Source: a virus
Direction: 5' to 3' (one strand)
Virus record (IMG/VR): IMGVR_UViG_3300020472_000088
Coordinates: 1 to 34,266 of that record
DNA: 34,266 nt
Part shown: piece after piece, positions 1 through 34,266 of the stretch
Layout of the letters: each line of letters opens with the position of its first letter
How positions within the stretch are numbered: position 1 is the first letter of the stretch
Notes under the pieces: model-generated
The model's input: only the letters and a program-made list of their open reading frames with translations
Database searches by the model: none
What the model was told of the DNA's origin: nothing
Made by a program: the position numbers and the translations under genes

Positions 1-108
1 TCTAAGTCTATCACAGAGTCTACTTCACTATACGGAGAGCTTTATGGTCAGACTGCATCTGATGATCTTGACTTCTCTGGTAAAGTAGGAGCTAAGTTCA
101 CATTCTAA
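1..108 (+). CDS. C-terminal end of an unidentified protein, possibly beta-barrel (partial)
   Basis: The window opens inside this gene; 35 codons and a TAA stop are visible. The tail alternates polar and hydrophobic residues and ends in G-A-K-F-T-F. A terminal phenylalanine preceded by alternating hydrophobic residues is the known C-terminal signature of bacterial outer-membrane beta-barrel proteins. This is only a resemblance, because the rest of the gene lies outside the window; a phage structural protein ending in a beta-strand would look the same. A palindrome overlaps the stop codon and a strong terminator follows 25 bases later, so this is the last gene of its transcription unit. Confidence 0.75.
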   Translation, partial: SKSITESTSLYGELYGQTASDDLDFSGKVGAKFTF

Positions 109-119
109 ATTTAGAATGT
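100..119. repeat. Perfect 20-bp palindrome across a stop codon
   Basis: Positions 100-109 (ACATTCTAAA) are the exact reverse complement of 110-119. The TAA stop of the preceding gene (106-108) lies in the left arm. In RNA it would fold as a hairpin with no natural loop, or act as a symmetric protein site in DNA. It sits just ahead of the terminator at 133-159 and may stabilise the mRNA 3' end. There is no U-tract, so it is not itself a terminator. Confidence 0.6.
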
Positions 120-132
120 CACAGTATAGATC

Positions 133-159
133 AAGACCCCTTTACAGGGGTCTTTTTTT
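133..159 (+). terminator. Rho-independent terminator
   Basis: An 8-bp stem (AAGACCCC paired with GGGGTCTT) closes a six-base loop TTTACA at 141-146 and is followed by a run of seven T residues. It ends the transcription unit of the partial gene at the window start. The loop hexamer matches a sigma-70 -35 element at five of six positions, and a weak -10-like TAACAT lies 17 bases downstream (164-169), so a promoter for the next gene may overlap the terminator. Confidence 0.9.
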
Positions 160-192
160 ATGCTAACATACATACTGTAGTGCGGAGACATA

Positions 193-393
193 ATGGTGAA
201 ATTGAATCCAGATAGAATAGAAAGGAAATCCCATACTGTTGTGAAGAAGAATCCACAACACAATCAGGTTTGGGAGTGGGACGAGGGTCCTGAACTAAGA
301 GCATTCATTGCTGCACAGTCAAAACAACCTGAACTGAAAGCACCAAATCCTCCAAAGGAAAATGAAGTACCCAAATTGGCAACATCACAGTAA
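193..393 (+). CDS. Small unknown protein (66 aa)
   Basis: The ATG at 193 follows GCGGAGA with good Shine-Dalgarno spacing and is the first gene after the terminator at 133-159. The product has a basic N-terminal half (several Lys/Arg in the first 20 residues), a W-E-W-D-E-G segment near residues 28-33, and a Pro/Lys-rich tail with no predicted fold. I recognise no family. It heads a run of closely packed genes leading to cpeT. A second short frame (362-481) overlaps its end. Confidence 0.65.
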   Translation: MVKLNPDRIERKSHTVVKKNPQHNQVWEWDEGPELRAFIAAQSKQPELKAPNPPKENEVPKLATSQ

Positions 394-481
394 AAAGGAA
401 GCAAAGCGTACCCTGAAACCACAGGCGTTACGTGCTGCGAAGAAACGTGTCAAAATGTTGAAGTTCAAACTTATGAGATGA
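362..481 (+). CDS. Very small basic protein (39 aa), possible
   Basis: This frame starts at ATG 362 inside the end of the preceding gene, after AAAGGAAA, and fills what would otherwise be an 84-base gap. Its TGA (479-481) overlaps the ATG of the next gene (478-480) in an ATGA junction, the same coupling used by many gene pairs here. The product is strongly basic, with about a dozen Lys/Arg in 39 residues (for example R-A-A-K-K-R-V-K) and no acidic residue except one Glu. A nucleic-acid-binding role would fit the charge but is inference. Short frames like this can arise by chance. Confidence 0.45.
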   Translation: MKYPNWQHHSKKEAKRTLKPQALRAAKKRVKMLKFKLMR

Positions 482-1056
482 AAATTATACCACTATTTCC
501 TAGTACTTTACATGCCTATACAGTAAAGGATTTTGATAAAACAAGTTTATTAGATTACATATACTGGGAATATGATAACGATCCAGAAGGCAGAACAATA
601 TCTAATAGAGGAGGTTGGCAATCTTCAGTTGATTATACGACAGAAGACAACCCTCTATTAGATGTTATAGAGAATACATTAGGACATGAGTTCTTTTTTA
701 GAACTTTAAAGGATAAAGAATTTCATATAGAAGATCTCTGGATTAATATAAACAGACCTGGAGCATTTAATCATAAACATAATCATCCTGGATCTGTATT
801 CTCTGGGGTTCTTTGGGTTAATGCACCAAAAGACTCTGGACAATTAGTACTTGATAATCCCAACGCATTTACTATGTGGGATGAAATGACTTCTTATTCA
901 GATGAATTTCAAAAGATATTACCAGTGCATCCAGCATATTATATGACACCAACAGAGGGGATGATGATAATTTTCCCATCTTCATTGTATCATAAGGTAG
1001 ACTTAAATGAATCTGAAGAAAATAGAGTTTCTGTGTCTTTCAATATAGGTAGGTAG
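478..1056 (+). CDS. 2-oxoglutarate/Fe(II)-dependent oxygenase-like protein (192 aa)
   Basis: The protein resembles the phage and bacterial 2OG-Fe(II) oxygenase family of the PF13759 type. Visible signatures are the metal-binding His cluster N-H-K-H-N-H-P-G (His99, His101, His103), then S-G-V-L-W-V, then the distal pair His172 (L-Y-H-K-V) and Arg183 (R-V-S-V-S-F-N), expected to bind iron and the 2OG carboxylate. Length is normal for the family. Members hydroxylate protein side chains or small molecules; the substrate here is unknown. It is the first of five such enzymes flanking the fibre genes. The start is coupled to the small frame before it by an ATGA overlap. Confidence 0.85.
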   Translation: MKIIPLFPSTLHAYTVKDFDKTSLLDYIYWEYDNDPEGRTISNRGGWQSSVDYTTEDNPLLDVIENTLGHEFFFRTLKDKEFHIEDLWININRPGAFNHKHNHPGSVFSGVLWVNAPKDSGQLVLDNPNAFTMWDEMTSYSDEFQKILPVHPAYYMTPTEGMMIIFPSSLYHKVDLNESEENRVSVSFNIGR

Positions 1057-1083
1057 TTAAATAGTATTAGTTGACAGAAGGTC

Positions 1084-1350
1084 ATGGCAAGACCATATAG
1101 AATTACAAGAAAGTATGTCTTTCTTGACAAAGAACCAGTATTGTTGTATTATATTGAGAACATGCCGTTTGCATTTGATACACTTGAAAGGGAAGAAAAA
1201 CAAGAGAAATGGGTGCTGACAGAATGTGCAATGCATCCAGAATACACCTTACAAGACATCCTTAGCGCAGGTGACTATCTAGAATTAGAAGAATGTCATC
1301 CAGTCTATTTTGAATTAGATTTATACAATCCTGAAGTATTACCGACATGA
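1084..1350 (+). CDS. Unknown protein (88 aa) upstream of cpeT
   Basis: The start is ATG 1084, followed by M-A-R-P-Y-R-I-T-R-K; GACAGAAGG lies just upstream but close to the start. The N-terminus is basic and the rest acidic (Glu-rich around residues 36-42 and 67-71), with several aromatic residues and no transmembrane segment. I recognise no family. Its TGA overlaps the cpeT ATG by four bases, so the two are probably translated together and may share a role, but nothing in the sequence shows what it does. Confidence 0.75.
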   Translation: MARPYRITRKYVFLDKEPVLLYYIENMPFAFDTLEREEKQEKWVLTECAMHPEYTLQDILSAGDYLELEECHPVYFELDLYNPEVLPT

Positions 1351-1874
1351 GTGAATTTCTTACATTATTAGAAGGACAATTCTCCAATAAAAAACAAGCA
1401 CAGAGTCATCCCACTAGGTATGCTCATATTTGGATCACCTATAAAAGTATGGGTGGTACTCGTTTCTATGGAGAACAAGCATATAATTATCTAAGAAACA
1501 GACCATACCTACAGTATGTTATTGACATTACTGAGGATGGCGATGAGGTACGTACTAAGAATTATGAAATTCGTAAGCAGGATGAACAGAGATTCCTTCA
1601 AGGAGTTAATCTTGAATTACTGACAGATGATCTCTTGACATATAGGGAAGGATGTGATTTAATATTTAAGAAGACAGGAGACCAACGATATGAAGGTGGT
1701 ACTGATCCAGACTGTCAATGTTTCATTGATTGGAATGGTAAAGAGACATACCTCAGAAATAGTATCATTTTAAACCATGAAGGTTTGGATGTTATGGACG
1801 AGGGTTTAGATCCTATAACTCATCAAAAGATATGGGGATCCAACTACGGTCATCTTAGTTTTAAGAGACCATGA
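1347..1874 (+). CDS. cpeT: CpeT-like phycobiliprotein bilin lyase (175 aa)
   Basis: The protein belongs to the CpcT/CpeT family of T-type lyases, which attach or carry bilin chromophores to phycobiliproteins. Visible family features are an E-G-G-T-D-P-D-C-Q-C segment near residues 116-125, N-G-K-E-T-Y-L-R-N-S, L-D-V-M-D-E-G-L-D, and the closing W-G-S-N-Y-G-H-L-S-F-K-R-P, matching the family's end (WGS..G...F.R). At 175 residues it is shorter than typical cyanobacterial CpeT (about 200), as is usual for cyanophage versions. It probably acts in the host cytoplasm on phycoerythrin-type antenna proteins or on phage-induced bilins. The tRNA begins at the base after its stop codon. Confidence 0.9.
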   Translation: MSEFLTLLEGQFSNKKQAQSHPTRYAHIWITYKSMGGTRFYGEQAYNYLRNRPYLQYVIDITEDGDEVRTKNYEIRKQDEQRFLQGVNLELLTDDLLTYREGCDLIFKKTGDQRYEGGTDPDCQCFIDWNGKETYLRNSIILNHEGLDVMDEGLDPITHQKIWGSNYGHLSFKRP

Positions 1875-1946
1875 GCCTCTATAGCACAGCGGTAGTGCAG
1901 GGCTTTTGTAAAGCCAAGGTCGGCAGTTCAAATCTGTCTGGAGGCA
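1875..1946 (+). tRNA. tRNA-Thr (anticodon UGU)
   Basis: A complete 72-nt cloverleaf is present. The acceptor stem is GCCTCTA with TGGAGGC (one T-G pair). The D stem is GCAC/GTGC. The anticodon arm has loop TTTGTAA, giving anticodon TGT, with a mismatched outermost stem pair. The T arm is GGCAG-TTCAAAT-CTGTC. Discriminator A1946 follows and no CCA is encoded. It reads ACA and, by wobble, other Thr codons. It abuts the cpeT stop directly and ends two bases before the next ATG, so it must be cut out of a polycistronic transcript. The downstream fibre genes are rich in ACA and ACT codons, a plausible reason for carrying it. Confidence 0.95.
1940..1944 (+). promoter_or_regulatory. Ribosome binding site inside the tRNA acceptor stem
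   Basis: GGAGG, the only Shine-Dalgarno-like sequence before the ATG at 1948, is part of the 3' strand of the tRNA-Thr acceptor stem. Spacing to the ATG is three bases, shorter than usual. If used, folding or 5'/3' processing of the tRNA would remove or hide the ribosome site of the next gene. The sequence overlap is directly visible; the regulatory effect is inference. Confidence 0.5.
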
Positions 1947-1947
1947 T

Positions 1948-2448
1948 ATGAAAATAATACAGAATGTTTTAAGTGAAGATCTATTTTCACGTTGTAAGAA
2001 AGAAGTTAATCAAAAATTATCAAAGAATGAATGGACATCTAGTGTAATCATTTGGGAACCAGGTTTGAGACAAGGTATATCTGGTAGTACTATAGCAGCA
2101 ATGACATCTGAAGATGTTCATAATGACATTGTGAAAGAAATATCACCTCATGTACCTGAATGTGATATAGTTACACAGTATTATGTTTGGCAACCTCATT
2201 CTGGAATTGCTATGCATGATGATAGTGGTCGTCGTTTTGGTGCTACCATATATTTGAATGAGACATGGCATCCTAATTCTGGTGGGTGGTTTATTTGGGA
2301 AGACAAAGATACTCGTGAATGGAATACAATATTACCAACAAAGAATACTATGGTCTTGAATTCCAATAAAGAGAAACATTTGGTAACTTCTGTTGCACCA
2401 GATGGATTTGCTATTAGAGTAACAATACAAATTTGGGGATTGAAATGA
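1948..2448 (+). CDS. 2OG-Fe(II) oxygenase-like protein (166 aa)
   Basis: This is a prolyl-4-hydroxylase-like double-stranded beta-helix protein. Iron ligands by pattern are His90 and Asp92 (M-H-D-D-S-G) and His144 (E-K-H-L-V-T). Arg157 (A-I-R-V-T-I-Q-I-W) is the expected 2OG-binding residue. Y-L-N-E (102-105) and G-G-W-F (112-115) are the usual central-strand landmarks. Length is typical of minimal phage members. The start ATG lies two bases after the tRNA-Thr, and its only ribosome site is inside that tRNA. Its TGA overlaps the next gene's ATG at 2445, so it is probably expressed with the halogenase-like protein. The substrate is unknown. Confidence 0.85.
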   Translation: MKIIQNVLSEDLFSRCKKEVNQKLSKNEWTSSVIIWEPGLRQGISGSTIAAMTSEDVHNDIVKEISPHVPECDIVTQYYVWQPHSGIAMHDDSGRRFGATIYLNETWHPNSGGWFIWEDKDTREWNTILPTKNTMVLNSNKEKHLVTSVAPDGFAIRVTIQIWGLK

Positions 2449-3515
2449 AGATAGCAGTAATTGGTGCTGGATTAGGTGGATGTGTTACTGCAATGCAATA
2501 TGATTTGTTGGGACAAGAGGTAGAAATATACCATGATCCTAATGTTCCTATTGAAAGGGTAGGTCAAGGTACTACATGTGATGTTGTATCATTGATGTGT
2601 GGTGCTCTTAATCAGAATTGGAGTCATAATGATATTAAAGCAACAAAGAAATGGGGAATAAACTATAAAAATTGGGGTAAGAAAGATGTATATCATGATT
2701 TCTATTTCCATACAGTTTCTGCTCATTATGTTCCTAACTTATTAAAGGAGCAATGTCTGAAACAATACAAGTCTGTAGAGAAAAATATCAGTGATCCAGA
2801 ACAAGAAATAGATGCTGATTATATTTTTGATTGTAGAGGTAGACCAAGTAATCTTGATGAATACCATAAATTAACCAATCCAGTTAATGCTGTTTCTTTA
2901 GCAACTGGACCTTATGATTCTAAGTTAGAACATACTGAAGCAATTGCCACTCCTGATGGATGGACGTTCGTTATTCCTAATCATGATAGTACTTCTTATG
3001 GATACTTACACCGTAGTCAAATAACACCACGAGTAATTGCCGAAAAAAATTTCAGCAAATTTTTTAACGCAAAACCTGATGGGTATTTGAAGTTTGATAA
3101 TTATATTGCAAAGAATATATGGAGAGGAGAACGTACCATTCTTAATGGTAATATGCTGTCATTTCTAGAACCACTAGAGGCTACTTCTGGGCATTTTTAT
3201 AAATTTGTTGCTGAAACCACTGCACTCCACCTAATTAACAAGTTTGGTACGAGACAATCAATCAATAATATGGTTCATGCTCAAATGCGGAGAATAGAAA
3301 CCTTTATTTTATGGCATTATCTAGGTGGATCCAAGTATGATACTCCTTTTTGGAGATATGCTAAATCTTTACCTTTCAAACCTTACGCGGAATTTGCTGC
3401 AATATTAGACCAAGTAAAAAGGTCTAGTTATGCTGAAAATATCAGACGGCAAGAGCTATATGCTCTATGGTATCCTGGAAGTTTTGATAACTGGACTCAG
3501 ACGCAAGAGGTATAA
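2445..3515 (+). CDS. Flavin-dependent tryptophan-halogenase-like protein (356 aa)
   Basis: An FAD-dependent halogenase/monooxygenase-type protein (PF04820-like). The N-terminus carries the dinucleotide motif G-A-G-L-G-G (residues 7-12). V-G-Q-G-T (39-43) and A-T-K-K-W-G-I-N-Y-K-N-W (66-77) match the halogenase region holding the catalytic Lys; by eye this is Lys69. G-W-T-F-V-I-P (172-178) corresponds to the GWxWxIP halogenase signature, and F-L-E-P-L-E-A-T-S-G (240-249) to the segment with the catalytic Glu, here Glu245, with Ala where Ser follows in PrnA. PrnA has 538 residues, so this is a compact version. ATG 2445, overlapping the previous stop as ATGA, is preferred to TTG 2433. The substrate is unknown; whether it halogenates or only oxidises cannot be told from sequence. 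Confidence 0.8.
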   Translation: MKIAVIGAGLGGCVTAMQYDLLGQEVEIYHDPNVPIERVGQGTTCDVVSLMCGALNQNWSHNDIKATKKWGINYKNWGKKDVYHDFYFHTVSAHYVPNLLKEQCLKQYKSVEKNISDPEQEIDADYIFDCRGRPSNLDEYHKLTNPVNAVSLATGPYDSKLEHTEAIATPDGWTFVIPNHDSTSYGYLHRSQITPRVIAEKNFSKFFNAKPDGYLKFDNYIAKNIWRGERTILNGNMLSFLEPLEATSGHFYKFVAETTALHLINKFGTRQSINNMVHAQMRRIETFILWHYLGGSKYDTPFWRYAKSLPFKPYAEFAAILDQVKRSSYAENIRRQELYALWYPGSFDNWTQTQEV

Positions 3516-3518
3516 ATA
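3511..3518 (+). promoter_or_regulatory. T4-type late promoter
   Basis: TATAAATA matches exactly the late-promoter element known from T4 and its cyanophage relatives. It overlaps the stop codon of the halogenase-like gene and lies 38 bases before the ATG of the giant fibre gene. Transcription would start near 3524, leaving a leader of about 33 bases. It fits late expression of the structural genes that follow. No equally placed copy was found elsewhere in the window. Confidence 0.8.
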
Positions 3519-3556
3519 ATACGAGGATATTTTTATAGCAGGGTCAGAGTAAAATC

Positions 3557-6500
3557 ATGCCATTAACAAGACTGGATAATCTTATCAGTAGTAAGACTGG
3601 TAAGTATTTGTATGTTTCACCCGATGATTTCAATGCAACAGATGCTTTATCTAATAGAGGTAATTCACCTGTAACACCATTCAAGAGCATTCAACGTGCT
3701 TTTATAGAGATTGCAAGGTATTCATACCTTCCAGGATTCGATAACGATAGGTTCGATCAGTTCACTATCATGTTGATGCCTGGTATTCATTATATTGATA
3801 ACCGTCCAGGTCTTGTAGACACTAGTGGTATTGATACATTTGGATTTGATCAAGCAAATGCTGCTTGGACAGATAATTCAATTCTAGATGTATCTAATCC
3901 TGATAATATATTCTATAAGTTTAATAACACTGAGGGTGGTGCTATAATCCCTCGTGGTTCCTCACTTGTTGGTTATGATCTTCGTAGAACTACTCTACGT
4001 CCTCTATACGTTCCCGATCCTGCTGTAACTGAAAGAGATATCCCTCGCTCTGCTATTTTCAATGTTACTGGTGGTTGCTATTTCTGGCAATTCACTATTA
4101 AGGATGGACAAACAAGTTCCGAATCTCCTCTATGGAACGCTTCTGCTGGTACTGGTGAAGTTTATTACGACCCTAATGACTTTACTAAGTTAGCAGCACC
4201 AAACTATTCTCACCACAAATTAACAGTATTTGAATATGCTGATGCAGAAGAATTAGGTCTTTATTATAGAAAGGTTGCTAAGGCATTCTCTGCATATCAA
4301 CCTACTATTGATGATCCTGGTGAGTTTGCTGCTAGAGTTCAAGAGAACAGAATTGTTGGTCCTCTATCTGACTCTCGTATTATTGAGTCATTAAAGTTTA
4401 CTGACAGTACTACTGATGCTTCTATCCCTGCATCTACAACAGAAGTTGAAGTAACAACTAAGGTTGATCATGGATATTTCCAAGGTCAATTTGTTGCTAT
4501 ATCAAGTACAGAGATTGATGATATACTTGAAGGTATATTCCCAATTAAAGAAATTGATCAGAATGATCCTCGTAAATTTATTTACGAAGTACCTTCTGTA
4601 ACTGCTGCCATTGGTACTAATATTAACTCTGGCAAAACTGTTGATATAAATTCAACTCCTTCACTTGGTCAGAACGCACAGACATTAGCAGAGGTTGACT
4701 CTGTTGAATCTGCATCTCCATACGTATTCAACTGCTCCATCAGATCTACATGGGGTATTTGTGGTATCTGGGCTAATGGTCTAAAAGCAACTGGATTTAA
4801 GTCAGTTGTTATTGCACAGTATACTGGTGTATCACTACAGCAAGACGATAGAGCATTCATCAGATATGATGAGTATTCAAATACTTGGAACCAAGCATCA
4901 CTAACAGATGCATTTGCAACAGTACCTTACCATACTAAGGGTGATTCTTATTGGAAAGATGAGTGGAGAAACTTCCACGTTAGAGCATCTGAAGATTCAT
5001 TCATTCAGTGTGTTAGTATCTTCGCTGTTGGTTATGCAGACCACTTCTTGATGGAGTCTGGTGGTGATATGAGTATCACCAACTCTAACAGTAACTTTGG
5101 TAATACATCACTACATGCTAAAGGATTTAAAGGATTTGCCTTTAACCAAGATAAGGGTGGATATATCACAGATATTATCCCACCACAAAAGATTACAGAT
5201 AATGCTGCCAACACAGAGAAAGTTCAGTATTATACTGTTGATATCGCTGGTACTATACAGGATACAAACAACTATACTAAGTTATTCTTAGGTAGTGATG
5301 ACTTAGGTGATCCAAACAATCGTCCTGCTGCAACTATTACAGGATATAGACTTGGTGCTAAGTCTGATGATAAGTTATTTGTTAAGATGGAACCATCTTA
5401 TACAGGTCATGCTGGTATCTTTAATGTACAATTAGAACCAACAGGATTTGTTAAGTATATCGCTAAGGGTTCTATACTTAATCCTTCTGGATTAGCAGTT
5501 AATAATGCATTTGCTGATGCTGCTAACTTGATTGAAGGTAATCGTCGCATGATGCAGGAGGAAGTATTTGGTTACATCCTAGAGAAATATCCTGCTCTTA
5601 GAAACGTATCTTATGTCAATCCAGGATTAGACCCTGCTGCAAATAGATATGCAGATGCACGTAATTTAATACAGGCAAACAGACAAGAAATTATAGATGG
5701 TGCATGGTCTAAGACTCTTGAGTATGCTCCTTCACATGCCTCTTCTGAAGCGAAGTGTAAGAGAGATATTGGATACGTTATTGATTCTATCTCAGAAGAC
5801 TTAAGAGATGGTGGTAACGCTAATATTATTGCTACAACTAAGACATACTTCAACCCAGATGGAACTCCTCTAGCAAATGGATTGTTAGGAGAAGAGGCAG
5901 AATCTGTATATGCTTTCCAGAGAGCAAAAGATTATTGTAAGCAAGCAATTGCTAATCTATTAACAGTATCTGATAATACTATTACTGTTGATCCATCTAA
6001 CCCATCTGTTTCATACACACCAACAGGTGCTACTTACAATGCTGAGACTGGAGATTTAGTATTAACTATTGCTAGTCATGGATTTACTGGATCTGCTATA
6101 ACTACAGCAACTAATGCATCCTATACTCCTTCTAATGGTTTATTAACACTAACTATTCCTAATCATGGATACACTGATGGAGATAAGATAAAGATTGCAG
6201 ATGATTCTCTAACATTCACATGTGGAATGGATGGAGATTACACCAATCATACTTATCCTAGAGCATCCGACCCTGCTAGTGGAGCATGGTTAACAATTAC
6301 AGGAGCAACAACGAATACAGTTGATGTAAACGTTGGAGCATCTCCTACTGTTAACTTCACTCCTAGTACTGGTACTTACAATGCTACCACAGGTGATCTT
6401 GTATTAACAATAGGTAGTCACACTTTACAGACTGGTACATTCATTAAGATTGCAGATAACTCATTGAAGTTTACCTGCTCAATGGATGACTATTCTTCAG

Positions 6501-9500
6501 TTCATTCATATCCAAGACTAACTGACCCTGTATCTGGTGAATCAATACAGATTACAGGAACTACTGCAAATAGTATAACACTTAATGTTGGTGCTTCACC
6601 TCTTGTAGAATATACTCCTTCCAATGCTTCCTACACACCTACAACAGGTTTGATGGAACTAACCATTGGTCAGCATAATCTACGTGGTGCAGACAAATAT
6701 ACACCTACTGCTGCTAATTACAATCCTAATACAGGTGTTATTACAATCACTGTTGCTGGACATGGTTTCCAGAATGGAGAGAAGGTTAGAATTGATGATG
6801 GTGCTTTAACCTTTACTTGTGATCAAGATAGTAATGGTACTAACCACTCATATCCTCGTGCTACTGACCCTGTAAGTGGTGCATGGTTAGAGATTAGTGG
6901 TGTAACTACAGATACATTTGATGTACAAGTATTAGCCGCAGTACCTTCTACAAACACAACTACACATAGTTTTGTTTCTGCTGTTGCTAACAGTATTACT
7001 AAACCTAATGATAGTATTAAGTTAGCTGATGGTGCTGTAACCTTTACCTGTGCTCAGGATGGTAACGCAAGCAACCACAGTTATCCTAGAACTACTGTAG
7101 AGACTACAACTGTAACTGGTGCTGACTACAATCCTTCTACTGGTATTATAGAACTAACTGTTGCTAATCATGGATTAAAGAATGGTGAGCAAATTAAGTT
7201 AGCAGATGATTCATTAACCTTTACTTGTGCTCAAGATAGTAACAATACTAACCACACATATCCAAGATCAAGTGACCCTGTAAGTGGTAAGTGGTTGAAG
7301 ATTTCTAATGTACAGACAAATACATTCCAAATACAGGTATTAGCACAACAACCTTCTACTAACGTAACAGCACATACATTTGTTAGTGCAAGTGCTAATG
7401 GTCTATCTTTCAAGAAAGACCCATTCTATGACAACTCTATCTACATTGAAGAAGTTGGTAGTACAACTGCTACTGTAACTGGTGCAACTTATGCTGCTGC
7501 TAGTGGTGTAATGGTACTTACTCTTAATGGTCATGGATTAAACAATGGTGACAAGATTAAGTTCGCTAAGGAATCTTTAACATTTACATGTTCTAAAGAT
7601 AGTAATGCAACTAACCATAGTTACCCACGTACAACAGACCCATCATATGATGAATGGTTAACTGTTGCTAATAAGACTAATAATACATTTGAAGTTAATG
7701 TAGGTATTTCTGGTGTTAATGACCAGTACACACACTCATTTGTTTCTGCATCCACTAATGGATTAATTAAGCAGAGTGGTACTATCAAGATTAACATTGG
7801 TATATCTTCTAACACAACTACACATGCTTTCGTTAGTGCTGTTGCAAGTTCTGTTAAGACTGGTGGGTCATATACTCACGTATGGTCTGGTGCTGATGCT
7901 AATGCAATTACAACTGGTGGTAACTATCCACATAATTTTGTATCTGCAACTGCAAATGGTATCGAGAAAGCAGGTGATTCACTCAGCATTAATGCAGATG
8001 CATTAACATTCACATGTGCTCAAGATAATAACGCTACACAACACAAATATCCTCGTGCTACTGACCCTGTATATGGTGAGAAACTACCTATTAGTTCTAC
8101 TACAACCAATACAATCACGGTTAATGTTGGTAAGACACAAGCAAATGGATATGATATTAATAATGCCACATACAATCCTGTAACAGGTGACTTAGTTCTT
8201 ACACTTCCTAGTCATACTCTTAATGTAGGAACAAGTATTAGGTTAGCAAAGGATGCTTTGACCTTTACTTGTGGCATGGATAATAATGGAACAAACCATA
8301 CTTATCCTAGATCAACTGATCCTAAGTACAACACTGCATTAGATATTACCGCAGTTGGATCAACAAATCATACAGTAAGTGGTGCTACATATACTCCTGC
8401 TAATGGAGAACTAGTACTTACAGTTACTGCTCATGGATTTGCTAATGGCGATATGGTTAAGATCGCTGATGGTTCATTGACAATGACTTGTGCTTTAGAT
8501 GGTAATGCTTCTCAGCATACCTATCCTAGAGCAACAGACCCTGTAAGTGGTAAGTGGTTACAAATTTCTGCTGTAACTGCTGACACATTTAAAGTTAATG
8601 TTGGTGCTACTTCAGAAACATCTACTCATGCATTCGTATCTGCTACATCAAATGGACTCGCAAAACAGGACGGAACAGTCACAGTTAACGTTGGCCAATC
8701 TCCTATTGTTAACTATAATGTTAGTGGAGCTACCTACAATCCCACCTCTGGTGTCTTGGTACTTACAATTGGTGCTCACACACTTGCAGCTGGAACATCT
8801 ATAAAACTAGGCAACAACTCATTAACATTTACATGTGCTCAGGATAGTAATGCTACTAACCATACCTATCCTAGATCTGGAGACCCTGCATACAATACTG
8901 CAATCAGTATTGCATCTGTAACTTCAGATAGTATTACACTTAATGTTGGTACTTCTTCTAACACTACAGCACATTCATTTGTATCTGCTGCAACAGGAGC
9001 AGTAATTGCTGGAGGTAACTACACTCACACATTCGTCAATACTAGTAACACATCTACAGCAACTAATGCTGCTTATAATCCTTCTACTGGTATAATGACA
9101 TTGACCGTTAATGGTCATGGTTTTGTAGAGGGTGAGCATATTAAGATTGCAAACAACTCTCTAACATTCACATGTGCTCAAGATAGTAATGCTACAAATC
9201 ATACTTATCCTAGAGCAACAGATCCATCTTCAGGTAAGTGGTTAAAGATCTCTAATGTAACTGCAAATACATTTGATGTACAAGTTCTTAAGAGCGTCCC
9301 ATCCACAAATACTACGACACATGCATTTGTATCTGCTCAAGCAAATGGTATTGAAAGAGCACTTGTAATTCAAGGTGGTGAATATCCTCATACATTTGTA
9401 TCTTCTGAGAATAATGCAGTTACAATCTTTAGAGGAGATTCTTCTCTAAATGCTAGTCGTAACAAGGATGCACGTAACCTTATCCTTGCTAATAAGAATA

Positions 9501-12500
9501 GTATTATTACTGAAGCAATCACTGCTATCAATACATACGATTCTAACCATGCTTCTACAAACTATGAAACTAAGTGTAGAAGAGACTTAGGAAGAATCAT
9601 TGATGCTCTAGCACAAGACCTTTGGTTCGGTGGTAATGAGTACACTGTCTCTTACCTTAAGACATACTTCTCTGGTAATGCACTATTAAGTAATGGTGTT
9701 CAGGGAGAAGTTAACCAAACAATCGTTGGTTTGAATAAGATTCAAGATCAAATCAACCTTGCTATTAACAACCAATTAGCACAGAAAGACACAAGTATTA
9801 CTACTGATACTACTGGTGAACCACCTATAGTATCTGATGCTAACGCTGATGTTTCTGTACTACTTCTTGCTAACTCTAAGTTCATTGCTAAGGAAGCATA
9901 TGAACAGATGAAGGTAGTTCATCCTTCTTATACTCCTGCTGCTGGATACACAGAGCAAGATTGTCTTGATGACGTTTATGACGTTGTTAGAGATCTAGCA
10001 TACAACATGAAGTATGGTGGTAACCATAAGATCTATGATATAGGTAATGGTTTCGTAACTAATAACTTCAATGGTGTTCCACTTCTTATGCCACAGAGTG
10101 AGCGTACAGAAGTTGCTGAAGTTTATAAGAAAGTAAAAGCAGTTGTAGAAGATGTAATTCAGAACGTAACAGTTTCACCTACTAACTGGACTCCTGATGC
10201 TACTAACCAACAGGTTAAAGATCTAACATTGATCAACCTATTTGATGCACCTACATGTGCTTCTATGGTATCAGCAACAGACACTTTGATGGACATCATT
10301 GTTCAGGGTGTAGGTACTGATGCTGCTGTTGGTAACCTTAACAGCATTACAAGAACAGAACCAACACAACCAACCACATATACTCAAGGTAATTGTGCTG
10401 AGGTTCTTTCTACAGTTGATACTTTAATTGGTATCTTCAGTGATAGTTTACTTGCTGGCAATCTTAATGCTCTACCTAGTGTAAGTAATGGTGAGTGGGA
10501 TTGTGCTAACGTAAGAAATACTATTGAAACATTATTTGATATCCTTGTAGATTCTATTACTGCTGGTAATCTTACTGGACTACCAACACTTAACAAGGGT
10601 GACTTTACTATTAACAATGAGTCTTCTAAGTGCTTCAGAGACGTTGCTTACATTGTAGATGCTGTTGTCAATGACTTACGTCTTGGTGGTAACATTAACA
10701 GTGTACAAGCAGGTGAAGCATACTTTGTTAATGCTCAATTAGACTTCGTTGATGGTCAAGCATCTGAAACAATTGATGCTTGGAACTATGTCGGTAACAT
10801 GTGTACCGCAGCTATGAGGAACTTTGACTTCTTGGCATTCAACTGTACAACTACTGCTGGATCTGCCATAGTCGATGTCAATGACTCAAGCGGTATGGTT
10901 ATTGGTATGAGTGTTGTTGAATATGATGAGTCTGGAGTATCACCTTATGAGCAAGGTGTACTTAAGTCTTCTGGTGTTACACCAATATACACAACCATTC
11001 CTGAAGGAACATACGTTAAGAGAATTGTTAGTAACACTCAGGTTGAATTGGGTGTTAAAGGATCTAAGTTAACAACAGGAAATGTTGTCAATTCTATCTT
11101 AAGTAGCAGTTCAATCAACCTATACTTCACATATAGTGAGGGTGCATGGGCTGATACATTACCTGATACTAAAGCAATCGGACCTGTTAGTGATGCTGAC
11201 AGAGATATTACTAGAGACTCAACAACTAACTCTAGCAACGCTGAGTGTGCTGCAACTGCTGCTGCTATCAACACATTAATTGGTAACATTACTACTATCA
11301 TTAGTAGTGGTCTTGGATCAGTTACTCGTCAAGAGCAGACAGTTAACACATCCTTACTTGCTTCCAGAGCAACTGTATTCACTATTGATACAACTGGTAC
11401 TGGTTCAACTAACGCACACAACTTCGAGACTGGAACACCTATAAGATTGGTTCCACGTCCTCGTTTTGATACTGTAACTAAGAAATATGTTAATGTTGAT
11501 AAGCGTGTTGTTAGACTACCTAATGGATTTGAACCTAACGTAACATATTATGTAATTGCTCCAGGTAGAACTACATCACCTATTGATTATAGTGGTGGAA
11601 CTTACTTTGATGGTAGTGACCAGACTAAGTTAATGCTTGCAACATCTAGAGAGAATGCTGCTGCTGGTATCTACATCTATGCATCCGAGACAACTTCTGT
11701 TGATCCTGATGTTGAGATTGATATCTATCAGTTTGTATTAGATGATTCATATGATCTACATTCATATAGAACTAACTTAGCAACAACCTCTGCATTCTCT
11801 GGTAACGGTGGATTTGAGACAGAGATACCAAACATTGTTGACAAACCATCTAACTCTACTGATGCTCAAGAGGTATTCTTTAGACCTGAAGAAGGATCAC
11901 AACTACCATTAGTAGCCACATCATTTGCAAACAATCCTAACGTTGCTGTAACAAATAGTTCCAGCCCAGATTTCGGTAGACTTAACCCTAACGTATCATT
12001 CTATGTTCGCTATCAGAATGAGAGAGTATTCACCATCCACCTAAGCAAGGCAGATGCACTGAATGATGTAAGAGTTACATTTGATCCTGGTCAAACTGGT
12101 ATTAAGTTTACGACCTATGCTAACAAGCGTAGATGTCCAATGGCATTCGACCCAACATTTACTGATGTTGTTACTACTTCTGGTAAGTGGTACATCAAAG
12201 TTAAAGACGATGTTACTGGTCAACCTTCATCTGTTTACTTTGATAATATTATCTGGAGGATTAGACAGTCAGACATGTCATCTACTCCTCGTACTACAGA
12301 TACGTGGTATGACAGACTTAAGGATGAACGTGAAGCTACTGAGAGAACATACAAGTTACGTTATATTATTCCAAAAGATATTGAGAACGCAAGAGATCCT
12401 ATCAATGGATTCGTTATCAAGGGAAGAACTGACGATACTCGTAAGTTAATTCCACAAAAACTTGTGCTTAAGCCTGTAACTGGATCAGTTTACGGTGCTA

Positions 12501-15500
12501 GGTTCAAGAACCCAAGACAACAGAATGAGTATATTGGATACACTGAAGCAGACTTCGCAAGTAATTCACTTAGTGTACCTGCTAAGTATGATCCATATAA
12601 GAAGGATCTAACTAACGCTGGTGTTGAGTATAAAGCATTTGTTAAGACTGCGAGTGGTATCACAGCCACTATTCAAAGTGGTCGTTATGTAGAAGATCCA
12701 TTAGATCCTAATATCAAGTACCTAGAACTTAATGTATTTGACCATGCAGTTGACGTTGTTAACTATCCTGGTCTTAAGAATGAGATCTTCACTACTGTTA
12801 GAATTGATGCTCCTCAAGGTGGATCATTTGTAGCTAATAAGACACAGAATACTACTATCAATGAAATTACTTGGACTGGTTATTCTTCTGGTGTTGCTAA
12901 TATACATGCCTATTACAATGTTGGAAGTTCACACTACCTAATCCTGAAAAATATCCGCGGTGGAAAATTAGAGTATAGTGATTTTGCAAATACAAGATTT
13001 GCACAAGGTAATATATTCGCTGAGATGGTAGAAGACCAAGACTTTGGTAAGTCACTACCACTTAAGAGACTTATTTCTAAGGGATATCCTGAGTACTATT
13101 ACAGACAAAATGGTGCTAACGTTTATACCATAACACCAGGTGATCGTATTACTGACGATGCTGGTATTGAATACTACGTTGATAGTGTAAATGATGTAGG
13201 TATAATTGAAGATACATTCTACATCTTCAATGTAGAGACACTACAGAAACGTATCTTCGGACAGCAAGAAGGTATTTACTACTTGACTTGCTTACGTGGT
13301 AATATTTCTCCATTCCCAACTGGACCTGGTGTTGTTAACAACTTCAAGAGCTTCAAGTTCTCCCAGCCAGTTAGCAAATTATATCCTCTAAACTATAGAA
13401 ACGATCCTCTCTGGTTCCAGAAGTCTGGTACAACATCAGAAGAGAAAAACGTATTTGCTGGATTAGTTGATCCACCTCAAGCATATTCTGCTGCTGATAA
13501 CTATACTCATGGTTTAGTTACAATTAACGACTATAAGAACTCTACTACAAGAGAAGGTGTTGAAGATTTAATTCTTAACTCAGCATTTATAGAGAATACT
13601 TACGCAGTTCAGGCACAGAGTGGTAATGCTACATCTGGTTCTGAAGATCGTAAAATTAAGATTGCTGGTACAAGCACAGTAATGACAGATGATAAGTTCT
13701 ACGTTGAATTCCGTAGACCATCTATCGCACGTGCTGGTAACCATACGTTTGAATATCTTGGTTTCGGACCAGGTAACTATTCAACTGGTCTTCCAATCAG
13801 ACAAGAAGTTGTACTAACACCAACTGAAGACTTCTATGCTCAGTCTAAGAAGCAAGATGGTGGTATAGTCTTCTATACAGGTCTAAACTCCAATGGAGAC
13901 CTTTATATCGGTAATAAGAAGATCAACGCTATTACAGGCGAAGAGACCTTCCTTGACGCTGCTGTACTGGCTGATGATGGAGATAAGGATGACGTAGTAG
14001 GAGGTCTAGTAACCACATTTGATACTGCTGTAACATTCAACCAGAATATAACAGTTGTTGGTGGTAATGGAAGTCTTGTTAATACATTTGAATCTCCTGT
14101 ACTAATCAGTGTTCAAGATAATGATCTGATACAGAATAGAGATGTACTTATTATACGTTCTAATGTAAGTCCTACTGATCCTGTTACTCTATTAGAACAG
14201 GATGAAGGTCTTGATAGAACTGTTTGGCAACCTGCTACTGCTGGTGATATTCGTATCAGTAAGAACAGAGTAGATGCTGCCGTATTTGGATTCAACGCCA
14301 GAGGTAATGGTCAGAATTATATGATTCAGACTCATACCACAACTGCTGGTGTTCCAACAAATATGACACCTAACCAGACAGCAGCAGTTAATTCTGGTGG
14401 TACTCAAATTAATTCTAATCAGGGAGTTAGTTACGGTGGTGTAATGCCTGGTGCTGGTGATATTCTACTTAAGGGTGATGAGGTTGGAGAATCTGGATCA
14501 CTTGGTTGGATATATGCAAATTACTTCAGTCAAATTGCTGGATCAAATATATTCACAATAACATTTGATGGTAGTAATGTAGTTAAATTAACATGGGAAG
14601 CAAGTGGTGTTGCACTTTCTAACTCTTCACTTGGTATTACAAGTGCTTCTAGAATTAGATTCACTAACTATCCAGTTTCAATACTAAACATTCCAGCAGG
14701 TTGGACTGTTTACTCACCTAATGGAGATGCATTTGATCCTGCAAATAACTATGTTCACTTCCAAGTAACTACTGCACAAGCACAGGCTACTACAAACTGG
14801 ACATCTATTCTTAGTCAGAATGCTGCTGCAAAAGTATACATATCTACTTCCGAATTTAAGGAATTAGGTGTTGTTGGTGCTGATGCAATCAGAACACTTG
14901 TTAGAAATACTCTACCATCTGGTGCTGGTTCTATAGGTGACTATAGAGTCGGTATTAACACTGTCACAAGAGCATCACATGATTCTCATGCAACTGGATT
15001 TGTTGATACAAATACTAATCCTAAGGCTAACCTAGATGTTGTTGGTAATGCATTCATCAGTGGTACAACAACTTCAGACTTCTTAACTGAGGCAGAGTTT
15101 GCTTCTCGTACTAAGTCTGGTCGTGCTGACGCATTGTTAGTCGGTGGTGATGCAGACAATACTCTTAATCAGTCAACACTTAGAGTTAAAACTTCTAATA
15201 CTGTAGGTACTGGTCAGGTTGGTATCAATGCAACAGACGCAAATCTTTCATCATACGGTTTATATGTTAACGGAACCTCTAATTTCACTGGTAATGCCCT
15301 ATTTGATCTAGATGTTCAGATTGACGGTGGAGATCTTACTACTGCTGCTACAACATTCAACGTTGTTAACACTACTGCAACCACAGTTAATATTGCTGGT
15401 GCTGCAACTGCATTAACACTTGGTGATACTACAACAGCAGCTCAGACAATAGACATTGGTGATTCTGTAACTGGACAACAGACTATCAAGATTGGTAGTG

Positions 15501-18500
15501 CTTCTGTTGACAGTAACATCTTCTTCGGTGCTACTGCTGACACTGCAACTAATATTTCTAAGATTGAAATTGGTGGTGCATACGGTAACAACGAATCACT
15601 ATCCTATGTTAAGTTTGGAAATAGAAAGGTATCCTACGCAGGTGATGCAACATTCGGTGCAGACAAAGTACTTGGTGGTGATAGAACACAACCAGAACAG
15701 ACTGTAACTCTTAACACTGAAGCAGGTATTGTTTCCTTCTTCTCAGGTAATACACAGACTGTTGACTTTGGTCTAAATGCTTCTGAAATTAATATTGCTG
15801 GTCAAGGTGGATCAACCACAGTTAGAAACAACTTTGAAGTTGATGGTGAGACAACACTTAACGGTAGTGTCAAACTATGTGGTGGTACTGCTGCATTCTC
15901 CTTTATTGGTGATAGAGCACAGTTAGGATCTACTGCATTTATACATGCAAGCGGTATTATAAGTGTAGGTAACTACAATAAGAACGTTGATATTGTTAAC
16001 GTATTAGAATTAACTCAATCACAAACTGGTTGGAACCGTCTTGATACTGCTGGTGCAGGAAGTTGGGGTGGAACTGCATGGCAAGCACTTAGAGTTGGAG
16101 ACGGACCTGGTGGTACAGATTTACCTGCTTTAAGTGGAGATCAGTATTACTTACCACTTGAAGTTGATCCTGGTAGTTACTTTGCTGAAGGAGATTATAT
16201 AATCCTTGACGCACCAGTAGATTCTGGAACAGGAACACATCCTGAAATTGTAAGGATTGTAACTGGTGGATTGATTGGTGCATCTTCTTCTCCTTATGTC
16301 GTAACAGTTCAGAGACAACCACTTGGTACTTACACAACAATCAAGACTAATCATCCTGATACTTTAAGTATCAAGACTCCTCTTTGGAAGTGTAACATTG
16401 CATTTGATGCTACTTGGACAGAGCAAGCAATTGATGGATCTGGTGTTCAGGAAAATATTTACCTAGCATCATTCGGTGGAACATTACAAACACAAAGAGA
16501 TTATGTTATTATTGATCGTGAAGATACCACTGCTGATGGAATCTTTGATCAAGGTGAAATATTTAAACTTGCAACACCTCTTACACAGAACAATAAGAAC
16601 TTCAGAGTTCTTGATGGATGTCCTGGTAACGTATTGTTCGAGGTTGACACTGTAACTGGTGGTGTAATCGTTGGTAACGATGGTGTTGATGGAGAGAATG
16701 GTAAGTTAACTGTTAATGGTTCATTCAACTTCATCGGTGGATGTAAGACTGGATGGAAAGCAACTGCTTCTGGTGATGGATTCTTTACTGGAGATCTCCA
16801 AGCAAACCTCACCACTATTACTAACGTTACTAATACACAAGCACTTGAAGTTGGTGATTATGTTTCCTTAACTTCTGGTGGTGGTGCAGTAACATTAGAG
16901 CAGAACCAATTCGTAACTAGTGGTGGTCAGACAAGACAGACTGATCCTCAAATCTTAAGTATTGTTGGTAGCACTGTTACACTTAACACATCATTCTCTG
17001 GTGCTGGTACTGCTACTGGTGCAACTCTAAGAGCAGCGAATAACGAGAAGTTTAGTATAACTGATCGTGTACGTGACATCTTTAGTATTGATGCTTGTAG
17101 TGGTGACACTGTAATTGGTAACGCAAGTGGTAAGATCTACACAGTAAGATCTAAGTGGGGTACAACTGCTGGAGCACATGCTGTTGGTGCTACAGTTTAT
17201 ACTGTACTTAAAGATCCTAAAGTTGATAACGGAATTGCAACAACATTCGTTGATACTGTATCTACAATTTCAACATCAGCAACACAACTAACGGTTGATA
17301 ATGTCACAGACTTTGCTATCAATGACTTTATCTTAGTTGGTTATGGTTCAGCTAGTAATCAAGAATTCATGCAGGTGTCTGGTACTCCAGTTGTAACATC
17401 TGGTACTTCTGGTTACTTACCTGTTACTCGTGCTGATTCTCTTGCTAATTGGCCTGGTGCTGCTAAGACACATGATGATGGTGAAACTGTCTGGAGAGTT
17501 CTTACTAGAGAGACAACTGTACTAACAGAAGAAATTCCAAGTACAGGAAGTTCAGTTGTAGAAGTTAAGATTAAGAACTCTGATGTAGTTCCATTCTTCT
17601 TAGATCGTTTCTATGCATTATTGATAGGCGATGAGATCTTTGAAGTAACCAATACTGCCACAACTGATGGTGGTACTCAAATGGTTAAGAAGGACTTCCA
17701 TCATGGTCGTCTAACAGTATATGATGATGTTAAGTTCGTTGGATCTTCCTTCGACATCATGGGTACTGATAATAACGTACCTATCTTAACGTTACAGAAC
17801 AACGATGAACACCACTTTGAAGCTGGTAAGTTAGTTGTTAATGCTGCTACAGACATAAGTGGATTCCTAAGAGTATTCCCAAGTAAGTGTGTTGAGGATC
17901 CTGATGCAATTCAGTTTACTAATACAACATTTAATCCAACATTCCGTGTTGAACCTGAGTATGGTGATACATATGTTGGTCGCTTACTAGATGTTGCTGG
18001 TATTGTTGCTACAACTGCTTCAAGTACACAGCAAATATTAACAGTAAGACAATTAGGTGACGGTGGTACTAAGGGTTATACAATCAATCAAGATTGTTCT
18101 ATTGATGCCTTTGGTTACACTGGTTGGAAGAACAAGAATGGTGGTCATAAGTCTACCTTCGTTAACTCAGCAGCTAATCTAACAAGTAATGTGAATTATC
18201 TTGTTGCAGTTGCTCCTTCTACAGGTGCATTGGTATTAACATTACCATCTACTGCTGAGACTGGAGACATAATTAGATTTACTGAGGTTGGTGGTTCATT
18301 AACTTACAATAACTCTCTAGTAGTACGTGCTCCAATTGTAAATGGAGAACCAGTTGCAATTCAAGGTGATACTGAGGGTACTAAGTTAGGTGGATTAGGT
18401 ACACCATACGGATCAGGAGAACTCGTGATCCAGAATAAGAATGCTTCCTTCGGATTAATATTCGTAGGTTCATCAGACGGAAATAACTTTATTCCTGCTG

Positions 18501-18532
18501 CATATCAAGGTTGGTGGTTAACAGAACTATAA
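3557..18532 (+). CDS. Giant tail-fibre/adhesin-like structural protein (4,991 aa)
   Basis: One uninterrupted frame fills 44% of the window. Residues 1-90 (Y-V-S-P-D-D-F, then P-F-K-S-I-Q-R-A-F, then I-M-L-M-P-G-I-H-Y) have the opening pattern of right-handed beta-helix, pectate-lyase-fold proteins. About 650-805 is a helical module with Lys-Cys-x-Arg-Asp and G-G-N signatures. About 815-1960 holds beta-rich repeats, each with L-T-F-T-C and Y-P-R. Related helical modules recur at about 1965-2430, with short Cys-containing helical hairpins. About 2430-3470 is unassigned beta-rich sequence. About 3470-4991 looks like a fibre shaft, with Thr/Gly/Asn-rich stretches such as T-T-V-N-I-A-G-A-A-T-A-L-T-L. 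It is probably a virion fibre or baseplate-attached adhesin; enzymatic activity is not evident. It is expressed from the late promoter at 3511 and coupled (TAATG) to the collar-type genes after it. Confidence 0.85.
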   Translation: MPLTRLDNLISSKTGKYLYVSPDDFNATDALSNRGNSPVTPFKSIQRAFIEIARYSYLPGFDNDRFDQFTIMLMPGIHYIDNRPGLVDTSGIDTFGFDQANAAWTDNSILDVSNPDNIFYKFNNTEGGAIIPRGSSLVGYDLRRTTLRPLYVPDPAVTERDIPRSAIFNVTGGCYFWQFTIKDGQTSSESPLWNASAGTGEVYYDPNDFTKLAAPNYSHHKLTVFEYADAEELGLYYRKVAKAFSAYQPTIDDPGEFAARVQENRIVGPLSDSRIIESLKFTDSTTDASIPASTTEVEVTTKVDHGYFQGQFVAISSTEIDDILEGIFPIKEIDQNDPRKFIYEVPSVTAAIGTNINSGKTVDINSTPSLGQNAQTLAEVDSVESASPYVFNCSIRSTWGICGIWANGLKATGFKSVVIAQYTGVSLQQDDRAFIRYDEYSNTWNQASLTDAFATVPYHTKGDSYWKDEWRNFHVRASEDSFIQCVSIFAVGYADHFLMESGGDMSITNSNSNFGNTSLHAKGFKGFAFNQDKGGYITDIIPPQKITDNAANTEKVQYYTVDIAGTIQDTNNYTKLFLGSDDLGDPNNRPAATITGYRLGAKSDDKLFVKMEPSYTGHAGIFNVQLEPTGFVKYIAKGSILNPSGLAVNNAFADAANLIEGNRRMMQEEVFGYILEKYPALRNVSYVNPGLDPAANRYADARNLIQANRQEIIDGAWSKTLEYAPSHASSEAKCKRDIGYVIDSISEDLRDGGNANIIATTKTYFNPDGTPLANGLLGEEAESVYAFQRAKDYCKQAIANLLTVSDNTITVDPSNPSVSYTPTGATYNAETGDLVLTIASHGFTGSAITTATNASYTPSNGLLTLTIPNHGYTDGDKIKIADDSLTFTCGMDGDYTNHTYPRASDPASGAWLTITGATTNTVDVNVGASPTVNFTPSTGTYNATTGDLVLTIGSHTLQTGTFIKIADNSLKFTCSMDDYSSVHSYPRLTDPVSGESIQITGTTANSITLNVGASPLVEYTPSNASYTPTTGLMELTIGQHNLRGADKYTPTAANYNPNTGVITITVAGHGFQNGEKVRIDDGALTFTCDQDSNGTNHSYPRATDPVSGAWLEISGVTTDTFDVQVLAAVPSTNTTTHSFVSAVANSITKPNDSIKLADGAVTFTCAQDGNASNHSYPRTTVETTTVTGADYNPSTGIIELTVANHGLKNGEQIKLADDSLTFTCAQDSNNTNHTYPRSSDPVSGKWLKISNVQTNTFQIQVLAQQPSTNVTAHTFVSASANGLSFKKDPFYDNSIYIEEVGSTTATVTGATYAAASGVMVLTLNGHGLNNGDKIKFAKESLTFTCSKDSNATNHSYPRTTDPSYDEWLTVANKTNNTFEVNVGISGVNDQYTHSFVSASTNGLIKQSGTIKINIGISSNTTTHAFVSAVASSVKTGGSYTHVWSGADANAITTGGNYPHNFVSATANGIEKAGDSLSINADALTFTCAQDNNATQHKYPRATDPVYGEKLPISSTTTNTITVNVGKTQANGYDINNATYNPVTGDLVLTLPSHTLNVGTSIRLAKDALTFTCGMDNNGTNHTYPRSTDPKYNTALDITAVGSTNHTVSGATYTPANGELVLTVTAHGFANGDMVKIADGSLTMTCALDGNASQHTYPRATDPVSGKWLQISAVTADTFKVNVGATSETSTHAFVSATSNGLAKQDGTVTVNVGQSPIVNYNVSGATYNPTSGVLVLTIGAHTLAAGTSIKLGNNSLTFTCAQDSNATNHTYPRSGDPAYNTAISIASVTSDSITLNVGTSSNTTAHSFVSAATGAVIAGGNYTHTFVNTSNTSTATNAAYNPSTGIMTLTVNGHGFVEGEHIKIANNSLTFTCAQDSNATNHTYPRATDPSSGKWLKISNVTANTFDVQVLKSVPSTNTTTHAFVSAQANGIERALVIQGGEYPHTFVSSENNAVTIFRGDSSLNASRNKDARNLILANKNSIITEAITAINTYDSNHASTNYETKCRRDLGRIIDALAQDLWFGGNEYTVSYLKTYFSGNALLSNGVQGEVNQTIVGLNKIQDQINLAINNQLAQKDTSITTDTTGEPPIVSDANADVSVLLLANSKFIAKEAYEQMKVVHPSYTPAAGYTEQDCLDDVYDVVRDLAYNMKYGGNHKIYDIGNGFVTNNFNGVPLLMPQSERTEVAEVYKKVKAVVEDVIQNVTVSPTNWTPDATNQQVKDLTLINLFDAPTCASMVSATDTLMDIIVQGVGTDAAVGNLNSITRTEPTQPTTYTQGNCAEVLSTVDTLIGIFSDSLLAGNLNALPSVSNGEWDCANVRNTIETLFDILVDSITAGNLTGLPTLNKGDFTINNESSKCFRDVAYIVDAVVNDLRLGGNINSVQAGEAYFVNAQLDFVDGQASETIDAWNYVGNMCTAAMRNFDFLAFNCTTTAGSAIVDVNDSSGMVIGMSVVEYDESGVSPYEQGVLKSSGVTPIYTTIPEGTYVKRIVSNTQVELGVKGSKLTTGNVVNSILSSSSINLYFTYSEGAWADTLPDTKAIGPVSDADRDITRDSTTNSSNAECAATAAAINTLIGNITTIISSGLGSVTRQEQTVNTSLLASRATVFTIDTTGTGSTNAHNFETGTPIRLVPRPRFDTVTKKYVNVDKRVVRLPNGFEPNVTYYVIAPGRTTSPIDYSGGTYFDGSDQTKLMLATSRENAAAGIYIYASETTSVDPDVEIDIYQFVLDDSYDLHSYRTNLATTSAFSGNGGFETEIPNIVDKPSNSTDAQEVFFRPEEGSQLPLVATSFANNPNVAVTNSSSPDFGRLNPNVSFYVRYQNERVFTIHLSKADALNDVRVTFDPGQTGIKFTTYANKRRCPMAFDPTFTDVVTTSGKWYIKVKDDVTGQPSSVYFDNIIWRIRQSDMSSTPRTTDTWYDRLKDEREATERTYKLRYIIPKDIENARDPINGFVIKGRTDDTRKLIPQKLVLKPVTGSVYGARFKNPRQQNEYIGYTEADFASNSLSVPAKYDPYKKDLTNAGVEYKAFVKTASGITATIQSGRYVEDPLDPNIKYLELNVFDHAVDVVNYPGLKNEIFTTVRIDAPQGGSFVANKTQNTTINEITWTGYSSGVANIHAYYNVGSSHYLILKNIRGGKLEYSDFANTRFAQGNIFAEMVEDQDFGKSLPLKRLISKGYPEYYYRQNGANVYTITPGDRITDDAGIEYYVDSVNDVGIIEDTFYIFNVETLQKRIFGQQEGIYYLTCLRGNISPFPTGPGVVNNFKSFKFSQPVSKLYPLNYRNDPLWFQKSGTTSEEKNVFAGLVDPPQAYSAADNYTHGLVTINDYKNSTTREGVEDLILNSAFIENTYAVQAQSGNATSGSEDRKIKIAGTSTVMTDDKFYVEFRRPSIARAGNHTFEYLGFGPGNYSTGLPIRQEVVLTPTEDFYAQSKKQDGGIVFYTGLNSNGDLYIGNKKINAITGEETFLDAAVLADDGDKDDVVGGLVTTFDTAVTFNQNITVVGGNGSLVNTFESPVLISVQDNDLIQNRDVLIIRSNVSPTDPVTLLEQDEGLDRTVWQPATAGDIRISKNRVDAAVFGFNARGNGQNYMIQTHTTTAGVPTNMTPNQTAAVNSGGTQINSNQGVSYGGVMPGAGDILLKGDEVGESGSLGWIYANYFSQIAGSNIFTITFDGSNVVKLTWEASGVALSNSSLGITSASRIRFTNYPVSILNIPAGWTVYSPNGDAFDPANNYVHFQVTTAQAQATTNWTSILSQNAAAKVYISTSEFKELGVVGADAIRTLVRNTLPSGAGSIGDYRVGINTVTRASHDSHATGFVDTNTNPKANLDVVGNAFISGTTTSDFLTEAEFASRTKSGRADALLVGGDADNTLNQSTLRVKTSNTVGTGQVGINATDANLSSYGLYVNGTSNFTGNALFDLDVQIDGGDLTTAATTFNVVNTTATTVNIAGAATALTLGDTTTAAQTIDIGDSVTGQQTIKIGSASVDSNIFFGATADTATNISKIEIGGAYGNNESLSYVKFGNRKVSYAGDATFGADKVLGGDRTQPEQTVTLNTEAGIVSFFSGNTQTVDFGLNASEINIAGQGGSTTVRNNFEVDGETTLNGSVKLCGGTAAFSFIGDRAQLGSTAFIHASGIISVGNYNKNVDIVNVLELTQSQTGWNRLDTAGAGSWGGTAWQALRVGDGPGGTDLPALSGDQYYLPLEVDPGSYFAEGDYIILDAPVDSGTGTHPEIVRIVTGGLIGASSSPYVVTVQRQPLGTYTTIKTNHPDTLSIKTPLWKCNIAFDATWTEQAIDGSGVQENIYLASFGGTLQTQRDYVIIDREDTTADGIFDQGEIFKLATPLTQNNKNFRVLDGCPGNVLFEVDTVTGGVIVGNDGVDGENGKLTVNGSFNFIGGCKTGWKATASGDGFFTGDLQANLTTITNVTNTQALEVGDYVSLTSGGGAVTLEQNQFVTSGGQTRQTDPQILSIVGSTVTLNTSFSGAGTATGATLRAANNEKFSITDRVRDIFSIDACSGDTVIGNASGKIYTVRSKWGTTAGAHAVGATVYTVLKDPKVDNGIATTFVDTVSTISTSATQLTVDNVTDFAINDFILVGYGSASNQEFMQVSGTPVVTSGTSGYLPVTRADSLANWPGAAKTHDDGETVWRVLTRETTVLTEEIPSTGSSVVEVKIKNSDVVPFFLDRFYALLIGDEIFEVTNTATTDGGTQMVKKDFHHGRLTVYDDVKFVGSSFDIMGTDNNVPILTLQNNDEHHFEAGKLVVNAATDISGFLRVFPSKCVEDPDAIQFTNTTFNPTFRVEPEYGDTYVGRLLDVAGIVATTASSTQQILTVRQLGDGGTKGYTINQDCSIDAFGYTGWKNKNGGHKSTFVNSAANLTSNVNYLVAVAPSTGALVLTLPSTAETGDIIRFTEVGGSLTYNNSLVVRAPIVNGEPVAIQGDTEGTKLGGLGTPYGSGELVIQNKNASFGLIFVGSSDGNNFIPAAYQGWWLTEL
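5500..10850 (+). repeat. Recurring helical module with K-C-x-R-D and G-G-N signatures
   Basis: Two clear copies lie at about 5640-5965 and 9448-9790. Both run D-A-R-N-L-I-x-A-N, then K-C-x-R-D-[IL]-G, then a D-L-x-x-G-G-N turn, then K-T-Y-F and N-G-x-x-G-E, with a closing amphipathic helix. Shorter relatives with G-G-N turns follow at about 9850-10160 and 10620-10850. Between them, helical hairpins of about 40 residues begin with Cys-Ala (C-A-E-V-L, C-A-N-V-R) and end in G-N-L. The modules bracket the beta-rich repeats. This is a protein-level repeat; DNA identity between copies is low. I recognise no named domain. Confidence 0.7.
6200..9430 (+). repeat. Eleven degenerate adhesin repeats (L-T-F-T-C ... 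Y-P-R)
   Basis: Inside the giant fibre gene, a motif running [DN]-x-[SA]-L-T-F-T-C, then a D-x-N-x-T-N-H loop, then Y-P-R-x-x-D-P-x-x-G occurs eleven times. Approximate starts are 6206, 6458, 6800, 7030, 7207, 7570, 7996, 8248, 8470, 8815 and 9155. Each is usually preceded by a Y-x-P-x-x-G-x-[LM]-x-L-T-[IV] strand pair with H-G-F/H-T-L, and often followed by H-[AST]-F-V-S-A-x-x-N-G, seen about ten times. Spacing is irregular (about 175-425 bases), so sub-modules have been gained or lost. The units look like small beta-sandwich adhesin domains, each with one cysteine. Confidence 0.85.
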
Positions 18533-19734
18533 TGGCATTTTACAACAGAGTCAAAACAATGAAGAACGCCCCCATTGGCACTATAATGCCATGGGGAGGT
18601 AACTCAACGCTTAGGGGTTCTAATCCTCCTAACGTACCACATGGGTGGATATTGTGTAATGGAAACACACATCCTGCTGAGGATTATCCACTACTAGCAT
18701 CTATGTTAGGTAATACCTATGGTCCTAGTGATACAGCAATCAAGGGTCAATATCCAGATTACGAAGCTTCTGATACTTTCCGTGTTCCTGACTTAAATGG
18801 TAGGGCAATGGTAGACGTTGAAAGGGCTATGTTATTGGATAGTAAGTATCAATACAATCAATCTGATGCATATAATGTTGTTGGTGATTTAATAGCTGGT
18901 GATGGTACTGCTGTAACACCACCTGCTATCTACAGTGCTGATACTGACATAACATTCAGTATGGCAGTTCTTAATAATATGGCAGGTAGAATCACTGAGT
19001 TTACTCTTAATGATCCTACATGGTCTAAAACATATTATGTTATTGGTAGAAAATTAGGTATAGATCACACACCTGCTCATAGGCATCCAGGTCAATATAC
19101 ATCTGCTCAAACTGAAGGTAAGTATGTACAAGTATTTGAAACATCTTCATATGTTGTAAGTGGTTCACCTGATTATGAATCTGCTAACTTAACTGGTAGT
19201 GGTGCTGCTAATGATAGTCCTGATAGATGGGCTAATGGAACTGGATCTGTCACATATTATGATGAGAATACTCTTCCTGTAACAGATCAAACATTAAATT
19301 TTGATCCTGCAACAAAGACTCTTGTACCTGAAACTGGTTTAGTAAGAACTATACCACAAGGAGGTGGTAATACACCTGAGTATAGTGACACTTATAATTA
19401 TGGTCACGCAATGGTTGCACAGACTGGTGTCTTTCCAGCACCAGTAAATATTATGGGTAGAGTAAATTATTTGAACGGTGATCAGACTACTACATACCCA
19501 ACTAATATAAGTCATGCAGGTGAAGATTTTACAGAAGGAACTCTTGCTCCGCATAATCATTTTTCATTTGATATTTCTATGACTGCTGCTGGACTGAGAC
19601 CACCTTCAAATATTGCTATTAATAATGTACAATCTTACACTGTTAATGTAACTGACATTGATAGTGCGTTAAATATAGTATTAGATAACAATACACCTTC
19701 GCAAACAGTCATAATGATCATAAGGGCATTCTAA
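18532..19734 (+). CDS. Phage tail-collar-domain protein, short tail-fibre type (400 aa)
   Basis: The N-terminal 100 residues match the phage tail-collar domain (PF07484-like). G-T-I-M-P-W-G-G (16-23) is followed by P-H-G-W-I-L-C-N-G (36-44), Y-P-L-L-A-S-M-L-G-N-T-Y-G and D-T-F-R-V-P-D-L-N-G-R (81-91). The middle is Thr/Asp/Asn-rich. The C-terminus has A-P-H-N-H-F-S-F and ends in V-I-M-I-I-R-A-F, like other collar proteins. It is probably a virion fibre or tip component. The ATG at 18532 shares its A with the TAA of the giant gene (TAATG), and it begins with a normal M-A-F-Y-N. A longer in-frame start 21 bases upstream is less likely. Confidence 0.88.
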   Translation: MAFYNRVKTMKNAPIGTIMPWGGNSTLRGSNPPNVPHGWILCNGNTHPAEDYPLLASMLGNTYGPSDTAIKGQYPDYEASDTFRVPDLNGRAMVDVERAMLLDSKYQYNQSDAYNVVGDLIAGDGTAVTPPAIYSADTDITFSMAVLNNMAGRITEFTLNDPTWSKTYYVIGRKLGIDHTPAHRHPGQYTSAQTEGKYVQVFETSSYVVSGSPDYESANLTGSGAANDSPDRWANGTGSVTYYDENTLPVTDQTLNFDPATKTLVPETGLVRTIPQGGGNTPEYSDTYNYGHAMVAQTGVFPAPVNIMGRVNYLNGDQTTTYPTNISHAGEDFTEGTLAPHNHFSFDISMTAAGLRPPSNIAINNVQSYTVNVTDIDSALNIVLDNNTPSQTVIMIIRAF

Positions 19735-21104
19735 TGGCAGCATTTTTATCACAAGAAAGAAATAAATTAGGAACTACTACAGGATCTATTATAGCTTATC
19801 CTAGAGAATTGGATGTTAATGATCCAGTAGCAGGTCTAAGTGCTTCATTATTACCTGCTGGTTACTTAAGATGTGATGGTAGTATATACAATGAATCACA
19901 ATATCCTGCTCTTGCTGAAATTGTAGGTCTGGGTGATGCTTGTGTGTTTAAACAGACTGATTCTATTCTAACAACAAGTCAATTTCAAGTACCAGATTTA
20001 AGATCAAAATTTATTAGAGGATCTAGTGGATCTGATCAAGGTGTAATTAATGATATGACAGTAACCAATGCTGCTAACCAAGAGATAGATAAATCTGGTG
20101 TTGGTATTGAAGTGTCAAGTAACGTGGGAACTACTGCTCAGATAGATTTAACAGGGCAGTTTAGAATACCACCACAAACAACCTCATTAAGAGGACAAGT
20201 TTCATTTACCAGACCAAGATATACAGACGATGAGGTGGTTGCTATTAATGCATTCCAACCACATGCTCACTACACCACCACTAGGAGGTGTAGGATTAAA
20301 AGAAGAGCTGGTAATGATATGTTTGAATTAAATTACTATAAAAACGCTTCTACATTAGGTGTTCATGAATGGTATTATCATACAATGGTTGATGGACCTG
20401 GTGGAAACCAGGAAGCACAACCAGCTTGTAGATTATATGGTGAATCAGTTAAATTTACTCCAGGAAATTATACTCCAGGAGGATTTGGTGTAAGTTATCA
20501 GTATTATGGTGTTTGTAAAAATGCTTGTCAAACTTTCGATCAATTCTGCTTAGTTCCTTCTAGTCAAGCAACAACACAATCTGGTGATAATATTGCTGGA
20601 CAAAACCCTAGTATTATTCCATTGCTAGTTGATACTACTCCTAATACATGTTACTACACAGCACCATGGCCTATAGGTCAAAGATCTATGGGATGTGCAG
20701 GAACTAGTCACAATATTCAACCAAATTATATAACTGGTGCTGCTGGTGTAGATGATGATGACATTCCACAAACAGGTGACAATGGTTATTCACATACTGC
20801 ATCTACATCAAACGTATTACCATACGATACTATAGTTGATGGTGGTGTTTCTGGTACTGTATATCCACAGGTTTCCAACGTTGTTGAGGTTACTACTGCT
20901 TTAGGTTATGAATCTGATCCAACAGAGCATAATCATACTATAACATATACAACAGGAACAACCAATTATGATCTAGTTACTGATGAATTCTTTATCAGTA
21001 CAGATGGTATGTCCACTACAATTAATATTACTCCTGATCAAACTAAAAAAATGGATGGTTTGATCGCCCCCTTTACTATGGTCGATTATCTAATTAAAGT
21101 ATAA
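19734..21104 (+). CDS. Phage tail-collar-domain protein (456 aa)
   Basis: This is a second collar-type protein. G-S-I-I-A-Y-P-R (17-24), L-P-A-G-Y-L-R-C-D-G-S (40-50), Y-P-A-L-A-E-I-V-G (57-65) and F-Q-V-P-D-L-R-S-K-F-I-R-G (84-96) follow the family order. The C-terminus has the sequence H-N-H-T-I-T-Y and ends M-V-D-Y-L-I-K-V. It contains more cysteines than the first, including C-K-N-A-C and nearby residues in the middle. The ATG overlaps the previous TAA by one base. It is likely to assemble with its two neighbours at a fibre tip, each presenting a different C-terminal region; this is inference from tandem arrangement and shared domain. Confidence 0.87.
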   Translation: MAAFLSQERNKLGTTTGSIIAYPRELDVNDPVAGLSASLLPAGYLRCDGSIYNESQYPALAEIVGLGDACVFKQTDSILTTSQFQVPDLRSKFIRGSSGSDQGVINDMTVTNAANQEIDKSGVGIEVSSNVGTTAQIDLTGQFRIPPQTTSLRGQVSFTRPRYTDDEVVAINAFQPHAHYTTTRRCRIKRRAGNDMFELNYYKNASTLGVHEWYYHTMVDGPGGNQEAQPACRLYGESVKFTPGNYTPGGFGVSYQYYGVCKNACQTFDQFCLVPSSQATTQSGDNIAGQNPSIIPLLVDTTPNTCYYTAPWPIGQRSMGCAGTSHNIQPNYITGAAGVDDDDIPQTGDNGYSHTASTSNVLPYDTIVDGGVSGTVYPQVSNVVEVTTALGYESDPTEHNHTITYTTGTTNYDLVTDEFFISTDGMSTTINITPDQTKKMDGLIAPFTMVDYLIKV

Positions 21105-24100
21105 TGAGCACTAGAAATATTCGTTCCAATTACCTTACAGATAAGGTGACGTATACGTCATCTACTATGCCTATTGGCACAGTAATTCCTGTCTTTAAAT
21201 CTGATGATGATAAAGTAGTTGATGATGGTGTTGTTAGTGCCATAGCACAATATTCTATCAACTCTGGTAGTGGTTATACAACAGATATAATGACTCCTGC
21301 TGGATTTGCAACAGAACCAATAGAATTTGCTGTCAATCCTGCATCTACATTCTCTGTAAGTAATGACACTATAACATATCCTGCTATTAGTAGTATGTTG
21401 AGTAGTGGTGATAAAGTTATTGTTAAAAGTACTGCACAACAACCTAATAAGGCAGCATTGGGTGGATCTATAGCATCATTTACTATTACTAATGGTGGAA
21501 GTGGATATGTAGGAACACCAACTGTTCAAGTAGGAGACAATGGAAGTGGTCCTTCTTCTGCTGGTAACTTCCAAGTTGCTGTAACTAGTGGAGTTGTTAC
21601 TGGTATTAATGTTACAGATGGTGGTCAAGGATATCAATTCCCAACAGTTACTATTTCAGGTGGTGGTGGATCAAATGCAACTGCAACTGCAACCCTTGCA
21701 TCTAATGGTACTGGTGGTGTATTGATTGATGAAGCTCAAGAGTATATTGTTGATGTAACAGGAGCAAATACATTTAGATTAGCAAGAAGTGCTGGTGATA
21801 TATCATCTGGTTATTTCTTTAATATTACTAACTTAGGATCTTCTGGTAGTATTGTTTTAGTTACATCTCAAGGATTTGGTTTAAGAGTTGGTGTTGCTGC
21901 TCAAGGTACTGGTGCTATTGATTATACCACAATCAAACAACCAGGTTATGGGTATGCACCTGGTGATACAATGAAAGTTTTACAACCAGGATCAGGTGGT
22001 GATGGTAAGATAAAGGTACAGACGGTATCATCATCTACTGCTGATAATCCAGAGGAACAATATCCTGGATTTTTATACTGTGATGGATCAGTATATGGTG
22101 CAGCAGACTATCCACTGTTGTATGAAGTAATTAAAGATAACTATGGTGGTACTGGTGGATCATATGAGAAAAAAGATTTTGGATCCACATCAACAATAAC
22201 ATTTGCAGTACCAGATTATAAGACAAGAAAATTAGTTGGTGCTGGTGGAGGTGTATCAGGTGGAGGATCTCCTGTATCTGGTACTGTAATATCTGCTGTT
22301 GGTGCATCGGGAGGTAAATGGTATTTTAGTAAGAATGAACAAGAGAGTTTAATAGACATAGGTAATGTTGTTATAAGTGGTTATGATAATGTTACTGAAT
22401 TTGTAAGTGCTAGTCTTACTGGTGAAGTTACAATGACAGTAGGACCACTACAAGAGAAAATGATTTCTGCTGTTCCAGAACATGAACATGCAATATTGAC
22501 ATCAAATGCACCACAGGCAGGAGCAATGTCTGGTGCTGGATATTTTATGGATAACCACTCTGCTGGATATAAAAATGGTACTGGAGGTGTAAACTTCTTC
22601 CAGCCTGCTGGAGGTGTACCATTATTTCATACTCATGGTATTGTAGATTATATTATTACCGACCCACTTGCTTCAACTTATGGTAATGTCTCAGGTGTTG
22701 GTACTAAGATTACAAAAACATTTACTCAGTCAGCATTTAATACAGGTAGTGATACAATTACCATCACTGGTCATGGTATGGCAACAGGACATAAGTTAAG
22801 AGTATTATCTAACCCTGCTACAAACCCTGCTGTTTTTACATATGCACCAGGTAATCCACCAGCAGGTGCTACTATAAACTCAAACTTTGCTCCGAATACT
22901 GTTTGGTATGTGGTTAAAGTAGATGATAATACTGTTAAGATATCCACATCTAAATGGAATGCTTTAAGAAGTAATACTGTTGATATCACAACTGCTGGTG
23001 ATGCAGCAACTATAGTTGTTGAAGTAGCATATAATGCTGCTGGTAATTTTCCTTCGGAACCAACAACTACAATTACTACACCAGCACCTACAGTGTATGA
23101 TATTGATAATAACTATGTTGTTGGTGGTAAAACAATAACTATTCCAGGTACTGAGTTTGGAGATACTGAATGGTTTAGTGAGTATGAGGTTGGTGGTAGT
23201 TATAACGTTCCTGCATCTACTAGTTCACAAGAACCAGTAGAATATATTGTTGGTAGAATGACTGGAGCAGGTGGATTAGGAGCATCTACTGATATTGCTG
23301 GTGCTGATGGTTTGGATAGTTATTATCAAGCAACACTTAATGGTTATGATTATAAAGTAATTGCTGGTGGTGGTAAAGGAGGAAATGATTTTGATGAATT
23401 ATTACAAACAGGAGATTGGTATGCAATAGGATCAGGACAAATATCTGCTGGTGCTGCTGCTGTATGGTCAACATTTATGTTGAACAATGCAATTTATATT
23501 GATATACCAGCAGGTACTTCTACAGACCCTTACTTAGGACAATGGGTAGAAGGTGGTGTTGGTATTAATGTAGATGCAGGTCTTGCTGCTGCTGGTTTTA
23601 ATGTCGAATTCCATGCTGATGGTCTTTCTGAAATGGATTTGTATAATCCTGATGGTAGTTGGAAGCAAGGTAATGCAACACCACCAAATGCAACATCAGG
23701 AACTCCACAAACCAGTAGTCAAACATTGGTTGTTCCTGCAAATACTCTTATTACTGGTTGGAATAATTTGAAATTTAGAATTCAGAATGTCAGTTCTGTC
23801 TTAAATGATTGGGATAATAACCCATGTGGTATTGCATTTGTTGCTACAAGAAATGATACTGGTGCGACTATGTTTGATTCTAGAAACGAATGCACAGGTG
23901 GAACAACATCCAAATGGAATTTACAGACAGGTGGAACAGGTGGTGCTGGTGGTACTGCGAGAGTTGAAGTATCTCAGGGTGGTAGTATAGTTCAAACTCA
24001 AAGTATTTCTCTTGGAGATATTGGTAATTCTATTAATTTAACAGGTGGTATAGCAATAAATGTAAACAATTATATTGTAGGTGAAACTGGACAAAATGGT

Positions 24101-25879
24101 GGTGCAGGATCAACTGGAGGAGCAGGTGGTGCTTCCATATTCATAAATGGTGCAGGTGGAGATGGATCTAGAACTTTATTCTCTGGATCAACTAACGCAG
24201 TTTCAGAATGGGCTACTAATACTGGTGGTAATTCTATTACATATACTATTCCAAGCAACTATCCTGTTAGCCAAGTCACTGCTGAATTGAAAGGTGGTGG
24301 AGGTGGATCAGGTGGTACTGGAACTGGTGGTGCTAGCTGGTACGCTGGTGATGGTGGAGATGGTAAACATGTTCTTGCATCAATAAATGCTGGTGGAGGA
24401 CAATCTTTAAACATATGGGTTGGTGAAAAAGGAACATCTGGTACTGGTTTATCTGGTGGAATAGGTGGTAAAGGATTCTCTGACGGTGGTAACGGTGGTA
24501 GCGGTACTGGCGGTGGAGGAGGTGGTGGAGGAGGTGGCTCCTCTGCTATTGGTATTGGTTCTGGTCCTCTCATCGGTGCTGGTGGAGGAGGTGGTGGAGG
24601 TGCTGCTGGAGATGGCACACAACTATCATCTATGAATGGTCAACCAAATGCTAACCAAGATTCTTTCCAATTAGTCGCTGGATGCTTCGCTGGTTCTGGT
24701 GGTACTGGTAACAACTCCGTCTGTACTGGTGGTGGAGGAGGAGGCGGCGGCGGTGGTGTCGGTTCTGGTGCTGGTATCGGTGGTGGTGGAGGTGCTGGAA
24801 ACGGATCCAACGCTGTTAAACCAGGTTTCGGTGCTTCTAGAGGACAGTCTTCATTAGTATCAGGTCAGAGTATTATTAGTCAAGGTGATGCTAATAATGG
24901 TGGTGATGTAAATATTGGACAAGAAATAGATGGTAGTGATGGTTACGTTAAGTTAACAACTCAACAAAATACTACAGAATATGGACCAGGTGGAGGTGGT
25001 GGTGGATCAGGATGTCATCTTGATTTTATGTTAGATAATCTTTCTACTTCTAGTGTTAATGCTGGTACTTTAAATGTTGGTAATGGTAATGATGATGGTG
25101 ACGGACGCATAGGATATGGTGTCATCACTTCTTCTAATCCAGGAACAGGTACTAGTAGCACTGTAGGATTATTTGATGCAGCAAGTGGAGGTGTGGATTA
25201 TGTTAACAGTGGTACTGGTACTGGATCTAATGGTGGTTTTACATCTCCTGATGCACAAAAGTACTTAAGATTTAGAGGAACGGAACAAATACGTTGGGCT
25301 AGAACTATAACATATAATGCTAGTGGTAGTAATACTGCTGGTACAGTTACAGAATCGGTACGATTTGAAGTTATACGTGGTAATGATAGTAATGGAGGTG
25401 AGTCACCTACTGCACCATTAGAATTATTTGGTAGTAATGATGGTGGTGGTAGTTACATTAAGTTTGGAACTATCTCAACCAGTGGTGGTGCTACTACATG
25501 GGAAAGTGTAGATGTTGCTATTCCTGCTACTTACAGAGTTTCTAACTTATTAATGGAAGTAAGACAGAGTAGATCAGCATCAGGTAATGAAGAGTTAGAT
25601 AACTATGGTATTGCTAAGGTATCAATGATACATGCAGAAGGTGAAGTCACAACATATACTACACAGGCAGGTAGATTGGATCTTGGTATAGAATCCATAC
25701 AAGAAGTTATCGCACCACAAGGTGACCCAGTAAACTCTGCTGGTATTACTGTAAACGATGGTAAATTCACCCTGTCATCTGCTGTTAAGTTAAATGTTAC
25801 ACCTAGTTTGCAACCAGAGGTTGACATTCCACTCGTAACGCGGTATCATTTAGTGAAGTATATGATTCGAGCATATTAA
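21104..25879 (+). CDS. Collar-domain, polyglycine-rich adhesin (1,591 aa)
   Basis: The N-terminus (P-I-G-T-V-I-P-V-F, 23-31) opens a collar-type domain. That domain is split by an insert with G-S-G-Y-V-G-T-P-T-V and G-Q-G-Y-Q-F-P-T-V repeats, and resumes near residues 319-383 (Y-P-G-F-L-Y-C-D-G-S, then Y-P-L-L-Y-E-V, then F-A-V-P-D-Y-K-T-R-K). The middle is beta-rich. Residues about 1060-1245 are dominated by glycine, with two runs of ten Gly. The end (Y-H-L-V-K-Y-M-I-R-A-Y) resembles the other collar proteins. Glycine-rich blocks of this kind form the receptor-binding tip of T-even gp38-type adhesins, so this is a strong candidate for host receptor recognition. It starts by TAATG overlap; the next gene begins at the base after its stop. 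Confidence 0.85.
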   Translation: MSTRNIRSNYLTDKVTYTSSTMPIGTVIPVFKSDDDKVVDDGVVSAIAQYSINSGSGYTTDIMTPAGFATEPIEFAVNPASTFSVSNDTITYPAISSMLSSGDKVIVKSTAQQPNKAALGGSIASFTITNGGSGYVGTPTVQVGDNGSGPSSAGNFQVAVTSGVVTGINVTDGGQGYQFPTVTISGGGGSNATATATLASNGTGGVLIDEAQEYIVDVTGANTFRLARSAGDISSGYFFNITNLGSSGSIVLVTSQGFGLRVGVAAQGTGAIDYTTIKQPGYGYAPGDTMKVLQPGSGGDGKIKVQTVSSSTADNPEEQYPGFLYCDGSVYGAADYPLLYEVIKDNYGGTGGSYEKKDFGSTSTITFAVPDYKTRKLVGAGGGVSGGGSPVSGTVISAVGASGGKWYFSKNEQESLIDIGNVVISGYDNVTEFVSASLTGEVTMTVGPLQEKMISAVPEHEHAILTSNAPQAGAMSGAGYFMDNHSAGYKNGTGGVNFFQPAGGVPLFHTHGIVDYIITDPLASTYGNVSGVGTKITKTFTQSAFNTGSDTITITGHGMATGHKLRVLSNPATNPAVFTYAPGNPPAGATINSNFAPNTVWYVVKVDDNTVKISTSKWNALRSNTVDITTAGDAATIVVEVAYNAAGNFPSEPTTTITTPAPTVYDIDNNYVVGGKTITIPGTEFGDTEWFSEYEVGGSYNVPASTSSQEPVEYIVGRMTGAGGLGASTDIAGADGLDSYYQATLNGYDYKVIAGGGKGGNDFDELLQTGDWYAIGSGQISAGAAAVWSTFMLNNAIYIDIPAGTSTDPYLGQWVEGGVGINVDAGLAAAGFNVEFHADGLSEMDLYNPDGSWKQGNATPPNATSGTPQTSSQTLVVPANTLITGWNNLKFRIQNVSSVLNDWDNNPCGIAFVATRNDTGATMFDSRNECTGGTTSKWNLQTGGTGGAGGTARVEVSQGGSIVQTQSISLGDIGNSINLTGGIAINVNNYIVGETGQNGGAGSTGGAGGASIFINGAGGDGSRTLFSGSTNAVSEWATNTGGNSITYTIPSNYPVSQVTAELKGGGGGSGGTGTGGASWYAGDGGDGKHVLASINAGGGQSLNIWVGEKGTSGTGLSGGIGGKGFSDGGNGGSGTGGGGGGGGGGSSAIGIGSGPLIGAGGGGGGGAAGDGTQLSSMNGQPNANQDSFQLVAGCFAGSGGTGNNSVCTGGGGGGGGGGVGSGAGIGGGGGAGNGSNAVKPGFGASRGQSSLVSGQSIISQGDANNGGDVNIGQEIDGSDGYVKLTTQQNTTEYGPGGGGGGSGCHLDFMLDNLSTSSVNAGTLNVGNGNDDGDGRIGYGVITSSNPGTGTSSTVGLFDAASGGVDYVNSGTGTGSNGGFTSPDAQKYLRFRGTEQIRWARTITYNASGSNTAGTVTESVRFEVIRGNDSNGGESPTAPLELFGSNDGGGSYIKFGTISTSGGATTWESVDVAIPATYRVSNLLMEVRQSRSASGNEELDNYGIAKVSMIHAEGEVTTYTTQAGRLDLGIESIQEVIAPQGDPVNSAGITVNDGKFTLSSAVKLNVTPSLQPEVDIPLVTRYHLVKYMIRAY
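24280..24830 (+). repeat. Polyglycine-coding tract in the adhesin tip
   Basis: The reading frame is an irregular string of GGT, GGA and some GGC codons broken by short non-glycine loops. The longest runs, at about 24507-24540 and 24728-24760, give ten glycines each. Three-base near-repeats make in-frame expansion or contraction by slippage likely. Codons in the core (GGC, TTC, GTC, ATC, CTC, AAC, TCC) end in C more often than in the AT-rich flanks. By analogy with gp38-type tips, the Gly strands would form a scaffold and the breaks would be exposed specificity loops. Confidence 0.75.
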
Positions 25880-26497
25880 ATGGAGTTGGGTAGTGAACAT
25901 GGATACGTTATGGAACCCAGTCAGGCACAAGGTGAATATGAAGACTTTATAGGGGTATATCGTAAGTTCGTAAATAAAAAATTATGTATTGAAGCAATAG
26001 CAGAGTTTGATAAGTTTGCTAGTGCTAATAATGCATTACAACAAGGACATGAACAGTTCCCACAAGGTAAGATGGGAAGACAAGACAGTGCATTTACATT
26101 AGATGATGTTAAGATAGGTCTTGCTAGTCATTTTTATCAGTATATAAATACAGCATTTGAAAATTATAGAATAAAATACGATCATATATCTAAGATAAAG
26201 TTGGGTACTATTGGTCTCAAGATACAAAAGACAGAGCCTGGTGGTGGTTACCATACATGGCACTATGAAAACTCTAGTTTTAGAGCAGCAAATCGTGAGT
26301 TGGCATGGATGATATACTTAAATGATATGCCAGATGGTGAAGCAGAGACTGAATTTCTATTTCAAAAGCGTAGAATTAAACCAGAGGTAGGTACAATAGT
26401 TATTTGGCCTGCTGGTATGACACATGTACATCGTGGCAACACTGTTTTTACTAAAGATAAATACATATTGACAGGATGGTATCTTAAACTCCCTTAA
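25880..26497 (+). CDS. 2OG-Fe(II) oxygenase-like protein, prolyl-hydroxylase type (205 aa)
   Basis: Iron ligands by pattern are His128 and Glu130 (H-T-W-H-Y-E-N; HxE rather than the commoner HxD) and a distal His at 182 or 184 in G-M-T-H-V-H-R-G. Lys194 in D-K-Y-I-L-T-G-W-Y sits where the 2OG-binding basic residue is expected. Family landmarks A-W-M-I-Y-L-N-D (142-149), E-T-E-F-L (156-160) and V-G-T-I-V-I-W-P-A-G are all present. Length is normal. It begins at the base after the stop of the glycine-rich adhesin, so it is part of the same late unit and separates the adhesins from their likely assembly chaperone. This placement makes virion-protein modification worth testing; the substrate is unknown. 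Confidence 0.87.
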   Translation: MELGSEHGYVMEPSQAQGEYEDFIGVYRKFVNKKLCIEAIAEFDKFASANNALQQGHEQFPQGKMGRQDSAFTLDDVKIGLASHFYQYINTAFENYRIKYDHISKIKLGTIGLKIQKTEPGGGYHTWHYENSSFRAANRELAWMIYLNDMPDGEAETEFLFQKRRIKPEVGTIVIWPAGMTHVHRGNTVFTKDKYILTGWYLKLP

Positions 26498-26501
26498 AAC
26501 A

Positions 26502-27374
26502 ATGGCAGAATTTCGTGTAGTACTACAAATTAATGCTCTTTCACGCATTATTACTGTTGATGGAAAGCAACAAGTGATAAGTGAAGCATTTTGGAATGCA
26601 AATATCCAAAACCAATTATTTCCATTCTGGACATCAGATAATGATAGATTAATATACTTTAATTACTTTGATGATGGATCATATGGTTGTGAGAAGAAGA
26701 AGTTCACTTACAATCGTGTTAGTAATGAGAAGAAGTGGATAACATATGATTGGAAAGAACCAACCAATGCACAAGCAAAAGAAATTGCTGATGGTGTAAG
26801 GGCAAAGTATTTTGAGTATCAAGATGTAGAACAGGAAGAGATACAGGATGAATTGTATCAACAGTATGGTAAGTGGAATAAGATATCATGGGATGGAATT
26901 AGAATGGTTCGCAACTTCTTGTTAGATGATTGTGATTGGACACAGAATAGTGATAATGCTCTTGATGCTACTACAAAAGCACAATGGGCTACATATCGTA
27001 CTAAACTAAGAGCAATACCTCAAGATTATACTGGTCAAGAGGCAGATGTTGTTAAGTTTCCATACAACCCAGTATATTATGCTAAGTGGAAAGTATTAGA
27101 AATAACAGCACCATCTGAAGCTGATAATAATGTGATGGAAGTACAGAAACCTAATGAAGCAAAGGCTTACTTAGCAACAGATGATCAGTTTGGTGTATTC
27201 CCAGACAAATCATTGAATACATGGTCAAGAAGGATAACTACTGAAATTGCTAACAAGTATAGACTTAAGAATCCTGAAGATGTATTCAAACCTGCTGATG
27301 TTCAGTCACAGTATGCAACTGTGGAAGAAGAGATCGCAGCAATACTAGCATCAATCGAAGCAAATAACACATAA
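26502..27374 (+). CDS. Tail-fibre assembly chaperone-like protein (290 aa)
   Basis: Residues about 130-175 contain the pattern R-N-F-L-L-D-D-C-D-W-T-Q, then W-A-T-Y-R-T-K-L-R-A-I-P-Q. That is the core signature of phage tail assembly chaperones (PF16778-like: RxxLLxxTDW...WxxYRxxLRxIP). The N-terminal 125 residues are a separate beta-rich region with many aromatic residues (F-W-T-S-D-N-D-R-L-I-Y-F-N-Y-F-D-D-G). The C-terminus is a Glu/Ala-rich helix. Such proteins help fold and trimerise fibres and are usually encoded just after them, as here. It is probably not a virion component, though that is not shown. It follows the oxygenase by 4 bases. Confidence 0.8.
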   Translation: MAEFRVVLQINALSRIITVDGKQQVISEAFWNANIQNQLFPFWTSDNDRLIYFNYFDDGSYGCEKKKFTYNRVSNEKKWITYDWKEPTNAQAKEIADGVRAKYFEYQDVEQEEIQDELYQQYGKWNKISWDGIRMVRNFLLDDCDWTQNSDNALDATTKAQWATYRTKLRAIPQDYTGQEADVVKFPYNPVYYAKWKVLEITAPSEADNNVMEVQKPNEAKAYLATDDQFGVFPDKSLNTWSRRITTEIANKYRLKNPEDVFKPADVQSQYATVEEEIAAILASIEANNT

Positions 27375-27377
27375 ACT

Positions 27378-27701
27378 ATGGAACTGAATAATATTATGCT
27401 CGTCACTCTCTTAAATGGTGACGAATTGATTTGTAATGTATCTAAGCACATCGAGGTAGTTGATGGACTTGAGCAAGAAGTATGTTATAAATTTATATAC
27501 CCATTTGTTGTTGATGAACACGATGGTAAGTTAACATTCACACCATGGAAGAAATGGTCTCGTGATACCGAATACTTAATATCATATGATATAATAGTAA
27601 ACATATGTGCAGTGTGGCCTAACATGGAACGAGAGTTCGCAACTGCTGCTAATAACTATGTTAAAGTATTAGATTCTATGAATTATGTAAGTCAGCCATG
27701 A
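27378..27701 (+). CDS. Unknown protein (107 aa), possibly Sm-like fold
   Basis: The product begins with M-L-V-T-L-L-N-G-D-E-L-I-C-N-V and later has E-Y-L-I-S-Y-D-I-I-V. This is a pattern of short beta strands around an N-G-D-E turn that recalls the small Sm-like barrels found in many phages. A W-K-K-W motif lies near residues 57-60 and the C-terminus is helical. The resemblance is weak and no function is claimed. It starts three bases after the chaperone-like gene, and its TGA overlaps the ATG of the next oxygenase by four bases. Confidence 0.75.
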   Translation: MELNNIMLVTLLNGDELICNVSKHIEVVDGLEQEVCYKFIYPFVVDEHDGKLTFTPWKKWSRDTEYLISYDIIVNICAVWPNMEREFATAANNYVKVLDSMNYVSQP

Positions 27702-28351
27702 TTGAAACATTTAAACAGTTCTTTGACAAGAACAAACTATTACAACTGAATAGTATATACGATCAAGGTACATGGGAAGATGGTTCTATTAGTGGACCAA
27801 AAGATAAGAAGATAAAACATAACTTACAACAGACAGACAAGAACGTTAGACAAATGGTGAACTCAGAGGTTCATCGTATGTTGAGAGATTTTAGTGGATT
27901 CTATTTAATATCCAAAGCATCTGAAGTTCTTATGCTTAAGTATACTGAAGGTATGCACTACTATGATCATGTAGATTTCATACACATGTATGGAATACGT
28001 ACAGATTATACTTGTGTAATGAATCTAAATGATGATTTTGAAGGTGGTGAACATTATATTAAAGACATGCATGGTAATAAGACTGTGTATGAACTAAAAC
28101 CTGGTGATTTAATCATGTATGATACTAATCAAATACATGGTGTTAATCCTATAACTAAAGGTGAACGTAGATGCTTAACATTTTGGATGGAGAGTGCTGT
28201 TCAGGATGCATCTATGAGGGAACCATTTGTTAGGTTTAATAAATTATATCAGAACATACATGACAAGAACCAATTAGATGAAGAGGATGTACTTGAATTA
28301 GATTGGTTCCGCATGGCATTGATTAGAAACCATACACATTTTAGAGATTAA
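27698..28351 (+). CDS. 2OG-Fe(II) oxygenase-like protein, PKHD/PiuC type (217 aa)
   Basis: The protein shows the complete facial triad of the prolyl-hydroxylase superfamily: His91 and Asp93 (Y-D-H-V-D-F), and His147 (N-Q-I-H-G-V). Arg157/Arg158 (G-E-R-R-C-L-T-F-W) lie in the 2OG-binding position. Landmarks F-E-G-G-E-H-Y (115-121) and L-K-P-G-D-L-I-M-Y (133-141) match the family closely. It resembles the PiuC/YbiX group, whose substrates are mostly undefined. Expression is coupled to the preceding small gene by an ATGA overlap, and the next oxygenase follows by two bases. The C-terminal 40 residues are helical and outside the catalytic core. Confidence 0.9.
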   Translation: MIETFKQFFDKNKLLQLNSIYDQGTWEDGSISGPKDKKIKHNLQQTDKNVRQMVNSEVHRMLRDFSGFYLISKASEVLMLKYTEGMHYYDHVDFIHMYGIRTDYTCVMNLNDDFEGGEHYIKDMHGNKTVYELKPGDLIMYDTNQIHGVNPITKGERRCLTFWMESAVQDASMREPFVRFNKLYQNIHDKNQLDEEDVLELDWFRMALIRNHTHFRD

Positions 28352-28353
28352 TT

Positions 28354-28905
28354 ATGACATATCAACTTGAAGGATCTGGTAAGTTAGAAGATATATTATC
28401 ATTTGATACTATATTAGATAGAGATGAAATGTTACAGGTCGATAAAATTGCCAGTCGTCCACGTTGGCAGTTTGGTGCGATAAGTGACCATAACTTTCCG
28501 CACAAGAAGTTTTGGAAAATGGATGTCAAGGGTACTGCTATGTTTGATACATATATACCAGAGAAGATGGAGATCTTACTACCATTTAAGTTTGAGATCC
28601 TTGACTATTATATGAACGGACATACTCATGGATTAGATGGTTCTATACATAGAGATGCGAGTGATTATACTTTTCTCCTCTTTTGTAATCCACAATGGGA
28701 TTTGATGTGGGGAGGCAAAACAATATTTGTACAAGATGATGGTAGATTTGATTCAGTATTTCCTAAGCCAGGCTCTGCTGTATGTTTTCCATCACCAATA
28801 CTACACTGGGCAGAGGATACAACTAGAGACTTTTACGGACTTAGAGTAAGTGCTGCTTATAAATTAAAGAAACTGGAGACCATAGATGGAAATAAAGACC
28901 CTTGA
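28354..28905 (+). CDS. 2OG-Fe(II) oxygenase-like protein (183 aa)
   Basis: Triad residues are His99 and Asp101 (S-I-H-R-D-A-S-D) and His151 (S-P-I-L-H-W-A-E-D), with Arg164 (Y-G-L-R-V-S-A-A-Y) for 2OG binding. L-L-F-C-N-P-Q-W (108-115) and W-G-G-K-T (119-123) are the central landmarks; P-K-P-G-S-A-V-C-F-P precedes the distal His. The pattern is close to cyanophage and SAM-dependent-nucleotide-sugar-cluster type hydroxylases in general, but no substrate can be assigned. It is the fifth oxygenase in the window and is unlike the preceding one outside the core, so the pair is not a recent duplication. Its end overlaps the next gene by 20 bases. Confidence 0.87.
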   Translation: MTYQLEGSGKLEDILSFDTILDRDEMLQVDKIASRPRWQFGAISDHNFPHKKFWKMDVKGTAMFDTYIPEKMEILLPFKFEILDYYMNGHTHGLDGSIHRDASDYTFLLFCNPQWDLMWGGKTIFVQDDGRFDSVFPKPGSAVCFPSPILHWAEDTTRDFYGLRVSAAYKLKKLETIDGNKDP

Positions 28906-29269
28906 CTCCGCTGCTACTTGGGATGACATTGAAGACTACGCTGCTGGAGTGTCAGGGGCAACAATATATTTTGAAAATCCAAGACTAGAAGCAGCAGATT
29001 CATCAACCAAGACAGAAGTTATAAAATATTATCGTGATGATGAGGATGTACCTACGGATCTAGTAACAATACTAGAGAGTAAGTACTATGGATACATAGA
29101 ATTTCGTGATCCAGACTTAGCATTTGAGTTTTGTATAGACTATTTCCCACGTCGTGATGAACTGACTGATGGAGTTGCTGGCGACCCATATTGGTATCAC
29201 TGTTATGTTGTAAGACAGGATGGTGTTATAGAATATGATAACGATACATTAAGAAAAGGATCGAATTAA
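28886..29269 (+). CDS. Unknown acidic protein (127 aa)
   Basis: The ATG at 28886 lies inside the end of the oxygenase gene and is preceded by CTGGAGAC with a seven-base spacing, a good ribosome site that supports this start despite the 20-base overlap. The product is acidic, with Y-Y-R-D-D-E-D-V-P (48-56) and aromatic-rich segments (Y-Y-G-Y-I-E-F, D-P-Y-W-Y-H-C-Y-V). No family is recognised and there is no signal peptide or membrane segment. It is the last gene of the close-packed run that starts at the fibre genes. Confidence 0.75.
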   Translation: MEIKTLDSAATWDDIEDYAAGVSGATIYFENPRLEAADSSTKTEVIKYYRDDEDVPTDLVTILESKYYGYIEFRDPDLAFEFCIDYFPRRDELTDGVAGDPYWYHCYVVRQDGVIEYDNDTLRKGSN

Positions 29270-29282
29270 TCTAAATACGTTT

Positions 29283-29432
29283 ATGAGTGTTATAATCTAC
29301 CAAGAGCACTGCGAGTATCTTGAAAAGAAGAATGAGGAACTCGAACAAGAGGTCTCATTTCTTAAGATGCAGCTAGAATTTAAAACTATGGGACTACCTG
29401 ACTATGAAAACATGGATACAAAGGTTAAGTGA
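29283..29432 (+). CDS. Small coiled-coil protein (49 aa)
   Basis: A short frame fills the gap after the previous gene. It starts M-S-V-I-I-Y-Q-E-H and then has a heptad-like stretch Y-L-E-K-K-N-E-E-L-E-Q-E-V-S-F-L-K (residues 12-28), typical of a short coiled coil. It ends K-V-K at a TGA overlapping the next frame by 29 bases. No Shine-Dalgarno is visible, which is common in cyanophage genes. A role in oligomerisation or as an anti-host peptide is possible but not shown. Confidence 0.55.
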   Translation: MSVIIYQEHCEYLEKKNEELEQEVSFLKMQLEFKTMGLPDYENMDTKVK

Positions 29433-29586
29433 ACTAGAGGGTGAGGATTATATTTACATACCATTAATATATCTTGAAGCGTTTGTTGTTAACATTATAA
29501 TGAACACAGGCATGAAAGTACCTGATGTGGTGTCACTAGATAAACTGTCACAAGGGACAGAGACACCAGTCGAAAAACCTGTATAA
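29404..29586 (+). CDS. Small unknown protein with a hydrophobic segment (60 aa)
   Basis: The frame starts at ATG 29404 inside the previous small gene. Residues 16-35 (Y-I-Y-I-P-L-I-Y-L-E-A-F-V-V-N-I-I-M-N-T) are mostly hydrophobic but include one Glu and Asn residues, so this is either a buried helix or a marginal membrane segment. The tail is polar with E-T-P-V-E-K-P-V. No family is recognised. The start has no clear ribosome site and the 29-base overlap is large, so the true start could be downstream. Confidence 0.5.
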   Translation: MKTWIQRLSELEGEDYIYIPLIYLEAFVVNIIMNTGMKVPDVVSLDKLSQGTETPVEKPV

Positions 29587-29608
29587 TTAATACAGTACTG
29601 ACATTATT

Positions 29609-29857
29609 ATGCCTAGTAAAGATCAGAGATCAATAGAAGGATGTGAGACGACCCATGAGAAATGGGATCGTGCTCGCTCTCTTTTTATGGAATCTCTTTA
29701 TAAACCAGACCATGAGTTAAGAGCATGTGCTCATAACCAGAAATGTTATTACGAACTACTTGCAATCAGAGATAGTATGGTAGAATATGTAAAGAGTATG
29801 AAAAATCCTCATACCACTGATACATCATCTTATAATAATATTCCTACGAGGTACTGA
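29609..29857 (+). CDS. Unknown protein (82 aa)
   Basis: ATG 29609 gives M-P-S-K-D-Q-R-S-I-E. The product is mostly helical by composition, with three cysteines (at C12 and in R-A-C-A-H-N-Q-K-C-Y-Y) and a His residue nearby, which could bind a metal, though the spacing fits no motif I know. A TATAAT at 29582-29587 lies upstream but has no recognisable -35 element. The stop overlaps the next gene's start by one base (TGATG). Confidence 0.7.
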   Translation: MPSKDQRSIEGCETTHEKWDRARSLFMESLYKPDHELRACAHNQKCYYELLAIRDSMVEYVKSMKNPHTTDTSSYNNIPTRY

Positions 29858-30072
29858 TGACTGAAGAAGAATACAAAGCAACTCTTAAGAATTTTCTTAT
29901 TGCTCAAAACAATAACGATCACAACTTCTCCTTACTACAAGCACAGATTGATGCGTTGCGTAAAGAGATTGCTGATCTAAAAGACCTAAAAGAAATGTTT
30001 AGGTTACCTCAACTAAAGAATCAAAATCGTGAACCATTTGAGTATTACGATGCAGAAGAGGTGGATGAGTAA
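29857..30072 (+). CDS. Small acidic coiled-coil protein (71 aa)
   Basis: The product is almost entirely helical: M-T-E-E-E-Y-K-A-T-L-K-N-F-L at the start, then a heptad-like segment L-L-Q-A-Q-I-D-A-L-R-K-E-I-A-D-L-K-D-L (26-44), and an acidic tail ending A-E-E-V-D-E. This indicates a small coiled-coil oligomer. No named family is recognised. It joins both neighbours by one-base overlaps (TGATG before, TAATG after), so it belongs to the operon leading to the HNH and methyltransferase genes. Confidence 0.75.
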   Translation: MTEEEYKATLKNFLIAQNNNDHNFSLLQAQIDALRKEIADLKDLKEMFRLPQLKNQNREPFEYYDAEEVDE

Positions 30073-30410
30073 TGACATACATGCCTAAAGTCGGTGATTA
30101 CGTCGTCTGGGAAAGAGAATCTTGGACAGGTATAATGAGAGATGAAGGGTGGGTATATTTTGTAGGTGATGTTCCAGAAGTAAAGAAAGGATTTCCAACA
30201 CCTTCGAGATACATTACAATAGAGACAGGTGTTAAACCTAAGAATGAGTGTGTCTATACAAGTGGCAAACCAATGCGACATAAAAACACTCATACATTAT
30301 TGTTGTGTTATGAGAGTAACTGGAAAGATTTAAAGTATATTAAGAATAGGAGAGAAGATAATACTAGTACATACAAATCACAAGAGGGTCGTTACGAAGA
30401 CATCCAATGA
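30072..30410 (+). CDS. Unknown basic protein (112 aa)
   Basis: The product begins M-T-Y-M-P-K-V-G-D-Y-V-V-W-E-R, where V-G-D-Y-V-V-W and the later W-V-Y-F-V-G-D-V suggest a small beta-barrel of SH3-like type; the second Met is an alternative start. The C-terminal half is basic and polar. No family is assigned. It is coupled to the previous gene by TAATG and to the HNH gene by an ATGA overlap, so it may belong functionally with the DNA-acting genes that follow; that is context only. Confidence 0.72.
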   Translation: MTYMPKVGDYVVWERESWTGIMRDEGWVYFVGDVPEVKKGFPTPSRYITIETGVKPKNECVYTSGKPMRHKNTHTLLLCYESNWKDLKYIKNRREDNTSTYKSQEGRYEDIQ

Positions 30411-30817
30411 ATGCAATGAAAGAGAAGTTCTTCGCTGAAGGACACACATTACCACAATGTGTTAATGATGGGTGCAGTAACAATGTGCAAGTAAGAGAGT
30501 GGAAGTACTGGTCATTCAAATCAGAATGTTCTACATGTGCTACTGCACGTAAGAAAGGTAGAATTGTTTGTGGTGTTACACAACACAAGAAACAATACTG
30601 CGAGAACCATGATGGTCATCTAGGATTTGGATGTCCAGTACCTCGTCAAGGATGGAATGGATTTTTAAATTCATTAGACCTTGACCATTTGGATGGAAAC
30701 CATTATAATAATACTCCAGAGAACGTCAAGACATACTGTAAATTATGTCATGGACGCAAGTCACTAGAAAATGGTGACTGTCATAGTAACAAGTCATCAT
30801 CACGTAAAATGGTATGA
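30407..30817 (+). CDS. HNH endonuclease-like protein with zinc-binding cysteines (136 aa)
   Basis: The C-terminal half has the HNH pattern D-L-D-H-L-D-G-N-H (His94), N-T-P-E-N-V-K (Asn106) and C-K-L-C-H (Cys111, Cys114, His115). The E-N-V...C..C-H layout is typical of phage HNH nucleases that use Zn to hold the beta-beta-alpha-metal fold. A second Cys pair (C-S-T-C, 41-44) and other cysteines (18, 23, 55, 65) may form another zinc site. It would nick or cut DNA. It is a free-standing gene, four-base overlapped with the genes on both sides, so it could act with the two methyltransferases after it, or be a homing-type nuclease. Confidence 0.82.
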   Translation: MNAMKEKFFAEGHTLPQCVNDGCSNNVQVREWKYWSFKSECSTCATARKKGRIVCGVTQHKKQYCENHDGHLGFGCPVPRQGWNGFLNSLDLDHLDGNHYNNTPENVKTYCKLCHGRKSLENGDCHSNKSSSRKMV

Positions 30818-31614
30818 GCATATTTGAAGACACATTCTTAGTTGGTGATTCACAAGAGGTATTAAAGGAAGTTGATGATGGTATAGTACATTTCACATGT
30901 ACTTCGCCACCATATTATAATGCGAGAGCATACTCAACTTGGCCAACGTATGATGAGTACCTTGAGTTCTTACACAATGTATTCACTGAAGTATATCGAG
31001 TGACTGCTGATGGACGTATGTGTGCTGTTAATCTATCACCAGTCATTCAAGCAAGAGAGTCACGAGCACATGAGAGCAAGAGACTCGCAATACCATTCCA
31101 CTTCTTCTCCATCATGGAACAGATGGGGTGGAAGTATATTGATGACATAGTATGGGTTAAACCAGAAGGTGCTGCTATCAATCGCAATGGTGGATTCTAT
31201 CAGCACCGTAAACCAGTAGCATACAAACCAAATATAGTTTCTGAGGTTATATTAATTTTCCAAAAACCAGGAAATTTCTTAATTGATAAAATCCTAAAAT
31301 CTCAAAAAGATGAAATAGTTGAAAAGTCAAAAGTCGCAGATGGGTACGAGCGTAGTAATGTATGGAATATACATCCTGAAACAAACTCTAATCATCCAGC
31401 ACCATATCCTAAAGAGTTGAGTGATAAACTCATTCAATACTATAGTTTTGTTGGTGATTTAGTTCTAGATCCATTCATGGGAAGTGGAACAACTGCAATA
31501 TCATCTAAAGATTGTAATCGTCATTTTTTAGGTATAGAATTGCATGAAGAATATGTTGAGAAAAGTATCAACAGACTTAAGAAATTTCAACCACTAAATG
31601 AGTTTTTAACATGA
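30814..31614 (+). CDS. DNA methyltransferase, beta-class amino-methyltransferase (266 aa)
   Basis: Catalytic motif IV T-S-P-P-Y (30-34) lies near the N-terminus and the AdoMet-binding motif D-P-F-M-G-S-G-T-T (219-227) near the C-terminus, the beta-class order. H-F-L-G-I-E-L (237-243) follows as motif II. S-P-P-Y is commonest among N4-cytosine methyltransferases, though N6-adenine cannot be excluded. The region between the motifs (about 60-200) carries the recognition part, with Y-K-P-N and S-N-V-W-N-I-H segments usual in this group. Its ATG overlaps the HNH stop and its stop overlaps the next methyltransferase start (both ATGA), so the three are translated together. Confidence 0.9.
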   Translation: MSIFEDTFLVGDSQEVLKEVDDGIVHFTCTSPPYYNARAYSTWPTYDEYLEFLHNVFTEVYRVTADGRMCAVNLSPVIQARESRAHESKRLAIPFHFFSIMEQMGWKYIDDIVWVKPEGAAINRNGGFYQHRKPVAYKPNIVSEVILIFQKPGNFLIDKILKSQKDEIVEKSKVADGYERSNVWNIHPETNSNHPAPYPKELSDKLIQYYSFVGDLVLDPFMGSGTTAISSKDCNRHFLGIELHEEYVEKSINRLKKFQPLNEFLT

Positions 31615-32552
31615 AAGATTTGATATTATATGGTGATTGTAAGGACACACTTAAGCAGTTTAAATGTAAAGCAAGAACATGTATTACATCCCCACCTTAT
31701 TACGGACTTCGCAATTATGGTGATGAAACTAAACAAATAGGACTGGAAGATACACCTGAAGAGTATATTCAAAACCTTGTAGATGTGTTTAGAGAAGTAA
31801 GAAATGTACTTACTGATGATGGTACATTATGGTTAAACATTGGTGACAGTTATTATAACTATAGACCAGGAAAAGGTCAGGGATTAGTTAAACAAACTGT
31901 TAGCAATACTAACCAAGATTTACCTAGCAAATGTGCAAGACGAGGTAACAAACTAGAAGGATTAAAAGAAAAGGATCTAATTGGTATACCTTGGATGTTG
32001 GCATTTGCACTGAGAGCAGACGGTTGGTATCTTAGACAAGATATTATATGGCATAAACCAAATCCAATGCCTGAATCAGTTAAGGATAGATGTACTAAAT
32101 CACATGAGTATATCTTTCTATTGAGTAAGAACAGAAACTATTATTATGATCACGAAGCAATTAAAGAACAGGCAGTAGGTGAGCGTTGGGGTGGCAATAA
32201 ACCTATCAACATGAACAATACTAAGGACACTAACAATCAATTCAGTGGTCTTACAAGACCTCGTAAGATGGTCTATGATAAAAGGAATAAGAGATCGGTG
32301 TGGAAGGTTGCTTGTAAACCTTATAAGGGTGCTCACTTCGCAGTGTATCCACCTGAACTCATTGAACCTTGTATCCTAGCAGGATCTCAAGAGGGTGACG
32401 TAGTATTAGACCCATTTATGGGTTCAGGGACTACAGCAATGGTTGCTAAGAAGTATAGTAGATCATATATTGGATGTGAACTCAACAAGGACTATGCCAG
32501 TTTACAAACTGACCGTATTTCTACCATTCCCCACAAACTTCCGTTATACTAG
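31611..32552 (+). CDS. DNA methyltransferase, beta-class, TSPPY type (313 aa)
   Basis: The second methyltransferase has T-S-P-P-Y-Y-G-L-R-N-Y (26-36), W-L-N-I-G-D-S-Y (68-78 region), D-I-I-W-H-K-P-N-P-M-P-E-S, H-E-Y-I-F-L-L-S-K and D-P-F-M-G-S-G-T-T (267-275) with I-G-C-E-L. The same beta-class order as its neighbour is clear, but the sequence between motifs is quite different, so the two should recognise different DNA sites. T-S-P-P-Y-[YW]-G-L-R is widespread among N4-cytosine enzymes of restriction systems. It may protect phage DNA from host restriction or alter regulation. Confidence 0.92.
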   Translation: MKDLILYGDCKDTLKQFKCKARTCITSPPYYGLRNYGDETKQIGLEDTPEEYIQNLVDVFREVRNVLTDDGTLWLNIGDSYYNYRPGKGQGLVKQTVSNTNQDLPSKCARRGNKLEGLKEKDLIGIPWMLAFALRADGWYLRQDIIWHKPNPMPESVKDRCTKSHEYIFLLSKNRNYYYDHEAIKEQAVGERWGGNKPINMNNTKDTNNQFSGLTRPRKMVYDKRNKRSVWKVACKPYKGAHFAVYPPELIEPCILAGSQEGDVVLDPFMGSGTTAMVAKKYSRSYIGCELNKDYASLQTDRISTIPHKLPLY

Positions 32553-32574
32553 ATACATACCATTCAAAGGAAAC

Positions 32575-32826
32575 ATGACTGCACCAAACTTATTTGAGCA
32601 AATGTTTAAGACAGTTCTCTCAATGCATTTTGGTAGAACATTCTGGTTAGATGAGAATGATGATTTCTGTTCAGCACCAACTCACAAGGATGGTACAACT
32701 GACTATGATATGTGGGATTATGTATCAGAGTGGGATATGGAAGGAGTTGACTTTGATAAACTATTTGCTGTTCATAAGCATTTAGTTACTGATGCTGTTA
32801 CAGAGTACGAACAGATGAGAGCATAG
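32575..32826 (+). CDS. Unknown acidic protein (83 aa), paralogue of the last gene
   Basis: The ATG at 32575 follows AAAGGAAAC and gives M-T-A-P-N-L-F-E-Q-M-F; a longer in-frame start at 32443 would overlap the methyltransferase by 110 bases and is rejected. Residues 19-49 read F-G-R-T-F-W-L-D-E-N-D-D-F, then W-D-Y-V-S-E-W, a pattern repeated in the gene that runs off the window end. The protein is acidic, Trp-rich and probably cytoplasmic. Function unknown. Two hairpins, the second a terminator, follow its stop. Confidence 0.75.
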   Translation: MTAPNLFEQMFKTVLSMHFGRTFWLDENDDFCSAPTHKDGTTDYDMWDYVSEWDMEGVDFDKLFAVHKHLVTDAVTEYEQMRA

Positions 32827-32844
32827 ACCAGTTAACAAACTGGT
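32827..32844 (+). other. Perfect 7-bp stem-loop directly after a stop codon
   Basis: ACCAGTT and AACTGGT flank a four-base loop AACA. The stem begins at the base after the TAG of the preceding gene and ends five bases before the terminator at 32849. No T-tract follows, so it is probably an mRNA-stabilising or processing hairpin that adds to termination. Confidence 0.6.
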
Positions 32845-32848
32845 ACAC

Positions 32849-32872
32849 AGGGGGTTTACATGCCCCCTTTTT
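32849..32872 (+). terminator. Rho-independent terminator with overlapping promoter
   Basis: A 6-bp GC stem (AGGGGG with CCCCCT) with an eight-base loop is followed by T residues. It ends the operon containing the HNH and methyltransferase genes. The loop contains TTTACA (32855-32860), which also serves as a likely -35 element for the next gene. Confidence 0.85.
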
Positions 32873-32882
32873 CTGTTATACT
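32855..32882 (+). promoter_or_regulatory. Sigma-70-like promoter inside a terminator
   Basis: TTTACA (five of six matches to TTGACA) and TATACT (five of six to TATAAT) are separated by 16 bases. Transcription would start near 32889, giving a leader of about 20 bases before the ATG at 32909. The -35 element lies in the loop of the terminator hairpin. No Shine-Dalgarno is visible before that ATG. Confidence 0.6.
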
Positions 32883-32908
32883 AGGTTCAGTTCAGTCAAA
32901 TTACTACT

Positions 32909-33106
32909 ATGACAACTCGTTTTCACTCTCGCTCTGATGTCGAACCTGATGCACGTTTACTTGTATTAGATGCATTACAGAATGAATGTGATACTGGTAA
33001 CCAACTGTTATCACTATTAGATGCCTTTTTACAATATAGTGACGTTTACATTGGTACTGACACCGATGGTTCAAACAACTATGTTTTCACAGGGAGTAAC
33101 GCTTAG
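32909..33106 (+). CDS. Small unknown acidic protein (65 aa)
   Basis: The product M-T-T-R-F-H-S-R-S-D-V-E-P-D... contains a helix-like A-R-L-L-V-L-D-A-L-Q-N-E-C and L-L-S-L-L-D-A-F-L, then a D-T-D-G-S-N-N tail. No family is recognised and there is no signal peptide. It is a single-gene unit: the promoter at 32855-32882 lies upstream and a long hairpin begins ten bases after its TAG. This layout suggests early, host-polymerase transcription, which is inference. Confidence 0.7.
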   Translation: MTTRFHSRSDVEPDARLLVLDALQNECDTGNQLLSLLDAFLQYSDVYIGTDTDGSNNYVFTGSNA

Positions 33107-33116
33107 TCAAGGAAAT

Positions 33117-33140
33117 GTGGACACTTTAATTAGTGTCCAC
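33117..33140. other. Perfect 8-bp inverted repeat (hairpin)
   Basis: GTGGACAC and GTGTCCAC flank the eight-base loop TTTAATTA. It lies between two small genes and could end transcription of the upstream one, but lacks a T-tract on the + strand (TAATTCC follows). It might instead be a symmetric protein-binding site or an RNA-processing hairpin. Confidence 0.55.
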
Positions 33141-33168
33141 TAATTCCCCATCTCATCCCAATTTGACC

Positions 33169-33174
33169 TATAAT
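33169..33174 (+). promoter_or_regulatory. Consensus -10 element before the small-gene operon
   Basis: TATAAT matches the sigma-70 -10 consensus exactly and lies 31 bases before the ATG at 33206. No -35 match is found 16-18 bases upstream; a TTGACC sits directly next to it at the wrong distance. A phage activator could substitute for the -35 contact. It would drive the chain of small genes to the window end. Confidence 0.5.
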
Positions 33175-33205
33175 AACAAAGTACTCAACAAAAGGAGCAA
33201 TTCTA

Positions 33206-33382
33206 ATGACTACCGAACTCAAAGAATACAGAGTGGTTGCATCAAGAGTAACAAACTATATTGCCTATGTTGAAGCAGCAGACGAAGGAGAAGCAGAATT
33301 CCTCGCATTAAATGACAGTACCGATTGGGAATTACTTGATGATGATGACTATGAGGTCTATGAAGTGGAGGAAGTAGAATGA
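33206..33382 (+). CDS. Small acidic unknown protein (58 aa)
   Basis: ATG 33206 follows AAAGGAG with eight-base spacing, an excellent ribosome site. The product runs M-T-T-E-L-K-E-Y-R-V-V-A-S-R-V-T, then a strand Y-I-A-Y-V-E-A, then a helix D-E-G-E-A-E-F-L-A-L, and ends in a very acidic tail (D-D-D-D-Y-E-V, E-V-E-E-V-E). A beta-hairpin plus helix is the likely fold. No family is recognised. It is the first gene of the last operon and its stop overlaps the next ATG (ATGA). Confidence 0.75.
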   Translation: MTTELKEYRVVASRVTNYIAYVEAADEGEAEFLALNDSTDWELLDDDDYEVYEVEEVE

Positions 33383-33555
33383 ATAAATTTATATCAAATG
33401 TAGATGGTGCAGTCATTGAATACTATCATAATAATGATGGCACACTATCATACAAATTAGAAGGAACAGATTGGCAAGATTTTGTAAGGGAAGATAGAAG
33501 ACCATATTCAGATCAAGAATATAACGAATTCCTACACATCTTGGAGAACAACTGA
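33379..33555 (+). CDS. Small unknown protein (58 aa)
   Basis: The product is M-N-K-F-I-S-N-V-D-G-A-V-I-E-Y-Y, then Y-K-L-E-G-T-D-W-Q-D-F and Y-S-D-Q-E-Y-N-E-F-L, ending L-E-N-N. Short strands are followed by a helix, and the charge is acidic. No family is assigned. It is joined to both neighbours by overlapping stop/start codons (ATGA before, TGATG after), with GTGGAGGAAG a short distance upstream as ribosome site. Confidence 0.72.
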   Translation: MNKFISNVDGAVIEYYHNNDGTLSYKLEGTDWQDFVREDRRPYSDQEYNEFLHILENN

Positions 33556-33773
33556 TGAAACTTGTTACTTATTCATTCCGTATCGTTGCTGAAGATGGTG
33601 ACGAACCAAATGCAGTTCATTTATGTGAAGAAATACAGGCATATTTGAACAGTAATTTATCATACTATGACGAAGTAGACGAAGAAAAGATCTTTCATAG
33701 AAATGCTGAGGTAATAGGTTATCATGTAAAGAGTGATGATTACGTGCCATTTCATGCAGAGGAGGAGTATTGA
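33555..33773 (+). CDS. Small acidic unknown protein (72 aa)
   Basis: The product starts M-K-L-V-T-Y-S-F-R-I-V-A-E-D-G-D-E-P-N-A, with an edge strand, then a helix V-H-L-C-E-E-I-Q-A-Y-L, then V-I-G-Y-H-V and an acidic end (H-A-E-E-E-Y). The strand-helix-strand pattern resembles the 33206 product (both have Y-x-[FV]-x-[IV]-x-A near the start), but the similarity is weak. Unknown function. Both ends overlap neighbours by one base. Confidence 0.72.
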   Translation: MKLVTYSFRIVAEDGDEPNAVHLCEEIQAYLNSNLSYYDEVDEEKIFHRNAEVIGYHVKSDDYVPFHAEEEY

Positions 33774-33913
33774 TGATTAGTCCATCCCAATACGAACAGT
33801 TTCACGAGTGGTTAAATCAATGTCCCACTGAAATACTACAATACATTGATAATACTGACAACATAGTTGTTACCATTGCTCAACCATCTTATGAGGAGGA
33901 CAAAAATGTTTAA
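33773..33913 (+). CDS. Very small unknown protein (46 aa)
   Basis: The frame starts at ATG 33773, overlapping the previous TGA, after GAGGAGG with six-base spacing. The product M-I-S-P-S-Q-Y-E-Q-F-H-E-W-L-N-Q-C-P is a helical start followed by a short strand (N-I-V-V-T-I) and E-E-D-K-N-V. It overlaps the next gene by eight bases. The good ribosome site and chained overlaps support a real gene despite its size. Confidence 0.65.
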   Translation: MISPSQYEQFHEWLNQCPTEILQYIDNTDNIVVTIAQPSYEEDKNV

Positions 33914-34139
33914 AGAGTTCACAAATGACATTGCATATTGCATCCAATACTTAGGATGTAATCACGAACAAACTGATGAATTAATCGGTTGTGCTGATGA
34001 TATGGGTGTAAGTGTACAATATTTTTGTGAAGAGTTTATATTTACTGGAGAGAACATAGCAAATTATCATAATGATGAGTATTTAAGTGTTGATGAGTTC
34101 AATGAGATTCATGGTATCTATTTTGAGGAGGTTGAGTAA
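33906..34139 (+). CDS. Small acidic unknown protein (77 aa)
   Basis: ATG 33906 is chosen because GAGGAGG lies eight bases upstream; a longer frame from 33867 would overlap the previous gene more and lacks such a site. The product M-F-K-E-F-T-N-D-I-A-Y-C-I-Q-Y-L-G-C has three further features: a helix E-Q-T-D-E-L-I-G-C-A-D-D-M-G, F-C-E-E-F-I, and an acidic tail F-E-E-V-E. No family is recognised. Its TAA shares one base with the next ATG. Confidence 0.75.
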   Translation: MFKEFTNDIAYCIQYLGCNHEQTDELIGCADDMGVSVQYFCEEFIFTGENIANYHNDEYLSVDEFNEIHGIYFEEVE

Positions 34140-34266
34140 TGTTTTATAGTAAATCATTTGGAAGAATATTCTGGGTAGATGAGAACCACGATTTCAAATC
34201 ATGTCCACAAAATATAGATGAAACTGGTGATTTTGACAACTGGGATTATGTATCAGAGTGGACAGA
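34139..34266 (+). CDS. Start of an unknown protein, paralogue of the 32575 gene (partial)
   Basis: Only the first 42 codons are in the window; the 3' end is missing. M-F-Y-S-K-S-F-G-R-I-F-W-V-D-E-N-H-D-F and then W-D-Y-V-S-E-W match the protein at 32575 in order and spacing (F-G-R-[TI]-F-W-[LV]-D-E-N-x-D-F ... W-D-Y-V-S-E-W). GAGGAGG precedes the start. The gene is evidently a duplicate or divergent copy, and the function of both is unknown. Confidence 0.75.
   Translation, partial: MFYSKSFGRIFWVDENHDFKSCPQNIDETGDFDNWDYVSEWT

Follow-up and report, generated by a model that had tools for sequence, protein, structure and literature searches.

The question raised by this locus is whether a 356-residue phage protein carrying the motifs of flavin-dependent halogenases is a working enzyme and, if so, on what kind of substrate it would act. 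The window (the whole stretch of DNA analysed, 34,266 nucleotides) is a 34.3-kb virus record with DNA and genes like those of T4-like marine cyanophages, including tail-fibre genes, CpeT and 2OG oxygenases. The neighbours of the halogenase gene are genes for a 2OG oxygenase, CpeT, a tRNA and a tail fibre (Table 1). The tRNA is a tRNA-Thr with anticodon TGT at 1875-1946 (+), between the cpeT and 2OG oxygenase genes.

Table 1. Features of the halogenase locus, numbered by position in the window.
Feature	Position	Strand	Basis or remark
2OG-Fe(II) oxygenase gene, 166 aa, HDD...H...R	1948..2448	+	PF13640, E = 4.8e-9
Compact flavin-dependent halogenase gene, 356 aa, ATG start	2445..3515	+	motifs, profiles, predicted fold, tree
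GxGxxG FAD-binding motif (G7, G9, G12)	2463..2480	+	GAGLGG at residues 7-12
Lys69 codon, equivalent of PrnA K79 and SrpI K84	2649..2651	+	alignments
Short segment W77-H94, 16 residues between	2673..2726	+	56-75 residues there in PrnA-type and long phage halogenases
GWTFVIP (GWxWxIP with Phe175 replacing the second Trp)	2958..2978	+	G172-W-T-F-V-I-P178
Glu245 codon, equivalent of PrnA E346	3177..3179	+	E242-P-L-E245-A-T; alignments
TATAAATA, match to T4-type late promoter consensus	3511..3518	+	spans halogenase stop codon, upstream of tail-fibre gene
Tail-fibre-like structural protein gene, 4991 aa, 3' of halogenase	3557..18532	+	same order in L021, L001, L023

The halogenase open reading frame (ORF) is intact and ends in a TAA stop codon at 3513-3515. 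Translation could also begin at a TTG 12 bases 5' of the ATG at 2445, but the ATG is favoured because close homologues start at the equivalent ATG. The four motifs listed in the sequence-only reading, namely GxGxxG, a Lys in the context A-T-K-K-W-G-I, G-W-x-x-x-I-P and E-P-L-E-A-T, are all present in the 356 residues as it had described them, with K69 as the second of two adjacent Lys (A66-T-K-K69-W-G-I). That reading had overlooked the Phe at the second Trp position of the usual WxWxIP, which gives GWTFVIP. The ORF matched the Pfam family Trp_halogenase (PF04820; E = 3.5e-26, 92.5 bits against a cut-off of 21) and phrog_2928, 'tryptophan halogenase' (E = 2.4e-60), and therefore the motifs are not a chance occurrence.

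Profile alignments placed K69 with K79 of PrnA and E245 with E346, and the Asp of the PrnA E346D mutant structure 2JKC fell in the E245 column, which bears out the proposal that the catalytic Lys and Glu are kept. It was found that K69, E245, W173, F175, H94 and N236 are invariant in the compact IMG/VR viral homologues (119/119), as are G7 and G9 of the FAD motif, whereas G12 is present in 94/119 and replaced by Ala in the others. The F175 position is occupied by Trp in the long phage forms (6/6). The homologues were collected with search patterns made of NGN..F.E, KYDTPFW and D.D..FDC blocks; because K69, W173 and H94 lie outside these patterns, the way the sequences were selected does not account for their invariance, whereas N236 lies inside one pattern and E245 three residues past it. 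The dN/dS value relative to the nearest relative (L021, 97% identical) was 0.066. An AlphaFold2 model built from an 82-sequence alignment had a pLDDT of 95.2 and a pTM of 0.93, and could be aligned with AbeH over 350/356 residues (Z 37.0, rmsd 3.0), with further matches to MibH (Z 33.5), PrnA (Z 32.8) and VirX1 (Z 29.0); the top Foldseek TMq among the 50 matches listed was that of MibH, at 0.83. The two outcomes that would have told against the sequence-only reading, namely a structural alignment with neither residue in the halide tunnel and clustering with non-halogenating flavin monooxygenases, were not seen in the alignments, fold matches and tree. Because K69 and E245 are invariant, the predicted fold matches over the whole length and dN/dS is low, the window's ORF likely encodes a working halogenase. 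The presence of Gln at the E245 position in two compact-form isolates, S-SSM7 (L007) and P-TIM40 (L009), is a caution for the compact family, though not for the window's protein. The Syn1 phage halogenase (L014) also has Gln at the position of PrnA Glu346.

The compactness of phage halogenases is not new, in that cyanophage 'prnA' genes of 1.1 kb were on record by 2010: the cyanophage 'PrnA' gene cluster 212 has members of 1104-1167 bp as well as of 1437-1593 bp (Sullivan 2010, PMC3037559), and annotated cyanophage records agree with these length classes. Two IMG/VR scans yielded 453 and 421 encoded relatives of the compact halogenase, in overlapping sets.

In the compact phage forms the motif is GWxFxIP, FxEPLE is preceded by GN, and W77 and H94 are separated by 15-18 residues, whereas the long phage forms and the bacterial enzymes of the WxW branch have 56-75 residues in that segment. 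The insert that PrnA and the long phage type carry is thus about 50 residues long; the stretch absent from the compact form corresponds in a profile alignment to about PrnA residues 93-164. In a maximum-likelihood tree of 55 proteins, with SrpI represented by orthologues and MibH outside the tree, the compact phage, SrpI-like and Prochlorococcus proteins were on one side of a branch with support of 99/92 and the long phage and bacterial enzymes were on the other, the placement of the root being dependent on a long-branched outgroup. A common branch of the compact forms with the long (VirX1-like) phage forms was rejected (p-AU 7.6e-64), and assignment as a PrnA-like free-tryptophan halogenase was ruled out by the motif (WxF), the segment length (16 versus 56-75) and the tree. 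The earlier idea of a working minimal halogenase thus survives in part: the enzyme probably works, but it is not a minimised PrnA, and belongs to a separate WxF lineage with SrpI-type proteins. Reduction from a long enzyme is doubtful, and the long insert may instead be the derived state, because in the distant outgroup, on a very long branch, this segment is likewise short (21-25 residues).

When bacterial and archaeal genomes were scanned, a Prochlorococcus protein and proteins of sponge metagenome-assembled genomes (MAGs) with the same compact features were added. In several of the sponge proteins (L139, L147 and L149) the catalytic Lys is residue 84 and residues 105-109 are P105-Q106-Q107-V108-S109, matching the residues and numbering published for SrpI (K84, P105-Q106-Q107-V108-S109; PMC10858898). 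Near its halogenase, L138 has both YcaO and NHLM-type exporter genes, L144 and L148 have YcaO genes, and L143 has exporter genes of the NHLM type, as would be anticipated for srp clusters. Because of these matching residues and nearby genes, we regard the sponge proteins as SrpI orthologues. The window's halogenase shares with the SrpI-like proteins the WxF, the GN before FxEPLE and the short segment; its identity to them is about 24-28%, and because it is only this high the substrate class may have shifted. The Prochlorococcus protein (Prochlorococcus sp. MIT 0701, L137:5001-6245) is a halogenase of compact type; in the tree it falls with the SrpI set, and an outer-membrane efflux gene lies nearby. 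Phage-type compact halogenases were also present in five MAG loci labelled Poribacteria or Euryarchaeota (L132-L136), which look like misbinned cyanophage contigs because the L135 fragment adjoining the halogenase reads like photosystem II D1.

The oxygenase upstream carries HxD, a distal His and an Arg, and its end overlaps the start of the halogenase gene by 4 bases (ATGA), in agreement with the coupling that had been noted from the sequence. This order is kept in L021, L001, L022 and L023, at halogenase identities of 51-97%, and such genes are enriched beside homologues: in 68 loci less than 85% identical to one another, oxygenase genes filled 32/135 adjacent slots (23.7%) compared to 32/398 (8.0%) at a distance of 3-6 (Fisher 5e-6). 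This excess of about three-fold held when the loci were thinned at 70% and 60% identity (p 0.005 and 0.03), and was not significant when they were thinned below 50% (3/16 loci, p 0.2). The oxygenases adjoining halogenases come from more than one subfamily and are encoded on one side of the halogenase or the other, a pattern that speaks for pairing having arisen repeatedly; however, the link between the two genes stays suggestive because cyanophages are rich in 2OG oxygenase genes. The 34-kb fragment encodes no fewer than three 2OG-Fe(II) oxygenases, each from a different subfamily (478-1056, 1948-2448 and 25880-26497, all +). At one other locus (L064:2004-3650), a compact halogenase has an extra 163-residue C-terminal domain resembling a 2OG oxygenase (HVD...H). 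This domain had no Pfam or PHROGs match and no other relative in the collection, and with an hhalign probability of 37 (P 3.6e-4) and a single-sequence model pLDDT of 31.5 it is only a hint of a possible halogenase-oxygenase fusion.

The tail-fibre-like protein encoded 3' of the halogenase contains many visible near-repeats. A general link between halogenase and tail fibre was not supported, as their adjacency was seen only in the close relatives of Table 1, and other loci vary in their neighbours. By the consensus for T4-like phages, the sequence at the halogenase stop codon resembles a late promoter of T4 type that would serve the tail fibre. With such a predicted promoter at this site, halogenase and fibre need not be expressed together, and so the fibre is not named as the halogenase target.

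From the family, fold, catalytic pair, phylogenetic position and gene order we infer, with a confidence slightly better than even, that the gene product is a functional flavin-dependent halogenase of the compact lineage with an open pocket. It would likely use bromide and act on an aromatic residue of a peptide or protein, and the oxygenase may share its target. The present scans turned up no gene for a flavin reductase, and FADH2 would likely be supplied by a flavin reductase of the host. Hypohalite would form at the flavin, more likely from bromide than from chloride; the members of the lineage that have been studied experimentally use bromide (PMC10858898, PMC12615548, PMC11791876). The hypohalite would be passed to Lys69 and delivered from there to an aromatic ring, with activation by Glu245. 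Because the protein has no pocket-covering insert and clusters with peptide-Trp brominases, the most likely substrate is a Trp (or similar aromatic) residue of a peptide or protein synthesised in the course of infection, and not free Trp. This target, or a related one, may be hydroxylated by the 2OG-Fe(II) oxygenase whose gene overlaps that of the halogenase; if the target is one and the same, this would amount to the paired oxidation and halogenation suggested in the sequence-only reading.

A Trp in the last four residues was found in 10/116 of the small genes near phage halogenases and in 15/385 of those far from them, the near ones being mostly unrelated to one another. Because no conserved small Trp-ending protein was found beside the phage halogenase genes, no RiPP-like precursor is evident. 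A RiPP cluster (precursor, YcaO and exporter) was likewise absent around the window's halogenase, and we therefore file the protein as a relative of SrpI and not as a RiPP brominase.

A working halogenase would also be accounted for by an auxiliary metabolic gene whose product, like the broad-scope VirX1, modifies a free small molecule such as indole, tryptophan, a phenolic or a host pigment precursor, and the variety of genes beside homologues (psbA, cpeT, glutaredoxin) indicates no one fixed target. VirX1 itself halogenates many small aromatics (PMC8407142), but the window's halogenase is off the long-phage branch to which VirX1-like enzymes belong. In a profile alignment of low confidence in its C-terminal part, the protein has Ser at the position of PrnA Glu450, and the segment with PrnA His101 and Phe103 is missing. 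We take these three PrnA residues to have a role in the recognition of free Trp, which would thus not be conserved, and we consider a free metabolite rather unlikely as the substrate.

It is improbable that the protein has kept the fold and residues while functioning as a flavin monooxygenase or halide-independent oxidase that hydroxylates a substrate alongside the 2OG oxygenase. The Phe in place of the second Trp of WxWxIP and the Gln in place of Glu245 in two compact relatives would fit such a function; however, Lys69 and Glu245 are kept without exception in the compact viral forms, and the SrpI orthologues, of an established brominase family, share the WxF and keep both the Lys and the Glu. 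Still harder to credit is that the protein is decaying or without catalytic activity and that its gene persists by chance, at a hotspot of phage gene exchange next to a tRNA gene: the tRNA-Thr gene just upstream and the variable gene content around homologues are what such a history might leave, but the low dN/dS, the invariant active site and the synteny conserved at 51-62% identity argue against it.

We know of no natural substrate for the phage halogenases. The position of the compact forms beside peptide-Trp brominases and away from VirX1-like forms leads to a testable prediction, bromine on proteins, and makes hundreds of small marine enzymes candidate tools for peptide halogenation. More tentatively, a large family of compact SrpI-related halogenases, often with 2OG oxygenases as partners, might serve marine phages during infection for the bromination and hydroxylation of residues in their own or host proteins, which would amount to a virus-encoded protein halogenation system. 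No paper linking compact phage halogenases to peptide-Trp brominases was found in a searchable collection of open-access papers.

Among known systems, the compact cyanophage 'tryptophan halogenase' genes of S-ShM2, S-RIM14, Sf-CH8, S-SSM5 and S-SSM7 encode direct homologues of similar size (27-39% identity). These genes (cluster 212) differ from that of the window in their neighbours, and two compact isolates differ in having Gln at the Glu position. SrpI, a Trp-6 brominase of sponge-microbiome proteusins, brominates peptide Trp and not free Trp (PMC10286304; PMC12615548). As judged from its orthologues, it has in common with the phage protein the compact frame, the WxF, the GN-FxEPLE, the catalytic Lys and Glu, and the short segment after the Lys. 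Loop 104-110 of SrpI, modelled as leader-peptide binding (PMC10858898), is at the site of the extra segment in the longer enzymes. In contrast, SrpI-type genes are located in RiPP clusters with a precursor, YcaO and an NHLM exporter, none of which is beside the phage gene, and the window's phage protein is 60-70 residues shorter. Another peptide brominase that depends on a leader is MppI, which was found using SrpI as the query (PMC11791876), and which is likened to the window's halogenase by its published description only. The free-tryptophan halogenases PrnA, RebH and AbeH match the fold over the whole length and have the Lys and Glu in common, but are 500-550 residues long with WxWxIP and an extra segment over the substrate pocket. 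MibH (5UAO), which chlorinates Trp in a lanthipeptide, is a peptide halogenase with a GN before FVEPLES like the compact forms, but has WxW (GWCWTIP) and about 100 more residues. VirX1 of cyanophage Syn10 (6QGM), the only characterised phage halogenase (PMC8407142), and long cyanophage 'PrnA' genes such as those of P-SSM2 and Syn1 share the fold and the catalytic Lys, but VirX1 has 531 residues, and the long phage forms have WxW and a segment of 56-69 residues and lie on the other branch of the tree.
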